A program made the position numbers and the translations under genes. Below the pieces are notes generated by a model that did not search any database, was not told the origin of the DNA, and saw only the letters and a program-made list of their open reading frames with translations. Positions 1 through 64,000 of a DNA stretch of 64,000 bases are shown here, one piece after another. Every line of letters starts with the position of its first letter. Position 1 is the first letter of the stretch. Location of the stretch: assembly GCF_019039035.1 (NCBI RefSeq), contig NZ_JAHNZT010000011.1, positions 124,001 through 188,000 of the forward strand, written 5' to 3'. This stretch comes from Citreicoccus inhibens (lineage in GTDB: Bacteria > Myxococcota > Myxococcia > Myxococcales > Myxococcaceae).

Positions 1-104
1 TCGCCGTTCTCCGCGACGGTGACGTCAAAGCCGTCCCGGCGCAGCAGCGCGGCCAGCACCTTGCGCAGGTTGGCCTCGTCGTCGATTACCAGGACCTTGG
101 CCAT
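1..104 (-). CDS. Response regulator, N-terminal fragment (cut by window edge)
   Basis: Only the first 34 codons are present; the gene runs leftward out of the window. The translation starts MAKVLVIDDEANLRKVLAAL, the first strand and helix of a CheY-like receiver domain. The DDE triplet provides the acidic residues that hold Mg2+ beside the phospho-acceptor Asp, which lies outside the window. The output domain is not visible, so NtrC-type, OmpR-type and stand-alone forms cannot be told apart. The ATG lies 11 bases after the encA stop on the same strand, so it is probably the last gene read from the encapsulin operon. Confidence 0.85.
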   Translation of the reverse strand, partial: MAKVLVIDDEANLRKVLAALLRRDGFDVTVAENG

Positions 105-115
105 GGAAGCGGGGC

Positions 116-982
116 CTACGGCTGGCGCTGGGTCGAGGTCGCGCCCTCGATGGTGCAGATGGCGTCCGGGTGTTTGATGCGCAACAGCAGCGACTCCAGG
201 ACCCGGAACGGGTGGTTCATCTTGCTGGCGCCCAGGTAGGCGGTGACCATGTCCATGGCCACCGCGAGGTCCATGTTCTCGCGGCCGGTGGAGACCACCA
301 CGCCCGAGTCACCGCGCAGGCGGTTGGACTGGAAGATGCCGTCCGAGGCGAGCTGCCGGATGGTTTCGATCTCCAGGACGCCGGACTTCTCGTAGATGCG
401 GTGCAGCTGCGAGTACAGGCGCGGCGACAGCACCACGGCGTAGGGGCCGTAGTGGCCGTGCTCGTTGAGCTTGCGCGTGGCCTCGACGATGGCCTGGAAG
501 CCGCCACCCGCGGCCGTCCAATCTCCGAGCGAGACCGAGAGCCGGCCCACGGCTGTCATCAAGCCCTCGTAGCCGAGCTTGGTGTCGCCGTAGAAGATGA
601 GCTCGTCCTCCTGCTGGGCGCAGAGCGCGGCGGCGCCCGCGGCGGCGGACACATCCAGCGGCATGTTGTGCGAGCGCGCCGCCTCGATGTCCCGCCAGTG
701 CAGCAGGAAGTCCTTGTAGATGATGGGGATGGTCTTGAACTTGCGTGCGTCGGTGAAGACCATCGCGGTCTCCTGCTCTCCGACGATGTCCACGGCGCCG
801 GGGGACACGCCCTGATACTCGTCGTAGGGCACCGTCTGCACGCCCGCGCCGAGCGGACCGTAGATGTCCAGGATGCGGCGGCCGACGAGCGAGCGGCGGG
901 CGACCTGGATCACCGTCTCGTTCAGGCGCGCCCATTCCTCTTCGCGCAGCGGGTTCTCGGCATGTCCAAGAAAGTCAGGCAT
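116..982 (-). CDS. encA: Encapsulin shell protein EncA
   Basis: A 288-residue HK97-fold shell protein that self-assembles into a protein nanocompartment in the cytoplasm. The N-terminus (MPDFLGHAENPLREEEWARL) and the motif ARRSLVGRRILDIYGPLGAG are typical of family 1 encapsulins, and the length is close to that of the M. xanthus EncA. The ATG at 982 has GGAG eight bases upstream. The ferritin-like cargo gene ends 50 bases upstream and a response regulator starts 11 bases downstream, suggesting one transcript. The known M. xanthus shell stores iron deposited by its cargo proteins and protects against oxidative stress; the same role is inferred here. It looks complete. Confidence 0.96.
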   Translation of the reverse strand: MPDFLGHAENPLREEEWARLNETVIQVARRSLVGRRILDIYGPLGAGVQTVPYDEYQGVSPGAVDIVGEQETAMVFTDARKFKTIPIIYKDFLLHWRDIEAARSHNMPLDVSAAAGAAALCAQQEDELIFYGDTKLGYEGLMTAVGRLSVSLGDWTAAGGGFQAIVEATRKLNEHGHYGPYAVVLSPRLYSQLHRIYEKSGVLEIETIRQLASDGIFQSNRLRGDSGVVVSTGRENMDLAVAMDMVTAYLGASKMNHPFRVLESLLLRIKHPDAICTIEGATSTQRQP

Positions 983-1032
983 CGGATGGCTCCGTCACGA
1001 CGGCAACAAACGGGAGGAGAATCGAAAAGGGC

Positions 1033-1491
1033 TCAGCGTCCACCGCCGCCGCCTCGGCGCAGGGGACCCACGGTCAGCGGATGGCTGCCCTCGGAAGGGG
1101 GCGGGGCCGGCATGCCGTAGATGAGGCGGTGCGGGGGCAAGGGCGTCAGCGGCTCGGGCGGCGTGCGGCCATGGGGCGCGGCCGTGGAGGGCGAGGGCGG
1201 CGGCGTGGGCACCGCGGCCTTTCCTCCGGCGACGGCCTGCTGGAAGTGACCGGGCGCGATGGGGTGCGCGAAGTGCGCGTCCTGTCCGGCGTCCAGCATG
1301 CGCAGCATGTGGGTGGCCTCGAAGACGTGCTCCTTCTCCTCGGCCGCCAGGTGCAGGAAGAAGGCGCGGACTTCCGGGTCGGTCGAGGCCGCCGCGAACG
1401 CCTCGTACTCGTTGATGGTCTCCAGCTCGCGCGCCAGCACGGCGCGGATGCGCGCCACGTCAGACCGCTCGGTGTCGGAGTTTCCAGCCAT
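1033..1491 (-). CDS. encB: Encapsulin cargo, ferritin-like protein EncB
   Basis: A 152-residue protein with a short two-helix ferritin-like region (about residues 10-60). The helices carry ELETINEYEAFA and the ExxH motif in EEKEHVFEAT, matching the metal ligands of encapsulated ferritins. A Pro/Ala-rich linker follows, then the C-terminal signal LTVGPLRR, one residue different from the LTVGSLRR shell-targeting motif known from M. xanthus cargo proteins. It should bind inside the EncA shell and oxidise Fe2+. The ATG at 1491 is chosen because GAGGG lies about ten bases upstream; a longer frame to 1575 would run into the promoter region shared with the divergent murJ. A Gly/Arg run (GGGGGR) closes the protein. 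Confidence 0.9.
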   Translation of the reverse strand: MAGNSDTERSDVARIRAVLARELETINEYEAFAAASTDPEVRAFFLHLAAEEKEHVFEATHMLRMLDAGQDAHFAHPIAPGHFQQAVAGGKAAVPTPPPSPSTAAPHGRTPPEPLTPLPPHRLIYGMPAPPPSEGSHPLTVGPLRRGGGGGR

Positions 1492-1596
1492 GGGTTGGCG
1501 ACCCTCGCAATCCGTTGGGGGCACCGTCAAGTGAAAGAGGGCTCGGTGGGTTTCCTGCTTCATGGCGCTGGACACGGCGTTAGAGTCCGCGCCCGC

Positions 1597-3306
1597 GTGA
1601 CCGCCCCAGCACCCGCATCGCCCGCCGAGTCGCCGAAGCCCTCAGTCCCCCCGCCGGCCCCGTCGGAGCGGGGGAGCGGACGAGGGGCCATGCTCGTCGC
1701 CATCGGCATCCTGGCCTCGCGCCTGATGGGGCTCGTGCGCGAGCGCGTGTTCGCCCACTACCTGGGCAACGCCGCCGCGGCCGCCGTTTTCAAGGCCGCG
1801 CTGCGCATCCCCAACTTCCTGCAGAACCTCTTCGGTGAGGGCGTGCTGTCCGGCTCCTTCATCCCCGTCTATGCCCAGCTCCTGGGCAAGAAGGACTCGG
1901 AGGAGGCGGACCGGGTGGCGGGGGCGGTGTTCGGGCTGCTCGCGCTGGTGACGGGGCTGACGGTGGCGGCGGGCATGTTCGCCACCCCGATGTTCGTGGA
2001 GGTCATCGCCCCGGGCTTCCATGGCGAAGAGCGCGCGCTGGCCGTCCGGCTGGTGCGCATCATCTTCCCGGGCACGGGGCTGCTCGTGCTGAGCGCCTGG
2101 TGCCTCGGCATCCTGAACAGTCACCGGCGCTTCCTGCTGTCGTACCTGGCCCCCGTGGTGTGGAACGTGGTGATGATCGCCACGCTGCTCGGGGCGGGTG
2201 GCCGTTACGGCGAGGAGAAGCTGGCGGAGATCCTGGCCTACAGCGTGGGCGTGGGCAGCTTCCTCCAGTTCGCCGTGCAGCTCCCCACGGTGCTCCGGCT
2301 GCTGGGGCGCTTCCGCCCGGCGCTGTCGCTGGCCAACGCGTCCGTGCGGCAGGTGCTGCGCAACTTCGGCCCCGTGGTGCTGGGACGTGGCGTGGTGCAA
2401 TTCAGCGCCTGGGTGGACACCGCCTTCGCGTCGCTCATCTCCAGCCGCGCCCTGTCTTCCTTGTTGTACGCGCAGACCGTCTACCTCATCCCCGTGAGCC
2501 TCTTCGGCATGGCGGTCTCGGCCGCCGAGCTGCCCGAGATGGCGCGCGCCACGGGGGAAGGGGAGGCGGATGCCCACGTGAAGCTGCGCACGCGCATCGA
2601 TGGGGGCGCGCGACGCATCGCCTTCTGGGTGGTGCCCTCGGCCGCGGCGTTCCTCTTCGTGGGCGACCTGGTGAGCGCGGCGCTGCTGCAGACGGGCCGG
2701 TTCGACGCGGCGGACTCGCGCTACCTCTGGTACCTGCTCATGGGCGCGGCGGTCGGGTTGGTGGCCTCCACCGTGGGGCGCCTGTACGCCTCCGCTTTCT
2801 ATGCGCTGAAGGACCCGAAGACGCCCCTGCGCTATGCCGTGCTGCGCGTGGCGCTGGGCACCGCCAAGGCGTACGTGTTGGCGCTGTGGTTGCCCGACTG
2901 GCTCGGCGTGCCCCGGGAGCTGGGGGCCGCGTTCCTCACGTTGTCGAGCGGCATCGTGGCCTGGCTGGAGACCTCCCTCCTGCGCCGCAAGCTCATGCAG
3001 CGCCTGGGGCCCGTGGGGCTGCCGGCGGGCCTGCTGCCCCGGCTGTGGCTGGCGGCGGGCGTGGCGGGGTTCGTGGGGCTGGGCATCAAGCTGGGGCTGG
3101 CCCGGTGGCTGGGGCCCATGCCGGGAGTGACAGCGGAGTGGGGCGGGCACCTGCTCGTTCCCCCGCACCTGAACCCGGTCGTGGCGCTCATCGCGGTGGC
3201 GCTGCCCTTCGGGGCCGTGTACTTCGCGCTCGCCGCCGCCCTGGGCATCCCCGAGGCTGGCGCCGTGTTCCGCAAGGTGGGGCGCCGTCTCAAGGTCGTC
3301 CGCTGA
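1597..3306 (+). CDS. murJ: Lipid II flippase MurJ
   Basis: A polytopic inner-membrane protein of the MOP superfamily that flips undecaprenyl-linked peptidoglycan precursor to the periplasm. Family motifs are present: ASRLMGLVRERVFAHYLG in the first helix, FQNLFGEG-like NFLQNLFGEGVLSGSFIPVY, and AETPEM-like SAAELPEMARATGEGE. About 13-14 hydrophobic segments span the rest. A GTG start at 1597 (569 residues) is chosen because the in-frame ATG at 1690 would cut into the first helix; the extra N-terminus is Pro/Ser-rich. It is divergent from encB, with a 105-base gap that must hold both promoters. Confidence 0.93.
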   Translation: MTAPAPASPAESPKPSVPPPAPSERGSGRGAMLVAIGILASRLMGLVRERVFAHYLGNAAAAAVFKAALRIPNFLQNLFGEGVLSGSFIPVYAQLLGKKDSEEADRVAGAVFGLLALVTGLTVAAGMFATPMFVEVIAPGFHGEERALAVRLVRIIFPGTGLLVLSAWCLGILNSHRRFLLSYLAPVVWNVVMIATLLGAGGRYGEEKLAEILAYSVGVGSFLQFAVQLPTVLRLLGRFRPALSLANASVRQVLRNFGPVVLGRGVVQFSAWVDTAFASLISSRALSSLLYAQTVYLIPVSLFGMAVSAAELPEMARATGEGEADAHVKLRTRIDGGARRIAFWVVPSAAAFLFVGDLVSAALLQTGRFDAADSRYLWYLLMGAAVGLVASTVGRLYASAFYALKDPKTPLRYAVLRVALGTAKAYVLALWLPDWLGVPRELGAAFLTLSSGIVAWLETSLLRRKLMQRLGPVGLPAGLLPRLWLAAGVAGFVGLGIKLGLARWLGPMPGVTAEWGGHLLVPPHLNPVVALIAVALPFGAVYFALAAALGIPEAGAVFRKVGRRLKVVR

Positions 3307-3531
3307 CGCGCCCCGCCGCCTGGGGCCCAGACGGGCTTTTGCTTGAATGTTTGAGGCGCAACGGGATGATTGTGCCCGGCGGATAAGTTGTCCCGGGAGC
3401 ATCGGTGCGCTCGGCGTGTGCGTATCGATCTTCCTCTAAAGGTGGCGCGCGTGTAGAGTGCGCCGCCTTTTTCATGGGACTTGGACTTCACCGGAAGTCT
3501 GGGTCGACATCGTCTACGGAAGGTCTCGGCA

Positions 3532-5553
3532 GTGAGCGACGAGAAGAGCGGCGGAAATACGGGTGGTCCTGGTGGTTTCGGTCCGAAGAAGCCCAAGGCC
3601 ACCTTCGGCGACGTGATGCTCGGGATTCCCTCGGGCGGCCGGAGCGACGAGCGCGGTGGGCGTGGCGGCGGCCGGGGCGAGGGCCGGGATAATCGTGGAC
3701 CGGGCCGTGGCGGCGAGCGGGATGCTCAGCCTCGTCCTCAGGGTGAGGCCGCTGCGCCGGGGCGGGATGACCGCCGTCCGCGCGGTGGCAACGACCGCGG
3801 TGGCGAGCGGCGTGGCTCCGGAGGGGGCGACGCGGGTCAGCGCCGTCCGCAGGGGCCCATGGTCGTCGTGAAGCGCGCCTCGGGGGTCATCGAGACGCGT
3901 GGCCCGGCGGGCGACAAGCCGGCCGACGCGACCGCGACCGCCGAGGAGACCACCGCCACGGCGGAGGCCTCTGCTGCCGCTCCGGCACCTGCTCCGCGTC
4001 CGGTGGCTCCGACTCCGGTGCCCACCAGCGCGCTGTACGAAGAGGTCGCTGAGTCCGAGTCCTTCGCCGACATGTTCGAGGCGCAGGTGAAGGACGGAGG
4101 CGCTCCAGGTCGCCGCTCGGTTCGCGTGGGCGAGAAGGTCGCGGGCACCATCTTCCAGCTCGGCGCGGATACCGCGTTCGTGTCGCTGGATGGCGCGGCC
4201 AAGAGCGAGGCGATGATCGAGCTGCGCGAGCTCAAGGACGATGAGGGCATCCTCCGCTTCGGCGTGGGTGACCGCATCGAGGCGCACGTCGTGGAGATGG
4301 GCGCGCGCGGCATCCTGTTGAGCCGGGCGCTGGCCAAGGGCAACGCCTCCATGGCGATGCTGGCCGAGGCGCGCGCCTCGGGCATGCCGGTGGAAGGCAT
4401 GGTCCTGGCGGTCAACAAGGGCGGCGTCGAGGTCGCCATTGGCGACGTGCGCGCGTTCTGCCCCATCAGCCAGCTGGACATCCGCTTCGTGGAGAAGCCG
4501 GATCAGTTCATCGGCGAGAAGCTCCAGTTCCGCGTCACCGAGGTGCGTGACCGCAACGTGGTGCTGTCGCGCCGCTCGCTGCTCGAGGACGAGCAGCGCC
4601 GCCTGGCCACCGAGACGCGCAAGAACCTGGCGGACGGCAAGGTCGTCAAGGGCAAGGTCTCGGGCGTCCGCGACTTCGGCGTGTTCGTGGACCTGGGCGG
4701 TGTGGAGGGGATGATCCCCGTCTCCGAGCTGTCCTACCAGCGCGTCGGCCACCCGAGCGAGGTCGTCAAGCAGGGCGACGAGGTCGAGGTGGAGATCCTC
4801 CGCATGGAGGCCGCCCAGCCCAACTCTCCCGACAAGTCGAAGCAGAAGGAGCGCATCACGCTCTCGCTGCGCGCGCGTCAGGAGGACCCGTTCAAGAAGG
4901 CCATCGCCGAGCTGAAGGAGGGCGACCGCCTGCAGGGCAAGGTCGTCCGGCTCCAGCCGTTCGGCGCCTTCGTGGAGCTGCGTCCGGGCGTGGATGGCCT
5001 GGTGCACATCTCCGCGCTGAGCGACCGCCGCATCGCGCACCCGCGCGACGTGGTGAAGGAGGGCGAGGTCGTCTGGGTGGTCATCGAGAAGATCGACCCG
5101 AACGACAAGCGCATCGGCCTGCGCCGCATCACCGAGGAGGAGGCGTCGCGTCCTCCCGAGGAGCGTCCGGCTCAGGCCGCCGCTGCCGCCGCGCCCGCGG
5201 CCCCCGCCGCGCCGCGCCCGCAGCCGGGTCAGGTCGTCGTGGGCAAGGTGGATCGCATCGAGCAGTACGGTGTGTTCCTCGCGTTCCCGGGGGGCAAGGG
5301 TCTCATCCCCGCGAGTGAGACGGGCACGGATCGCGGCACGGATCTGCGCAAGCACTTCTCGCTGGGCCAGGAGGTGAAGGTCGCCATCCTGGAGATCGAT
5401 CCCGCCGGGAAGATTCGTCTGTCCATCCCGGCCGCGCAGCGCGCGGAGGAGCGCGCCGAGGTCGAGGCGTGGCAGAAGACGCAGCAGCCGCAGGGCGCTG
5501 GCAAGAAGGGCTTCGGCACCTTCGCGGATCTGCTCAGCAAGATGCGGAAGTAG
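3532..5553 (+). CDS. Multi-S1-domain RNA-binding protein (ribosomal protein S1-like)
   Basis: A 673-residue protein starting at GTG 3532, with GGAAGG eight bases upstream. The first ~170 residues are a disordered Gly/Arg/Asp tract (repeated RGG and GGER units) followed by a Pro/Ala linker. Five S1 OB-fold repeats follow at about residues 200-270, 283-360, 369-455, 463-540 and 566-640. The third (GKVSGVRDFGVFVDLGGVEG) and fourth (GKVVRLQPFGAFVELRPGVD) are the most canonical. It probably binds mRNA or ribosomes. The RGG-rich head and five repeats distinguish it from the six-repeat housekeeping S1, so it may be an extra paralog; that is inference. Confidence 0.85.
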   Translation: MSDEKSGGNTGGPGGFGPKKPKATFGDVMLGIPSGGRSDERGGRGGGRGEGRDNRGPGRGGERDAQPRPQGEAAAPGRDDRRPRGGNDRGGERRGSGGGDAGQRRPQGPMVVVKRASGVIETRGPAGDKPADATATAEETTATAEASAAAPAPAPRPVAPTPVPTSALYEEVAESESFADMFEAQVKDGGAPGRRSVRVGEKVAGTIFQLGADTAFVSLDGAAKSEAMIELRELKDDEGILRFGVGDRIEAHVVEMGARGILLSRALAKGNASMAMLAEARASGMPVEGMVLAVNKGGVEVAIGDVRAFCPISQLDIRFVEKPDQFIGEKLQFRVTEVRDRNVVLSRRSLLEDEQRRLATETRKNLADGKVVKGKVSGVRDFGVFVDLGGVEGMIPVSELSYQRVGHPSEVVKQGDEVEVEILRMEAAQPNSPDKSKQKERITLSLRARQEDPFKKAIAELKEGDRLQGKVVRLQPFGAFVELRPGVDGLVHISALSDRRIAHPRDVVKEGEVVWVVIEKIDPNDKRIGLRRITEEEASRPPEERPAQAAAAAAPAAPAAPRPQPGQVVVGKVDRIEQYGVFLAFPGGKGLIPASETGTDRGTDLRKHFSLGQEVKVAILEIDPAGKIRLSIPAAQRAEERAEVEAWQKTQQPQGAGKKGFGTFADLLSKMRK

Positions 5554-5561
5554 GGGTGACT

Positions 5562-5606
5562 CTTTTTCGGCGCCCCTTGCCGATACACGAAGGGGTGCCG
5601 AAAAAG
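5562..5606 (+). terminator. 17-bp perfect-but-one hairpin after the S1 gene
   Basis: Arms 5562-5578 and 5590-5606 pair over 17 bases with a single G-U, around an 11-base loop. Each arm has an A5 or T5 run at its outer end, so the element looks similar from either strand. It starts eight bases after the S1-protein stop and ends just before the tRNA promoter. It most likely ends the upstream transcript, although there is no clean U-tract after the 3' arm on this strand. Confidence 0.7.
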
Positions 5607-5609
5607 GTG

Positions 5610-5638
5610 TTGACGGTCCAGGGTGTGGGAGGTACTAA
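5610..5638 (+). promoter_or_regulatory. Sigma-70-type promoter for tRNA-fMet
   Basis: TTGACG (5610-5615) and TACTAA (5633-5638) are separated by 17 bases and lie 14 bases before the first initiator tRNA. This is close to consensus in spacing and sequence. The -35 overlaps the end of the preceding hairpin region. Confidence 0.75.
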
Positions 5639-5652
5639 CCCTCTCACTTCGC

Positions 5653-5727
<75 letters not shown>

Positions 5728-5735
5728 TCAGTAAG

Positions 5736-5771
5736 CTGAGGCCCGATTTTGAATGCAGGATCGGGCCTCAG
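5736..5771 (+). terminator. Hairpin between the two initiator tRNAs
   Basis: Arms 5736-5747 and 5760-5771 pair perfectly over 12 bases (CTGAGGCCCGAT and its complement) around a 12-base loop. Only scattered T residues follow, so it may be a weak terminator or a processing signal between the tandem tRNAs. Confidence 0.65.
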
Positions 5772-5801
5772 TTGTTGATAGACAGACAAGACAGATGGTG
5801 C

Positions 5802-5876
<75 letters not shown>

Positions 5877-5881
5877 TCTTG

Positions 5882-5927
5882 AAACAAGACCCCGTCCTCC
5901 GAACCTGGAGGACGGGGTTTTGTTTTT
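5882..5927 (+). terminator. Rho-independent terminator of the tRNA-fMet pair
   Basis: A GC-rich stem (CCCCGTCCTCC with its complement, extended to 19 pairs with one G-U) around the loop GAACCT. It is followed by TTTTGTTTTT, a classical intrinsic terminator. Confidence 0.9.
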
Positions 5928-6024
5928 GGTTCACAGGTTTGCATCGCGGTTGTGTTTTCAGGCGCACGCGTGGGGTTGGGGGCGGATGCGTTGAGGGAAT
6001 GCGTGGGGTCTGCTGCGCGGCTCC

Positions 6025-8412
6025 ATGTTCCTGTTTGCCTCCGCCGCGCCGCAGTTCTTTCCGGAAGTGGTCGCGATCATCGTCGCGGGCGCGGTGATGG
6101 CTTACGTCGGCCACCGCTTTCGTCTGGTGCCCATTGTCGGGTTCCTGCTCGCGGGCGTCGTCATCGGGCCTCACGGGCTGGGGTTGGTGCAGGACCTGGA
6201 GCTGGTGAGCGCCGCGGCGGAGGTGGGCGTCATCCTCCTGCTGTTCAGCATTGGCATCGAGTTCAGCCTGGAGAAGCTGGCGCGCCTCCAGAAGCTCATC
6301 TTCGGCGGGGGAGGACTCCAGGTGGGGCTGGCCACGGCGGCGACGTGGCTGCTGCTGGCGGCCTTTGGCGTGGACTGGCGGGCCGGAGTGTTCACCGGCT
6401 TCCTGGTGGCGCTGTCGTCCACCGCCATCGTGTTGAAGCTCCTGGGGGACCGGGGCGAGACGTCCACGCAGCCGGGGCAGGTGTCGCTCGGGCTGCTCAT
6501 CTTCCAGGACCTCGCGGTGGTGGTGATGGTCCTCGTGGTGCCGATGCTGACAGGGCGAGGGGGCTCGGGCTGGGCGTTGGTGTGGGCCCTGACCAAGGCG
6601 CTGGCCATCATCGTCGCGGTGCTGGTGGCGGCGCGCCGGCTGATGCCGCCGCTGCTGGAGTCCGTGGCGCGCACCTGTTCGCCCGAGCTGTTCCTGCTCA
6701 CGCTCATCGCCGTGTGCTTCGGCACGGCCTACCTCACCAGCCTCGCGGGGGTGAGCCTGTCCCTTGGGGCCTTCCTGGCGGGACTGGTGGTGAGCGAGAG
6801 CCGCTTCAGCGAGCACGCCTTCGGGGAGATCCTCCCGCTTCAGATTCTCTTCAGCGCGACCTTCTTCGTGTCGGTGGGGCTGCTGCTGGACGTGCACTTC
6901 CTGTTCACCCATCTGCCGGTGGTGGGCGCGTCCATCGTCGCCATCCTGGTGCTCAAGGTGCTGACCACGGGCGCGAGCGTGCTGGCGCTCGGTTTCCGTC
7001 CGCCGGTGGCCGTGGCGAGCGCCCTGGCCCTGGCCCAGATCGGCGAGTTCTCCTTCGTCCTGGAGCGCTCGGGTCGCACGCAGGGCCTCTTCTTCGCGGG
7101 CGTGCCCGAGGGCTCGCAGGCCTTCATCGCCGCCACGGTGATGTTGATGGTGCTCACGCCGCTGGTGTCGTGGTTGGGGGGCTGGCTCGCTGGGCGGATG
7201 GTGGTGCGCCACCAGGAGCACGCGGCCGAGGTGGCGGCCCATGAAGAGGGCGCGCTCGACGAGGCCGCGAGCGAGCGCTTCGGCGCGCTGGAGAACCACG
7301 TCATCGTCGCGGGCTATGGGGATGGCGCGCGGCGGCTCGTGCGCGTGCTGCGCGGTTCGGGCATCCCCTTCGTCATCACCACGTTGAGTCCCTCGGGCGC
7401 GGCGGAGGCCGAGGCGGAGGACATGCCCGTGCTGCGCGGCGACTACGCCCGGCAGCGCACGTTGCTGCTCGTGGGCGCGCAGAAGGCCAAGGTGCTCGTC
7501 GTCGCGGATGACGAGGTCTCCATGGCCCGCCGCGCGGTGGCGGTGGCTCGGACGGTGAATCCGACCATGCGAGTGGTGCTGCGCGCGCGCTCCGTCGCGG
7601 ACGTGGTGCCGCTGACCGATGCGGGGGCGGACATCGTCATCACCGAGGAGATGGAGAGCGTCGTGAGCCTCCTGGTCGCGGTGCTCCGCGACTACCGCTT
7701 GCCGGCCGAGGAGATTGATGCCCACGAGGCCGCCGTGCGCCGCGCGGGCTATGCGGCGCTGCGCGAACCCTCGGGAGAGACGAGGCCCGTGGTGGTGTGT
7801 TCGCTGGGCGAGGACTGTCTGGACTCTCGCGAGGTCACGGTGCGCGCGGGGGCACCCGTGGCGGGGCGCACCGTGGCGGAGCTGGAGCTCGAGCGGACCC
7901 ATGCCCTGCGCGTGGTGGAAGTGCGGCGCGAGGGCATGAGGCTCCGAGGCGCCGCGGAGCCCCTGCGCTTGGAAGTCGGTGACGACGTGACGCTCGTCGG
8001 TGACGCGGAGGCGTTCGCTCGGGGCGCGTCGTTGTTCCGAGCCCCGATATCGGGAGACGCGTCCTTCGAGCCGCCCGCCGCCGAGGCTTCGCGACCTCCT
8101 CAAGTCGCGGACTGGATCGACACCGAGGCCACCCTCGTGTTCGAGCCCCATCCCGGAGCGCCGCCGTGTTCCCACCTGGCGCAGATCCATCCAGTGCGTC
8201 CGGGCACGCGCGGCTGCGAAGAGTGTCTGCGGCTGCATGACCGCTGGGTGCACTTGCGGCTGTGCCTGACGTGCGGGCACGTGGGGTGTTGTGACGACTC
8301 GAAGAACCGGCACGCCACGAAGCACCACCAGGACACCTTGCATCCCCTCATCCGCTCCGTGGAGCCCGGAGAGGACTGGGGCTGGTGCTACGTCGACAAG
8401 GTGACCCTCTGA
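6025..8412 (+). CDS. CPA2 (KefB-type) cation:proton antiporter with TrkA and UBP zinc-finger domains
   Basis: A 795-residue membrane protein. Residues 1-395 hold about 12 helices of a Na+/H+ exchanger domain (RLVPIVGFLLAGVVIGPHGL, LLLFSIGIEFSLEKL). Residues ~422-545 form a TrkA-N/RCK nucleotide-binding domain (VIVAGYGDGARRLVRVL), and ~590-675 a TrkA-C domain. The last ~85 residues form a UBP-type zinc finger with CSHL, CEEC, CLTCGHVGCC, paired HA..HH and WCY motifs. It should exchange K+ or Na+ for protons under nucleotide control. The zinc finger, which in eukaryotes binds the ubiquitin C-terminus, has no obvious partner here. The ATG at 6025 follows directly from the signal-like first helix; the Shine-Dalgarno is weak. 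Confidence 0.9.
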   Translation: MFLFASAAPQFFPEVVAIIVAGAVMAYVGHRFRLVPIVGFLLAGVVIGPHGLGLVQDLELVSAAAEVGVILLLFSIGIEFSLEKLARLQKLIFGGGGLQVGLATAATWLLLAAFGVDWRAGVFTGFLVALSSTAIVLKLLGDRGETSTQPGQVSLGLLIFQDLAVVVMVLVVPMLTGRGGSGWALVWALTKALAIIVAVLVAARRLMPPLLESVARTCSPELFLLTLIAVCFGTAYLTSLAGVSLSLGAFLAGLVVSESRFSEHAFGEILPLQILFSATFFVSVGLLLDVHFLFTHLPVVGASIVAILVLKVLTTGASVLALGFRPPVAVASALALAQIGEFSFVLERSGRTQGLFFAGVPEGSQAFIAATVMLMVLTPLVSWLGGWLAGRMVVRHQEHAAEVAAHEEGALDEAASERFGALENHVIVAGYGDGARRLVRVLRGSGIPFVITTLSPSGAAEAEAEDMPVLRGDYARQRTLLLVGAQKAKVLVVADDEVSMARRAVAVARTVNPTMRVVLRARSVADVVPLTDAGADIVITEEMESVVSLLVAVLRDYRLPAEEIDAHEAAVRRAGYAALREPSGETRPVVVCSLGEDCLDSREVTVRAGAPVAGRTVAELELERTHALRVVEVRREGMRLRGAAEPLRLEVGDDVTLVGDAEAFARGASLFRAPISGDASFEPPAAEASRPPQVADWIDTEATLVFEPHPGAPPCSHLAQIHPVRPGTRGCEECLRLHDRWVHLRLCLTCGHVGCCDDSKNRHATKHHQDTLHPLIRSVEPGEDWGWCYVDKVTL

Positions 8413-8421
8413 AGCGTGGCG

Positions 8422-9486
8422 CTACAGCGGCTGGAGGTGCTCCGCGAGGCGGCCGGTTGCGAGCAACTCGCGCAGTTCGTCACCCATCCTGCGGCCCTCG
8501 CCGAGCACCTGGTTCCAGGCCTGGGTGCGCTCTGCATCGGAGCGCTTCACGAAGTCATCGCGGTCAGGGATGCGGCGGCCCGGGAGCCGCTCCAGGTGCG
8601 CGGGCGAGGGCGCGATGATCAAGGCACGCCGGAAGTTCAACGGACCCGCGCGCCGCCAGGGCAGGGACTTGTCGAACCAACCCGGCACCACGTGCGGAAA
8701 GAAGTGGGGATACAGCACCAGCCCTGTGCCCTCGCCGTAGTCGACATCGAGGTGGTAGTCGATGACGCCGCCGTCCCGGTACATCCCCGGAGGCCCACCC
8801 GGAATGTCCCGAACGCCGCTGAGCACCATGGGGATGGAGCCCGACGCGAGCAGCGCGGGGCGCAAGTTCTCGCGCGTGAGCGGACGGTGCGCGGTGGGCA
8901 GGTCCTTCAGCGCCGCGAAGGGGGAGGTGTCTCCGGCCGAGTGGAACAGAACGCGCTCCAAGTGCAGGCCGAGCGTGCGGCGGCTGAGCAGATTGCCCAG
9001 CGCTCCCACACCGAAGCCGAGCGCCTGGAGCGTGGGGTTCTCCAGGGCCATCCACCCCTGGCAGCGCGCGGTCACCACGTGGAGGCGCGCCCAAGGGTGG
9101 GTGAGGATGTCCTCCACGCCCGTGTCTCCCAGGAGCTTCTCGAGGATGGCCGCGCTCGTCTCGCTCACCAGGGAGGGTGGCGGCCTGGCCGGATAGCGCT
9201 GGGCGACGTAGGCCGACTCGAAGCGCTCCAGCGCGGCGACGGGGTCCCGATTCGCCAGACACGCCAGCCGCCAGCTCCCAATCGAGCTGCCAAGAAGGTG
9301 AAGGGGGCGCGAGCGCGGCGCGCGGAAGAACTCACCGAAGAGGACGCGGTCGAGGCCGGCGAGCGCCAGCCACTTCGGTCCGCCCGATGCTCCCGGAACG
9401 ATGTCCACGTCATCGGCGCGCAGGCCGCGCTCGCGAATCAGGCGCAGCGCGTCGGGGCCGGCCAAGAGGGTCAGGCTCGTGCTCAT
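8422..9486 (-). CDS. Patatin-like phospholipase
   Basis: A 354-residue protein with the patatin Ser-Asp dyad. An oxyanion glycine motif GASGGPK sits at residues 32-38, the nucleophile elbow GSSIG at 66-70 (Ser68), and the catalytic Asp in YRDGGVIDY near 235. It should hydrolyse acyl esters of glycerolipids; the natural lipid is unknown. No signal peptide or membrane segment is seen. The ATG at 9486 (MSTSLTLLAG) begins the conserved region directly; the frame stays open 46 codons upstream but that stretch is not conserved-looking. It is convergent with the antiporter gene, nine bases apart. Confidence 0.85.
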   Translation of the reverse strand: MSTSLTLLAGPDALRLIRERGLRADDVDIVPGASGGPKWLALAGLDRVLFGEFFRAPRSRPLHLLGSSIGSWRLACLANRDPVAALERFESAYVAQRYPARPPPSLVSETSAAILEKLLGDTGVEDILTHPWARLHVVTARCQGWMALENPTLQALGFGVGALGNLLSRRTLGLHLERVLFHSAGDTSPFAALKDLPTAHRPLTRENLRPALLASGSIPMVLSGVRDIPGGPPGMYRDGGVIDYHLDVDYGEGTGLVLYPHFFPHVVPGWFDKSLPWRRAGPLNFRRALIIAPSPAHLERLPGRRIPDRDDFVKRSDAERTQAWNQVLGEGRRMGDELRELLATGRLAEHLQPL

Positions 9487-9584
9487 CGCGGCGCGGCACG
9501 CTAGCAGGCAGCGAGAGGCAGAGCCTGGCTGACGGGCCGCGCCTTGCGATGGCCGACCCGCGCTGCTGTAGTCCCTTGCATCCC

Positions 9585-11279
9585 ATGAAGAAGCCCAGCT
9601 CGTTGGATGTCGAGGCCTCCACACTCAGCCGTCGAACCTTCCTGGGCGGGGCGGTGGCCGCGAGCGCCCTCGTCGCGGGTGAGGTCGACGCGAAGGAGCC
9701 GACCTTCCGGCGGGCCGCTGCCTCGGAGAGCGGGACGCTTCGAACGCGCCGGCCGTTCGAGCTGGAGGAGGCCACGCTGATGGACCTCCAGCGGGCCATG
9801 CAGACAGGCAAGCAGACCGCGCAGTCGTTGACCGAGCTGTACCTGGCGCGCATCAAGGAGCTGGACCGCTCTGGAGATCTGCCCCTCAACTCCGTCATCG
9901 AGCTGAACCCGGAGGCCCTGGCGCTGGCCACCGCGTTGGACTCCGAGCGCAAGCTTCAGGGCGCTCGGGGCCCGTTGCACGGCGTCCCCGTCCTGCTGAA
10001 GGACAACATCGGCACCGCGGACAAGATGCAGACCACGGCGGGCTCACTCGCGCTCGTGGGGGCGGTGCCCACGCGCGATGCCTTCCTCGTGGAGCGACTG
10101 CGCACGGCGGGCGCGGTCATCCTCGGGAAGACGAACCTGAGCGAGTGGGCCAACTTCCGCTCCACGCGCTCGACCAGTGGTTGGAGTGGACGGGGAGGGC
10201 AGTGTCGCAATCCGTATGCGTTGGATCGCACGCCCTCGGGGTCCAGCTCGGGCTCGGGGGTGGCCACCGCGGCGAACCTGTGCGCGGTGGCGGTGGGCAC
10301 GGAGACGGATGGGTCCATCGTCTCGCCTGCCGCGGCGTGCTCCTTGGTGGGGCTCAAGCCGACGGTGGGATTGGTCAGCCGCTCGGGCATCATCCCGCTG
10401 TCGCATACCCAGGACACGGCGGGGCCGATGGCGCGCTCGGTGGCCGATGCCGCGGCGCTGCTCGGGGTGTTGGCGGGCGTGGATCCTCGCGACCCGGCCA
10501 CGGCCGCGGCGCAGGGACACGTCGCGGCGGACTACACCCGCTTCCTCGATGCCGACGGTCTCAAGGGCGCGCGCATCGGCGTGCCGCGCGAGCGGCTCTT
10601 TGGCTATCACCCCGCGACGGATCGGCTGGTGGAGGAGGCGCTGTCGCTGATGGCCTCGCGCGGCGCGGTGCTGGTGGATCCCGTGGCCTTGCCCACGCTG
10701 GCGAAGCTGGACGAGCCCGAGCAGGTCGTCCTGTTGTACGAGTTCAAGGCGGACCTGGAGGCCTATCTGTCGGGCCTGGGCGCCGCGTCGTCCGTGCGTT
10801 CGTTGGCGGACCTCATCCGCTTCAACTCGGCGCATGCGGACCAGGAGCTGGCGTACTTCGGGCAGGAGCTGCTGCTCCAGGCGCAGGCGAAGGGGCCGCT
10901 GACCGACAGGGCCTATCGCAAGGCGCTGGAGATGTGCCGAAGCCTGTCGCGCGAGCGGGGCATCGACGAGGTCATGGCGAAGCACAAGCTGGACGCGCTC
11001 ATCGCGCCGACGCAGGGCCCGCCGGGCCTCATTGATTGGGTGATGGGGGACCACTGGCTTGGCGGCAGCTCGACGCTGGCGGCGGTGGCGGGTTACCCGT
11101 CCATCACCGTGCCCGCGGGCTCCGTGCAGGGGCTGCCCGTAGGGGTGTCGTTCTTCGGTCGGGCGTGGAGCGAGCCGACCTTGTTGCGGCTGGCGTATGC
11201 CTTCGAGCAGGCCACGCATCATCGCCGCCCGCCGGCGTTCGCGCCGACGGCGGAGCTGCGGCCCCCGGGCGGAGCCTGA
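9585..11279 (+). CDS. Tat-exported amidase (amidase signature family)
   Basis: A 564-residue amidase. The N-terminus carries the twin-arginine motif SRRTFLGG followed by a hydrophobic stretch, indicating folded export. The Ser-cisSer-Lys triad is visible: Lys in LLKDNIGT (~139), the Gly/Ser loop GSSSGSGVA (~218) and the Ser in TDGSIVSPA (~244). It should hydrolyse C-N amide bonds; substrate unknown. The ATG at 9585 gives the best Tat signal; an in-frame ATG at 9549 is possible. It is divergent from the patatin gene and ends in a hairpin shared with the convergent metallopeptidase. Confidence 0.9.
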   Translation: MKKPSSLDVEASTLSRRTFLGGAVAASALVAGEVDAKEPTFRRAAASESGTLRTRRPFELEEATLMDLQRAMQTGKQTAQSLTELYLARIKELDRSGDLPLNSVIELNPEALALATALDSERKLQGARGPLHGVPVLLKDNIGTADKMQTTAGSLALVGAVPTRDAFLVERLRTAGAVILGKTNLSEWANFRSTRSTSGWSGRGGQCRNPYALDRTPSGSSSGSGVATAANLCAVAVGTETDGSIVSPAAACSLVGLKPTVGLVSRSGIIPLSHTQDTAGPMARSVADAAALLGVLAGVDPRDPATAAAQGHVAADYTRFLDADGLKGARIGVPRERLFGYHPATDRLVEEALSLMASRGAVLVDPVALPTLAKLDEPEQVVLLYEFKADLEAYLSGLGAASSVRSLADLIRFNSAHADQELAYFGQELLLQAQAKGPLTDRAYRKALEMCRSLSRERGIDEVMAKHKLDALIAPTQGPPGLIDWVMGDHWLGGSSTLAAVAGYPSITVPAGSVQGLPVGVSFFGRAWSEPTLLRLAYAFEQATHHRRPPAFAPTAELRPPGGA

Positions 11280-11299
11280 GGCCCCTCCGCCCGAAGTGT

Positions 11300-11332
11300 T
11301 CCGAGCGGGCCCGATACTCAGGCCCGCTCGGA
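11300..11332. terminator. Bidirectional hairpin between convergent genes
   Basis: A 12-bp perfect stem (TCCGAGCGGGCC at 11300-11311 with its complement at 11321-11332) and a 9-base loop, between the amidase stop and the met-zincin stop. No T-run follows on either strand. Confidence 0.7.
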
Positions 11333-11339
11333 GGGTGAC

Positions 11340-13628
11340 TCAGCGGTAGTAGGGCGAGATGGCCGCGTTGATGCGGGCCAGCAGGTCCTCGGTGCGCAGC
11401 AGCTCGTCACCGGTCAGCGTGGGCAGCCGGGCCACCAGGGTGTCCTTCGCGGTGCGGAGGGCCGAGTAGGCGGCCAGCGACTGGTGGGTCTTCAGGATGT
11501 CCACCGCCGTGCGGCGCGAGGCCGGGCTGCGGATGCCGTCCACGTTGAGCACGATGCCGCTCAAATCCCCGATGACCCTGGCGGTCAGCGGCTGCGTGTT
11601 GGCCGGGTTGTTGACGAAGCTGCCGCGCGCGCCAGCCGGATCCAGGTACAGGCGGGACAGGATGCGCGTGGCGAGGAAGTCGGCGCGCGCGCCATAGCCC
11701 GGGATGTCGTCCGGAACGGCCAGCGGCGGGCGGACCTGGGCCATGGCGATGTCGTAGGCATAGGCCTGCGTGCCCGCGTCACCGGCGCGGATGAAGCCGA
11801 ACTCGCGGTTGCCGTAGTAGTCGAAGGCGTCGGCCAGGTCGGCGTACGACGCGCTGCCGGTGAGGATGAGGTCGAGCACGAGCTGGTGATACGGGCCGAC
11901 CCAGTACGTGAGCGGGTCGTCGTAGCGATCGTACGGGAGGCAGTACGGATCCAGCTCGGTGTCCTCGTCGGTGCAGAACGGGTAGGTGGGCAGGTCCGAG
12001 GACAGGCCGTACAGCAGGCGGATGGCCTGCACGTCATACGGGCCCGGCGTGCTCACGTAGACCGCGTCCGGATCGTACACGTACTCCATCACCGAGCTGG
12101 AGCGCGGCGTGCTCGGCGAGCCGTCGAACGCGAGCGAGCCCGCGAAGTTGTGGCGCAGGCCGAGCGTGTGTCCGACCTCGTGGAGCACCACGTGCGTCAC
12201 GTAGTTCTCGACGATCTGCTTTTTGGTCAGCGCGGCCGCGGCGGCGGAGGTCGTCCCGGCCTTCTCGACGGGAGTGCGGCCGCGGGTGTCCGGGCGGAAC
12301 TGCGGAGCCGCCAGCTCGCAGAGCGAGTCGGACTTCATGCCCGCCCAGGTCAGCCGCGTGGGGCGCTGCGCCTTGGCGGTGCTCTTGGCCGTGGCGCTCG
12401 CGCCGCCGCCGAGTCGGGAGTCCGCGTACTCGAGCCACAGCGTGTTGAAGTACACGCTGGCGCCGCGGATCTCGCCCGTGTTGGGGTTGGTGCGCCAGTT
12501 GGCGAAGGCGAAGCCCACCGAGTCATCCGGGTCGAAGATGAGGACGTTCTTGTCGTCGTCCGCGAACCCCAGCGAGCTGTCGCCCACCACGGCCTCGAAG
12601 ACCTTGTAGCCGAACACGGCGTTCCAGTTCTCGATGCCGCGCTTCACCGCGCCCACCACGTCATAGTTGGCGTAGCGCGGGTCGGCCTGGACGGCCTTGA
12701 TGTTGTCGGTGATGTACCACTTGATGGGCTTCATGCCCGGGTGCACGTTCCACTTGGCCGCCGTCTGGGTGATTGCCCCCGTGTTGGGGATGATGCGCGG
12801 CTCGCTGCGGAAGAAGTACTCCTGGGGCGGCAGCTCGGTGGGCGTGTAGCCCGCGCCCTCGGTGTACTTGCGCAGACCGATCCCCAGCGTGCCGGACGTG
12901 CGGAACTGGTTCTTCTCCAAGAGATCGCCCGAGCCCGGGTCCGGCGTGTCCGAGTAGCCCGTGAAGACCTGCTCGAAGGTGACGCCGTCCGTGATCTTGC
13001 GGAAGCGCTGCGCGAAGCTCAGCTCCACCTGGAAGCGCTGCGCGTACTCGCCGAACTGATCGCCCACCACGCCGAAGTGGTTGAGGCCCGCGGTGGGATC
13101 GAACAGCACGTACTGATCCGAGCCGCGCGTGCGGTTGAACGCGTCGTAGTTCGTGATGACCGGGTAGGCCTCGACGAGCACCTGCGGATCGAACACGTCG
13201 CTGTTCGCCTTGCGATCATCCACGTCGAAGACGAAGAGCTTCCCGTTCTGCACCTTGAAGCTCACCACCCGGGTGCCCAGCGAGGACGCCGCGGAGTAGC
13301 TCACGCCACCGGGGAAGTTCTGCTTGAGGAACGCGGACAGGAACCACTTCTGCGCCAGCTCGCTCTTGCGGATGGCGATGTAGAAGCTCTGCCCCGAGTC
13401 TTCCACCGCGCCGTCCAGCTTCTGCTGCACCTGCTGTGCCTGCTCCGTGCTCACCGTGCGCGGAATGGCGACGAACGCCTCTTCCAGCGCGACGTTCAGC
13501 TCCGCGGCGGGAGTCTCGGGAGTGGTTGCCGCCGGGGCCTGATCGGGCCCACTGCAACCCGCCACGAGGCTCGCGGCCAGGGTCATGGCGCCCAACGAAC
13601 GCCGTAGCGGGAAATGCCACCTCGTCAT
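11340..13628 (-). CDS. Lipoprotein met-zincin metalloprotease (DUF4953-like)
   Basis: A 762-residue protein with an N-terminal lipobox (LVAGCSG). The zinc motif HEVGHTLGLRHNF lies near residues 482-494, and a downstream Met-turn SVMEYVYD supports a metzincin-type fold. The zinc ligands are the three His of HExxHxxGxxH, with Glu as base. The C-terminal third is helical and may be a dimer or substrate domain. It is probably anchored in the outer membrane or periplasm and digests protein. The ATG at 13628 has GGAGG five bases upstream. The upstream gap of 411 bases is shared with the divergent M4 protease. Confidence 0.87.
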   Translation of the reverse strand: MTRWHFPLRRSLGAMTLAASLVAGCSGPDQAPAATTPETPAAELNVALEEAFVAIPRTVSTEQAQQVQQKLDGAVEDSGQSFYIAIRKSELAQKWFLSAFLKQNFPGGVSYSAASSLGTRVVSFKVQNGKLFVFDVDDRKANSDVFDPQVLVEAYPVITNYDAFNRTRGSDQYVLFDPTAGLNHFGVVGDQFGEYAQRFQVELSFAQRFRKITDGVTFEQVFTGYSDTPDPGSGDLLEKNQFRTSGTLGIGLRKYTEGAGYTPTELPPQEYFFRSEPRIIPNTGAITQTAAKWNVHPGMKPIKWYITDNIKAVQADPRYANYDVVGAVKRGIENWNAVFGYKVFEAVVGDSSLGFADDDKNVLIFDPDDSVGFAFANWRTNPNTGEIRGASVYFNTLWLEYADSRLGGGASATAKSTAKAQRPTRLTWAGMKSDSLCELAAPQFRPDTRGRTPVEKAGTTSAAAAALTKKQIVENYVTHVVLHEVGHTLGLRHNFAGSLAFDGSPSTPRSSSVMEYVYDPDAVYVSTPGPYDVQAIRLLYGLSSDLPTYPFCTDEDTELDPYCLPYDRYDDPLTYWVGPYHQLVLDLILTGSASYADLADAFDYYGNREFGFIRAGDAGTQAYAYDIAMAQVRPPLAVPDDIPGYGARADFLATRILSRLYLDPAGARGSFVNNPANTQPLTARVIGDLSGIVLNVDGIRSPASRRTAVDILKTHQSLAAYSALRTAKDTLVARLPTLTGDELLRTEDLLARINAAISPYYR

Positions 13629-14039
13629 GTCTGCCTCCAGAGTCACACGTGGGTGTGCGGCGGACGTCCCGCGCGGACGCCCTGCGCACCAGAAGTATCC
13701 GGGAAACAGGCAACTCAGTTGCGTATGCAATGATTGAGGGCTTTTCCGGTCACAAGTCGCCACCGCGCCGCAATGATTCTCGGCGCGGGCGAGAACTCGC
13801 TTGCATTTGTGTGTGGATGTTTCCGCCGACGCGGGTCGAAGGTGAGGCACTGGAAGGTGCCCTCGGCGCGCGGGGGGAGCGGCTGTTGATTTCGGGCGCG
13901 ATGCCTGGGGCGGGCTGTCCCGGGCTCAACGCTCCCGTTGCTTCCGCACTTCTGTTCTCGCGCGTGCGTCGCCAGAGGTTGCTCTCCCAGAAGCAGGGCT
14001 CGGGGTGGCCCCGGTGCCCGTCTGGTTGGTCGCGGAGGC
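13629..14039. other. 411-base divergent intergenic region
   Basis: It lies between two divergent protease genes and must hold both promoters. It is less GC-rich near 13715-13800 than the flanking genes. No tRNA, strong hairpin or confident -35/-10 pair was found; a loose TTGC-N4-GCAA inverted repeat lies near 13718. No coding frame with myxobacterial codon bias is convincing. Confidence 0.5.
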
Positions 14040-15929
14040 ATGGCGTTGGAACATCGATACTGGAAGGTGTTGGGGATGGCGTGGTTGGGTCTGTCGCTCG
14101 CGGCTTGTGGGGATGAAGCCCCGAGCGCGAAGTCCGAGGCCTCGGGGGAGGACATCCGCTCGGCCTTGGGTGCGCTCGGGAGCGCCCAGGTGCTCGGGAC
14201 GCAGGTGGAGGGCGTCATCCCCGACACGGTTCGCGGGGAGCTGGCGCACGTGGAGCGAGGCCGCCAGGGCCTGTCCGCGGAGCAGTCCCTGGCGCCCGCG
14301 CTCGCCGCGGTGGCGCCGGTGTTCCGGCTGAGCCCGAAGGACCTGGTGTTCCGCAAGGCGAGCACCGACGCCCAGGGCAACGAGCACCTGCGCTACCAGC
14401 AGACGAAGAACGGGCTGGAGGTGGTGGGCGGCAATCTCCTCGTGCACGTCCGCCGGGATGGCACGGTGTACATGGCGAACGGCTCGGCGCGAGACGGTGT
14501 GAATGTGTCCGCGCGTCCGAGCGTGGCGGCCTCCAGCGCGAGCGCGGCGGCGTTGCGCGCCACGCACGGCACGGGCCTCTCGCTGAAAGGCGCGCCTCGG
14601 CTCGTGTACCTGCGCACCGAGGACGGGCCGCTGCGCCTGGCGTGGGAGACGCGCGTGGCGGGGCAGGGCGAGGGCATGCCCCTCCGGGATCGTGTCTATG
14701 TCAGCGCGACGGATGGCTCCGTGCTGCTGCGCGTGCCGGAGATCCACTCCGCGCTCAACCGCGAGGTCTATGACGGGCACGGGCTGATGTTGCCGGGGAA
14801 GCTGCTGCGGGCCGAGACCGACTCGCCCACCGGCGACACCACGGCCGACACCAACTTCGACATGCTCGGGTACACGTACCGGTGCTACCAGGAGAACTTC
14901 GGCCGCGACTCGTATGACAACGCGGGCCACACGTATGTCAGCTCGGTTCACTACGGCTACAACTTCGTGAACGCCTTCTGGGACGGCGAGCAGATGGTGT
15001 ACGGCGACGGAGATGGCGTGAACGCGGGGCCGCTGGGCCGGGATGGCGACGTCACGGTCCACGAGCTGACCCACGCCGTCACGCAGAACGAGTCGAACCT
15101 CCTCTACTTCGGACAGTCCGGTGGCCTGAACGAGGCGATGTCCGACACGTTCAGCGCGGTGTGCGAGAGCTGGAAGTCGGGCACGTGGAGCACGGATCCG
15201 GACGTCTGGAAGATTGGCGAGGACATCTGGACGCCCGCGGTGCCGGGCGATGCGCTGCGCTACATGGATGACCCGTTCGCGGATGGGGACTCGCTGGACT
15301 ACGCGCCGGACTTCACCTCGGGGACGGACCCGCACTACTCGTCGGGCATTCCCAACCTCGCGTTCGCGCTGCTCTCCAAGGGCGGCACGCATCCGCGCGG
15401 GCGCTCCACCCTCCAGGTGCCGGGCATCGGCGTCGAGAAGGCGGCGCACATCTGGTACTACGCCAACACGGTCTTCTACTCGGAGCTGACCACCTTCGAG
15501 CAGGCGCGGGCGTGGACCATGCTGGCCGCCGCGGACCTTGGGTACGATCAGGCGACCCAGGACGCGGTGAAGGCCGCGTGGGACGCGGTGGGCGTGGGCG
15601 TGGTGCCGCCGCCGCCGCAGTCCATCGCGCTGGTGAATGGTGAGGGCGTCAAGGCCTCGGACTCCGACATCGGCCACGGCACGCTGTACAGCCTGGACGT
15701 GCCGGCCAACACGCCGGTGACGTTCGCCATCAGCGGCGGTAAGGGAGACGCGGACCTGTATGTTCGGTTTGGGTCCGCGCCCACGTCGGATGCGTATGAC
15801 TGCCGCCCGTACCTCAATGGCAGCAGCGAGGTGTGCTTCATGGCGCCGAGGAGCACCGCCGGGACGTTCTACGTGATGCTGCGGGGCTACCCGACGTACT
15901 CCAACGTGACGCTCAAGGGGCAGTTCTAG
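14040..15929 (+). CDS. Secreted M4 (thermolysin family) metalloprotease with PPC domain
   Basis: A 629-residue preproprotein. A lipobox-like signal ends at LSLAACGDE; residues ~40-230 are the FTP/PepSY-type propeptide. The catalytic domain carries HELTHAVT (zinc His 341 and 345, base Glu 342) and NEAMSD (third ligand Glu 365). The last ~80 residues (DVPANTPVTFAISGGKGDAD onward) are a pre-peptidase C-terminal domain, usually removed on maturation. This is an extracellular protease, fitting predatory or degradative feeding. The ATG at 14076 has a better-spaced GAAGG and would still leave a signal peptide. Confidence 0.93.
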   Translation: MALEHRYWKVLGMAWLGLSLAACGDEAPSAKSEASGEDIRSALGALGSAQVLGTQVEGVIPDTVRGELAHVERGRQGLSAEQSLAPALAAVAPVFRLSPKDLVFRKASTDAQGNEHLRYQQTKNGLEVVGGNLLVHVRRDGTVYMANGSARDGVNVSARPSVAASSASAAALRATHGTGLSLKGAPRLVYLRTEDGPLRLAWETRVAGQGEGMPLRDRVYVSATDGSVLLRVPEIHSALNREVYDGHGLMLPGKLLRAETDSPTGDTTADTNFDMLGYTYRCYQENFGRDSYDNAGHTYVSSVHYGYNFVNAFWDGEQMVYGDGDGVNAGPLGRDGDVTVHELTHAVTQNESNLLYFGQSGGLNEAMSDTFSAVCESWKSGTWSTDPDVWKIGEDIWTPAVPGDALRYMDDPFADGDSLDYAPDFTSGTDPHYSSGIPNLAFALLSKGGTHPRGRSTLQVPGIGVEKAAHIWYYANTVFYSELTTFEQARAWTMLAAADLGYDQATQDAVKAAWDAVGVGVVPPPPQSIALVNGEGVKASDSDIGHGTLYSLDVPANTPVTFAISGGKGDADLYVRFGSAPTSDAYDCRPYLNGSSEVCFMAPRSTAGTFYVMLRGYPTYSNVTLKGQF

Positions 15930-16001
15930 CCGGACGGCGCGCGAGCGCAGGGGCCGCCGTGGGGACGCGCCGTCGTGTCCCCGCGCGCCCCGTGCTCGCC
16001 G

Positions 16002-16196
16002 CTATTCCTCGGGCGGGATGTCCGGGGCGAGTGGATGCAGCGTGACCACCTCGTGCGGATCGTCGGACGCGCTGCGCACCTCGTCCAACTCCTCGGGTGT
16101 CTGCGGCGCCCGCTCGGAGAAGTTGTCACCCTCCAGGTGGCGCTGACGCTGCTCGCTCGTCTCTCCGTAGCCCTCGTGCAGTCTTTTCCTGGCCAT
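16002..16196 (-). CDS. Small conserved-looking protein, 64 residues, unknown
   Basis: Starts MARKRLHEGYGETSEQRQRH and ends HPLAPDIPPEE. The N-terminal third is basic and the rest is acidic, Pro-rich and probably disordered. GGAGA lies eight bases before the ATG, and the upstream oxygenase gene ends 107 bases away on the same strand. The Shine-Dalgarno and clean codon use support a real gene. No function can be assigned. Confidence 0.65.
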   Translation of the reverse strand: MARKRLHEGYGETSEQRQRHLEGDNFSERAPQTPEELDEVRSASDDPHEVVTLHPLAPDIPPEE

Positions 16197-16303
16197 GCTC
16201 GTGCTCTCCGCGCGTCGTCCCACCGCACAAGGGTTGGGGGCCGCGAGGGTTCGGGCAACTCGCGCGCGCGGGTCGTTCCGAGGGCGAGGAGGCACGCCGC
16301 GCC

Positions 16304-17035
16304 TCACTCCTCCCGCTGGAGCTCGGCGCGCGCGTCGGCGGGTCGCTCTCGCTGGGCATCCAGGTAGGCGGCGAAGCCCGCCTTGGACTGGATGCGCAGC
16401 GCGGGCAGGCGAGCGAGGGCCTCGGGTGGGAAGGTGTACTGCTCGCAGACGAGGCTCGCTCGCTGCTCGCCGGGAGTGCCGCCCGTGAAGGGGCGCACCT
16501 CGTGTTGGAGGTCGCCTCGGAAGTGCACGAGCATCCCGGGCCGGGGCTTCACCTCGCCCACGGTGCGGTCGTCGCGCAAGAGGTGCAGCGCGCCGCCCCG
16601 CGCCTTCTCCGGAACCTGGAGGTACAGGACGCTGACGTGCTCGGGCGTCGCGCCGGGAACGCCGCTGGGCTCCTGTAGCGTGGCGTCGATGTGGCGGCCC
16701 ACCTCTGTCCCCGCGTCGAGCAGCAGCAGGTTCAGGTAGTACGCGTTGGGGCGCGGGCGACCCGGCCGCGCGCCCCACCAGCGCTCTCGCCAGGGCCAGA
16801 GCCCGCGGGCGCTCTGGGGATCGAGCACGCGCGACAGGTATGGGCCCAGGAAGGGGAAGCGCTGCTCGAGCGCGGCGCGGCCCTCGTGGGTGAAGATGAA
16901 GGCGAAGCCGCGGCTGGCGCGAAATGTCCCCATGAGCGGGCTGCGCGCCACGAAGCGCGAGCCGAGCAGGGCATCGCGCAGGGCGACCCGCTCCGCATCC
17001 GAGAAGGCATTGCGCCGAGTCACGAAGTCGCGCAC
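16304..17035 (-). CDS. 2-oxoglutarate/Fe(II)-dependent oxygenase (prolyl 4-hydroxylase-like)
   Basis: A 243-residue protein with the jelly-roll facial triad. HxD is seen in GRHIDATL and the distal His in LQHEVRPF; an Arg further on in GEQRASLVCEQY probably binds 2-oxoglutarate. The spacing fits a P4Hc-type hydroxylase that uses O2 and 2-oxoglutarate to hydroxylate a protein or small molecule. No signal peptide is seen. A 64-residue protein follows on the same strand. The substrate is unknown; AlkB-like activity is less likely given the motif spacing. Confidence 0.8.
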   Translation of the reverse strand: MRDFVTRRNAFSDAERVALRDALLGSRFVARSPLMGTFRASRGFAFIFTHEGRAALEQRFPFLGPYLSRVLDPQSARGLWPWRERWWGARPGRPRPNAYYLNLLLLDAGTEVGRHIDATLQEPSGVPGATPEHVSVLYLQVPEKARGGALHLLRDDRTVGEVKPRPGMLVHFRGDLQHEVRPFTGGTPGEQRASLVCEQYTFPPEALARLPALRIQSKAGFAAYLDAQRERPADARAELQREE

Positions 17036-17169
17036 GGGGCAAGGCTATTCCAGATGCCTCGGCCACGGGTCGACCGAGCCGCCGGAAAAGCGAACGCTCG
17101 CGTTTTTCTCTCCCGGTGCGGTCGTTTAGAGTTCGTTGCGACTCCTACCTCCTTCCCTGACCGAGCCGA

Positions 17170-17958
17170 ATGAGCGCGTTGCTCGATGCCCTGTTGGCCT
17201 TCCCGACCGCCGTCTTCACCATCCTGCTCGGGGTGGTGTTGAGCTACTGGCTGTTCGTCATCATCGGGGCCGTGGGCATCGACGTGCTGGATGGGGACGT
17301 GCACCTGGACGTGGAGTCCGGGGCGAAGGCGGTGGGCGGCGCGCTCCAGGGCGGCGCCAAGGCGGTCGCGGGGCATGGGCACGGGGACGTTTCGCACTCG
17401 CATCTGGACGACGCGGAGGCGGCGGCGGGGCTCTTCGGACTGCTGGGCTTCAGTGGGATTCCGGTGACGGTGACGGTGAGCCTGGTGGTGTTCCTGTCCT
17501 GGGCGCTGTCGGTGGCGAGCGGGCAGGCGGTGCACGCGGCGCTGAGCGCCTTGCCCTCGGGGTTGGTGAGCGTGGGGTTGGGGCTGCTGTGCTTCATCGC
17601 GGGCACGCTGGTCGCGAGCGTGCTCGTGCGCCCGCTGCGGCCTGTCTTCGTGGCCAAGCGAGCCCCGGGCCGCGAGGAGCTGATGGGCCGCGTGTGCATC
17701 GTGTCCAGCGGCTCCGTGACGGAGCGCTTCGGCCACGGCACCTTCGAGGATGGGGGCGCGGGCCTCATCCTCAACATCGTCTGCGCCAAGGCCAACACGC
17801 TCAAGCGGGGCGAGCCGGCCCTCATCCTCGCCTACGACGCCGGCCGAGACGTCTACGAAGTGGAGCCCGTGGATTGGCTCCTGCCCGAGGAGGCGGCGCG
17901 CTTGGGGAATCCCAGCGAGGCCCAGGCCCTGGCGCGCGCACGGGCTCGCGCGCGATGA
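17170..17958 (+). CDS. YqiJ/NfeD-like OB-fold membrane protein, flotillin partner
   Basis: A 262-residue inner-membrane protein. A hydrophobic segment at residues ~10-38 (VFTILLGVVLSYWLFVIIGA) is followed by an Asp/His/Gly-rich loop (GHGHGDVSHSHLDD), two more helices (~95-150), and a C-terminal OB-fold-like soluble domain (~165-245). The layout matches E. coli YqiJ, which is encoded with the flotillin YqiK. The flotillin gene follows 125 bases downstream. In related NfeD-flotillin pairs the OB-fold protein anchors or regulates flotillin assemblies; that role is inferred. The His-rich loop could bind metal. Confidence 0.8.
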   Translation: MSALLDALLAFPTAVFTILLGVVLSYWLFVIIGAVGIDVLDGDVHLDVESGAKAVGGALQGGAKAVAGHGHGDVSHSHLDDAEAAAGLFGLLGFSGIPVTVTVSLVVFLSWALSVASGQAVHAALSALPSGLVSVGLGLLCFIAGTLVASVLVRPLRPVFVAKRAPGREELMGRVCIVSSGSVTERFGHGTFEDGGAGLILNIVCAKANTLKRGEPALILAYDAGRDVYEVEPVDWLLPEEAARLGNPSEAQALARARARAR

Positions 17959-18083
17959 GTCGTTGAATCGTTTCGCATCGCGACCCGACTGGCGGGCCGA
18001 TGTGACATCTCGCTCCGGAGCGCTTTCGCGGGGGACTCCGGGGCCTTGGTACAAGGCCCGCCCACTACTTCACAGGAAAGGCC

Positions 18084-20243
18084 ATGGATCCCATCACGCT
18101 GGTCGCCATCATTGGTGGCGGAGTCATCATCCTCTTCGGCATCTTCGTCACGGTCGCCAAGTTCTACCGGCAGGTCGACCAGGGCAAGGTGCTCATCGTC
18201 AACACGCTGAAGAGCGAGCCCGTCGTCACGTTCACCGGCTCCGTGGTGCTGCCCATCGTGCACCGCGCCGAGGTGATGGACATCTCGCTGAAGACGGTGG
18301 AGATCGATCGGCGCGGCAAGGAAGGCCTCATCTGCAAGGACAACATCCGCGCGGACATCAAGGTCACCTTCTTCGTGCGCGTGAACAAGACGCGCGAGGA
18401 CGTGCTCAAGGTGGCCCAGTCCATCGGGTGCGTGCGCGCCAGCGATCACCAGACGCTGGAGAACCTCTTCGAGGCCAAGTTCTCCGAGGCGCTCAAGACG
18501 GTGGGCAAGAGCTTCGACTTCGAGGAGCTCTACACCAAGCGTGAGGAGATCAAGGACCAGGTGGTGCGTGTCGTCGGTCGCGACCTCAACGGCTACATGC
18601 TGGAGGACTGCGCCATCGACTTCCTGGAGCAGACCCCGGTCGAGATGCTGGACAAGGACAACATCCTCGACGCGCAGGGCATCCGGAAGATCACCCAGCT
18701 CACCACCGAGCAGAACGTCTTCACCAACGAGCTGCGCCAGAGCGAGCGCCTGGCCGTCACCAAGCGCAACGTGGAGGCCGATGAGGCCATCTTCGCGCTG
18801 GAGCGCCAGCGCCAGGAGGCCGCGGCCAAGCAGAAGCGGGAGATCGAGAGCATCCAGGCCCGTGAGACGGCCGAGGCCGACCGCGTGAAGAGCGAGGAGC
18901 ACGCCAAGGCGGAGCTGGCGCGCATCAAGGCCGAAGAGGAGATCCTCATCACCGAGCAGAACAAGTCCCGGCAGGTGGAGGTCGCGCAGAAGAACCGCGA
19001 GCGCGTGGTGGGCGTGGAGTCCGAGCGCGTGGAGAAGGACCGCGCCCTGGAGGCCATCAACCGCGAGCGTGAGACGGAGTTGCAGCGCATCGCCAAGGAG
19101 AAGGCGGTCGAGGGCGAGAAGAAGCTCATCGCGGATGTGGTGCGCGCCCGCGTCGCCGTCGACAAGACGGTGGCCGAGGAGGAGGAGCGCATCAAGGACC
19201 TGCGCGTGACGGCCGAGGCCCGCCGCAAGAAGGACGCGCTGGTCATCACCGCCGAGGGGCAGGCCCAGGAGAAGCTCGTCAAGGATCTCAAGGCGGCGGA
19301 GACGAGCGCGGACGTGGCGAAGTTCACCGCGCGCGAGAAGCTCACCCTGGCGGACGCGGACCTGGAGGCCGCGGACAAGACGGCCAAGGCGAAGATGCGG
19401 CTGGCCGAGGGCGTCCAGGCCGAGGCTGCCGCGGAGGGGCTCGCGAACGTGCGCGTCCGCGAGGCGGACGCGGTGGCCACCGAGAAGCAGGGCATGGCGC
19501 AGGTGCGCGTGAAGGAGGCCGAGGCCAGCGCCATCGAGAAGCAGGGCCAGGCCCAGGCCGTGGTCGTCCGGGAGCGCCTGCTCGCGGAGGCCGCCGGTGC
19601 CCAGGAGAAGGGCATGGTGAGCGCCCGCATCCAGGAGGCCGAGGCCAGCGCCATCCACAAGCGCGGTGAGGCCGAGGCGTTCGCCACGAAGGAGAAGCTG
19701 CTCGCGGAGGCCGCCGCCATCCAGGAGAAGCTCATGGCCGAGGCGCGCGGTCTGGCCGAGAAGGCCGCCGCGATGAAGGCCCTGGACGGGGTGGGGCGCG
19801 AGCACGAGGAGTTCCGGCTGCGGCTCCAGAAGGAGCGCGACGTGGAGCTGGAGTCCATCCGCGTGCGCAGGGACATCGCCCACGCGCAGGCGGAGGTGCT
19901 CTCCAAGGCGCTCGCCAACGCGAAGTTCCAGATCGTCGGCGGCGACGGCGAGTTCTTCGAGCGCTTCGTCAAGGCGGTCTCGTTCGGCACCTCGGTGGAC
20001 GGCGCGCTGGACCACAGCGAGTCGCTCAAGAAGGCGCTGGGGGGCTACCTCACCGGTGAGAAGGATCTGCCGTCGGACCTCAAGGAGATCCTCTCCAAGC
20101 CCGGCCTCACGAATGACGTGCAGAACCTGGCCGTGGCCGCGCTGCTCAACCGCATGAACGTCAACCCCACCGCCTCCGCCGCGAGCAACCTCAAGGCGCT
20201 GGTGAACGCTGACGGCCAGTCCTCGAGCGACAAGCAGGGCTGA
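18084..20243 (+). CDS. Flotillin family protein (YqiK-like)
   Basis: A 719-residue protein: one N-terminal membrane helix (ITLVAIIGGGVIILFGIFV), an SPFH/band-7 domain (~25-200), and a very long charged Ala/Glu/Lys/Arg coiled coil (~210-600) with repeated EAEA and EKQGQAQ units. A helical C-terminal tail follows. Such proteins oligomerise into membrane scaffolds or cages. It is flanked by a YqiJ-like OB-fold protein upstream and a giant AAA+ ATPase downstream, all on one strand. A terminator-like hairpin separates it from the ATPase gene, which may set the protein ratio. The unusual length comes from the extended coiled coil. Confidence 0.9.
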   Translation: MDPITLVAIIGGGVIILFGIFVTVAKFYRQVDQGKVLIVNTLKSEPVVTFTGSVVLPIVHRAEVMDISLKTVEIDRRGKEGLICKDNIRADIKVTFFVRVNKTREDVLKVAQSIGCVRASDHQTLENLFEAKFSEALKTVGKSFDFEELYTKREEIKDQVVRVVGRDLNGYMLEDCAIDFLEQTPVEMLDKDNILDAQGIRKITQLTTEQNVFTNELRQSERLAVTKRNVEADEAIFALERQRQEAAAKQKREIESIQARETAEADRVKSEEHAKAELARIKAEEEILITEQNKSRQVEVAQKNRERVVGVESERVEKDRALEAINRERETELQRIAKEKAVEGEKKLIADVVRARVAVDKTVAEEEERIKDLRVTAEARRKKDALVITAEGQAQEKLVKDLKAAETSADVAKFTAREKLTLADADLEAADKTAKAKMRLAEGVQAEAAAEGLANVRVREADAVATEKQGMAQVRVKEAEASAIEKQGQAQAVVVRERLLAEAAGAQEKGMVSARIQEAEASAIHKRGEAEAFATKEKLLAEAAAIQEKLMAEARGLAEKAAAMKALDGVGREHEEFRLRLQKERDVELESIRVRRDIAHAQAEVLSKALANAKFQIVGGDGEFFERFVKAVSFGTSVDGALDHSESLKKALGGYLTGEKDLPSDLKEILSKPGLTNDVQNLAVAALLNRMNVNPTASAASNLKALVNADGQSSSDKQG

Positions 20244-20267
20244 GCTGCACGCCAGGTGGTTGGGACA

Positions 20268-20295
20268 GGGGGCCCGCACGTGGGCCCCCTTTGTT
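20268..20295 (+). terminator. GC-rich hairpin between flotillin and ATPase genes
   Basis: AGGGGGCCC (20268-20276) pairs with GGGCCCCCT (20283-20291) around a 6-base loop and is followed by TTTGTT. It could stop most flotillin transcripts while allowing some read-through into the ATPase gene 30 bases later. Confidence 0.75.
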
Positions 20296-20327
20296 GAGAC
20301 GCAGTCTGTTCTATCCGGTGGATCTTC

Positions 20328-23300
20328 ATGGCAACTGGCGGCGACAGGGCCTCGGGCGAGGTGACGCTGGAGGGTGGCAGCTACGAGGTCATCCGCGCGC
20401 GCTTGCTGGCGCACGCGGACGCGCTGGCGACTCAGGCGAATGACCTCAACGCGCGGCGCAAGACGCTGTTCGGCGGCACGGAGTTGTCCGTCATCGGCAA
20501 CGAGCGCGTGCGCACCGAGAACAACTGCGTCCCGCGCGACGTCGTCAGCGTCGGCAAGTACGTCCTCTTTGGCTACAACGTCTTCATCGGGCTGAAGAAG
20601 GAGACGGCCGTCTCGGACGTCTTCTCGCTGCACCGCTTCGAGTCGACGGCCGAGGGCTTCGACCTGTCCGCCGTGCCGCCCACCGAGGCCGGGGGCTTCC
20701 TGGCGGACCCGCGGTTCGTGAAGGACTTCGGGGAGCTGTACAAATACTACAAGGACACGCGGCTCATTCAGCTCCGGCGCCGCGACTCGCGCCTGCTGGC
20801 CGTCTTTCAGACGGGGCAGTCCGCGCGGGATGTGAAGGTGTTCCGCTTCAACGTGGATGTGGAGGGCCGCGCCACGTACCTGGACAACCAGGGCGAGCGC
20901 GACCACGTCTTCCCACCCGCGCAGGACTTCGAGTGGACGGTGGCCACGCGTGAGCACTACGTGCTCGGCCAGCACCCGCACGTCAACGTGTTGGATCAGG
21001 TCTTCGTCGAGACGGTGAAGGGCGACCTCACCGTCAAGGTGGAGAACAACACCACCACGGGCCTGGGCATCTACAGCGAGCCGGTGGAGGATCCGGATCA
21101 GTCGCTCGATGACGCCGAGTTCGCCTGGGCGCAGGTGGGCGGCCTCATCCTGCTGCGCGTGCTGCCCTTCCGCGAGAAGGCGCACCGCTACCTCGTCTTC
21201 AACTCGCGCACCCATCACGTGGTGCGCATTGATGCCATCGGCCAGTCCTGCGTGCGGCTGCCGGAGGACCAGGGCATCGTCTTCCCGGGCGGCTACTATC
21301 TCCAGACGGGGGACTTCAAGGTCTTCGAGGGCGCGGCCGATGGGATGGAGTTTCATCAGGCGGTGCGCTCGCCCAACGGTGAGGACGTCCTCTACGTCTT
21401 CCATCGCCGCGACGAGGGCGCGTACGTGTTGTTCGCGTACAACCTCGTGCGCAAGGAGGTCCAGAACCCGCTCGTATGCCACGGCATGAGCCTCTTCGCG
21501 GACGGGCGCCTGGTCGTCTTCCGCGCGACCTCGGCCGAGCCCACCCGCGTGCATCCGATGCAGGTGTGGCAGACGCCGTTCGTCTCGGCGGAATATGCCG
21601 CCGCGACGCCTCCGGTGCCGGGCTACCTGGGCAAGGTGGGCAACGCGGAGTTGGTGCGAGGCATCTCGGACGCGCTGACGCTCCAGCGCATCGCGAAGAC
21701 GGAACAGCCGTCGCGGCGCACGTACGAGGACCTGGTCTCCGCGGCCACGCGCGCGCTGGATGCGTACTACTGGCTCAACCACGCGGAGGTGGGGCTCCAG
21801 TCGCACGTCGAGCAGCTTCGCCGCACCGCCGAGCTCATCATCGATGAGTTCGAGAAGGTGCTCGCGCTGCGCCGTCGCGCCACCGACTCGCTCGCCGAGG
21901 CGGAGAAGAAGCAGGACGCGCTGCTGCTCCAGGTGCAGCCCGAGGGGCTCGTGGATGCGGAGGGCTACATGCGCGCGTTGGCGGAGTTGCGCCAGCATCG
22001 CGGTCACCTCATCACCCTCAAGGACATCCGCTACATGAACGTGGCGCGGGTGGACGTCCTGGAGGCCGCCGTGGAGGAGGCCTCGGGCCGCGTCAGTACC
22101 GCGTGCGTGGACTTTCTCCAGAAGGGCGAGGCGCTTCAGCCCATCGCCCGGCGCCTCGATGAGCTGCTGGGGCGCTTGGAGCCCATCACCACCACGCTGG
22201 AGCTGGCGCCGCTGACGCAGGACGTGGAGACGACGGGCAAGGGACTGGAGGTGTTGGGCGAGGTGGTGGGCGGACTCCAAGTGGGAGACCCGCTGGCGAG
22301 GGCTCGCATCCTGGAGGGCATCTCCGAGCTGTTCAGTCGGGTCAACCGCGTGCGCGCGGGCGTCCAGGCTCGGCGCAAGGAGCTGAGCGGCAAGGAGAAG
22401 CGCGCGGAGTTCGGCGCCCAGTTCAAGCTCCTGGGCCAGAGTATCGAGAGCGCGCTGACGCAGTCGGATACGCCCGCGCGTTGCGACGAGGCGCTGTCTC
22501 GGCTGACGGTGCTCCTGGAGGAACTGGAAGGGCGCTTCGGGGAGTTCGACGAGTTCCTCGGGCAGATCACCCAGAAGCGCGAGGAGCTGCTGGAGGCTTT
22601 CGGCTCCAGGAAGCAGGCGCTGGTGGACGAGCGCCAGCGCCGGGCGAGCAGCCTGTTCAGCGCGGCCGAGCGCATCCTCCAAGGCGTCCAGCGGCGGGCG
22701 AGGTCGTTCCCGTCGGATGACGCGCTGAACGCGTACTTCGCCTCGGACGCGATGATCCAGAAGCTCCGGCAGCTCGCCGAGCAGCTCCTGGAGCTACAGG
22801 ACAGCGTTCGCGCGGATGAAGTCCTGTCGCGCGTGAAGTCCGCCAAGCAGGAGGCCCTGCGCGCCCTGCGCGATCGCCAGGACCTCTTCGAGGGCGGCGA
22901 GGGACTCATCAAGCTTGGGCCCTATCGGTTCCACGTCAACACGCAGTCGCTCGACCTGACCTTGATCCCGCGCGATGGCGCGCTCTTTCTCCAGCTCACC
23001 GGCACGGACTACACGCGGAAGCTGGAGGACCCCGAGCTGCTCAAGTACCGCGACCTCTGGGAACAGCACCTCGTGTCGGAGTCGGCCGCGGTGTACCGCG
23101 CCGAGTATCTGGCCGCGTGCGTGCTCTCGGCCGCGGAGGCGGGGGAGCGGGGCAGTTCGTTGTCCTCGCTCCAGGAGGCGGTCGCGCAGGGCACGCTGCT
23201 GGAGAAGGTGCGTGCGCTCGCGTCGGAGCGATTCGACGAGGGCTATGAGCGCGGCGTCCACGATGCGGACGCCGCGGCCATCCTGGAGAAGTTGCTGGGG

Positions 23301-25775
23301 CTGTATCAGGGCGCGGGCCTGCTGCGGTTCGCTCCGACAGCGCGGGCCTGGGCGGCGCTGTATTGGGCCTTTGACTCGGACGAGGCGGCGCGCGCGGTGC
23401 TCCATCGCCGGGCACGCAGCCTCGCGCGGCTGCGCACGGTGTTCGCTTCTGCCTCGGAGCTGAGCGCCTTGGGTGACGCGCTGGGTGAGCGCGTCGAGGC
23501 GTTCCTCCGCGCGCACGGGCTCGCGCATTCGGAGGCGGATGCGCGGCAGGCGGGGCGCTACCTCGTGGAGGAACTCGCGGTGGAGCGCCCCCGGTTCACC
23601 ACCGCGCGCGAGACGGTGACGCTGCGGGATGCGTTCCTCGCGCAGCTCGACAAGCAAGGGTCGCGCGCGGCGTTCGAGGACGACCTTCGGGGCCTGGAGA
23701 AGAACCTGCCCGAGCGGTTCCTGCTCGCGCGGGCGTGGTTGGAGGCTTCCCTGTCTCGTCGGGAGGACGGCCCGGGTGAGGCGCGGCTGCTGGTGGACGA
23801 GGCGGCGGTGCTGCTCGTCACAGAGCGCAAGCTGGAGCGCACCACGGCGGGCGCGTTGACGTCCACCGAGGTGACGGGTCTGTTGGGGAGCCACGCACGC
23901 ATCCAGGATCGGAAGCTGGTGCTGCGGTTGGATGAGTATCTGGCGCGGCTGGAGGCGTTCCGCCGGACGCGCGTGCCCGCGTACCTCGCGTACCGCGGAC
24001 TGCTGAGGGACTTGCTGGAGCGCGAGCGGCGCACGCTGCGCTTGGAAGAGCTGACGCCCAAGGTGCTGACCAGCTTCGTGCGCAACCGCCTCATCGATGA
24101 GGTGTACCTGCCGCTCATCGGCGCGAACCTCGCGAAGCAGCTCGGGGCGGCGGGGGAGGGCAAGCGCACGGACCGCATGGGCATGCTCTTGCTCATGTCT
24201 CCGCCGGGCTACGGCAAGACGACGTTGATGGAGTACGTCGCCAGCCGCTTGGGCCTCACCTTCGTGAAGGTGAACGGTCCGGCGCTGGGCCACGCGGTGA
24301 AGTCGCTGGATCCCGCCGAGGCGCCCAACGCCACCGCGCGGCAGGAGGTGGAGCGCATCAACCTGTCCTTCGAGATGGGCAACAACGTGATGCTCTACCT
24401 CGACGACATCCAGCACACGGATCCGGAGCTGCTCCAGAAGTTCATCTCGCTGTGCGACGGCCAGCGCCGCATCGAGGGGGTCTGGGAGGGCCGCACGCGC
24501 ACATATGACCTGCGCGGCAAGAAGTTCTGCGTGGTGATGGCGGGCAACCCCTACACCGAGACGGGTGAGCGCTTCCGCATCCCGGACATGCTCGCCAACC
24601 GCGCGGATACCTACAACCTGGGCGACATCCTCGACGGCAAGGAGGACCTCTTCGCGCTGAGCTACCTGGAGAACTCGCTGACCTCCAACGCGGTGCTCGC
24701 GCCGTTGGCGACGCGGGACCCGGGCGACGTGCACCGCCTGTTGCGCATGGCGAAGGGGGAAGAGGTGCCCTCGGGCGAGCTGAAGCACGGCTACTCGGCG
24801 GCGGAGCTCCAGGAAGTCATCGCGGTGTTCCAGCGCCTCTTCCATGTGCAGCGCGTGCTGCTGAAGGTGAACCTCCAGTACATCGCCTCGGCTGCACAGG
24901 ACGAGCGCTTCCGGTCGGAGCCCGCGTTCAAGTTGCAGGGCAGCTACCGCAACATGAACAAGCTCGCGGAGAAGGTCGTCGCGGCGATGACCGACGAGGA
25001 GCTGGAGCGGCGCATCGACGACCACTACCAGGGCGAGTCCCAGACGCTGACCACCGCGGCGGAGCAGAACCTGCTCAAGCTCGCGGAGTTGCGCGGGCGA
25101 CTGAGCGAGGAGAAGGCGAAGCGCTGGGAGGAGATCAAGCAGGGCTTCGCGCGCGTCAAGCGCATGGGGGGCAAGGAGGACGACCCCGTGGCGCGCGTCA
25201 CCGGACAGCTCGGGGCCATCGAGGAGCGGCTCGGCGCCGTGCGCGATGCGCTCCTGGAGGCCGCCTCGCATGCGCGGCCCGCCGCGGCGGCGCAGGACAC
25301 GCTGGCGCCTCGGCTCGATTCGCTGCGGGAGGCGCTGCTCGATGTGGCGCGCTCGGGCGCGGAGGCTTCCGTGCCGCAGCCCGCGCCCGCGTTGGACCTG
25401 TCGCCCTACGTGAAGCACCTGGCCCAACTGCTCAAGGCGCTCACCGAGCGTGCCGCCGCTCCCCTCGTGGCTGCTCCGGTGAGTGCTCCGGACGTCAGTC
25501 CGCACCTGGCCGAGCTGACCCGGGCCATTGCCTCCCTGGCCGAGCGCCCGGCCACGGTCACCGTGACTCCCTCCGAGCCCGTGGCGCGCGGCGGGGCGGC
25601 ACCGTCACCCGCGGAGCTGAGCCGGCAGATCGAGCTGGTGGAGGGCGCGCTCCTTCCTCTGGAGCGCGCGTCTCGGCGCGCCATTCAAGGTGAGGAGGAG
25701 GCCGTCAAGGCGCTCCAGGTCTGGCAGGGCGTGACGGAGGCGCTGGAAGTGTTGCGCGGGATGCTGCGCAGATAG
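20328..25775 (+). CDS. Giant DUF3686 / AAA+ ATPase ('DNA repair ATPase' family)
   Basis: An 1815-residue cytoplasmic protein. The first ~450 residues resemble DUF3686, with repeated beta-rich segments suggesting a propeller. Residues ~470-900 are coiled-coil helices, and ~900-1250 helical repeats. An AAA+ module follows: Walker A PPGYGKTT near 1290, Walker B VMLYLDDIQH near 1354, a sensor-1 Asn in VVMAGNPYTE, and conserved LANRAD. The tail is coiled coil with Ala/Pro linkers. Databases label this family as a DNA repair ATPase, but nothing here shows a DNA role; the flotillin and OB-fold neighbours point to a membrane-associated machine. The ATG at 20328 follows a weak Shine-Dalgarno. Confidence 0.82.
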   Translation: MATGGDRASGEVTLEGGSYEVIRARLLAHADALATQANDLNARRKTLFGGTELSVIGNERVRTENNCVPRDVVSVGKYVLFGYNVFIGLKKETAVSDVFSLHRFESTAEGFDLSAVPPTEAGGFLADPRFVKDFGELYKYYKDTRLIQLRRRDSRLLAVFQTGQSARDVKVFRFNVDVEGRATYLDNQGERDHVFPPAQDFEWTVATREHYVLGQHPHVNVLDQVFVETVKGDLTVKVENNTTTGLGIYSEPVEDPDQSLDDAEFAWAQVGGLILLRVLPFREKAHRYLVFNSRTHHVVRIDAIGQSCVRLPEDQGIVFPGGYYLQTGDFKVFEGAADGMEFHQAVRSPNGEDVLYVFHRRDEGAYVLFAYNLVRKEVQNPLVCHGMSLFADGRLVVFRATSAEPTRVHPMQVWQTPFVSAEYAAATPPVPGYLGKVGNAELVRGISDALTLQRIAKTEQPSRRTYEDLVSAATRALDAYYWLNHAEVGLQSHVEQLRRTAELIIDEFEKVLALRRRATDSLAEAEKKQDALLLQVQPEGLVDAEGYMRALAELRQHRGHLITLKDIRYMNVARVDVLEAAVEEASGRVSTACVDFLQKGEALQPIARRLDELLGRLEPITTTLELAPLTQDVETTGKGLEVLGEVVGGLQVGDPLARARILEGISELFSRVNRVRAGVQARRKELSGKEKRAEFGAQFKLLGQSIESALTQSDTPARCDEALSRLTVLLEELEGRFGEFDEFLGQITQKREELLEAFGSRKQALVDERQRRASSLFSAAERILQGVQRRARSFPSDDALNAYFASDAMIQKLRQLAEQLLELQDSVRADEVLSRVKSAKQEALRALRDRQDLFEGGEGLIKLGPYRFHVNTQSLDLTLIPRDGALFLQLTGTDYTRKLEDPELLKYRDLWEQHLVSESAAVYRAEYLAACVLSAAEAGERGSSLSSLQEAVAQGTLLEKVRALASERFDEGYERGVHDADAAAILEKLLGLYQGAGLLRFAPTARAWAALYWAFDSDEAARAVLHRRARSLARLRTVFASASELSALGDALGERVEAFLRAHGLAHSEADARQAGRYLVEELAVERPRFTTARETVTLRDAFLAQLDKQGSRAAFEDDLRGLEKNLPERFLLARAWLEASLSRREDGPGEARLLVDEAAVLLVTERKLERTTAGALTSTEVTGLLGSHARIQDRKLVLRLDEYLARLEAFRRTRVPAYLAYRGLLRDLLERERRTLRLEELTPKVLTSFVRNRLIDEVYLPLIGANLAKQLGAAGEGKRTDRMGMLLLMSPPGYGKTTLMEYVASRLGLTFVKVNGPALGHAVKSLDPAEAPNATARQEVERINLSFEMGNNVMLYLDDIQHTDPELLQKFISLCDGQRRIEGVWEGRTRTYDLRGKKFCVVMAGNPYTETGERFRIPDMLANRADTYNLGDILDGKEDLFALSYLENSLTSNAVLAPLATRDPGDVHRLLRMAKGEEVPSGELKHGYSAAELQEVIAVFQRLFHVQRVLLKVNLQYIASAAQDERFRSEPAFKLQGSYRNMNKLAEKVVAAMTDEELERRIDDHYQGESQTLTTAAEQNLLKLAELRGRLSEEKAKRWEEIKQGFARVKRMGGKEDDPVARVTGQLGAIEERLGAVRDALLEAASHARPAAAAQDTLAPRLDSLREALLDVARSGAEASVPQPAPALDLSPYVKHLAQLLKALTERAAAPLVAAPVSAPDVSPHLAELTRAIASLAERPATVTVTPSEPVARGGAAPSPAELSRQIELVEGALLPLERASRRAIQGEEEAVKALQVWQGVTEALEVLRGMLRR

Positions 25776-25784
25776 GCCCGCGGC

Positions 25785-26474
25785 TCATTTGAACTGCGCG
25801 CTGCCCGGGACGCTGGCGTTGTCGAGCACCTTGGGCAGCGTGTCGGTGAGTTGCTGGCCGTCGCTCGCGGTGACGCGCACCTGGAAGCTGCCCGTGCCCA
25901 CGCCGCTCGTCGCGACGAAGTAGTTGTAGTCCTCGCGCGCAATGGCCTTCCAGTCGCCGTCTCGTTTCCACTCGAGCTTCTGGATGGGCAGCCGGTGGTT
26001 GCGAATCTGGAGGGCCGTCCAGTCCGGGTTGCTGCCGTCCTTGAAGTGGTACTCGATGTTGCCGGCCACGTCGCAGGACACGGGCGTCCACGAGATGTCC
26101 ACGCGACCCAGGCTCATGTCCGCGACCTTCGCGAACGCCTCGCGGCTGAGGTCCAGGTGGCCCTTATCGCAGTCCGGGCACTGGTCGACGATGCGCACGC
26201 GCACCGTGCCCTTGGGGCCCACCACGTCGACGCACTGGCCGCACGTAGCGCTTCGCGCGTACTGCGCGGTGTTGATGGCGGCCACCATCAAGTCGCCGTT
26301 GGGCTCGAAGCTGCAGTTCCCCGCGCCCGTCGCGTTGTAGAAGGTGGCGATGCCCTTCTGCTGCTCGCCCAGCGGGAGACCTCCGCCGGAGGGGTCATCT
26401 CCACAGGCGACCCCGGCCAGCAGGGCGGTGGAGGCCAACGACACGGCGAGGGGCGAGGCGGAGCGTCGGTTCAT
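25785..26474 (-). CDS. Expansin-like lipoprotein
   Basis: A 229-residue protein starting MNRRSASPLAVSLASTALLA with a lipobox (LLAGVACGDD). Residues ~35-135 form a double-psi beta-barrel (GIATFYNATGAGNCSF, CGQCVDVVGPKGTVRVRIVD, HLDLSREAF), and the C-terminal ~90 residues a beta-sandwich with aromatic positions. This is the bacterial EXLX1 layout, which loosens polysaccharide contacts without hydrolysis. In a soil predator it may act on plant or fungal walls or on peptidoglycan. It is convergent with the giant ATPase gene, nine bases apart. Confidence 0.85.
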   Translation of the reverse strand: MNRRSASPLAVSLASTALLAGVACGDDPSGGGLPLGEQQKGIATFYNATGAGNCSFEPNGDLMVAAINTAQYARSATCGQCVDVVGPKGTVRVRIVDQCPDCDKGHLDLSREAFAKVADMSLGRVDISWTPVSCDVAGNIEYHFKDGSNPDWTALQIRNHRLPIQKLEWKRDGDWKAIAREDYNYFVATSGVGTGSFQVRVTASDGQQLTDTLPKVLDNASVPGSAQFK

Positions 26475-26570
26475 GCGCGCGAGCATACACGCCGCACGAA
26501 GGACGCCGCCCACGCCCGAGCAGGTCGGACGTGGGCGGTGTTACCCCTGGGGCGTGACGCCCCCCGGACG

Positions 26571-28352
26571 TCAGTTGCCGCGTGCCGAGGCGCTGGTGAG
26601 CGCGCGGGCTTGTGTCACCAACCGAACGAACTCGGTGCGGTCCGCGTCGCCGTTGGCCGCGCCCTCGGCCAGCTTCTGCGTGGTGCTCAGGCTCCAGCCC
26701 TCCGCGGCGGGCGCGGCGCGGAGGATGTCCGCGGTGGCGGCCACGGCGAGCGCGAAGCGGAAGTCCGGCGAGGCCTCGTCCAGCGAGGTGTGCACCAGCG
26801 CGCGGGTGAGCGGGAAGGCCTGCTCGGCGGCCTCGGTGCCGTTGGGCGCCTTGGCCCGGATGCGCACGGTGGCCAGCTCCTGCGCCGCGCCGGTCAGCTC
26901 CACCTCGTAGAGGGCGGTGACGTTGTGGCCCGCGCCAATCTCGCCGGCGTCCACCTTGTCATCGCGGAAGTCCTTGTCCGCGATGTCCCGGTTCTCGTAG
27001 CCGAGCAGGCGGTAGCGGCTCACGGTCTTCGGGTTGAACTCCACCTGGAACTTCACGTCCTTGGCGATGACCTCCAGCGTGCCGGTGAGCTGCGTCTCGA
27101 AGACCTTGCGCGCCTCCTTGAGGCTGTCCACGTAGAAGCTGTTGCCGTTGCCCTTGTCCGCCAGCTTCTCCATCAGGTCATCGCGGTAGTTGCCCATGCC
27201 GAAGCCGACCGTGGTGAGGGTGACGCCCTCGGCCACGTACTTGTGGACGCTCTCCAGCATGGCCTCCGCGCCCAGGTTGGGGCCGATGTTGGCGTCACCG
27301 TCGGTGAGCACCACGACGCGAGACACCACGCCGCCCGCGGCCTTCTTCACCGCGTGCCCGTAAGCCATTTGCATGCCCGAGCCCATCGCGGTGCCGCCGC
27401 CCGCCGACAGCGTGTCGATGGCGGAGTAGATGCGCCGGACGTCCGTGGCCGGCGTGGGGGGCAGCACGTCCCGCGTGGAGCCCGCGTAGGTGACGATGGC
27501 CACCGTGTCGTTCTCGTTGAGGTTCTTCACGGCGATCTTCATCGCCTCGCGCGCCAGGGGCAGCTTGTCCTCGGACTGCATGGAGCCGCTGGTGTCCACG
27601 AGGAAGACGAGATGCGCGGGCTTGCGCTCCGAGCGCGAGACGACCTTGCCTTGCACGCCCACGCGCAGGAAGTGGCGGCGCGGATTGAACGGCGAGGGCG
27701 CGCCCTCCAGGTGCACCGTGAAGGCGCCCGAGGTGGGCGGGGCATAGCGGTACTTGAAGTAGTTGACGAACTCCTCCACGCGCACCGCCTGCGCCGGCGG
27801 CAGCTGGCCCTGCTGCAGGTAGCGTCGCGCCACCGTGTATGAGGCGGTGTCCACGTCCGCGGCGAAGGTGGACAGGGCGTCCTTCGCGGTCTCCGTGAAG
27901 GCGTTGGGCTTGTACGCCTCGAACGTGTTGCCGCCCGTGGGCGCGCGCGCGTCATCGTCCTTGTCCTTCATGAACTTCTCGGACGCGGGGAGCTTCTTGG
28001 AGGGCGCCTCGCGGCGGACCGCCATGGGCGCGGGAGCACCGCCTGCGCTCATGGCCATGGAGGGCGCGGCCATGGGGGCCGCTTCCTTCGGCGCGGGTGG
28101 GGGCGCGGCCGCTGGCGTCATGGGCTGCGCCGCGGCGCCCGAGGCCGCCAGGGACTCGTCCTCTTCGCCATCTGCGCCTGCGGGCTTCGGGTCCGCGCGG
28201 GGGGGGCTGGAGAGGCTGCCCTGGTGGCTCGCCCGCGACGTGGGCTTCGACTCGGGCGGGGCGAGCTGCGAGGAACAGGAGGACAGCAGTCCGGCGGCCA
28301 GGATGGCGCAGCTCCAGCGGGTCGCGCGGCGCTTCTGAAAGGTCGAGGACAT
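26571..28352 (-). CDS. von Willebrand factor A lipoprotein (YfbK-like)
   Basis: A 593-residue lipoprotein (lipobox LLSSCSSQ) with a long Pro/Ala/Met-rich linker to about residue 140. A short conserved N-domain follows ([17 protein letters not shown]), then a vWA domain with the MIDAS motif DTSGSM near 250 and TDGDANIG for metal coordination, and a C-terminal beta-rich domain. Members of the YfbK group are surface or periplasmic and probably bind protein partners through a metal ion. No adjacent MoxR ATPase or protease was seen that would give it a role. Confidence 0.87.
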
Positions 28353-28503
28353 GGAGGGGCTCCGAGGGCTGCGAGTAGGTCGGGGCCTCGAAACGCACGA
28401 CCTCGGAAATGGGTTTTATTCCCCGATTATTCGGCGGCGGGCGGGTTCCCTCGGGCGTGGCGGACGCTTGCGCGGCGAGGGCCCATTTGCGACGGTCCGC
28501 GCC

Positions 28504-28989
<486 letters not shown>

Positions 28990-28996
28990 CCGCGCC

Positions 28997-30109
28997 TTAC
29001 TGCGACGAGGCGGGGGTTCGGGGGCGCAGGTGCTTGCGCGCGCCCCCGATGCCCTGCTTCACCGCCCGCTCCAGCCAGTCATAGGCCCGGCACAGCAGGT
29101 ACGTGAGCGCGATGAGCGCGAGCGTGAGGCCCGTGTAGAGGAGCCACCCGCTGCGGTCGCCCCAGAAGCGCTGGAACGAGAAGACGCCCGCCGTCCGGTA
29201 GAACAGCAGCATCTGGTGGAAGAAGTACGCGGAGAGGGACGACGTCCCGAACACCTCGATGAAGCGCCGTGCGCGACTGGGCGGCGCCTCCGACGCCCGC
29301 TTCGACTCCAACCACAGGAGCACGAGCAGCGCGGCGCAGACCCACGACCATCGCGCCGCCGAGTTGGACGGGTTGGCCACGAAGAACCGGTGCGCGGGAT
29401 ACAGCGCGTAGAGCGGACGCGCGGCGAGCGTCCCCAAGATGCCCAGCCCCACCAGGAACACGAGCGCGCGAGCCAAGCCCGCGCGGCCCCACGCGCCCGC
29501 CGCGGTTCCCGCGAAGGCGCCGAGCCACGCGAAGCCCACCCACGGCAACAGGGGAAAGGGCGCCCAGGAAGACTTGCGCAGGAAGGACGCCCACGGCTCG
29601 GGCGCGATGTCTCCCAGGGGCGCGAGCGCGAACGCGCCCATGGCCAAGAGGAACGCCACCGCGCCCAACGCGCGGGGACGGAACGCGAGCCCCGCGGCCA
29701 CGGGCAGCACGAGCAGCAGGCACACGCCGACGCACTGGAGGATGTCCATGCGGAGGATCCACTTCGGCTCGCGCAGCAGTGGGAACCAGGCCCAGTTGAC
29801 GAGCGTGGCCACCGCGAGCACCTCCCCGATGCGCCGCAGGTTGCGAGGCACGCGCTCGCGCAGCACGCCATCCGCCGCGCTGCGCACCATCACCAGCGCC
29901 AGCGCGAAGCCCGCGGAGAAGATGAACGCGGGCGCCACCAGCCCATCCAGCTTCAACAGCCGACCGGTCCACGCGCTGCGGCGCAGCTCGGGCGTGAGCA
30001 GCGCCAGCGTATGGCATTGAATCATCACCAGCACCGCGAGCCCGCGCAGCCAATCAATGGCACGCACGCGCTCGCGCGAAACAGGAAGCAGAGGTGTCGA
30101 GGGTCCCAC
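28997..30109 (-). CDS. HGSNAT/DUF1624-type membrane acyltransferase
   Basis: A 370-residue polytopic membrane protein with about ten helices. The start motif RVRAIDWLRGLAVLVMIQCH is typical of heparan-alpha-glucosaminide N-acetyltransferase-like and YeiB-related proteins, where a conserved His and Asp near the first helix take part in acyl transfer across the membrane. A late motif LSAYFFHQML supports the family. It may acetylate an extracytoplasmic glycan. No partner glycosyltransferase lies nearby. Confidence 0.8.
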   Translation of the reverse strand: MGPSTPLLPVSRERVRAIDWLRGLAVLVMIQCHTLALLTPELRRSAWTGRLLKLDGLVAPAFIFSAGFALALVMVRSAADGVLRERVPRNLRRIGEVLAVATLVNWAWFPLLREPKWILRMDILQCVGVCLLLVLPVAAGLAFRPRALGAVAFLLAMGAFALAPLGDIAPEPWASFLRKSSWAPFPLLPWVGFAWLGAFAGTAAGAWGRAGLARALVFLVGLGILGTLAARPLYALYPAHRFFVANPSNSAARWSWVCAALLVLLWLESKRASEAPPSRARRFIEVFGTSSLSAYFFHQMLLFYRTAGVFSFQRFWGDRSGWLLYTGLTLALIALTYLLCRAYDWLERAVKQGIGGARKHLRPRTPASSQ

Positions 30110-30204
30110 GGCGCCGGCACGCTAGGGCAGCCCCGCCTGCGTTGCACGTCTCCGCGCTCACCTCGCGACGCTTGGCGCTGCAAGCATCGACGCAGGCGCG
30201 GGGC

Positions 30205-30753
30205 TCAAGGCGCGCACGCCAGGCCGGGCTCGTTGGCGTCCACGTCTTGCAGTTTCAACAGGCAGCGCAGAGCCTCGGGATCGGCGGAGTCCGCGAGATA
30301 GGTGTGCCGCCAGAGCAAGGCCGCCACGCGCTTGGGGAGGCGGGGATCCGGCGCGATGAGGGCGCGGTGCACGCCGTTGGAGCCCGCCAGCGCCTGGGCC
30401 TGGGCCTCGCGCAGCTTGGCGACCTCGTCGGGGCAACCCTCCGGGCAGTTGTAGAGGAACACCGCGTGCCCATGCTCCAGGTTGTGGAGCCACGAGCAGC
30501 GCGGCTGCTCATCCGTGTACTCGCGGCAGGACAGCCAGGTGGGGCAGTGGGGGCCGGCGTTGGGTGGCTCCTCACCGTTGCCGCACCCGGTGCTGATGCA
30601 CGTCGCGACGTGGTTCGCGGACGCGGGCTCGGACGTGGTGATGGTGAATCGACCGCAGTCCTGCGGCTCGGGCTCCGGCTGCGGCGCGGTGGAGCCGCAG
30701 GCGAGCAGGGGGGCGGCGACGAGCAGGGCGAGCGCGAAGGGCGAGCGGAGCAT
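30205..30753 (-). CDS. DUF3105 lipoprotein
   Basis: A 182-residue protein with a lipobox (APLLACGST) and a Cys-rich periplasmic domain. The family motif is seen as NAGPHCPTW, then SWLHNLEHGHAVFLYNCPEG. The His residues of GPH and LEHGH could bind metal, and eight or more Cys may form disulfides. The biological role of DUF3105 is unknown. It is divergent from the M2 peptidase gene with a 160-base gap. Confidence 0.82.
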   Translation of the reverse strand: MLRSPFALALLVAAPLLACGSTAPQPEPEPQDCGRFTITTSEPASANHVATCISTGCGNGEEPPNAGPHCPTWLSCREYTDEQPRCSWLHNLEHGHAVFLYNCPEGCPDEVAKLREAQAQALAGSNGVHRALIAPDPRLPKRVAALLWRHTYLADSADPEALRCLLKLQDVDANEPGLACAP

Positions 30754-30913
30754 GACCGCCCTTCATAGCGCATCCGCTGGGGGGACTCGTCCCATCCTCG
30801 AACACCTGGGGAGAGGGGTTGGGGGGCTGCTCGTCCCTCGGACGGGCCAGGGCGGATGGCCGCCCGCACTTCCGGGATGCCGGAGGGCGGCGGTTCTTCT
30901 ACTGTCCGCCCCC

Positions 30914-32764
30914 ATGACCCGACCCCTCACTGTGCAGCCCCGGATGCGAGCGCTCCTGGCCGTTCTCGCGCTGACGGCCCTGCCGTCGGCCGCTCAGGAG
31001 ACGCGCGTGCCGCGCGCTCCGGCCGCCAAGGCCACCCCCGACGAGGCGAAGAAGTTCGTCACGTCGCTCAACGCCGACCTCAAGCGGCTGTGGGTGAAGC
31101 AGTCGACCGCCGAGTGGATCAAGTCCACGTACATCACGGACGACACCGAGCGGAACGCCGCCTCCGTCAACGAGGAGGTGATGGCCTTCACCAACACCGC
31201 CATCAAGGAGTCCCGCCGCTTTGACGGGCTGAAGCTGGATCCGGAGACCGCCCGGATGATCCACCTGCTCCAGGTGTCCCAGACGCTGCCGGCCCCGGCG
31301 GACGCGGGCAAGCGCGCGCAGCTGGCCGCCACGGCCGCGAAGCTGGAGGGCCTGTACGGCAAGGGCAAGTACTGCGGCAAGGACGGCAAGGGCACCTGCC
31401 GCGACCTGGAGGAGCTGTCCGATGTGATGGCCAAGAGCCGCAACTACGAGGAACTCCTGGACGCGTGGCGCGGCTGGCACGCCATCTCGCGCCCCATGCG
31501 CCCGCTGTTCGAGCAGCTCGTGACGCTCTCCAACGAGGGCGCCAAGGACATCGGCTTCAACGACCTGGGCACGCTCTGGCGCTCCAGCTACGACATGACG
31601 CCCGCGGAGTTCGAGAAGGACGCGCAGCGGCTCTGGGGTCAGGTCAAGCCCATGTATGACGAGCTGCACTGCTATGTGCGCGGCCGTCTGGCCAGGCAGT
31701 ACGGCGAGGCCAACGTGCCCGCCGGCAAGCCCATCCCCGCGCACCTGCTCGGCAACATGTGGGCGCAGGAGTGGAACAACATCTACCCGCTCGTGGAGCC
31801 GTACCCCGGTCAGGCCAGCCTGGACGTGGACGGCGCCATGCAGGCGCAGGGCTATGACGCGCAGAAGATGGTGAAGCTTGGCGAGAAGTTCTTCACCTCC
31901 ATGGGCCTCAAGTCGCTGCCGCCGTCGTTCTGGGAGCGCTCGCAGTTCACCAAGCCGCGCGACCGCGACGTCGTCTGTCACGCCAGCGCGTGGGACGTCT
32001 CGTTCGACAACGACCTGCGCGTGAAGATGTGCATCAAGCCCACTGAAGAGGACTTGATCACCATCCACCACGAGCTGGGCCACAACTACTACTACACGTA
32101 CTACTACCAGCTCCCGGTGCTCTTCCAGGCGGGCGCCAACGACGGCTTCCACGAGGCCATCGGTGACGCGCTCACGCTCTCCATCACCCCGGCCTACCTG
32201 CAGCAGCTCGGCCTGCTCAAGGCGGTGGAGAAGAACGACAAGAACCTCATCAACCTGCAGCTGAAGGACGCGCTGGAGAAGGTCGCGTTCCTGCCCTTCG
32301 GCCTGCTGGTGGATCAGTGGCGCTGGGACGTGTTCTCCGGAAAGGTGAAGCCGGCGGACTACAACAAGTCCTGGTGGGCGATGCGCGAGAAGTACCAGGG
32401 CGTCAGCGCTCCGGTGGCGCGCAACGAGCAGGACTTCGACGCGGGCGCCAAGTACCACGTGCCGGCCAACGTCCCTTACACGCGCTACTTCCTGGCGCGC
32501 ATCCTCCAGTTCCAGTTCCACAAGGCGCTGTGCGAGGCGTCCGGCTACAAGGGCGCGCTCCACGAGTGCTCCATCTACGGGAACAAGGAGGCCGGTAAGC
32601 GGCTCCAGGCCATGCTCGAGATGGGCGCCAGCAAGCCGTGGCCCGACGCGCTCTACGCCATGACGGGCACCCGGCAGATGGATGCCACCCCGATGCTCGA
32701 GTACTTCGCGCCGCTGCGCCGCTGGCTCCAGGAGCAGAACCAGGGCCAGAAGTGTGGCTGGTGA
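30914..32764 (+). CDS. M2 family (angiotensin-converting-enzyme-like) peptidyl-dipeptidase
   Basis: A 616-residue secreted metallopeptidase. A signal peptide ends near LTALPSAAQE. The gluzincin site is HHELGH, with zinc His 386 and 390 and base Glu 387; the third ligand is Glu 414 in FHEAIGD. Length and conserved aromatic and Tyr residues (YYYTYYYQLP, VPYTRYFLARILQFQFHKALC) match single-domain ACE. It should release dipeptides from peptide C-termini in the periplasm. The ATG at 30914 is used; an ATG ten codons later (MRALLAVLAL) also leaves a signal peptide. Confidence 0.93.
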   Translation: MTRPLTVQPRMRALLAVLALTALPSAAQETRVPRAPAAKATPDEAKKFVTSLNADLKRLWVKQSTAEWIKSTYITDDTERNAASVNEEVMAFTNTAIKESRRFDGLKLDPETARMIHLLQVSQTLPAPADAGKRAQLAATAAKLEGLYGKGKYCGKDGKGTCRDLEELSDVMAKSRNYEELLDAWRGWHAISRPMRPLFEQLVTLSNEGAKDIGFNDLGTLWRSSYDMTPAEFEKDAQRLWGQVKPMYDELHCYVRGRLARQYGEANVPAGKPIPAHLLGNMWAQEWNNIYPLVEPYPGQASLDVDGAMQAQGYDAQKMVKLGEKFFTSMGLKSLPPSFWERSQFTKPRDRDVVCHASAWDVSFDNDLRVKMCIKPTEEDLITIHHELGHNYYYTYYYQLPVLFQAGANDGFHEAIGDALTLSITPAYLQQLGLLKAVEKNDKNLINLQLKDALEKVAFLPFGLLVDQWRWDVFSGKVKPADYNKSWWAMREKYQGVSAPVARNEQDFDAGAKYHVPANVPYTRYFLARILQFQFHKALCEASGYKGALHECSIYGNKEAGKRLQAMLEMGASKPWPDALYAMTGTRQMDATPMLEYFAPLRRWLQEQNQGQKCGW

Positions 32765-32882
32765 GGTTGCGGGCTAGACGTGGGAAACCTGGACGAATAA
32801 ATTCTCGCCCGTCTTGCTGGGTTGACTCTGCCGAGACCGGGCGGCGGATCTTCGCGTCCGAGATGGAAAGAAGAAGAAGGCA

Positions 32883-33086
32883 ATGGCGACTGGTACCGTG
32901 AAGTGGTTCAACGACGCGAAGGGCTTCGGCTTCATCACCCAGGACGGTGGCGGTGAGGACGTGTTCTGCCATCACTCGGCCATCAACATGGACGGGTTCC
33001 GCACCCTGGCCGAGGGCCAGAAGGTGGAGTTCGACGTGACCCGCGGCCCGAAGGGTCTGCAGGCGCAGAACGTTCGCGCGGCGTGA
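32883..33086 (+). CDS. Cold shock protein (CspA family)
   Basis: A 67-residue single cold-shock domain, starting [23 protein letters not shown]1 is KGFGFI; RNP2 reads VFCHH where most members have VFVHH or VFVHF. It binds single-stranded RNA and DNA and melts mRNA structure. A purine-rich AAGAAGAAGG lies just before the ATG. The 118-base leader after the M2 gene could be a cold-responsive 5' UTR, but no clear promoter was identified. Confidence 0.95.
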
Positions 33087-33123
33087 GCCCGTCTGTCGTT
33101 CGGACGACTTCCTGATTCAACAT

Positions 33124-33163
33124 GAGGGTCCGATCCTTCCCAGGGTCGGACCTTCGTGTTTTT
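33124..33163 (+). terminator. Terminator of the cold shock gene
   Basis: A 10-bp stem (33124-33133 with 33146-33155, one G-U) around a 12-base loop, followed by a T5 run at 33159-33163. It lies just before the Shine-Dalgarno of the next gene. Confidence 0.8.
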
Positions 33164-33172
33164 GGAGCACTC

Positions 33173-35305
33173 GTGTCCCTGAGAAAATCCCGGGCCTCTC
33201 GCGCCCGTTTGTTGCCGCTGCTGGCCGCGCTCGGCTGCGCGACCACGTCCCCGGTGCCCGCCGCCCCCGCGCCGTCGCCGTCGCCGTCAAGGGAGGCCGC
33301 CCCGGTGCCCCCGCCCGCCGCCTCCGCGCCCCAGCTGGACCTCTCCGCGCTGAAGGCGGAGCTCGTCGCGAAGCACGGCGAGGCGCAGCGCGTGCGCATC
33401 GAGCGAGGCCTGACGCAGGTGGCCGCGCTCTGGCGGCCCGAGGATGGCGACCTGGCCGAGTTCGCGCGAGAGCAGTTCGTCGCGGATCCGAAGGTGCTCG
33501 ACGCGACGTTCGCGCGCATGGAGCGGCTGTTCGAGCAGCTCGACGGGCACATGAACGAGATGGGGCGAGAGCTCCAGTGGTTCACGGACCTGGACCTGGG
33601 GCCGCTGTTGCCCGTGGAGCCGTTGCTGGCAGCGTATGACCCGTCCTCGAACCTGGTGTCGGACCTGTTCCGCGCGCGGGTGGGCTTCGTGGTGCTGCTC
33701 AACTTCCCGCAGAGCACGCTGGCGGAGCGCACCACGCAGGGCTCGACGTGGTCGCGGCGGCAGTGGGCGGAGGCGCGGCTCACCGCGCGCTTCAACCGGC
33801 GGATCCCCGCCGAGGTCCAGCAGCACCAGGCGCAGTCCATCGCGGCCGCGAACCTCTACATCGCCGAGTACAACGTCTGGATGCACCACCTGCTGGACGC
33901 GCAGGGACAGCGGCTGTTCCCCAAGGGGCTGCGCCTCATCAGCCACTGGAACCTGCGCGACGAGCTGAAGGCGGACTACGCGGACCCGCAGGGCATCGCC
34001 AAGCAGCGGATGATCATCCAGGTGATGCAGCGCATCGTCACGCAGACGATTCCGGCGGCCGTCATCGACAATCCCCGCGTGGACTGGAACCCGTTCACCA
34101 ACGCGGTGACGGTGGCGCCCTCGGCCGAGGTGGAGGAGAACGCGCCGACGCGCGAGGCGAAGGCGGACACCGCGCCGGAGCCGGATACGCGCTACGCGCG
34201 GCTGTTGGAGAACTACCGCACGGCGCGCGAGGCGGACCCCTTTTCGCCGGTGGCCCCCACGCAGATCGCCCGCAGCTTCGAGCTGGGGCGCGAGCTGCCC
34301 GAGGAGCGCGTGCGCGCGATGCTGACGCAGCTGCTCACGTCGCCGCTGGTGCCGCAGGTGGCGCGCATCATCCAGACGCGCCTGGGCCGACCGCTGGAGC
34401 CGCAGGACCTCTGGTTCGCGGGCTTCAAGCCGGGCGGCAAGGTGCCGGAGGCGCAGCTGGATGCCCTCACGCGCAAGCGCTACCCCACGGCGGACGCCTT
34501 CGCGAAGGACATCCCGCGCATCCTCCAGGGCCTGGGCTTCACGAAGGAGAAGGCGCAGTTCCTGGCCGAGCACATCCGCGTGGACCCCTCGCGCGGCGCG
34601 GGCCACGCGCAGCAAGCGATGCGGCGCGGGGACTTCCCGCACCTGCGCACGCGCGTGGAGCCCGGGGGCATGAACTACAAGGGCTACAACATCGCGGTGC
34701 ACGAGCTGGGACACAACGTGGAGCAGGTGTTCAGCCTCTACGAAGTGGACCACACGCTCCTGGCGGGTGTGCCCAACAACGCCTTCACCGAGGCGCTGGC
34801 CTTCGTGTTCCAGGCCCGAGACCTGGAGCTGCTGGGCCTGGGCAAGTCCGACGCGTCGAGTGAGCGCGAGCGCGTGCTCAACGACTTCTGGCAGGCGTGG
34901 GAGATCGCCGGCGTGGCGCTGGTGGACATGGCCACGTGGCATTGGATGTACGAGCACCCGGACGCGACGCCCGCGCAGCTGCGGGACGCGGTGGTGGCCA
35001 TCTCGCGGGACACGTGGGACCGGTACTACGCGCCGGTGCTGGGCGGGAAGGGCAGCCCGCTGCTCGGCATCTACAGCCACATGATCAGCTACCCGCTGTA
35101 TCTGCCGGACTACCCGATCGGGCACCTCATCGCGTTCCAGATCGAGGAGCAGCTCAAGCGCAAGGGCCCGCTGGGCGCGGAGTTCGAGCGCATGGCGAAG
35201 GAGGGCGCGGTGACCCCCGACGAGTGGATGCGCAACGCGACGGGGGCTCCGGTGAGCGCCGATTCGCTGCTGCGCGCGACCGAGGCGGCGGTGAAGCAGC
35301 CGTAA
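33173..35305 (+). CDS. M3-like gluzincin lipoprotein peptidase
   Basis: A 710-residue lipoprotein: signal and lipobox LAALGCATT, then a Pro/Ala/Ser linker to ~residue 50, and a large helical domain. The zinc motif HELGHNVEQ lies at 510-518, with the likely third ligand in FTEALAFVFQ. The all-helical character recalls oligopeptidases of the M3/M32 clan. The GTG at 33173 has GGAG five bases upstream; an ATG at 33122 lies inside the preceding terminator and is rejected. It is likely periplasmic or outer-membrane and degrades peptides. Confidence 0.8.
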   Translation: MSLRKSRASRARLLPLLAALGCATTSPVPAAPAPSPSPSREAAPVPPPAASAPQLDLSALKAELVAKHGEAQRVRIERGLTQVAALWRPEDGDLAEFAREQFVADPKVLDATFARMERLFEQLDGHMNEMGRELQWFTDLDLGPLLPVEPLLAAYDPSSNLVSDLFRARVGFVVLLNFPQSTLAERTTQGSTWSRRQWAEARLTARFNRRIPAEVQQHQAQSIAAANLYIAEYNVWMHHLLDAQGQRLFPKGLRLISHWNLRDELKADYADPQGIAKQRMIIQVMQRIVTQTIPAAVIDNPRVDWNPFTNAVTVAPSAEVEENAPTREAKADTAPEPDTRYARLLENYRTAREADPFSPVAPTQIARSFELGRELPEERVRAMLTQLLTSPLVPQVARIIQTRLGRPLEPQDLWFAGFKPGGKVPEAQLDALTRKRYPTADAFAKDIPRILQGLGFTKEKAQFLAEHIRVDPSRGAGHAQQAMRRGDFPHLRTRVEPGGMNYKGYNIAVHELGHNVEQVFSLYEVDHTLLAGVPNNAFTEALAFVFQARDLELLGLGKSDASSERERVLNDFWQAWEIAGVALVDMATWHWMYEHPDATPAQLRDAVVAISRDTWDRYYAPVLGGKGSPLLGIYSHMISYPLYLPDYPIGHLIAFQIEEQLKRKGPLGAEFERMAKEGAVTPDEWMRNATGAPVSADSLLRATEAAVKQP

Positions 35306-35313
35306 GCGCCGAG

Positions 35314-35351
35314 GCGGTGCCTTCCCGCGCGATGACGCGGGGAGGCACCGC
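35314..35351. terminator. 16-bp hairpin between convergent genes
   Basis: Arms 35314-35329 and 35336-35351 pair over 16 bases with one G-U, around loop CGATGA. It lies between the stops of the M3-like peptidase and the FKBP gene and can serve both strands. No T-run. Confidence 0.75.
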
Positions 35352-35361
35352 GAGCGGGGCG

Positions 35362-36120
35362 TTACTTCGACTGGGAGGTATCGCCGGGGATGTCCACCAG
35401 CTCCACGTCGAACACGAGCACGGCGTTGGGCGGGATGCGCGAGCCCTGCGGCGGGCGCTCGCCGTAGGCGGTGCTCCCCGGGCACGTGAGCTTCGCCTTG
35501 CCGCCCACCTTCATCTTCTGCACGCCCTGCGTCCAGCACGGGATGACGCCGTTGAGCGGGAACTCGACGGGCAGGCCTCGGCCGTAGGAGCTGTCGAACT
35601 CGGTGCCGTCCACCAGCGTGCCCCGGTAGTGCACCTTCACGGTGTCCGTGGCGCGCGGAGTCTTCCCCTGTCCGGCCTTCACCTCGCGGTAGATGACGCC
35701 CGACGGTAGCTTCGTCGCCCCCGGCTCCTTGGCCGCGCGCTCCAGGTAGTTCGCGTTGACCTGCGCCTGGCGCGACTTCGCGAGCGCCTGAATCTTGGGC
35801 GCGTAGTCCTCCAGCTTCACGGCGGGCGTCACGCCGTTGAGTCCGTCCTGCATGCCCCGGTGGAGGACCTCCACCTCGGCCGGGGTGAGCGCGAACAGGG
35901 ACAGGTCCTTCCCCACGGACAGGCCCAGCGCATAGATGGTCTTCTGGTCCTCCGTCTCCGGCCCGGCCGACGTGCCCGTGCCCTCGGTCGTCGAGGGCTT
36001 CGTGCCCGTGTCGGGCTTGCTGGCCTTGGGGGTCGGCTTCGCGGCCGGAGCCGTCTCGGCCTGGACGCCCGTCGCGCCGAGCGCGAGCACCAGGGCCGTC
36101 ATCCATGTCGTCCTTCGCAT
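35362..36120 (-). CDS. FKBP-type peptidyl-prolyl isomerase (FkpA/Mip-like)
   Basis: A 252-residue exported protein: signal peptide ending near ATGVQA, a Thr/Pro/Lys linker, an N-terminal dimerisation helix region (~60-140) and an FKBP domain (~145-245). Key residues are in VKVHYRGTLVDGTEFDSSY, GVIPCWTQGVQKMKVGGKAK and IPPNAVLVFDVELV. It catalyses proline isomerisation and helps fold envelope proteins. The ATG at 36120 has AAGGCGGA upstream. A Cys in IPCW replaces the usual Gly/Ala and is slightly unusual. Confidence 0.93.
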   Translation of the reverse strand: MRRTTWMTALVLALGATGVQAETAPAAKPTPKASKPDTGTKPSTTEGTGTSAGPETEDQKTIYALGLSVGKDLSLFALTPAEVEVLHRGMQDGLNGVTPAVKLEDYAPKIQALAKSRQAQVNANYLERAAKEPGATKLPSGVIYREVKAGQGKTPRATDTVKVHYRGTLVDGTEFDSSYGRGLPVEFPLNGVIPCWTQGVQKMKVGGKAKLTCPGSTAYGERPPQGSRIPPNAVLVFDVELVDIPGDTSQSK

Positions 36121-36397
36121 GCTTCCGCCTTTCAAGAGAGCGGCGCGACTATAGGGGGTGCGCATGTGGCCTCGTGTGGGAAACGCGCGCGGCGCACCTC
36201 GGAGTCGAGCGCGAGTGATGGCCCGCGCACACAGTCCCGCGCGAAGAATCCAGCGAGCGGCGATGGGGAGGGGCCTCTCGCGGGCGCTCGTGCGCGGAGG
36301 CCGGTCGTTTTCTTGCGTGAGGAGTGACTGCCTCTACCCTGGCCGCGCTGCTTCAACGACGAAGCAGCCTGTTGCAACCAGCCGGAGGCCATGACCG

Positions 36398-36733
36398 ATG
36401 AGCGAGAAGCGGAAGTCGAAGCGAGCGCCCCTCGACATCTATCTGAACAAGTACATGGGCGGCGTGCCGTACATGGCGCGCGCGGCGGACATCAGCCAGG
36501 AGGGCGTGAGCCTCTCGCGGCTGCTCGAGCCGCAGCACCACGCGCGCCGCGTGGGCCTCCAGTTCCAGCTCCCCGGCTCCGAGGAGATCATCTACGCCGA
36601 GGGCGAGGTGGTGCGGGACTGGCTGGAGACGCCGCGCAAGGCGGATCGCTCGGGGGTGCGTTTCACGCTGCTGACCGAGCGGCACCGTCGGATGATCGAC
36701 GACTACGTCGATCGCAACACCGACGAGGGCTGA
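36398..36733 (+). CDS. PilZ-domain cyclic-di-GMP receptor
   Basis: A 111-residue stand-alone PilZ domain. The c-di-GMP binding signatures are RKSKR (RxxxR) at the N-terminus and DISQEG (DxSxxG) about 30 residues later, followed by a beta-barrel. It probably senses c-di-GMP and acts on a partner in motility, polysaccharide secretion or development. The envelope operon starting at 36886 is on the same strand 152 bases away and could be functionally linked, but that is only positional. Confidence 0.88.
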   Translation: MSEKRKSKRAPLDIYLNKYMGGVPYMARAADISQEGVSLSRLLEPQHHARRVGLQFQLPGSEEIIYAEGEVVRDWLETPRKADRSGVRFTLLTERHRRMIDDYVDRNTDEG

Positions 36734-36885
36734 CGCGAGGTGTCGCGCCGCGAGCGAACCCTCGGTCGTCCGAAGGGGTTCGCGGCGGCGGCTCGCCTTG
36801 ACTTCCCGCGGAGCGCCCCCCTTGAATGCCAGCGATTCTGTCCTGTTGGCTCGCTGGTGACGCGGTGAGTCCCGGAGGAGTTCCT

Positions 36886-37695
36886 GTGAGGCACTCGTTG
36901 TGGGGGTTGTTGCTGGCCGTGCCGTTGACGGCGCTGGGCCAGGGCAAGGACGTGAAGCCCGCCACACCCGCTGCCACCGAAGCCGTGCGCTCGGCGACGC
37001 GCGGGGTCAATTGGGAGGGCCAGGTGCTACGGGCCACGGGCTCGGGCGCGCCGGACCTCAAGGCGGCGAACCCGGCGCAGGCGCGGTTGGGCGCCGAGCG
37101 CGCCGCCAAGCTGGACGCCTTCCGTAACCTCATCGAGCAGGCGCGCGGCATCCAGGTCAGCGCCACCCGCACGGTGGGCGACGAGATGGGGCGCGACGAG
37201 GTGCGTGGCCGCGTCGAGGGCGCCATCAAGGGCTACAAGGTCGTGGCCAAGCGGTACTTCTCCGACAGCGGCGTGGAGCTGGACGTGGAGGTGCCCCTGG
37301 CCGCCATCACCTCCGCGCTCACCGCGCCGGCCTCGGAGCCCGCCATCGTGCTGAACGCTGATGGAGCCCGCCGCTACACGGGGCTCGTGGTGGACGCGCG
37401 CGGGTTGAACGCGAAGCCGGTGCTGGCGCCTCGGCTGGTGGATGCCGCGGGCAAGGCGCTCTATGGCCCGGCGGCGCTGTCCCAGGAGGTCCGCTCGACC
37501 ACGGCGGTGGCCTCGTGGATGGACAGCCTGGATGCGGCGAAGAAGGCGGCGCTCGTAGGCGACAAGCCGCTGGTGGTGAAGGCCCAGCAGCTTCAGGGCT
37601 CGGACCTGGTGCTCGCCGCTGAGGGCGCGCGGACCCTGTCCGAGGTGAACACGCGCTTCCTGGCCGAGGGCCGGGTCGTCATCGTCACCCAGTAA
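36886..37695 (+). CDS. LPP20-like exported protein
   Basis: A 269-residue protein with a Sec signal (LLLAVPLTALGQG). The middle region (GAERAAKLDAFRNLIEQARG, YKVVAKRYFSDSGVELDVEV) matches the LPP20/lipoprotein domain also found near FlgT-like proteins. The GTG at 36886 has GGAGGAG five bases upstream, so an upstream ATG at 36826 is not used. First gene of an operon with FlgT-N-like, PEGA and FecR proteins, all exported. Role unknown; probably periplasmic or outer-membrane associated. Confidence 0.75.
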   Translation: MRHSLWGLLLAVPLTALGQGKDVKPATPAATEAVRSATRGVNWEGQVLRATGSGAPDLKAANPAQARLGAERAAKLDAFRNLIEQARGIQVSATRTVGDEMGRDEVRGRVEGAIKGYKVVAKRYFSDSGVELDVEVPLAAITSALTAPASEPAIVLNADGARRYTGLVVDARGLNAKPVLAPRLVDAAGKALYGPAALSQEVRSTTAVASWMDSLDAAKKAALVGDKPLVVKAQQLQGSDLVLAAEGARTLSEVNTRFLAEGRVVIVTQ

Positions 37696-37714
37696 TCCTG
37701 CGAGGACGCGACGT

Positions 37715-38902
37715 ATGTCCTGGAAGCTCTCTGTCCTGTGCGTGTTGCTGTCCTGTGTGGCCGTCGCAGCGGAGCCCTCGGTGCCCGCGACGGTGGTGAA
37801 GGAGGCGACGGGCGAGGCCGCCATCGTCGACGGCAACCGCGAGAAGGCCTTCACGGACGCACGCAACGCGGCGCTCCGCGAGGCCGTGGAGCAGGTGGCG
37901 GGAGTGCTGGTGTCCTCGGACACGCTCACCGCGAACAGTCAGTTGCTCAGCGACCGCGTCTTCACGAACAGCGCGGGCTACGTGCGCAAGTACGAAGTCC
38001 TGGGGCGCAAGGAGGAGGGCGGCGTGACGCGCGTCACGGTTCGCGCGGAGGTGGGGACCGCGGATCTCGACAAGGATCTCCAGGCCGCGCAGGCCCTGGT
38101 GCGCAGGCTCGGAGGCAGCAAGCTGCTCATCGTCTTGAGCGAGCAATCCATCAGCCCCGACAAGGTCATCACGAGCAGCTCGGTGTTGACCCAGGTGCTC
38201 ACCGAGACGTTCCGCAAGGATGGCTGGCGCATCATCGATCCCTCATTCGCGGCCGGGAAGCTGGAGGTGAGCTCGGGCGTCTCGCTGTCGACTCCGGACA
38301 AGAAGATCATCCAGGACCTGAGCGTGGCGGACTACGTCATCTCGGGGACGGTGACGTTCCGGCATGAAGGCGTGCAAGGCACCACGAAGGAGCTGGTGAA
38401 GGACGTTGGCTACTATCCGGTGGCGGGCGAGTGGGAGCTGGCGGTGTTCGCCACGGACTCGGGCACGCAGCTCGCGCGGCTGACGGACGCGTTCAACAGC
38501 GGGAACGCGAGCACGGGACAGGCGCCCGTGACGTCGTATGAGCGGACGTCGTTCAACATCGCCAAGGTGCGCGGCGCCAAGATTGTCGCCGAGGTGCGCA
38601 AGGCGGTGTTGGAGCACCTCGCGCAGGCCGAGCAGAACGGGAACGTGGTGGCGATGACGGTGGTGGGGCTGTCCGACTACGCCGCGGTGCGCGCCTTCCA
38701 GAAGGTCCTGACGCAATCGGTTCAGGGGGTGCGCGACGTCAAGGCGGGCGAGTTCGCCGAGGGCAAGGCGCGCTTTGATGTGACGTATGTCGGCGGAACC
38801 GACGCGCTGGCGGAGAGCCTGGGCGCGACGACGTATCAGAAGCGGAAGGTGCGGGTGACGGCGGTGAGTGGCAATCGAGTCGAGCTGACCGTGGCGCGAT
38901 GA
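37715..38902 (+). CDS. Exported protein with FlgT N-terminal-like domain
   Basis: A 395-residue protein with a signal peptide (LSVLCVLLSCVAVAA). Residues ~25-120 (VKEATGEAAIVDGNREKAF, ARNAALREAVEQVAGVLVSS) match the FlgT N-terminal domain; the rest resembles the FlgT middle and C-terminal alpha/beta folds (KLLIVLSEQ, VADYVISGTV). FlgT forms the H-ring of polar sodium-driven flagella, but myxobacteria glide and have no flagella. So the domain must serve another envelope structure. It starts 19 bases after the LPP20-like gene and overlaps the PEGA gene by four. Confidence 0.78.
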   Translation: MSWKLSVLCVLLSCVAVAAEPSVPATVVKEATGEAAIVDGNREKAFTDARNAALREAVEQVAGVLVSSDTLTANSQLLSDRVFTNSAGYVRKYEVLGRKEEGGVTRVTVRAEVGTADLDKDLQAAQALVRRLGGSKLLIVLSEQSISPDKVITSSSVLTQVLTETFRKDGWRIIDPSFAAGKLEVSSGVSLSTPDKKIIQDLSVADYVISGTVTFRHEGVQGTTKELVKDVGYYPVAGEWELAVFATDSGTQLARLTDAFNSGNASTGQAPVTSYERTSFNIAKVRGAKIVAEVRKAVLEHLAQAEQNGNVVAMTVVGLSDYAAVRAFQKVLTQSVQGVRDVKAGEFAEGKARFDVTYVGGTDALAESLGATTYQKRKVRVTAVSGNRVELTVAR

Positions 38903-39264
38903 GGCTCGTGCTTTGGATGGCAGTGGCGGTCTGGACAGGCTGCGCGTCGAGCCAGCCCGAGCCGGCGACGATGGCTCGGGCGCGCGAGTTGATGCGCACG
39001 GCGGGCACTCCGCGCGGTGACCTGGTGCTGCGGTGTGACCCCTCCGACGCCGAGGTCTCGTTGGATGGTGTGCCGCAGGGAATGTGCCGCGACTTCGCGG
39101 GCTCGCCACGAGGGCTCGGCGTGGGCGAGGGACTCCACCAGATCGACGTGCGCAAGCAGGGCTTCTGGCCGTACACGACCTACTACGAGGCGAGTGGCGC
39201 GCGCGCGACGCTGCACATCCAGCTGCGCGCCTCGGGCACGCCCAGCGGGGGAGGGACGCCGTGA
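38899..39264 (+). CDS. PEGA-domain lipoprotein
   Basis: A 121-residue lipoprotein (lipobox VWTGCASS). After ~35 residues it has a PEGA-like beta module: LVLRCDPSDAEVSLDGVPQG, LGVGEGLHQIDVRKQGFWPY. PEGA domains are surface or periplasmic and often bind glycan. ATGA overlaps the previous stop and its own stop overlaps the next GTG, so translation is coupled along the operon. Confidence 0.75.
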   Translation: MRLVLWMAVAVWTGCASSQPEPATMARARELMRTAGTPRGDLVLRCDPSDAEVSLDGVPQGMCRDFAGSPRGLGVGEGLHQIDVRKQGFWPYTTYYEASGARATLHIQLRASGTPSGGGTP

Positions 39265-40037
39265 CGCGACAGCGCGGAGGATGGCTTCATTTCGCTCGGT
39301 ACTTCCTGCTCGCCGCGCTGATTCCAAGCGGGGCCTTCGCGGCCATCGGTCGCGTGGAGGTGCTGGAGGGCACGGCCTCGCGCGCGCCGGAGCAAGGTGC
39401 CGCGCAGTCGCTGCGCGTGGGCTCGGACATCGAGGTGCGGGACACGCTGGAGGTGGGCGCCGCGTCGAACCTTAAGCTCGTGTTGAACGATGGCAGCGTG
39501 CTGATGCTCGCGGAGCGCAGCCGGTTGTTCATCAGCGACGCGGACTTCGAGGGCCAGGAGCGCAAGGGCTTCGTCGCCAGGCTCGGCCTGGGCAAGGTGT
39601 GGGCGAGTGTGAAGAAGGCGTTGGCGGGCTCTTCCGCCAGGTTCGAGGTGGAGACGGACCGCGCGGTGGCGGGCGTGCGCGGCACGATGTTCCGAGTGGA
39701 CGCCGCGGCGCCGACGGTCGCGGGCGCGCTGTCTCCCTCGACGCTGGTGCAGGTGTCGGAGGGCCAGGTGCAGGTCTCGGCGCGCGTGCGCAAGGCCGCG
39801 GGGAAGGGCGGAGCCGCGCCTCCGAAGCCCGGGCCCTCGGGGCGTGTGCAGGTGGACGGTCCGCGCGAGGTCTCGCTCGAGGAGTGGGAGCAGGTCTTCA
39901 TCCAACTGCAGAAGGACCGACAAGTGCGGGTGGATGGCGACCTGGGCAAGGCCACGGTCGGCGCGTTGGACCACAAGGTGGCGAACGATGCGTTCGGGCA
40001 GTTCGTGAAGCGCAATCAGCCAGCGAAGGCGCCGTAG
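39261..40037 (+). CDS. FecR-domain exported protein
   Basis: A 258-residue protein starting at GTG 39261 in a GTGA overlap with the previous stop, with GGGGGAGGG just upstream. A signal peptide (FLLAALIPSGAFA) is followed by a FecR domain: VEVLEGTASRAPEQ, LVLNDGSVLMLAERSRLFI, VETDRAVAGVRGTMFRVD. Unlike classic FecR there is no N-terminal anti-sigma region, and no sigma factor or TonB receptor is nearby. So it is likely a structural or sensory periplasmic protein of the operon. A Lys/Pro-rich insert and an EWEQVFIQLQK helix precede the end. Confidence 0.82.
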   Translation: MTRQRGGWLHFARYFLLAALIPSGAFAAIGRVEVLEGTASRAPEQGAAQSLRVGSDIEVRDTLEVGAASNLKLVLNDGSVLMLAERSRLFISDADFEGQERKGFVARLGLGKVWASVKKALAGSSARFEVETDRAVAGVRGTMFRVDAAAPTVAGALSPSTLVQVSEGQVQVSARVRKAAGKGGAAPPKPGPSGRVQVDGPREVSLEEWEQVFIQLQKDRQVRVDGDLGKATVGALDHKVANDAFGQFVKRNQPAKAP

Positions 40038-40055
40038 GTCCTGGAGGAGGAAGTC

Positions 40056-41249
40056 ATCGCACGTCGCATCCCAGGCCGTGGCCGCGCCAGCAGTCCTCGG
40101 GTGGAGCCCAAGCCCGCTCCCGCCCCCGAGCCCCTCCTGCACCTCGTGGAGTCCGAGTCCCTGCCCGAAGCCGAGGGACGTCGCATCGACTTCATCTGGT
40201 CCGCGGGGATGGTGGGCTCGTTGGGGTGGGTGTTCGCGCTGCTGTCCGTCTTCGGCGGCGTGGCGGTGCCGGTGTTGCTCGCGCTGACGGGCGCGTATGT
40301 CCTCAACCCGCTCGTGACGGCGCTCGAGCGACGAGGGCTGCGGCGCGCGCTGGGAACCACGTGCGTCTTCGTCGCGGGATTGCTCTTGTGGGTGGGGGCG
40401 ATGCTCTACCTCGTGCCGGTGTTCCGCGACGAAGCGGCCAAGCTGCCCGAGTTCTTCCGGCGCGCGAGCATCGAGGTCGTGCCACGCATCGAGGCGCTCC
40501 TCGGTGTCTCCTTGCCCGAACTCGTGAGCCGCCGCGCGGCGGAGATGGGCGAGAAGGCCTCGGAGCTGCTCCAGAGCGCGGGCCCCACCGCGGCGCGCTT
40601 GGTGGCGAGCTTCGCTGGCAACACGGCGCGCTTCGTGGCCACTTTGTTGGGGCTCGCGGTGGTGCCAGTGCTCGCCTTCTTCTTCCTCAAGGACTACCCG
40701 GCGCTCGTTGAGCGGGTGCAGGCGCTGCTGCCGCGTCGAGCCGTGACGCTGGTGAGCGGCCGATTCCGCGAAGTGGATGAGGTGCTGTCCGCGTTCGTGC
40801 GAGGCCAGCTTACGGTCGGAGCCATCCTGTCGGTGCTGTATGTGACGGGGTTGTCGGTGGCGCGCATCGACCTCGCCATCGTGATTGGTGTGCTCGCTGG
40901 CTTCGGCAACATGGTGCCGTATCTGGGGACGGGCATCGGCGTGGTGCTGTCGCTGCTGGGCGTCCTGTTGTCGTGGCAGGGCCCGTGGCAGTTCGCCGTG
41001 GTAGCGGCCACGTTCATCGTCGCGCAAGCCGCCGAGGGGCTCGTCATCACCCCGCGCGTGGTGGGCGAGAAAGTCGGGCTGGCCCCTGTCGCGGTCATTA
41101 TCGCGGTGCTCGCCTTCGGTGAGCTGTTTGGCTTCGTGGGCATCCTCCTCGCGGTGCCCGCCAGCGCCATCCTGAAGGTGGTGCTGCGCGTGGTCATCCA
41201 GCGCTATCGCAAGACGGCGCTGTACCTGGGCGAGGCGCGAAGCCCGTGA
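40056..41249 (+). CDS. AI-2E/PerM family permease, apparent ATC start
   Basis: A 397-residue membrane protein with eight or so helices. Conserved motifs include VPVLLALTGAYVLNPLVTAL, VVPVLAFFFLKDYPALVE, RGQLTVGAILSVLYVTGL and GFGNMVPYLGTGIGVVLSLL. The family exports or transports small molecules and ions; AI-2 transport is established for only some members. The frame opens at ATC 40056, five bases after a perfect GGAGGAGG; the first usual start in frame, GTG 40101, has no Shine-Dalgarno. The ATC start is inference, but the ribosome site favours it. The stop overlaps the next ATG (TGATG). Confidence 0.8.
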   Translation: MARRIPGRGRASSPRVEPKPAPAPEPLLHLVESESLPEAEGRRIDFIWSAGMVGSLGWVFALLSVFGGVAVPVLLALTGAYVLNPLVTALERRGLRRALGTTCVFVAGLLLWVGAMLYLVPVFRDEAAKLPEFFRRASIEVVPRIEALLGVSLPELVSRRAAEMGEKASELLQSAGPTAARLVASFAGNTARFVATLLGLAVVPVLAFFFLKDYPALVERVQALLPRRAVTLVSGRFREVDEVLSAFVRGQLTVGAILSVLYVTGLSVARIDLAIVIGVLAGFGNMVPYLGTGIGVVLSLLGVLLSWQGPWQFAVVAATFIVAQAAEGLVITPRVVGEKVGLAPVAVIIAVLAFGELFGFVGILLAVPASAILKVVLRVVIQRYRKTALYLGEARSP

Positions 41250-42106
41250 TGCCCGCGGCGTTGGTGGTGGCGGCGATGCTCGCGCAGTCACCGGGTCCTC
41301 GGGCCTTGGCGTTGTCGGGATACCGCCTGCACCTGCGCGTCAGCGAGTCCGTGGCTCCTGAGCGGCTGCGGGCGCTGGCCGCCAGTGGAACGGTGCTCTG
41401 GCTGCGCACGCGCTCGAACATGCTGCGGGACTCGACGATGGACGCCGTGGCGCGCTTCCCCGAGGCCTACATCGAGCTGCGCCCGCCGCTGCGGGATGCC
41501 CAAGTCCAGCAGTTCCGCCACGCGCCTCGGGCGGGTGTGTGGCTGGACGCCGCGGTGGCCACAGGGGATTGGTATCGGCTGGGGCCTCGCCCGGTGGCCG
41601 TGGACATCCGAGGCGGTCTGGAGACGGAGCAAGCCACTCGAATCGCCGCGCTGCGCCCGAAGCGGGTGACCTGGATGCCCCGGACCCGCGAGGAGGCGAC
41701 GCTGGCGGCCTGGGGAGAGCTGGTCTGGCTCCCAGGGGTGAAGGTGGTGGATCTCTCGCAGGTCGTCGGACCGAAGGGGCCCCCTGAAGCCGCGCTTGTT
41801 GCACCCGAGGCCGCGCGAACAGCCGCTTCACCCGTCCCCGCGGAGTGGTGGGCTGGGCTGCGTGGCGCCTGGGCGAAGGTCGCATGGTTGGAGGGGCAGG
41901 GGGCCGCGAGACCGCCCCCGAGCTGGGGCCTGGGCAGGCGCGTGCGTGTCCAGGGGCTCCCGGATGACGAGGCGCTGGTCGCGCTGTTCAGTCAGACGCC
42001 GGGCGTGGAGCTGGAGCTGGACGTCAGTGACGACGCGCAGTCTTTGGAGACGGCCCGAGCCTGGGTCGAGCGGCTCGAGGCCGCGGTGCGTGGAGGCGCG
42101 CGGTGA
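41249..42106 (+). CDS. Protein of unknown function, exported?
   Basis: A 285-residue protein beginning PAALVVAAMLAQ, perhaps a short signal peptide. It contains alternating beta-alpha units (GYRLHLRVSESVAPERLRAL, TVLWLRTRSNML, PEAYIELRPPL, KRVTWMPRTREE), which might form a barrel or sandwich. A GTG at 41246 is an alternative start. It overlaps the permease stop and its own stop overlaps the glycosylase start, so it is co-translated with both. I do not recognise the family. Confidence 0.7.
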   Translation: MPAALVVAAMLAQSPGPRALALSGYRLHLRVSESVAPERLRALAASGTVLWLRTRSNMLRDSTMDAVARFPEAYIELRPPLRDAQVQQFRHAPRAGVWLDAAVATGDWYRLGPRPVAVDIRGGLETEQATRIAALRPKRVTWMPRTREEATLAAWGELVWLPGVKVVDLSQVVGPKGPPEAALVAPEAARTAASPVPAEWWAGLRGAWAKVAWLEGQGAARPPPSWGLGRRVRVQGLPDDEALVALFSQTPGVELELDVSDDAQSLETARAWVERLEAAVRGGAR

Positions 42107-42789
42107 CGAAGTGGGAGCGGTTGCAGCAGGACATCGTGGAGTGCCGGGCCTGTCCTCGCCTCGTGGAGTGGCGCGAGGAGGTGGCCCGGGTGAAGCGACG
42201 GGCCTACCGGGACTGGACCTACTGGGGGCGCCCCGTGCCGGGGTTTGGAGATCCGCGGGCTCGGCTGGTCCTGGTGGGGTTGGCGCCGGCGGCGCATGGG
42301 GCGAACCGGACAGGGCGGATGTTCACGGGCGACCGCTCCGGGGACTTCCTCTTCGCGGGTCTTCACCGCGCGGGCTTCGCGAACCAGCCGCACAGTGAGC
42401 ATCGCGACGATGGGCTTCAGTTGAAGGATGCGTTCATCGTCGCCGCGGGGCGGTGTGCGCCCCCGGACAACAAGCCCGAGCCCGAGGAACTGGCCCGCTG
42501 CGCTCCGTTCCTGGACCGGGAGCTGGCGCTACTGCCCGCCCGGGTGTTCCTCGCGCTGGGGGCCATTGGCTGGAACGCCGCGCTGGTGGCGCTGGCTCGG
42601 ACCGGCGTCGTGATTCCCTCGCCGCGGCCCACCTTCGGCCACGGCGCCGAGCTGCCCCTGCCAGGCGGGCGGACGCTGGTGGGCTGCTACCACGTCAGTC
42701 AGCAGAACACGCAGACGGGGCGGCTCACCCCGGCCATGTTCGACGTGGTGATGGCCCGCGTTCACGCCTTGTTGGCGGGCGGAGCGTGA
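42103..42789 (+). CDS. 4Fe-4S uracil-DNA glycosylase, family 5 (UDGb)
   Basis: A 228-residue DNA repair enzyme. The motif GLAPAAHGANRTGR marks family 5, and the distal motif GCYHVSQQNTQTGR is present. Cys14, Cys17 (CRACPRL) and two further Cys 15 residues apart (GRCAPP, ARCAPF) provide the Fe-S ligands. It removes uracil, and probably hypoxanthine, from DNA. The GTG at 42103 overlaps the previous stop (GTGA). The operon link to a permease and an unknown gene has no obvious meaning. Confidence 0.93.
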   Translation: MTKWERLQQDIVECRACPRLVEWREEVARVKRRAYRDWTYWGRPVPGFGDPRARLVLVGLAPAAHGANRTGRMFTGDRSGDFLFAGLHRAGFANQPHSEHRDDGLQLKDAFIVAAGRCAPPDNKPEPEELARCAPFLDRELALLPARVFLALGAIGWNAALVALARTGVVIPSPRPTFGHGAELPLPGGRTLVGCYHVSQQNTQTGRLTPAMFDVVMARVHALLAGGA

Positions 42790-42841
42790 GGTGCGTTGGG
42801 GGCGCCACGAAAGAAGAGTGCAGGCGCGTGTCGGTGTTCTC

Positions 42842-42871
42842 TTGACAGGTGAGGGAGCCCACTGCTATTCC
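42842..42871 (+). promoter_or_regulatory. Promoter of tRNA-Val
   Basis: A perfect TTGACA at 42842-42847 and TATTCC at 42866-42871, 18 bases apart, 19 bases before the tRNA. Confidence 0.75.
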
Positions 42872-42890
42872 CCGCGCACCTCAGCACCAC

Positions 42891-42962
<72 letters not shown>

Positions 42963-43038
42963 ACACAGTAAGCGTTCAAACAGCGGGCGGCATGGCTTCC
43001 ACAAGCCTGCCGCCCGCGGCATTTCCGAGGTCTCGCTC

Positions 43039-44967
43039 ATGTCCGAAATGATCACGGTGACGCTCCCCGATGGCAGCCAGAAGCAGACGGCCCGGGGAAC
43101 CACCATCGGCGATTTCGTGCGGGAGGGCATCGGGGCCGGGTTGGCCAAGGCAGCGCTCTTCGCGCGGGCGAACGGTCAGGACATGGACATGTCCCGTCCG
43201 CTCACCGAGGACGTGAAGCTCCAGATCTTCACCTCCAAGAGCCCGGAGGGACTGGACCTCATCCGGCATGACGCGGCCCACGTGGTGGCCAGCGCCGTGC
43301 AACGCCTCTTCCCCGGGACGCAGGTCACCATCGGCCCGTCGACGGAGGAGGGCTTCTACTATGACTTCTTCCGCGAGAAGCCCTTCACGCCGGAGGACCT
43401 GGAGAAGATCGAGGCCGAGGCAAACGCGCTCCTGAAGAAGGACGAGGCGTTTGTCCGCACCGAGATCTCCATGGAGGACGCCGTTCGCCTCTTCGAGCAG
43501 AAGGGCGAGACCTTCAAGGTCGAGATCGTCAAGGACATCGCCGCCAAGGGCGCCAAGACGCTCACGCTCTACACCCACGGTGACTGGGTGGACTTCTGCC
43601 TGGGGCCCCACGCTCCGAGCACCGGGAAGATCGGCGTCATCAAGATCCTCTCGTCCAGTGGCGCGTACTGGCGCGGCGATCACCGCAACCCGATGCTCCA
43701 GCGCATCTACGGCACGGCCTTCTTCGACAAGAAGGCCCTGCAGGAGTACGTGACGCGCATCGAGGAGTCAAAGAAGCGCGACCACCGCAAGCTGGGCAAG
43801 GAGCTGGATCTCTTCCACTTCCACCCGTACGCGCCGGGCGCCGCCTTCTGGACCCCGAAGGGCACCGCGCTCTATCAGACGTTGTCCGACTGGATGCGCG
43901 GTCTGACGGCGGGTGACGGCTACGTGGAGATCAAGACGCCCCTGATGTTCAACAAGGGGCTCTGGGAGACCAGCGGGCACTGGGGCAAGTACAAGGAGAA
44001 CATGTTCCTCGTGCTCGACAACGAGACGGGGGAGCACGACTTCTCGCTCAAGCCGATGAACTGCCCGTCGCACCACCTGTATTTCGGCTTCAAGCGGCAC
44101 AGCTACCGCGACCTCCCCCTTCGGCTCCACACGCAGGACGTGCTGCACCGGAACGAGGCGGCGGGTTCGCTCGGTGGACTCACCCGCGTGCGCCAGTTCG
44201 CCCAGGACGACGCCCACATCTACTGCATGGAGAGCCAGATCACCGACGAGGTGCGGCGCTTCGTGAAGCTGCTGGACCGCGTCTACAAGGCGGTGGGACT
44301 CACCTATACGGTGAAGCTGTCCACGCGTCCCGAGCAGCGCCTCGGAGATGACTCGCTCTGGGATCGCGCCGAGGGCGGCCTGAAGACGGCGCTGGAGTCG
44401 CTGGGCCTGGCATACGAGCTGGCCCCTGGGGATGGCGCCTTCTACGGTCCGAAGATCGACTTCGCGGTGTCGGACAGCATCGGGCGCCGCTGGCAGCTCG
44501 GCACCATGCAGCTGGACTACCTGGCGCCCGAGCGCTTCGACCTGAACTACATCGGCGAGGACAACGCCGAGCACCGGCCGGTCGTCCTCCACCGGGCGAT
44601 CTTCGGCTCGTTCGAGCGCTTCACCGCCATCCTGATCGAGCATTTCGCGGGCGCGTTCCCGGCCTGGCTGGCCCCGATCCAGGCGGTGCTCGTCACCGTG
44701 GCGGACCGCCAGCTCGACTACGCTCGGAAGGTTCGCGACGACCTCCGGGCCAAGGGCTACCGGGTGGAACTGGACGAGCGCGGCATGACGCTCAACGCGA
44801 AGATTCGCGAGGCGCAGATCCAGAAGGTGCCGTTCACCCTGGTGGTGGGTGACGCCGAGGTCGAGGCCGGGGGCGTGGCCCCGCGCCGCTATGGCGGAGA
44901 GGACCTCAAGAGCATGAAGCTCGCGGACTTCGAGGCGCTCCTGGCCAAGGAGGGCGCCCTCCCGTAA
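43039..44967 (+). CDS. thrS: Threonyl-tRNA synthetase
   Basis: A 642-residue class II synthetase: TGS domain (1-64, [12 protein letters not shown]), the SAD editing domain with HDAAHVV and later HGDWVDFC, the catalytic core (about 250-530) with [13 protein letters not shown] providing a zinc Cys, and a C-terminal anticodon domain. It charges tRNA-Thr and edits mischarged Ser. It starts at ATG 43039 with GAGG upstream. Next to infC, rpmI and rplT in the same orientation, a conserved arrangement. Confidence 0.97.
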
Positions 44968-45005
44968 GGCGGGCGGCAGATCCGCTGGAGTCCTGCTGTC
45001 GGGCC

Positions 45006-45033
45006 TTGACTCCCTGTCGCACCTAAGTATGTT
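45006..45033 (+). promoter_or_regulatory. Promoter candidate for infC operon
   Basis: TTGACT (45006-45011) and TATGTT (45028-45033) with 16-base spacing, about 57 bases before the infC start. It would give a short structured leader. Confidence 0.6.
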
Positions 45034-45050
45034 GGCGCACTTTCGAGGGG

Positions 45051-45082
45051 GGGAGGCAGGCCCAACCTCCCGATTTCGGAGG
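45051..45082 (+). promoter_or_regulatory. infC leader with two exclusive hairpins
   Basis: CCTCCC at 45066-45071 can pair with GGGAGG at 45051-45056 or (its first five bases) with the Shine-Dalgarno GGAGG at 45078-45082. The two stems cannot coexist. The second hides the ribosome site seven bases before the ATC start. This could let IF-3 or L20 control translation; this is inference from base pairing only. Confidence 0.5.
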
Positions 45083-45090
45083 ATGTTCAC

Positions 45091-45816
<726 letters not shown>

Positions 45817-45911
45817 TGATACAGGCTGTCGGCTGCGGCTGAAGCCTTAGGCGCAACATGCCGGACGCCGCGATGCCGACGGCTTACTGAGTGGAAGGAA
45901 GGATTGGGACA

Positions 45912-46118
45912 ATGCCCAAGTTGAAGACCCGTAGCAGCGCGAAGAAGCGCTTCCAGGTGAAGAAGGGCGGCAAGGTCAAGTTTGGTAAGGCCTTCAGCAA
46001 GCACCTGTTCACCTTCTCCAAGACGCCCAAGTCGAAGCGCGGCAACCGTGGCACCAGCCACCTGCGCGACATGGACGCGAAGAAGGTCATCAAGGAGCTG
46101 TTCCCCTACGGGGCCTGA
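45912..46118 (+). CDS. rpmI: 50S ribosomal protein L35
   Basis: A 68-residue basic protein starting MPKLKTRSSAKKRF, typical of L35. The start is set by this motif; a GGAAGGA lies upstream. Second gene in infC-rpmI-rplT order. Confidence 0.97.
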   Translation: MPKLKTRSSAKKRFQVKKGGKVKFGKAFSKHLFTFSKTPKSKRGNRGTSHLRDMDAKKVIKELFPYGA

Positions 46119-46206
46119 GCAGTCGGGCCTGGATCATCCGTGAGTCCTGGAGGAGCGGCGAGAAGCCGGCGCCCGGGACCGCCACTGAAGCAGTCAGGAG
46201 TGTGTC

Positions 46207-46554
46207 ATGCGCGTCAAGAAGGGTTTCAAGGCTCGTCGCCGTCGTAATCGGATTCTGAAGCTGGCCAAGGGTTACCGCGGCCGCCGGAAGAACTGCTACA
46301 AGCGCGCCAACCAGGCGGTCGAGCGCGCTCTGGACTACGCTGCTCGCGACCGCGCGGCCCGCAAGCGGAACTTCCGCTCGCTGTGGATCGTTCGCATCAA
46401 CGCGGCGGCCCGCACCGTGGGCATGTCCTACTCGAAGCTGATCGCCGGGCTCGCCAAGGCGCAGGTCGCGCTGGACCGCAAGGTCCTGTCCGACATGGCC
46501 ATCGCGGATCCCGCGGGCTTTGCGGCCGTCGCCAACATCGCGAAGGCGGCCTGA
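46207..46554 (+). CDS. rplT: 50S ribosomal protein L20
   Basis: A 115-residue basic protein: [54 protein letters not shown] lies six bases before the ATG. It binds 23S rRNA early in assembly and in many bacteria represses its own operon. It ends before an intrinsic terminator. Confidence 0.97.
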
Positions 46555-46593
46555 TACACGTCCGGCTCGGAAGCCGGCGACCAGAACACGCGA

Positions 46594-46661
46594 GGGCGGC
46601 CGAAAGGTTGCCCCGCTGGACGAAACGGGCTGCCTCCGGTGACGGGGCGGCCCTTTTTTTT
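46594..46661 (+). terminator. Terminator/possible attenuator between rplT and pheS
   Basis: A first hairpin GGGCGGCC-GAAA-GGTTGCCC (46594-46613) is followed by GGGCTGCC (46627-46634) paired with GGCGGCCC (46646-46653) and T8 (46654-46661). An alternative stem joins 46606-46615 with 46643-46652, so competing folds exist. It ends the ribosomal transcript, and the competing folds could attenuate pheST. No leader peptide rich in Phe codons was seen. Confidence 0.8.
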
Positions 46662-46712
46662 GCCCGGCGCCCAGGGGCGCACGGAGCGTGAAACGGAAGG
46701 CGGAAGAGGACC

Positions 46713-47762
46713 ATGCGAGACCGGTTGCAGGCGCTGGCGGACGCGGCCCGGCAGGAGATTGCCGGCGCCTCGGAGCTGCCCGCGGTGGAAGCGCTGCGGA
46801 TTCGCTACCTGGGCAAGAAGGGTGAGCTGTCCAGTGTCCTGGGCGGGATGGGCAAGCTGCCTCCCGATGAGCGGCGCGCGCTGGGGGAGATCGCCAACAG
46901 CGTGAAGGCGGAGCTGGAGCAGCTCCTGGCGGATGCCACGCGCCGGGCCGAGGAGGCCGCGCTGGAGGCGCAGCTCAAGGGCCCGAAGCTGGACGTGACG
47001 CTGCCGGGGCGTGGCGTGGTGCCGGGGAGTCGGCACCCGGTGTCTCGGACGATGGAGGACATTGTCCGGACGTTCGCGCGGCTGGGGTTCGAGGTGGCGG
47101 TGGGTCCGGAGATTGAACTGGACTACTTCAACTTCGAGGCGCTGAACCTGCCCAAGGATCATCCCGCGCGCGACATGCAGGACACGTTCTACGTGGACGA
47201 GTCCACGCTGGGGCATGCGCGCAAGGCGGACAGCCCGTCGCTCTTGCGCACGCATACGTCTCCGGTCCAGGTGCGGCACATGCTGGCGAAGAAGCCGCCG
47301 GTGCGCGCGGTGATGCCGGGGCGCGTGTACCGCCGTGACTCGGACATCACGCACACGCCGATGTTCCACCAGGTGGAAGGGCTGCTGGTGGACAAGGACG
47401 TGAGCTTCGCGGAGCTGAAGGGCACGCTGGCCGCGTTCGTGCGCGCGTTCTTCGGCGCGGACACGCGCACGCGCTTCCGCCCCTCGTTCTTCCCGTTCAC
47501 CGAGCCGTCGGCCGAGGTGGACATCTCCTGCACGTCGTGTGGCGGCAAGGGCTGCCGCATCTGCAAGCAGACGGGGTGGTTGGAGGTACTGGGGAGCGGG
47601 ATGGTGCATCCCAACGTGTTCACCGCGGCGGGCTATGACCCGGGCGAGGTGACGGGCTACGCGTTCGGCATGGGCGTGGAGCGCATCGCGATGCTGCGCT
47701 ACCGCATCGACGACCTGCGGATGATGTTCGAGAACGACGCGCGCTTCCTCGAGCAGTTCTGA
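46713..47762 (+). CDS. pheS: Phenylalanyl-tRNA synthetase alpha subunit
   Basis: A 349-residue class II catalytic subunit. An N-terminal coiled coil binds tRNA (to ~85). Motif 2 region has [20 protein letters not shown], motif 3 [14 protein letters not shown] Cys cluster ([19 protein letters not shown]) is the usual PheS insertion. It pairs with pheT, 30 bases downstream, as an alpha2beta2 enzyme. Confidence 0.97.
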
Positions 47763-47792
47763 TTCCAGCCTGGTGAGCAAGAAGGTGGACCT

Positions 47793-50207
47793 GTGAAGAT
47801 TTCGGTGAAGTGGCTCGGCGATTACGTGGCGCTGCCGCCGTCGGTGGACGAGCTGGCGCGCAAGCTGACCGCGGCGGGGCTGGAGATCGAGGGCGTGGAG
47901 CGCCCGGGCGAGGGACTGCGCGGTGTGGTGGTGGCGCAGATTCGCGAGTCCGTGCAGCACCCCAACGCGGACAAGCTGTCCGTCACCCAGGTGGACATCG
48001 GCGGCTCGGCGATGCTCCAGGTGGTGTGCGGCGCGAAGAACTACAAGGTGGGCGACCGCGTGCCGCTGGCGACGGCGGGCGCGAAGCTGCCCAACGGAAT
48101 GGAGATCAAGCAGGCCGCGCTCCGCGGTGTGGAGAGCTTCGGCATGCTGTGCTCGGCGAAGGAGCTGGGGCTCACCGAGGACTCCTCGGGGCTGCTCATC
48201 CTCCCGCCGGACGCGAAGCTGGGGGCGCCTGTGGCCGAGGCGCTGGGGCTGGATGACTCGGTGCTGGAGGTGAACGTCACGCCGAACCGGCCGGACGCGC
48301 TGAGTCACCTGGGCGTGGCGCGCGAGGTGGGCGTGGTGACGGGCGCAGCGCTGAAGCTGCCGCAGCCGAAGCTGGCCGAGTCCGGCACTCCGGCCTCCGA
48401 GCGCGTGAAGGTGCGCATCGAGGACGCGACCCGCTGCACGCGCTATGCGGCGCGCGTGGTGGAGAACGTCACCATCCGCCCGTCTCCCACGTGGATGCAG
48501 GAGCGGCTGAAGTCGTGCGGCGTGCGCGCCATCAACAACGTGGTGGACGTCACCAACTACGTGCTCCTCGAGTACGGGCAGCCGCTGCATGCGTTCGACC
48601 TGGACAAGCTGGCGGGCCAGGAGATCGTCGTGCGCACGGCGGGGCGCGGCGAGAAGATGCACACGCTGGATGGTAAGGAGCGCGCGTTGGATCCGGATGA
48701 CCTGCTCATCTGTGATCGCGACCGGCCCCAGGCCATCGCGGGCGTCATGGGCGGCGGGGACAGCGAGGTGTCGCAGGGCACGACGCGCATCGTGTTGGAG
48801 TCGGCGCACTTCGTGGGCTCCAGCGTGCGGCGCACGGCGAAGCGGCACGCGCTGCACACCGAGGCGTCGCACCGGTTCGAGCGAGGCACGGACCTGGACG
48901 CGGTCATCCCCGCGGTGGACCGGGCCGCGCAGCTCATCGCGGAGCTGTCGGGCGGCACCGTCGCGCCGGGGCGCGTGGACGTCTATCCCGAGCCCAAGGC
49001 CGCGCGTCGCGTGACGCTGCGCTATGGCCGCGTGGAGCGCGTGCTCGGCGTGGCGGTGGCGGAGGCCGAGTGCCGGCGCATCCTCGGCGCGCTGGGGTTC
49101 AAGGCGGTGGAGGAGGGGACGGGGCAGACGACGTATGACGTGCCTCGGGCGCGCGTGGACGTGGAGCGTGAGGAGGACCTCATGGAGGAGGTCGCTCGCG
49201 TCTACGGCTACGACAACATCCCGGCCCGGCTGCCTCGCGGCCTGGACACGCTGGTGCCCGAGCCCGCTTCCTCGGAGGCCGAGCGGCGGCTGCGCCACGC
49301 GCTGAGCGGCGCGGGGCTGAACGAGGTGGTGAACTACTCGTTCGTCGCGCCGAAGAGCCTGGAGGTTCTCGGGGCGAAGGATGCGCCCATTGCGCTGGTG
49401 AACCCGCTCAGCGTCGAGCAGTCGGTGATGCGGACGAGCCTGCTGCCGGGCCTGTTGGAGAACCTCTCGCGCAGTGTGCGCCACCAGGTGGAGTCGGTGG
49501 GGCTGTACGAGACGGGGCGTGCCTACTACCGGGACGCGCAGGGCGGGCAGGGGATGCGCCCGGCCGCGCGCGAGGTGCCTCGCGTGGCGGGCCTGCTCTG
49601 GGGCCTGCGTGGCGGCGGCCGGAGCTGGACGCAGAAGGACGCGCGGATGGACTTCTACGACGCCAAGGGCGCCGTGGAGGCGCTGCTCCACGAACTGCAC
49701 GTGACGGGCGCGACCTTCTCATCCGCCGAGCGGCCGGCCTACCACCCGCGCTCGTGCGCCCAGGTGGCGCTGGCGGATGGGACGGTGCTGGGGCACGTGG
49801 GGGAGATCCATCCCCGCGTGACGAAGGCGCTGGGGTTGCCCGAGGGCGTGTTCGTGTTCGAGCTGGACACCGAGCCGCTGTACTCGGCGTCGCGCCTGGT
49901 GGCCGAGAGCCAGCCCTTGCCGAAGTACCCGGCGGTGCTGCGCGATCTCGCGGTGGTGGTTCCCGTGGAGCTGGCGAACGAGGAGGTTCGCCGGGTCATC
50001 CTGGAGGTGGGGGCGCCGCTGGTGGAGGACGCGCTCGTGTTCGACGTGTACACGGGCAAGCCCATCCCCGAGGGGAAGAAGAACCTCGCGTACGCGCTGC
50101 GCTACCGCTCAGCCGAGCGCACGCTCACGGACGTGGAGGTCACCACGGCGCACCAGCGGATCATCACCGAGGTGAACCAGCGGCTGGGGGCCGCGCTGCG
50201 CGCCTGA
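47793..50207 (+). CDS. pheT: Phenylalanyl-tRNA synthetase beta subunit
   Basis: An 804-residue protein starting at GTG 47793 with AGGT upstream. Domains in order: B1, tRNA-binding OB (~39-150, VVVAQIRESVQHPNADKLSV), B3/B4 editing (~210-400), B5 and the catalytic-like core, and a C-terminal FDX-ACB domain (~710-804, KYPAVLRDLAVVVPVELANE). It edits misacylated Tyr-tRNA-Phe. ihfA follows, an order common in proteobacteria. Confidence 0.97.
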   Translation: MKISVKWLGDYVALPPSVDELARKLTAAGLEIEGVERPGEGLRGVVVAQIRESVQHPNADKLSVTQVDIGGSAMLQVVCGAKNYKVGDRVPLATAGAKLPNGMEIKQAALRGVESFGMLCSAKELGLTEDSSGLLILPPDAKLGAPVAEALGLDDSVLEVNVTPNRPDALSHLGVAREVGVVTGAALKLPQPKLAESGTPASERVKVRIEDATRCTRYAARVVENVTIRPSPTWMQERLKSCGVRAINNVVDVTNYVLLEYGQPLHAFDLDKLAGQEIVVRTAGRGEKMHTLDGKERALDPDDLLICDRDRPQAIAGVMGGGDSEVSQGTTRIVLESAHFVGSSVRRTAKRHALHTEASHRFERGTDLDAVIPAVDRAAQLIAELSGGTVAPGRVDVYPEPKAARRVTLRYGRVERVLGVAVAEAECRRILGALGFKAVEEGTGQTTYDVPRARVDVEREEDLMEEVARVYGYDNIPARLPRGLDTLVPEPASSEAERRLRHALSGAGLNEVVNYSFVAPKSLEVLGAKDAPIALVNPLSVEQSVMRTSLLPGLLENLSRSVRHQVESVGLYETGRAYYRDAQGGQGMRPAAREVPRVAGLLWGLRGGGRSWTQKDARMDFYDAKGAVEALLHELHVTGATFSSAERPAYHPRSCAQVALADGTVLGHVGEIHPRVTKALGLPEGVFVFELDTEPLYSASRLVAESQPLPKYPAVLRDLAVVVPVELANEEVRRVILEVGAPLVEDALVFDVYTGKPIPEGKKNLAYALRYRSAERTLTDVEVTTAHQRIITEVNQRLGAALRA

Positions 50208-50304
50208 ATTCCTGAATGAAGTCAGGAGGTTGACACGCCTCCTGGAAGGCTGCCAGCATCGCCCCCCGCGTTTCACCGCGCGGAAGGGTGCCAGAGGGGC
50301 TCGC

Positions 50305-50691
50305 ATGACGAAGGCGGACATCATCGAGGGGGTCTACGAGAAGGTCGGCTTCTCCAAGAAGGAGTCGGCGGAGATCGTGGAGCTCGTGTTCGACACCTTG
50401 AAGGAGACGTTGGAGCGCGGGGACAAGATCAAGATCTCCGGGTTCGGAAACTTCCAGGTGCGCCAGAAGAAGGCGCGGGTGGGCCGCAATCCGCAGACGG
50501 GCAAGGAGATCGAGATCTCCGCCCGTCGCGTGCTGACCTTTCGGCCGAGCCAGGTGTTGAAGAGCGCGCTGAACGGCGAGGCTCCGCCCGAGGATCACGC
50601 GGAGATCGACGCACGCGAGGAGGCCGCGTTGGATGCGGCCGAGGCGCGTGGCGAGGACTTCGACGAGGGGATGGACGAGGGGGAGGATTGA
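50305..50691 (+). CDS. ihfA: Integration host factor alpha, with acidic tail
   Basis: A 128-residue HU/IHF family protein. The core has MTKADIIEGVYEKVGFSKKE, DKIKISGFGNFQVRQKK and the DNA-arm motif GRNPQTGKEI. After ~95 residues there is a ~33-residue Asp/Glu/Ala-rich tail (DEGMDEGED) not found in E. coli IHF. It bends DNA; the tail may tune DNA affinity. It starts at ATG 50305 after AGAGGGG. Confidence 0.93.
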   Translation: MTKADIIEGVYEKVGFSKKESAEIVELVFDTLKETLERGDKIKISGFGNFQVRQKKARVGRNPQTGKEIEISARRVLTFRPSQVLKSALNGEAPPEDHAEIDAREEAALDAAEARGEDFDEGMDEGED

Positions 50692-50719
50692 GTTTTCACA
50701 CGGTGCCCGCTGCTCTTGC

Positions 50720-50748
50720 TTGACCTCGTCGTCGTGTAGGGGCATAAG
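50720..50748 (+). promoter_or_regulatory. Promoter of tRNA-Pro
   Basis: TTGACC (50720-50725), 17-base spacer, CATAAG (50743-50748), 26 bases before the tRNA. Confidence 0.7.
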
Positions 50749-50774
50749 GGCGCACCCTTTCACGACGGCAACGC

Positions 50775-50851
<77 letters not shown>

Positions 50852-50853
50852 TC

Positions 50854-50907
50854 GAAGGCCCTGGAGTTCCGGTGTCAAAGCCGGTGACTCCAGGGCCTTC
50901 ACCTTTT
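50854..50907 (+). terminator. Terminator of tRNA-Pro, copy 1 of a repeated hairpin
   Basis: Perfect 14-bp stem GAAGGCCCTGGAGT (50854-50867) with its complement (50887-50900), an inner CCGG/CCGG stem, then TTTT. The same arms occur again at 51302. Confidence 0.88.
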
Positions 50908-51300
50908 GTGGCGCTATCGCATCGCGAACGCGGCCCTGCGGAGCGCTGCGGGTGGTCGTCTGGCGGTCAGTGATGCGCTGCTGCCTGAGCGCGGCGGTAG
51001 GGTTGGCGCAGGCTTCCCTGCCTGATGCGGCTGGGCCTCTCGAGTGGCGCTCGGTCGGGGGCAGCCCGAGTGGGTGTCTACCTTCGCCCCGTTCGCGGCG
51101 CCGCTGGTCCGCTTCGGTTGCCCACCTTCTGGCGAGCGCGTCGACGGCTTCCGCGAGTACGTCGCGATAGGCGTGTCGGACGGAGGCCTCGGCTCGGGCA
51201 GCATCAGAGGTGAGCGCGGGCAGGGCTCAGCCCGCAGCGGGGCCCCGGGCGTGGGCAATGCTCAGGCACCGCGCGCTCCAAGGGGCGCCGCTTGAATGAG
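50908..51300. other. 393 bases with no assignable gene, between two copies of a hairpin
   Basis: Frames are open on both strands but none begins with a good ribosome site or resembles a known family. One plus-strand stretch (50915-51027) reads like coding sequence but ends in a stop after ~35 codons. It may be a gene remnant. No tRNA or intrinsic promoter was recognised. Confidence 0.5.
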
Positions 51301-51301
51301 A

Positions 51302-51349
51302 GAAGGCCCTGGAGGCTCGGCATGATGCGCCGGTGACTCCAGGGCCTTC
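51302..51349 (-). terminator. Copy 2 of the tRNA-Pro terminator hairpin
   Basis: GAAGGCCCTGGAG (51302-51314) pairs with CTCCAGGGCCTTC (51337-51349), the same 13-base arms as at 50854, and also shares CGGTGACTCCAGGGCCTTC. It lies 16 bases past the stop of the minus-strand gene at 51366 and probably ends it. Confidence 0.75.
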
Positions 51350-51365
51350 GTGTCTCGGCGGGGGC

Positions 51366-52124
51366 TCAGGTGGAAGAGGGGCCCTTCTCGTGGCTGCTGC
51401 GCTCCACCTTCACGCTGCTGCTCGACTGGCTCTCGACCGGGTGGCCCTGTGCGTCCACCACGCCGGAGGGGGGACCTCTTCGCACGCGGCGCTCGACCGA
51501 GTAGCGGCGACCCCGACCGGAGCGCGAGCGGGGTTCGGTGCCTTGCTCGGGCCGATCATCGTCGTAGGAGTCGTAGAAGCGATCCAGCGAGCGGCCAAGG
51601 ATGTGCGAGGACTCTCGGAGGGCTCGCGAGAAGCTGTTCGCCACGTCGGTGCCGCGAACTCGGGCCTCCCGCTGGAAGTCTGCTGCCCGGCTTCGGGGGC
51701 CTCGACGGCGATAGCCTTCGGGCGGTGGCTGCGCTTCGTAGTCCGCGTCGGACTCGTACTCGGACCGTGACTCCGGCTCCTCGTCGTAGTCGTAGTCCTC
51801 GTCCGCCTCGTCGTAGTCGTGCTCGTAGTTGGAGTCCTCCTCGTAGTCGCCCACGCCGAGGAAGGACTCCGCCACGTCGATGGCGAGATCGCCGAGGACT
51901 TGCGTGCTGCCCGCCACCATCTCCGTGGTGGCGTCGCTCCAGGCCCTCGCCAGGCGGCCCACCTCTCGCGTGAACTCGGTCGAGTTGTCGACGAAGGTCT
52001 GCATGTTGCTGCGCGCGCTGGAGCGCCCTCGTGGGGCGCTCCGACGACCTCCGTTGCGATTGCGCTGCGGAGGCTCTCGCGTGTAGTCACTCCTTCTGAC
52101 CTCGGACCTTTTGTACTCGGACAT
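51366..52124 (-). CDS. Acidic/arginine-rich low-complexity protein, unknown
   Basis: A 252-residue protein. Residues 1-40 are basic (Arg/Ser/Asn), ~40-95 are predicted helix (MQTFVDNSTEFTREVGRLAR, TQVLGDLAIDVAESF), ~95-140 are Asp/Glu/Tyr runs (YDEADEDYDYDEEP), a second helix follows (TDVANSFSRALRESSHILGR), and the tail is Arg/Ser-rich. The two helical parts resemble amphipathic phasin-like segments. AAGGAAA five bases before the ATG supports the start. No function known. Confidence 0.7.
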   Translation of the reverse strand: MSEYKRSEVRRSDYTREPPQRNRNGGRRSAPRGRSSARSNMQTFVDNSTEFTREVGRLARAWSDATTEMVAGSTQVLGDLAIDVAESFLGVGDYEEDSNYEHDYDEADEDYDYDEEPESRSEYESDADYEAQPPPEGYRRRGPRSRAADFQREARVRGTDVANSFSRALRESSHILGRSLDRFYDSYDDDRPEQGTEPRSRSGRGRRYSVERRVRRGPPSGVVDAQGHPVESQSSSSVKVERSSHEKGPSST

Positions 52125-52545
52125 GCGGGTTTCCTTTCGTGAACTCCGGAGGGTTCTCGCGGGCCCGACCTGGCACGACTTCGCGTGCTGCGCTGATTCC
52201 CAGACATCTCATCCGCACGGAATCCCAGACTGCCTCACGCTTTCCGCACGCGCCCGCCTGCAGAGGAATGGAATGGAGCCACATCCCGTTCCTCAGGCGA
52301 ACAGGACACCGAGTTTCTGTGTCCGCCGCAAGATATTTCCCTCCCAAGGATAGGGAGGTGCGCGCGCTCTGGCATCTGCTGCCCTGGAGCGCCGAAGTAT
52401 GTCTGGAATCCGCCTGCGCCTCCGACTCCAGGGCAAGGGACGTGGTGACTGAACTGCAGTTAGCATATCCCGCCTCTCCACCTCGCACGCTCTGAGTTCG
52501 GTTGTCATTGGCCGTCCTGTCCCCCCGGCAACAGGAGCCCGTTCC
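52125..52545. other. 421-base divergent intergenic region
   Basis: Lower GC than the flanking genes. It must carry promoters for the low-complexity protein (minus) and the desaturase (plus). Near the right end AGGAG lies eight bases before the desaturase ATG. CCTCCC and GGGAGG near 52342-52356 could pair weakly. Frames open here lack typical codon bias, and nothing else was recognised. Confidence 0.5.
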
Positions 52546-53457
52546 ATGACACGCGCCAAGCAAATCCAAAACATTCTCGCTGTTCTCCTGGGCTTTCTCT
52601 TCCTGGACGTCGCCATCGTCGTCTGTTGGAAGAGATGGGTGACCCCCACGGACCTCGCCATTTTCTCGGTGACATATGTCCTGTCAGGACTGGGGATCGC
52701 CATCGGCTATCACCGACTCTTGACTCATCGTGCGTTCAAGACCCACAAGTCCATTCAGTACCTCTTCGCGGTGCTGGGCTCGACGGCGGCGCAGGGCCCC
52801 GTCATCGAGTGGGTGACGGATCACCGCAAGCACCACTCCTGCGCGGATCAGGAGGGCGACCCGCACAGCCCTCACTTCAACTTTGGAGCGGGGCTCGGCG
52901 ACCGCTTGAGAGGCTTCTGGTATGCCCACGTCGGGTGGTTGGTGAAGACGCAGGGCGAGGCCCAACGGACCTTGTTCTCGCGTGATCTCCTCGAGGATCG
53001 GGGGATGCGGTTCATCGACTCGGCGTTCCCAGCGCTGGTGTTCCTGTCCATCGTCATCCCGGGGGCCGTGGGTTACCTCGTCACGGGGACGTGGCAGGGG
53101 GGGCTCGGCGGGCTGTTCTGGGGCGGGTTGATCCGCATCGTCCTATTGCACCACGTGACCTTCTGCATCAACTCGGTCTGTCACGTGGTGGGGACCAAGC
53201 GCTTCGAGACCCAGGATGAGGCGCGCAACGTCTTCTGGTTGGTGCTCCCCACGCTTGGGGATGCGTGGCACCACAACCACCATGCCTTCCCGCGCTCCGC
53301 CTCGCATGGCCTGCAGTGGTGGGAGGTGGATCCCTCCGCGATGGTCATCCATGCCATGCGCCGCGTGGGCCTCGCCTGGGACGTGGTGGAGATCTCCGCG
53401 GAGCAACAGCAGGCCCGCCTCCTTCCGCGCGCGGAAGTCGCCGGGCGGACCACCTGA
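52546..53457 (+). CDS. Acyl-CoA/acyl-lipid delta-9 fatty acid desaturase
   Basis: A 303-residue membrane di-iron desaturase. The three histidine boxes are HRLLTH (~56), DHRKHHS (~93) and DAWHHNHHAF (~242), with membrane segments between. The box pattern matches stearoyl-CoA desaturases. It inserts a cis double bond in fatty acyl chains using O2. The ATG has AGGAG upstream. The SDR gene overlaps its stop (TGATG), so the two are co-translated. Confidence 0.92.
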   Translation: MTRAKQIQNILAVLLGFLFLDVAIVVCWKRWVTPTDLAIFSVTYVLSGLGIAIGYHRLLTHRAFKTHKSIQYLFAVLGSTAAQGPVIEWVTDHRKHHSCADQEGDPHSPHFNFGAGLGDRLRGFWYAHVGWLVKTQGEAQRTLFSRDLLEDRGMRFIDSAFPALVFLSIVIPGAVGYLVTGTWQGGLGGLFWGGLIRIVLLHHVTFCINSVCHVVGTKRFETQDEARNVFWLVLPTLGDAWHHNHHAFPRSASHGLQWWEVDPSAMVIHAMRRVGLAWDVVEISAEQQQARLLPRAEVAGRTT

Positions 53458-54386
53458 TGGTGGAAAGGAATGCAGGGGGCTGGCGACGCGGTTCGGCGCT
53501 GACGGACAAGCGAGCCCTGGTGACGGGCGCCGCCAGCGGAATCGGGCGGGCCACGGCGCTGGCGCTCGCGGACGAGGGCGCGCATCTCGTCCTCTGTGAC
53601 CGCGACGCGGAGCGGCTCGCGGAGGTGTCGCGAGAGATCTCCTCGCGCGGCCGAGAGGTCTTCGCCCGACAGGTGGACGTCGCGGACCGTGAGGCGATGC
53701 GTGCCTTCGCGGCCGAGGTGGAGCGCGAGGTGGGGGTGCTCGACATCCTCGTGAACAACGCGGGCGTGGCCCTGGGTGCCCGCTTCGTGGAGACGCCGCT
53801 GGAGGACTGGGATTGGATTGTGTCCATCAATCTCTTCGGCGTCATCCATGGTTGCCATTTCTTCCTGCCGGGGATGATTGCCCGGGGGCAGGGCGGGCAC
53901 GTGGTGAACGTCTCCTCATTGACGGGCTTCTTCGCCACGGAGCCCTTCGCTGCCTACGGCACCACCAAGTACGCCGTGTTTGGACTGAGTGAGGCGCTTC
54001 GCGCCGACCTCGGTCGATATGGCATTGGTGTGACGACGCTCTGTCCGGGGATGACGGACACGGCCATCACGGAGAACGCGCGGGCTCGGGGCGAGTATGG
54101 CGATTCGGCCGCGCGGGCTCGGACCGCGGACCTCTTCCATCGCCGGCGCTATGGCCCCGAGCGCGTGGCGGCGGCGGTGCTCTCCGCCATCCGCCGCAAT
54201 CGGGCCGTGGTGCCCGTCACGTGGGAGGCCTGGCTCCTGTACTACCTGAAGCGCCTGGCCCCGGGCTTCCTGCTCTGGCTGGGCAAGGTGTTCGCCGCGT
54301 ACGTCGCCGGGCGAGGGCGGTTCGGCCACGCGGGTCGTGCCCGCGTGACCGAGTCAGGGAGCGCGCCTAGCGGAAGTGGGGAATGA
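53457..54386 (+). CDS. Short-chain dehydrogenase/reductase (SDR)
   Basis: A 309-residue NAD(P)-dependent oxidoreductase with TGAASGIG (cofactor), NNAG, and the catalytic YGTTK. The Asp in LVLCDRDAERL suggests NAD preference. The extended C-terminus (LLYYLKRLAPGFLLWLGKVF) looks like a membrane-binding helix, as in lipid-acting SDRs. It overlaps the desaturase stop and its 3' end overlaps the convergent LLM gene by 20 bases. The substrate is unknown, perhaps a long-chain acyl or ketone product. Confidence 0.87.
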   Translation: MVERNAGGWRRGSALTDKRALVTGAASGIGRATALALADEGAHLVLCDRDAERLAEVSREISSRGREVFARQVDVADREAMRAFAAEVEREVGVLDILVNNAGVALGARFVETPLEDWDWIVSINLFGVIHGCHFFLPGMIARGQGGHVVNVSSLTGFFATEPFAAYGTTKYAVFGLSEALRADLGRYGIGVTTLCPGMTDTAITENARARGEYGDSAARARTADLFHRRRYGPERVAAAVLSAIRRNRAVVPVTWEAWLLYYLKRLAPGFLLWLGKVFAAYVAGRGRFGHAGRARVTESGSAPSGSGE

Positions 54387-55437
54387 CCTTCTCCGCGAAG
54401 GTGCGCAGGGACTCCATCACCAGCTCGTGCGGCACCGTGCCCAACTGCATGACCATCAGCAGTTCATCGATGCCCGCGTCGGCGAAGCGCCTGACGGACT
54501 CGCGGGCATGCTCGGGGTCGCCGATGATGTAGCCGGCCGGAGAGCCGGGCTGGTTGCGATAGGCCATGGCCTCGCGCAGGTCGTCCTCGGGCAGGAAGTC
54601 TCGGGGAATGGCCAGACGTCCAATCGGCCGTGTCCCGGAGAGGTAGTACTGGAACATGGACTCGCCGAAGAAGCGCGCGCCGCGCAGGCCGTACTCGCAG
54701 GCCTTGCGATCGTCATCGAGGACCAGCGTGGGGGGCGAGCATGCGAAGTGGTTGTTCTTCTGCCATCCGGTGGGCTTCGCGCGGCCCACGGCCTCTCGGT
54801 AGGCACGGACCTTCTCCGCGAGGTATTGGTCGCTCCCCACCGCGAAGTTCAGCGCGCCCAGGCCCAGCGCGCCCACGGCGGCGGCGGACTCGGGCTTCGA
54901 GCACGCGGCGAACATGGGCGGGTGCGGCTGTTGCACCGGCTTGGGAATCACCTGCGTGGGGGGAATCTTGTAGTACTTCCCCTTGAACTCGAAGACGTCC
55001 GACTGCCACATGCGAGGAATCATCTCGAGCGCTTCGAGCCACTGCTCGTGGAGCTGGGGGATGCTGACTTCGAAGGCCATCTGCTCGACGAGCGAGGACG
55101 ACTTGCCCGAGCCCCAGTTGACCCGGCCGCCCGAGAGGATGTCGAGCGTGGCGATGCGCTCGGCGATGCGCAGGGGGTGGTTGTAGCGCTGGGGCGTCAG
55201 CGTCACGCCGTGGCCCAGGCGGATGCGCTGCGTGCGCGCCGCCACGTAGGCGAGGAAGACCTCCGGCGCCGATGAGTGCGAGTACTCGCGCAAGCCATGG
55301 TGCTCGACGACCCAGATGCCGTCATAGCCGAGCGTGTCCGCGAGGACGGCTTGCTCCACCGAGTCTCGAAAGAGCTGGGCCTCCGTCTGCCGGGTGGGGT
55401 CGGCGATCTGCATTTCGAAGAACAGGGAGAACTTCAT
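54367..55437 (-). CDS. LLM class flavin-dependent oxidoreductase
   Basis: A 356-residue luciferase-like TIM-barrel protein. Typical motifs include KFSLFFEMQ, YDGIWVVEHHG, RIRLGHGVTLTPQRYNHPLR and GRVNWGSGKSSSLVEQM. It should use FMNH2 or F420 for oxygenation or reduction of a hydrophobic substrate. A gene for a partner reductase is not adjacent. SCP2 and SDR genes precede it on the same strand. Confidence 0.87.
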   Translation of the reverse strand: MKFSLFFEMQIADPTRQTEAQLFRDSVEQAVLADTLGYDGIWVVEHHGLREYSHSSAPEVFLAYVAARTQRIRLGHGVTLTPQRYNHPLRIAERIATLDILSGGRVNWGSGKSSSLVEQMAFEVSIPQLHEQWLEALEMIPRMWQSDVFEFKGKYYKIPPTQVIPKPVQQPHPPMFAACSKPESAAAVGALGLGALNFAVGSDQYLAEKVRAYREAVGRAKPTGWQKNNHFACSPPTLVLDDDRKACEYGLRGARFFGESMFQYYLSGTRPIGRLAIPRDFLPEDDLREAMAYRNQPGSPAGYIIGDPEHARESVRRFADAGIDELLMVMQLGTVPHELVMESLRTFAEKVIPHFR

Positions 55438-55513
55438 GCGCGGGGCTCCTGGGGCCGCGGAGCGCGGGCCCTGAATGCGAGGGAACGGGCGTGCCGTGAC
55501 GCGTGGAGGGGCT

Positions 55514-55975
55514 TCAGGAGGAGGAGACGCGGGCTTCCGGGGACGGGGGCGTTCGGCCTGCTCGGCGGAGGATGACGCGCGCGAGGGCCCTGCCCAGGCG
55601 GGACTCTCCGGTGGCGAGCACGCGGAACTGACTGCACAGCGCGATGAAGATGAGGCCGAAGTGGGCGTCCCCTTGGACCTGGACCCGTCCGGTCATGATG
55701 GCGGTGGCCGAGCTCAAGGTTCCGTCGAGGAGCTGGAGGAAGGTCTCCTCCTTCAGTCGAATGGTCGCCGCGGGCGCGGGATGCAATCCCTTGCGGACCC
55801 AGAAATGCTCGTCTCGGACGTCGAGGTGCCAGCCCGTGGGTGGCGTGCCCGGAAGCTCGATGTTGCCAATGCCCCGGGTGCCGCGCAGGTCCACCTTCTG
55901 GGTGTTGATGGCGCCCCCCATCAACCCCGTTCCGAGCGACAGGCCATTCATGAACCAGTGGATGCCAGGATTCAT
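55514..55975 (-). CDS. SCP2-like sterol/lipid-binding protein
   Basis: A 153-residue SCP2-fold protein with DVRDEHFWVRKGLHPAPAAT, FLQLLDGTLSSATAIMTGRV and VQGDAHFGLIFI. These carry or present hydrophobic ligands such as fatty acyl chains. It sits between the SDR at 56012 and the LLM oxidoreductase, supporting a role in substrate handling. Confidence 0.8.
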   Translation of the reverse strand: MNPGIHWFMNGLSLGTGLMGGAINTQKVDLRGTRGIGNIELPGTPPTGWHLDVRDEHFWVRKGLHPAPAATIRLKEETFLQLLDGTLSSATAIMTGRVQVQGDAHFGLIFIALCSQFRVLATGESRLGRALARVILRRAGRTPPSPEARVSSS

Positions 55976-56011
55976 CCGTCGTCCTTCTCGCCTTCACACC
56001 TGCGGGTGGGA

Positions 56012-56809
56012 CTACAGGCCGACCCTCTTGCGCACGATGCGGTCAATCACTCCCGGGACGAAGAGCCGGGCGTACTGACCCACCTTGCCCGCCACGGTCA
56101 TGATCTCCTCGCGCTTGCCCTTGCGCGTCGCCTCCAGGATGCGCCGCGCGCACTCCGCGGCGCTCATGGAGCCCGACTCGTCGATGGACGTGTGGCCCAG
56201 CGCGGTGCCGTCGGAGCTGAGGGCGCGCTGGCGCACCTCGGTCAGCACGGGCCCGGGGCAGACGAGGGTGATGCGGACGCCAGACGCATGCAGCTCGCCC
56301 CGGAGCGACTCGAAGAAGCCGTGGAGGGCGTGCTTGCTGGCGGCGTAGGCGCTGCGGGTGGGCAGGCCGGTCTTGCCGCCCAGGCTGGAGACGACCACGA
56401 GGCGCCCCTTGGACTCCTTCAGCGCGGGCAGGGCGTAGCGCGTGCAGTACACGGCGCCCATGAAGTTGGTCTGCATCAAGGTGTTGAAGATGGAGAGGTC
56501 TCGGATGTCCTCGAAGCGGGAGTACATGGAGATGCCGGCGTTGAGGATGGCGAGGTCGAGCCCGCCACCGAACTTCACCGCTTGCTCCATCAGGGCGCGG
56601 CAGTCCTCCTCGCGAGAGACATCCGCGCGAACGGCCAGCGCCGCGGCTCCGGCTTTCTGACAGGCGTTGGCGACCTCTTGCAGCCGCTCCAGGTTCCGGG
56701 CGGCGAGTGTGAGTCTGGCTTTCTTCGCGGCGAGCTGCGTGGCCAGCTCGGCGCCAATTCCGCTGGAGGCTCCGGTGATGACCACGCGTTTGCCTTCAAA
56801 GAAATCCAT
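56012..56809 (-). CDS. Short-chain dehydrogenase/reductase
   Basis: A 265-residue SDR. The cofactor loop is TGASSGIG, the NAG-type motif appears as LNAGISM, the catalytic Tyr/Lys are in SAYAASKHALHG, and the Ser in VVSSLGGK. The C-terminal part (GKVGQYARLFVPGVIDRIVR) is typical of dehydrogenases near membranes. Cofactor and substrate are not resolved. First gene of the SDR-SCP2-LLM row. Confidence 0.88.
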   Translation of the reverse strand: MDFFEGKRVVITGASSGIGAELATQLAAKKARLTLAARNLERLQEVANACQKAGAAALAVRADVSREEDCRALMEQAVKFGGGLDLAILNAGISMYSRFEDIRDLSIFNTLMQTNFMGAVYCTRYALPALKESKGRLVVVSSLGGKTGLPTRSAYAASKHALHGFFESLRGELHASGVRITLVCPGPVLTEVRQRALSSDGTALGHTSIDESGSMSAAECARRILEATRKGKREEIMTVAGKVGQYARLFVPGVIDRIVRKRVGL

Positions 56810-56868
56810 GGCGCGAGCGTAGCCTCGGCGGCGACGGGGGAAAGGAATGCCTCGGGTTCGAGCCAGTG

Positions 56869-59220
56869 TCAGGCATTGCCATCGTCCGGGAGGGCAGGTC
56901 GTTCAAAAGGGCGCAGTTCCCGGGAGAAGTGCTGCCATTCGCGGTGCAACTGCTCCACGAACTTCTCCACGCTGGGCTCCGCGAGGGCGGCGATCTCCCG
57001 GGCGCGCTTGAGGGACCAGGGGGGGACCGAGATGTCATCCGAGGTGTAGACGAAGTCCGCCATGGCGGTCTCCGCGCGCGCGCTTTGGTTGAGCAGGGTG
57101 AAGAGGCCGCGAATGAGGTCTCGCGTGCGGGCGATGGGGTTGAGTCCGGCGAGGAACCTCCCGAGTGCTCCTGGGATCCAGGGGTGCTCGGGCGGGAGGA
57201 CCATGGGCATGGGGATGACGTTCGCGCCGATGTTGAGCCCCACGCCTTCGCCCACGAGGAGGCTGCACGGGATGTTGTTCACGAAGGCGCCATCGACGTG
57301 GCGCAAGCCGTTGATCATCGTGGGGGGATAGCGGAGGGGAAAGCTCGCGCTCAGCCGCACCGCCATGCCCAGCGGTCCCTTGCGGCAGACGAGCATCGTG
57401 CCGTTGGACACGTTGGTGGAGACGGTGAGGAGGGGAATCTCCAGGGACTGAAGCTCGTGGGGCCCCAGCTCCGAGTCCATGTAGCGGCTGATGGCCGCGC
57501 CCGTGAAGTATCCCAGCAGCGTGGCGCGGTCGAGTCGGCCCGCGCTCTCCAGGGCGTGTTCGAGTCCGTCCACGCCCTCCACGCAGTAGAAGGCCGCCAT
57601 CATCGAACCCATGCTCGTGCCCGCCAGGATGTCGATGGGAATGCCCAGGGCCAGGACCCGCCGCAGCAGCGTGACGTGGGCGTAGCACCAGCCCGCGCCA
57701 CCTCCGAGCGCGAAGCCGACCCTGCGGCCCGTGAGGGCTCGGCCCCAGCGGCAGAACGTCGCCTGCTGCGCGGCATCCAGGTCCGCGTAACGCAGGCCCC
57801 CTGGCGGATGGGTCGCGAGCCGGGCGAGGTCGAGCTTCACGCGGAGCGCCCCTGGAGGGAGCCCGAGGATGGGGGTGCCATCCAGGAGCGCGGCCAGAAG
57901 CACGGTGGCTCCCGAGAGTTCCGGTGGCGTGCGCACGGCTCCGGGGCGACGTGAGAGATACAGCAGCCGCGTGACGGCGGGCCCCAGCTCCGCGGGCGCC
58001 TGTGCGCCCAGCGCCGAGGCGTCCACGAAGATGAGGTCGAACACCGCGGGGTGTTCATCGCGGACCTGTCGGAGCACCCGTGCGGCCTCTTGTCCATCCG
58101 CGACCTGCGCGTGCAGATGCGCGACCTGTCCAGGGACGGCGGTCGCGCGTGAGCGTGGGGGGAGCGGCGCTGTTCCTGGTGGCACGAGTGTCAGGTGCAG
58201 CACGCGGTCGTGATGTTGCGTGGCCACGGTGTCCGCCAGCAGGGCGCTCAGGGTGGACAGGGGGGCGTCCGAGACGTCGCTCTGGAGCAGGACCACGTCC
58301 CCGCGCGCACGCGAGGGCGGATGCACACCCGGCAGCCTCCCGAGTGTCACGGGGATGGGGTGGAGCGAGCCTGGGAAGGGCTCGGCGGTGCTCCCCACGC
58401 TGGGGAGGAAGGCGAGGCGCGTGGGGTGCGTCACGGAGAGGCGGACCGGAGCGCCTGGGGGCACCTCCCCAGGCTCGGCCCAGAACACCGCGCCGCGGGT
58501 CAGCTCCGTGGTCTGCTCCGCGGGTGCGCGGGGCGGGGCGGGGGGCACGAGGTGGGGCTGCTCGGGAGGATGGACTCCGGGTTCCCACCAGGCGCGCAGC
58601 GTGCCGGCGAGGACGATGTACCAGCCTCGGCCCGTGAGGCTCCCGCCGCGACCGACGAGCTCCTCACCCTCGGCGCAGACCCGCACCACCGCGCTGTCCA
58701 TTCGCTCGGCCCAGTACTCTGCTGCGCCGTGGGCCGGGCCGCTTCGCCGCGTGGAGGCGAGTGCGAAGACGCGCTGGCGACGCAACGCACGGAGGTCCAA
58801 CACCGCTGCTTCGAGCGCGGGCACGCGCGCCACCATGCGCGCATACGCTTCGCGGCGGATGCGCAGCACCGTGGTGGGGACGAGGACCTTGGGGGCGCAT
58901 CCTGGCGACCAGGGCTCTCCGGTGAGGTTCTCCTCGCCCCACGCCATCCCAGGGAGGAGGCGCTGCTGCACGCGATATCCGTCCGCCGCCGCGACCTCCA
59001 GATAGACCGCTTCGCCGGAGAGCAGTACGTGGAGCCCCGCGCTGGCCGCGTCCTCTCCCAGGTGGGTGCCTGGGGCGAAGCAGAGCCGCTCCAGGTCTTC
59101 GCTCAGGGCCTCGGTCTGCGCGACGGTGAGGAGCGCTTCGCGCAGCGAAGGGAAGCGCGTGAGGCGCAGGTCATCGCGCAAGGCTTCGTCGCGCGAGGCG
59201 TTGAGTGTTGGATTGTTCAT
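56869..59220 (-). CDS. Cyclic-nucleotide-domain/patatin phospholipase (NTE-like)
   Basis: A 783-residue protein. Two cNMP-binding-like domains lie at ~25-130 and ~175-290, then a Rossmann-like region (~310-470), then the patatin domain: GGGAGW oxyanion, GTSMGSM nucleophile (Ser ~535) and the Asp in HVDGAFVNNIP (~641). The order matches neuropathy target esterase, which degrades phospholipid or lysophospholipid. Whether the N-domains bind cAMP is not certain, as the phosphate-binding loops look degenerate. The ATG at 59220 has GGGAG upstream. Confidence 0.87.
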   Translation of the reverse strand: MNNPTLNASRDEALRDDLRLTRFPSLREALLTVAQTEALSEDLERLCFAPGTHLGEDAASAGLHVLLSGEAVYLEVAAADGYRVQQRLLPGMAWGEENLTGEPWSPGCAPKVLVPTTVLRIRREAYARMVARVPALEAAVLDLRALRRQRVFALASTRRSGPAHGAAEYWAERMDSAVVRVCAEGEELVGRGGSLTGRGWYIVLAGTLRAWWEPGVHPPEQPHLVPPAPPRAPAEQTTELTRGAVFWAEPGEVPPGAPVRLSVTHPTRLAFLPSVGSTAEPFPGSLHPIPVTLGRLPGVHPPSRARGDVVLLQSDVSDAPLSTLSALLADTVATQHHDRVLHLTLVPPGTAPLPPRSRATAVPGQVAHLHAQVADGQEAARVLRQVRDEHPAVFDLIFVDASALGAQAPAELGPAVTRLLYLSRRPGAVRTPPELSGATVLLAALLDGTPILGLPPGALRVKLDLARLATHPPGGLRYADLDAAQQATFCRWGRALTGRRVGFALGGGAGWCYAHVTLLRRVLALGIPIDILAGTSMGSMMAAFYCVEGVDGLEHALESAGRLDRATLLGYFTGAAISRYMDSELGPHELQSLEIPLLTVSTNVSNGTMLVCRKGPLGMAVRLSASFPLRYPPTMINGLRHVDGAFVNNIPCSLLVGEGVGLNIGANVIPMPMVLPPEHPWIPGALGRFLAGLNPIARTRDLIRGLFTLLNQSARAETAMADFVYTSDDISVPPWSLKRAREIAALAEPSVEKFVEQLHREWQHFSRELRPFERPALPDDGNA

Positions 59221-59336
59221 GGATGCGCTCCCGCGCGAGTCCTTGGGTTGAATGACTCGCAGCGCGCCTCTAGCGTGCTCGCGAGGCCAGCGGCGGGTGG
59301 CAATGCCTGCCATTGGCGACGAAAGGGTTTGTCACC

Positions 59337-60689
59337 ATGGCGCAACTGCCCCCGGGGCCACGGTCCGCCACCCTGGCCACGCTCCACTACACGCTGGATG
59401 CCTACGGCTACTATTCCAAGTGTTTGGAGAAGTACGGTGACCCGTTCCTGTATCCGTCGCTGTACGGGCCCCTGGTGGTGACGGGCAGCCCCGAAGGCAT
59501 CCGCTCGATCTTCAGCGCGGACCCGGACACGTTCGAGGTCTTTGGGCGCAAGGCGGTGGAGCCGCTCTTTGGTCCCGCGTCCATCTTCCTGGTCACCGGA
59601 CAGCGCCACAAGCGCAGCCGCCGGTTGCTCATGCCTCCGCTGCACGGCGCGCGGATGCACAAGTACGGGATGCTGATGATGGAGGCCGCGCTCACGTGCG
59701 CGGAGCGCTGGCGCACGGGCGATCCGTTCGTGGCGCGGGAGACGATGCAGGAAGTCTCGATCCAGATCATCCTCCGGGCCGTCTTCGGCGCGAGCCTGGA
59801 GCGCTCCGAGCGGCTGCGCGAGGCCATCTTGGAGACGGACCGCACAATCAATCCGCTCATCGTCGTGTTCGAGGCGGTCCGACGGAACTTCGGGGGAATC
59901 GGCCCGTGGGCGCGGTTCCAGCGGGCGCTCCAGAAGCTGGACGCCGTCGTCTATGAGGAGATCGCCGAGCGACGGAAGGTGTCCGGGGGCGAGGACATCC
60001 TCAGCTTGCTGCTCGCCGCGCGGCACGAGGACGGCACGGGCCTCACCGACGCCGAGGTCCGCGACGAGCTGCTCTCGCTGGTGACGGCGGGCCACGAGAC
60101 CACCGCCATCGCGTTGTCGTGGGCGCTCTACTGGGTGCACCGCCAGCCCGAGGTGCGCGAGCGCTTGCTCGCGGAGCTGGACGCGCTGCCCGGCGACGCT
60201 GCGCCCGATGCCATCGCCGCGCTGCCGTACCTGGATGCGGTGTGCAGCGAAACGCTCCGGCTCTATCCCATCATCCCGGAGGTGACCCGGCTGCTGCGCA
60301 AGCCGCTGGTGCTGGGCGGCTACACGGTGCCCGAGGGCATGGGCGTGGGCGCCATCACCGCGCTCGCCCACATGCGAGAGGACACCTATCCCTCGCCCGA
60401 GGCGTTCAACCCCGAGCGCTTCCTCGCGCGGACCTACTCGCCGTTCGAGTTCATGCCGTTTGGGGGCGGCGCTCGGCGGTGCATCGGCGTGGCGTTCGCG
60501 ATGTACGAGATGAAGCTCGTCCTGGCGGCGATCCTGCGTCGCTACGCGCTGCGGCTGGAGACCGATGCTCCGGTCCGCCCCGTGCGGCGCAGTGTGCCCG
60601 TGGGGCCTCGCGGTGGCGTCGTCATGCGATTGGAGGGGATGCGAGTCCCCTCGCGCCAGCCCGCCGTCGCGGCGCAGGCGGCGAGCTGA
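59337..60689 (+). CDS. Cytochrome P450
   Basis: A 450-residue soluble P450. Key parts are the I-helix AGHETT (~251), ExxR in ETLR (~303), PERF, and the heme loop FGGGARRCIG (Cys ~382). It activates O2 to hydroxylate or epoxidise a lipophilic compound. It lies between the patatin fusion (divergent) and the GMC oxidase (convergent). No ferredoxin or reductase gene is seen nearby. Confidence 0.95.
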   Translation: MAQLPPGPRSATLATLHYTLDAYGYYSKCLEKYGDPFLYPSLYGPLVVTGSPEGIRSIFSADPDTFEVFGRKAVEPLFGPASIFLVTGQRHKRSRRLLMPPLHGARMHKYGMLMMEAALTCAERWRTGDPFVARETMQEVSIQIILRAVFGASLERSERLREAILETDRTINPLIVVFEAVRRNFGGIGPWARFQRALQKLDAVVYEEIAERRKVSGGEDILSLLLAARHEDGTGLTDAEVRDELLSLVTAGHETTAIALSWALYWVHRQPEVRERLLAELDALPGDAAPDAIAALPYLDAVCSETLRLYPIIPEVTRLLRKPLVLGGYTVPEGMGVGAITALAHMREDTYPSPEAFNPERFLARTYSPFEFMPFGGGARRCIGVAFAMYEMKLVLAAILRRYALRLETDAPVRPVRRSVPVGPRGGVVMRLEGMRVPSRQPAVAAQAAS

Positions 60690-60740
60690 GCGAAGGGCCC
60701 GTGAGGGGCGTGAGGGAGGATCCCGGCGCATGGCGCTCGC

Positions 60741-62864
60741 TCAGACCTGGGCTTGGGTGTCCCGGACGATGAAGGGCGCGGCGTAGCGCGCGAGCGCCAT
60801 CACGGTCAGCGCGATGTTGACGGTGATGGGGGAGGGGATGACGCTCGCGTCGCAGATCCACAGGTTGTCTGTCCCGTAGACCTTGAGGTGCTCGTCCACG
60901 ACGCCCAGCGTGTCCTTGGGCGCGATGACGTTGCCTCCTTGCATGTGCGCCGACTCGACGGGGATGAAGTCCGCCGCGCCCATGCCGGCCAGGTACATGT
61001 CGATGTCCTCGGGGCGCCGGATGGAGAGCGCGTCGAAGCGGCGATTGAAGACCTCCTCGGCGCCCACGGCGAACATCGCTTGGGCGGAGAGCTTCATGCC
61101 GGTGGCGAGCCGGCGCCAGTCCTCGTCGATGAGCGTGAAGTCGATGGCGAAGCCGCTGTCACCCAGGAGGCTCTTCTTGATCTGCCCGTAGGTGAGGCTC
61201 GACAGCACGGGGATGGCCGCGACCATGTTGTTGCTGCGGGAGATGAGGCGGTTGAACGCGTTGCCCCACTGCGGCGCCATCATCCCCACGGCCGCGGGCG
61301 GGGCGAACCCCGTCTCGATGACCATGCGCTCCTCGGGGACCTCGATGGCGAAGCCCGCTTGCTGCCCGGCGAAGGCGTTCAGCTCCTGCGGGAAGACGCC
61401 GATGACGGCCGTGCCCAGGTTGACGCTGAAGCGCTTGCCCACCGTGCGCACGCCAGGGACCACGCCGGTGAAGCCGCTGCGCCACAGCAGCTTGGACGAG
61501 GCGTAGGCGCCCGGCGCGAGGATGAACCGGTCGGCTTCAATCTTCACCTTCTCGCCAGCCTCGGTGATGACCGTGACGGTCTTCACGCGGTGGCGCAGCT
61601 GTCCTTTCTCCTCGAACTCGATGGAGTCCACCTTGGCGTCGGGGACGAGCAGCCCGCCGTTGCGCACGAAGGTAGGGAGGATCTCCACCATCATCGATTG
61701 CTTGGCGTCGTACTGGCAGCCGAGGTTGCAGCGCCCGCAGCCGATGCACTTCACGACATTCAGTGGCGCGCGGACGATGTTGTCCTTCAGGCCAATCTTC
61801 TCGAAGCCGTCCCGGAGCACGTGGGAGGCTCGGGTGACGACGCGGTCATCCACCGGGGCGACGTGGATGAGCTTCTCCAGGTCGTCGTACGCCTTGTTGA
61901 GCGCGTGCCAGTCCAGCTTGACGCCCAAGGCCTCCCAGCGCGCGACCAGGTTCTGATCCCACCAGTAGCCCACGGGGCGGAACGCGAGCGAGTTGTTCAC
62001 CAGCGTCGAGCCGCCCACGCCGCGTCCCTGGCGGAACGTGAACATCTGGTCCTCGGACAGCGTGATGGCGGCGTTCATGTAGTTGACCGCCACGGCATCG
62101 AGGAGCCGGGTGGAGAACTCATTGCCGGTCGTCAGGGGCCCGCCTTCCAGGAGGATGATGCGGGCGTCGGGGTCGTGCTCCTGGATGGACAGGGCGGCCA
62201 CGGAGCCTCCCGCCCCCGAGCCGACGATGCAGTACGTGCGCTTGCCCGCGGGCTTCTTGGCCACCTCCTGCGGCGTCCGGCGTGAGCGGATGAGCAGCTC
62301 GCCCGCGGCCGTGAGGGGCGGGTTGGCCAGGTCCGGGCCGGAGGGCGGGGCGAAGTCGTGCTGCTGATAGGGCTTGTAGCCGAGGGCCTGCCAGATGGCG
62401 TCCGAGTCGAGGTAGGCCGCGCCGATGACGCCCTTGAGGATGGTGAGGGTGACGATGGTCTTCACCATGTCGTCCTCCTGCTCCGGGGCCTCGTGGACGA
62501 GCCGGCGGAACATGGCGTCCACGAACTCGACTCGCTGCTTCCTCGACTTCGCGAGGAACGACGCGCGCAGGAAGTTGCTCTTGATGCCGTACCAGAGTTT
62601 CACCAGTCCACGCGCGATGCTGCCGCTGGGCAGCGGCATGGGCGGGACCGCGAGCGGGATGGTGGCCACGGTGGCGATAAGCTGCACATAGACAGTCCGG
62701 CTGACTGTCTTGAGCAGCTTGTCGAGGGCGTCCACGATGGCGGTTCCATCGGGCTGGAACGGGCCGGGCTCGTCGCCCAGAAGGGCCACGGAGAAGGCGA
62801 TCAGGAAGCGGCGGTTGGCCTTCCAGTACAGCCACAGCAGTGCGTCGAACAGCTTCGCGAGCAT
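60741..62864 (-). CDS. GMC-family alcohol oxidase with Cys motif
   Basis: A 707-residue flavoprotein. The N-terminal ~200 residues hold a hydrophobic, possibly membrane-bound head. The FAD motif GSGAGGS lies near 213, GMC signature QGRGVGGSTLVNNSLAFRP follows, and the C-terminus has a His/Asn-type active site region (ICDASVIPSPITVNIALTVM). At ~371-382 is CIGCGRCNLGC, a CxxCxxCxxxC pattern seen in long-chain alcohol oxidases. It probably oxidises long-chain fatty alcohol or sterol. AGGAGG seven bases before the ATG sets the start. Confidence 0.9.
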   Translation of the reverse strand: MLAKLFDALLWLYWKANRRFLIAFSVALLGDEPGPFQPDGTAIVDALDKLLKTVSRTVYVQLIATVATIPLAVPPMPLPSGSIARGLVKLWYGIKSNFLRASFLAKSRKQRVEFVDAMFRRLVHEAPEQEDDMVKTIVTLTILKGVIGAAYLDSDAIWQALGYKPYQQHDFAPPSGPDLANPPLTAAGELLIRSRRTPQEVAKKPAGKRTYCIVGSGAGGSVAALSIQEHDPDARIILLEGGPLTTGNEFSTRLLDAVAVNYMNAAITLSEDQMFTFRQGRGVGGSTLVNNSLAFRPVGYWWDQNLVARWEALGVKLDWHALNKAYDDLEKLIHVAPVDDRVVTRASHVLRDGFEKIGLKDNIVRAPLNVVKCIGCGRCNLGCQYDAKQSMMVEILPTFVRNGGLLVPDAKVDSIEFEEKGQLRHRVKTVTVITEAGEKVKIEADRFILAPGAYASSKLLWRSGFTGVVPGVRTVGKRFSVNLGTAVIGVFPQELNAFAGQQAGFAIEVPEERMVIETGFAPPAAVGMMAPQWGNAFNRLISRSNNMVAAIPVLSSLTYGQIKKSLLGDSGFAIDFTLIDEDWRRLATGMKLSAQAMFAVGAEEVFNRRFDALSIRRPEDIDMYLAGMGAADFIPVESAHMQGGNVIAPKDTLGVVDEHLKVYGTDNLWICDASVIPSPITVNIALTVMALARYAAPFIVRDTQAQV

Positions 62865-62904
62865 CGTGCACCTCCTCTGTCGGACGGCACGCCTGAGCCT
62901 GCCG

Positions 62905-63915
62905 TCACGTCGCGTGTCGGAAGACCTTCCGCTTGTTGAAGAGAAAGACGACCAGATCGATCCCGACGCCAATGAGCCACTGGATGGTCGGCGCCAGGAG
63001 CTCGTTGCGCAGCAGGCCCTCCTGCTCCAGGAACATCGTCACGAGGTCCGTGGCGTACTGGCGCTTCTGCTGGCCGGAGAGTCGGGTGAAGCGCTCCGCC
63101 TCGCGCGAGCCCACGGAGATGAGTTCGACGAAGCCGACGAGTCGCTGGCGGTTCGTCCCCACCCAGCGGAGCATCTCGCCCAGCCCTCGCGTGAGGACCT
63201 GCGGCTCCAGCATCTTCTCCTGTTGGATCTTCAGCACCATGGCCGCGGCCGTGGGTGACAAGGGCGCCCGTCGCAAGACCCAGGCGCGCGCCACCGTGGT
63301 GAGCCCCTTGTCGAGCCATCGCAGCGGCGCGGCGAGCACGCGAAGGATGCGGCGAGGGAGGCTCAGCTCGACGACCTGACCCTCCGTCCACATCTCGTTG
63401 CGGTTGAGGAGCATCACCACCGAGTCGATGGCCCAGTTCGTGGCCGTCTCGACGATGAGCGCTTGAAGGAATCCCGGCGCGCCGGGCACGAGCGGCACGT
63501 CGATGAGCAGGTGGATGAGCGCGGACTTCACGTCCTGCGCCTTCTTGGTTCCCTGGCCCGGCCCCGAGCCGTACCGGCGCTCCGCGTCCTGCACCAGACT
63601 CTCGACGCAATCCACCCAGACGAGGACCGCGGGCCCCAGGTCCGTGCTGAGCCTGCGCAGCACGCCCAGCGCTTCCTCGAGCGTCTCGAGGCCGTGCGGC
63701 CCCACCACGTCGTCGTAGGCGCGGCGCAGCCGCCACAGGGTGTGGCGCATGGACTGCTGTCGTCGCGACGACTGCTCGCTGCCCTCGGACAGCCGCCGCC
63801 TCGCGCCGGGGAGCGCGAGCAGCAGCAGGGCCTGGGTTCCGCTCACCATGGCCTGGAAGAAGCCCAGCACGGGCTGCCACAAGGCGGCGATGGCGAACCC
63901 GGAGCCCCGGCTCAT
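62905..63915 (-). CDS. Uncharacterised protein upstream of GMC oxidase
   Basis: A 336-residue protein, mostly helical, with hydrophobic segments near the N-terminus (AALWQPVLGFFQAMVSGTQA) and C-terminus (PTIQWLIGVGIDLVVFLFN). The centre is rich in Arg, Leu and Ala. The ATG at 63915 has GGAGG upstream and overlaps the stop of the preceding frame (ATGA). Only 40 bases separate it from the GMC oxidase start, so both are probably in one operon. I do not recognise the family. Confidence 0.72.
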   Translation of the reverse strand: MSRGSGFAIAALWQPVLGFFQAMVSGTQALLLLALPGARRRLSEGSEQSSRRQQSMRHTLWRLRRAYDDVVGPHGLETLEEALGVLRRLSTDLGPAVLVWVDCVESLVQDAERRYGSGPGQGTKKAQDVKSALIHLLIDVPLVPGAPGFLQALIVETATNWAIDSVVMLLNRNEMWTEGQVVELSLPRRILRVLAAPLRWLDKGLTTVARAWVLRRAPLSPTAAAMVLKIQQEKMLEPQVLTRGLGEMLRWVGTNRQRLVGFVELISVGSREAERFTRLSGQQKRQYATDLVTMFLEQEGLLRNELLAPTIQWLIGVGIDLVVFLFNKRKVFRHAT

Positions 63916-64000
63916 GGCAGGCGCCTCCACTGCACGGCGAGCACCACCCAGCTCAGCCCCAGCAGCGCGGCGAGTCCGCCGCGCACCGGGAGCTGGTCCA
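63912..64000 (-). CDS. C-terminal fragment of a membrane protein (cut by window edge)
   Basis: The last 28 codons of a gene that enters from the right. They read GGLAALLGLSWVVLAVQWRR with a final LP, a membrane-spanning helix with a short basic tail. The stop overlaps the next ATG by four bases (ATGA), so it belongs to the GMC oxidase operon. No function can be given. Confidence 0.6.
   Translation of the reverse strand, partial: DQLPVRGGLAALLGLSWVVLAVQWRRLP

What the first reader, a model, noticed from the sequence alone, without database searches (positions are those of the whole stretch)
17170..25775. OB-fold membrane protein, flotillin and 1815-residue DUF3686 AAA+ ATPase as one system
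Three large same-strand genes, spaced 125 and 84 bases, join a YqiJ-like anchor, a flotillin with a very long coiled coil and a giant ATPase with an apparent propeller N-terminus and intact Walker A and B. The ATPase is commonly labelled DNA repair, yet its neighbours act at the membrane. It may be a membrane remodelling or stress machine, or a defence-like module. A hairpin between genes 2 and 3 could set stoichiometry.
Basis: partly seen in the sequence, partly recalled or inferred. Interest (0 to 1): 0.78.

Follow-up and report, generated by a model that had tools for sequence, protein, structure and literature searches.

The report
Flotillin operon with a giant ATPase
Three neighbouring genes encode a membrane anchor, a flotillin scaffold and a giant energy-using motor protein that are kept together in many distant bacteria, which points to one membrane-stress machine; the gene set was already described in 2024, but its exact job is still untested.

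Summary
In detail: three same-strand genes (17170-17958, 18084-20243, 20328-25775; gaps 125 and 84 b) encode a YqiJ/NfeD-type membrane OB protein, a YqiK-like flotillin and an 1815-aa DUF3686 AAA+ ATPase. In 81 loci retrieved through the ATPase from several phyla, the flotillin lies upstream in 76; four of the other five are cut by contig ends. In genome samples from Myxococcota, Actinomycetota and Gammaproteobacteria the two genes co-occur almost perfectly. In one family they are unlinked yet both kept. The link is not new. Ravi et al. 2024 (PMC11237479) described this operon, with CesT/Tir-PspA in some lineages and in an abbreviated, PspA-less form that matches this window. Structure prediction supports a WD40-like propeller at the N-terminus and a motor closest to MoxR-class AAA+ (CbbQ, NorQ), so 'DNA repair' is probably a mislabel. 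The hairpin is shared only with one congener. No defence evidence was found. Best reading: an NfeD-flotillin membrane scaffold/holdase coupled to an ATP-driven remodeller in envelope-stress protection, related to the P. aeruginosa BAC operon. The module is shown; the mechanism is inferred.

The parts
17170..17958 (+). Gene 1: YqiJ/NfeD-type membrane protein, 262 aa; hydrophobic segments at about residues 1-42, 85-121 and 123-157, C-terminal OB-like domain at about 165-235 (17662-17874)
   Evidence: orthologue profile matches E. coli YqiJ E 1.7e-11; YqiJ orthologue upstream in 71 of 81 ATPase loci
18084..20243 (+). Gene 2: YqiK-like flotillin, 719 aa; TM 1-28, SPFH head about 20-230 (18141-18773), then a long Glu/Arg/Ala-rich predicted coiled coil
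   Evidence: upstream orthologue in 76 of 81 ATPase loci
20328..25775 (+). Gene 3: DUF3686 AAA+ ATPase, 1815 aa
   Evidence: PF12458 E 1e-204
20475..21578 (+). WD40-like beta-propeller of gene 3 (residues 50-417)
   Evidence: AlphaFold2 model; Foldseek and VIA-align matches to WD40 propellers, Z about 10
22128..22382 (+). DUF7902 domain within the helical middle of gene 3 (residues 601-685)
24075..25100 (+). AAA+ motor of gene 3 (about residues 1250-1591), MoxR-like by predicted fold
   Evidence: best CbbQ2 Z 17.1, NorQ Z 16.8
24198..24224 (+). Walker A, SPPGYGKTT (residues 1291-1299)
24390..24407 (+). Walker B, MLYLDD (residues 1355-1360)
20267..20290 (+). G+C hairpin in the gene 2-gene 3 gap; same stem in one congener only, probably not a conserved part of the system

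Best explanation
The three genes form one conserved membrane-stress module. Gene 1 (NfeD/YqiJ type) anchors and organises oligomers of the gene 2 flotillin, giving a membrane-attached scaffold whose long coiled coil faces the cytosol and probably holds misfolded or membrane-protein clients. Gene 3 docks on this scaffold or on clients through its N-terminal beta-propeller and helical middle, and its MoxR-like AAA+ ring uses ATP to remodel the clients or dismantle the assembly. In some Pseudomonadota and Bacteroidota the same module carries PspA and a CesT/Tir-type chaperone; the myxobacterial copy is the abbreviated form without them. Shown here: homology, domain anatomy, operon conservation, co-occurrence. 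Inferred: physical contact, client holding, ATP-driven remodelling, stress role.
For: Unit: flotillin upstream of the ATPase in 76 of 81 loci, four of the five exceptions cut by contig ends; YqiJ in 71; 11 of 11 plasmid-collection loci examined, adding Deinococcota and Bacteroidota. Flanking genes differ between relatives while the trio stays. Co-occurrence by genome: Myxococcota sample 91 both, 2 ATPase only, 2 flotillin only, 98 neither, the four exceptions all at contig ends; Actinomycetota 5/0/0/144; Gammaproteobacteria 3/0/1/181. Family f29 keeps both genes unlinked in four genomes. Divergence of the two proteins correlates, Mantel r 0.91, 0 of 999 permutations. Motor fold closest to MoxR AAA+. 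Published: NfeD-flotillin is a membrane holdase in S. aureus (PMC11222466); an SPFH protein recruits PspA to the membrane in B. subtilis (PMC8581546); MoxR RavA acts at the E. coli inner membrane (PMC9489729); ATP-driven MoxR remodelling by NorQD (PMC13036017).
Against: No physical or phenotypic data on this copy. Deleting PaFlo3 (bacD) alone in P. aeruginosa gave only about 20% less biofilm and no other clear defect (PMC13086221). E. coli K-12 has yqiJ-yqiK with no ATPase beside them, so the scaffold pair can exist without the motor. Mantel correlation and genome counts partly reflect shared ancestry. Motor assignment rests on a predicted fold; sequence searches score classical AAA and RuvB about as well. 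The 81 loci were the best-scoring ones and were retrieved through Walker A/B motifs.
Confidence: 0.5

Rival explanations
1. The ATPase is the Vps4-like partner of a PspA (ESCRT-III-like) membrane coat; flotillin and YqiJ only recruit the coat to the membrane, and in myxobacteria the PspA is encoded elsewhere.
For: PspA and a DUF2170 (YjfI) gene precede yqiJ-flotillin-ATPase in 23 of 81 loci; Ravi et al. propose ESCRT-like dynamics (PMC11237479); the own genome holds one distant PspA_IM30 gene on another contig.
Against: PspA neighbours were found only in some Pseudomonadota and Bacteroidota loci, none in the Myxococcota or Actinomycetota loci examined; the own PspA barely matches the operon-type PspA (12.8 bits); PspA systems mostly work without this ATPase; the fold is nearer MoxR than Vps4.
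Confidence: 0.2
2. The ATPase is a DNA-repair enzyme, as its database name says, and its place beside flotillin is incidental.
For: Annotation 'DNA repair ATPase'; weak RuvB similarity of the P-loop; RuvB among the Foldseek hits.
Against: Linkage and co-occurrence with membrane genes across phyla; no recombination or repair gene family among the conserved neighbours; no DNA-binding domain found; the fold second look prefers MoxR.
Confidence: 0.05
3. It is an anti-phage or other conflict module.
For: Large multidomain NTPase; patchy distribution; presence on some plasmids.
Against: No PADLOC hit beyond weak P-loop matches to IetA and a weak mad8 match; no conserved defence neighbours; no phage copies; near-constant single-copy presence in many genera of the family.
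Confidence: 0.08
4. A flotillin-specific disassembly motor: gene 3 only remodels the flotillin oligomer to control membrane domain size, with no client proteins.
For: One-to-one pairing with one flotillin subfamily (full-length heads score above 280 bits, against 182 bits or less for other flotillin-like proteins).
Against: The propeller and long helical middle suggest additional binding partners; no direct data.
Confidence: 0.15

Closest known systems
YqiJ/YuaF - TM-band-7-flotillin - propeller AAA+ ATPase operon of Ravi et al. 2024 (PMC11237479)
   Same: Same three protein types in one operon; the paper states that abbreviated PspA-less operons are widespread
   Different: The PspA and CesT/Tir genes of the full version are absent here; the paper's main text has no MoxR assignment
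P. aeruginosa BAC operon bacABCDEF (PMC2587700, PMC10948618, PMC13086221)
   Same: bacA DUF2170, bacB PspA, bacC NfeD, bacD flotillin PaFlo3, then bacE; the same order as P. composti L083, where the gene after the flotillin is the DUF3686 ATPase
   Different: Has PspA, DUF2170 and a putative sigma-54 promoter; that bacE is the ATPase is inferred from gene order, its sequence was not examined here
E. coli yqiJ-yqiK
   Same: Homologous pair
   Different: No ATPase beside them; the flotillins belong to different subfamilies
S. aureus FloA-NfeD holdase (PMC11222466)
   Same: SPFH protein with an NfeD OB partner at the membrane
   Different: Works without ATP and without a AAA+ partner
MoxR AAA+ (RavA-ViaA, NorQ-NorD, CbbQ-CbbO)
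   Same: Predicted motor fold
   Different: Motor sits at the C-terminal side of a giant protein with a propeller; no conserved VWA partner

Membership tests
Ravi 2024 YqiJ-flotillin-AAA+ operon | YqiJ/YuaF 3TM protein, flotillin and AAA+ ATPase in one same-strand operon | tested here: met
   conserved as a unit
Ravi 2024 YqiJ-flotillin-AAA+ operon | ATPase fused to N-terminal beta-propeller and helical/coiled-coil region | tested here: met
   model; folds
Ravi 2024 YqiJ-flotillin-AAA+ operon | CesT/Tir-PspA dyad in the operon (full version only) | tested here: not met
   Absent beside the window copy; one distant PspA elsewhere: the window is the abbreviated form, which the same paper also describes
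Flotillin (SPFH2) | N-terminal TM, SPFH domain, coiled coil, homology to YqiK/FloT | tested here: met
   30% identity to YqiK, E 2e-35; profile E 3.8e-58; weak FloT match
Flotillin (SPFH2) | Pfam Band_7 (PF01145) and Flot (PF15975) matches | tested here: inconclusive
   No Pfam match for the window protein or two orthologues, while E. coli YqiK matches both; divergent subfamily
MoxR AAA+ | MoxR-type AAA+ fold | tested here: met
   The ten best rows are all CbbQ or NorQ at Z 15.5-17.1, next Rea1 and dynein at 13-14, classical AAA about 13; predicted model only
MoxR AAA+ | Cognate VWA-domain partner | tested here: not met
   No VWA gene among conserved neighbours; a YfbK-like VWA gene at 26571-28352 on the other strand is shared by only 3 of 16 relatives
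PSP (phage shock) system | PspA encoded in the operon | tested here: not met
Known anti-phage defence system | Match to a PADLOC family or defence neighbourhood | tested here: not met
DNA-repair enzyme | Repair activity or DNA binding | not testable with these tools
   Only a database name and weak P-loop similarity to RuvB

The most novel reading that the evidence does not exclude
A second kind of SPFH-AAA+ machine besides HflKC-FtsH: a flotillin-NfeD membrane cage coupled to a giant MoxR-like, propeller-bearing unfoldase or remodeller with no protease, independent of PspA in myxobacteria and actinomycetes.
Probability: 0.3. Interest if true: 0.65.

Novelty: already known. Interest (0 to 1): 0.35.

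Why it matters
The gene association was published, so the discovery itself is not new. It still matters that a protein named 'DNA repair ATPase' in several databases is very probably a membrane-module motor, that the pairing holds in three lineages sampled by genome and survives loss of linkage, and that the myxobacterial operon appears to be the PspA-less form of the P. aeruginosa biofilm-associated BAC operon. Together these give a direct test of what flotillins do with an ATP-driven partner.

Tried and rejected
Hairpin as a stoichiometry switch: rejected, same stem in one congener only, z -1.2, not scored as a terminator. Sigma-54 promoter as in the bac operon: no site just upstream of gene 1, and fewer matches in the window than in shuffles. 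VWA gene at 26571-28352 as a MoxR partner: rejected, opposite strand, kept in 3 of 16 relatives. Defence module: no support. Direct PDB sequence match for the flotillin: none. A full all-against-all BLAST of every ORF timed out and was redone on flanks only. One script failed on a syntax error. DUF3686 has no full-text paper in the held library. The sequence of P. aeruginosa bacE could not be fetched, so its identity stays inferred.

Full report
Observation. The window lies in a 9.05 Mb genome with one DUF3686 gene and one copy of this flotillin; the nearest named relative among the fetched loci is a Myxococcus.

Anatomy. Gene 1 has no Pfam match and no BLASTP match to E. coli YqiJ, but a profile of its orthologues matches YqiJ across the TM region and OB domain. 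Gene 2 is 30% identical to E. coli YqiK over 472 residues with one N-terminal TM segment, although no Pfam SPFH model recognises it. Gene 3 has DUF3686 at 33-481, DUF7902 at 601-685 and a AAA+ motor near 1250-1591. An AlphaFold2 model of residues 1-690 (mean pLDDT 89) shows a propeller at about 50-417 followed by long helices; best matches are WD40 propellers, Z about 10. A model of residues 1150-1640 (pLDDT 85) matches MoxR-class proteins best: CbbQ2 Z 17.1, NorQ 16.8, then Rea1 and dynein at 13-14 and classical AAA at about 13. Walker A and B are intact, with D in place of the usual second acidic E.

One unit. 81 DUF3686 loci (80 from a scan of bacterial genomes, plus the window) were aligned at the ATPase and their flanks clustered. 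The flotillin is upstream on the same strand in 76; four of the other five start at a contig end, leaving L086 (Labilithrix) as the only real exception, and its genome has the flotillin elsewhere. YqiJ is present in 71. A second, differently retrieved set, 11 of the 12 loci found through the AAA region in the plasmid collection, gave flotillin upstream in 11 of 11 and YqiJ in 10 of 11, adding Deinococcota and Bacteroidota. Among 16 long relatives' loci the flanking genes of the window are shared by at most 3, while genes 1 and 2 persist in 14 and the ATPase in 16.

Co-occurrence by genome. Searching the same samples for DUF3686 and for the SPFH head of this flotillin subfamily gave, as both / ATPase only / flotillin only / neither: Myxococcota 91/2/2/98, Actinomycetota 5/0/0/144, Gammaproteobacteria 3/0/1/181 (Fisher tests). 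The four Myxococcota exceptions sit at contig ends. These P values ignore shared ancestry, but the pattern repeats in three lineages. In family f29 the yqiJ-flotillin pair and the ATPase lie on different contigs, yet all four genomes keep both. Distances between ATPases and between flotillins correlate at r 0.91, which shared descent alone could partly explain.

Prior work. Ravi et al. [quoted passage not shown] The window is the abbreviated form: no PspA or DUF2170 nearby, one distant PspA elsewhere. In 23 of the 81 loci, all Pseudomonadota, PspA and DUF2170 precede the trio, sometimes with rhomboid or phospholipase D-like genes after it. The P. aeruginosa BAC operon has the same order (PMC10948618; PMC13086221); P. 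composti, where PaFlo3 is reported to occur, has the DUF3686 gene right after the flotillin (L083). That bacE is this ATPase is inferred.

Mechanism. Established elsewhere: NfeD and flotillin form a membrane holdase (PMC11222466), SPFH proteins can recruit PspA (PMC8581546), and MoxR AAA+ proteins remodel partners (PMC13036017) and can act at the membrane (PMC9489729); for the last two and PMC8581546 only abstracts were read. Inferred here: the trio joins such a holdase scaffold to an ATP-driven remodeller in envelope stress. Phenotypes known from the BAC operon (biofilm, rhamnolipids, virulence) come mainly from bacA and bacB; the flotillin deletion alone is nearly silent.

Defence, DNA repair and hairpin readings. 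PADLOC gave only weak matches, phages none, and no defence genes recur nearby. 'DNA repair' rests on a name and weak RuvB similarity. The hairpin is not conserved.

Verdict. Real, conserved and correctly read as one system, but already published; added here are the genome-level co-occurrence counts, the unlinked f29 case, the MoxR-like motor assignment and the proposed link to the BAC operon.

Noticed in passing
L050-L052 (ATPase) and L137, L138, L140, L141 (yqiJ-flotillin), family f29: ATPase and yqiJ-flotillin pair are unlinked but both retained in four genomes of one myxobacterial family.
   Followed up: yes
L143, pQBR103 plasmid of P. fluorescens SBW25: The flotillin-ATPase operon sits on a plasmid directly after DUF2491, DUF350, DUF1190 and glutathionylspermidine synthase genes, joining two operon types that Ravi et al. 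list apart.
   Followed up: partly
L083, L084, L090, L097 downstream of the ATPase: Rhomboid and phospholipase D-like genes recur after the ATPase in Pseudomonas loci.
   Followed up: partly
G455:C7:15056-15688: One gammaproteobacterial genome has this flotillin subfamily in a 402-aa frame but no DUF3686 gene; possibly a decaying operon.
   Followed up: no
window 26571-28352 and 25785-26513, - strand: YfbK-like VWA gene and a DPBB-domain gene just downstream on the other strand, shared by only three of 16 relatives.
   Followed up: partly
several Myxococcota genomes, e.g. G008:C1:571875, G028:C63:9397: A second, more distant flotillin-like SPFH gene (140-182 bits) occurs elsewhere in some genomes.
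   Followed up: no
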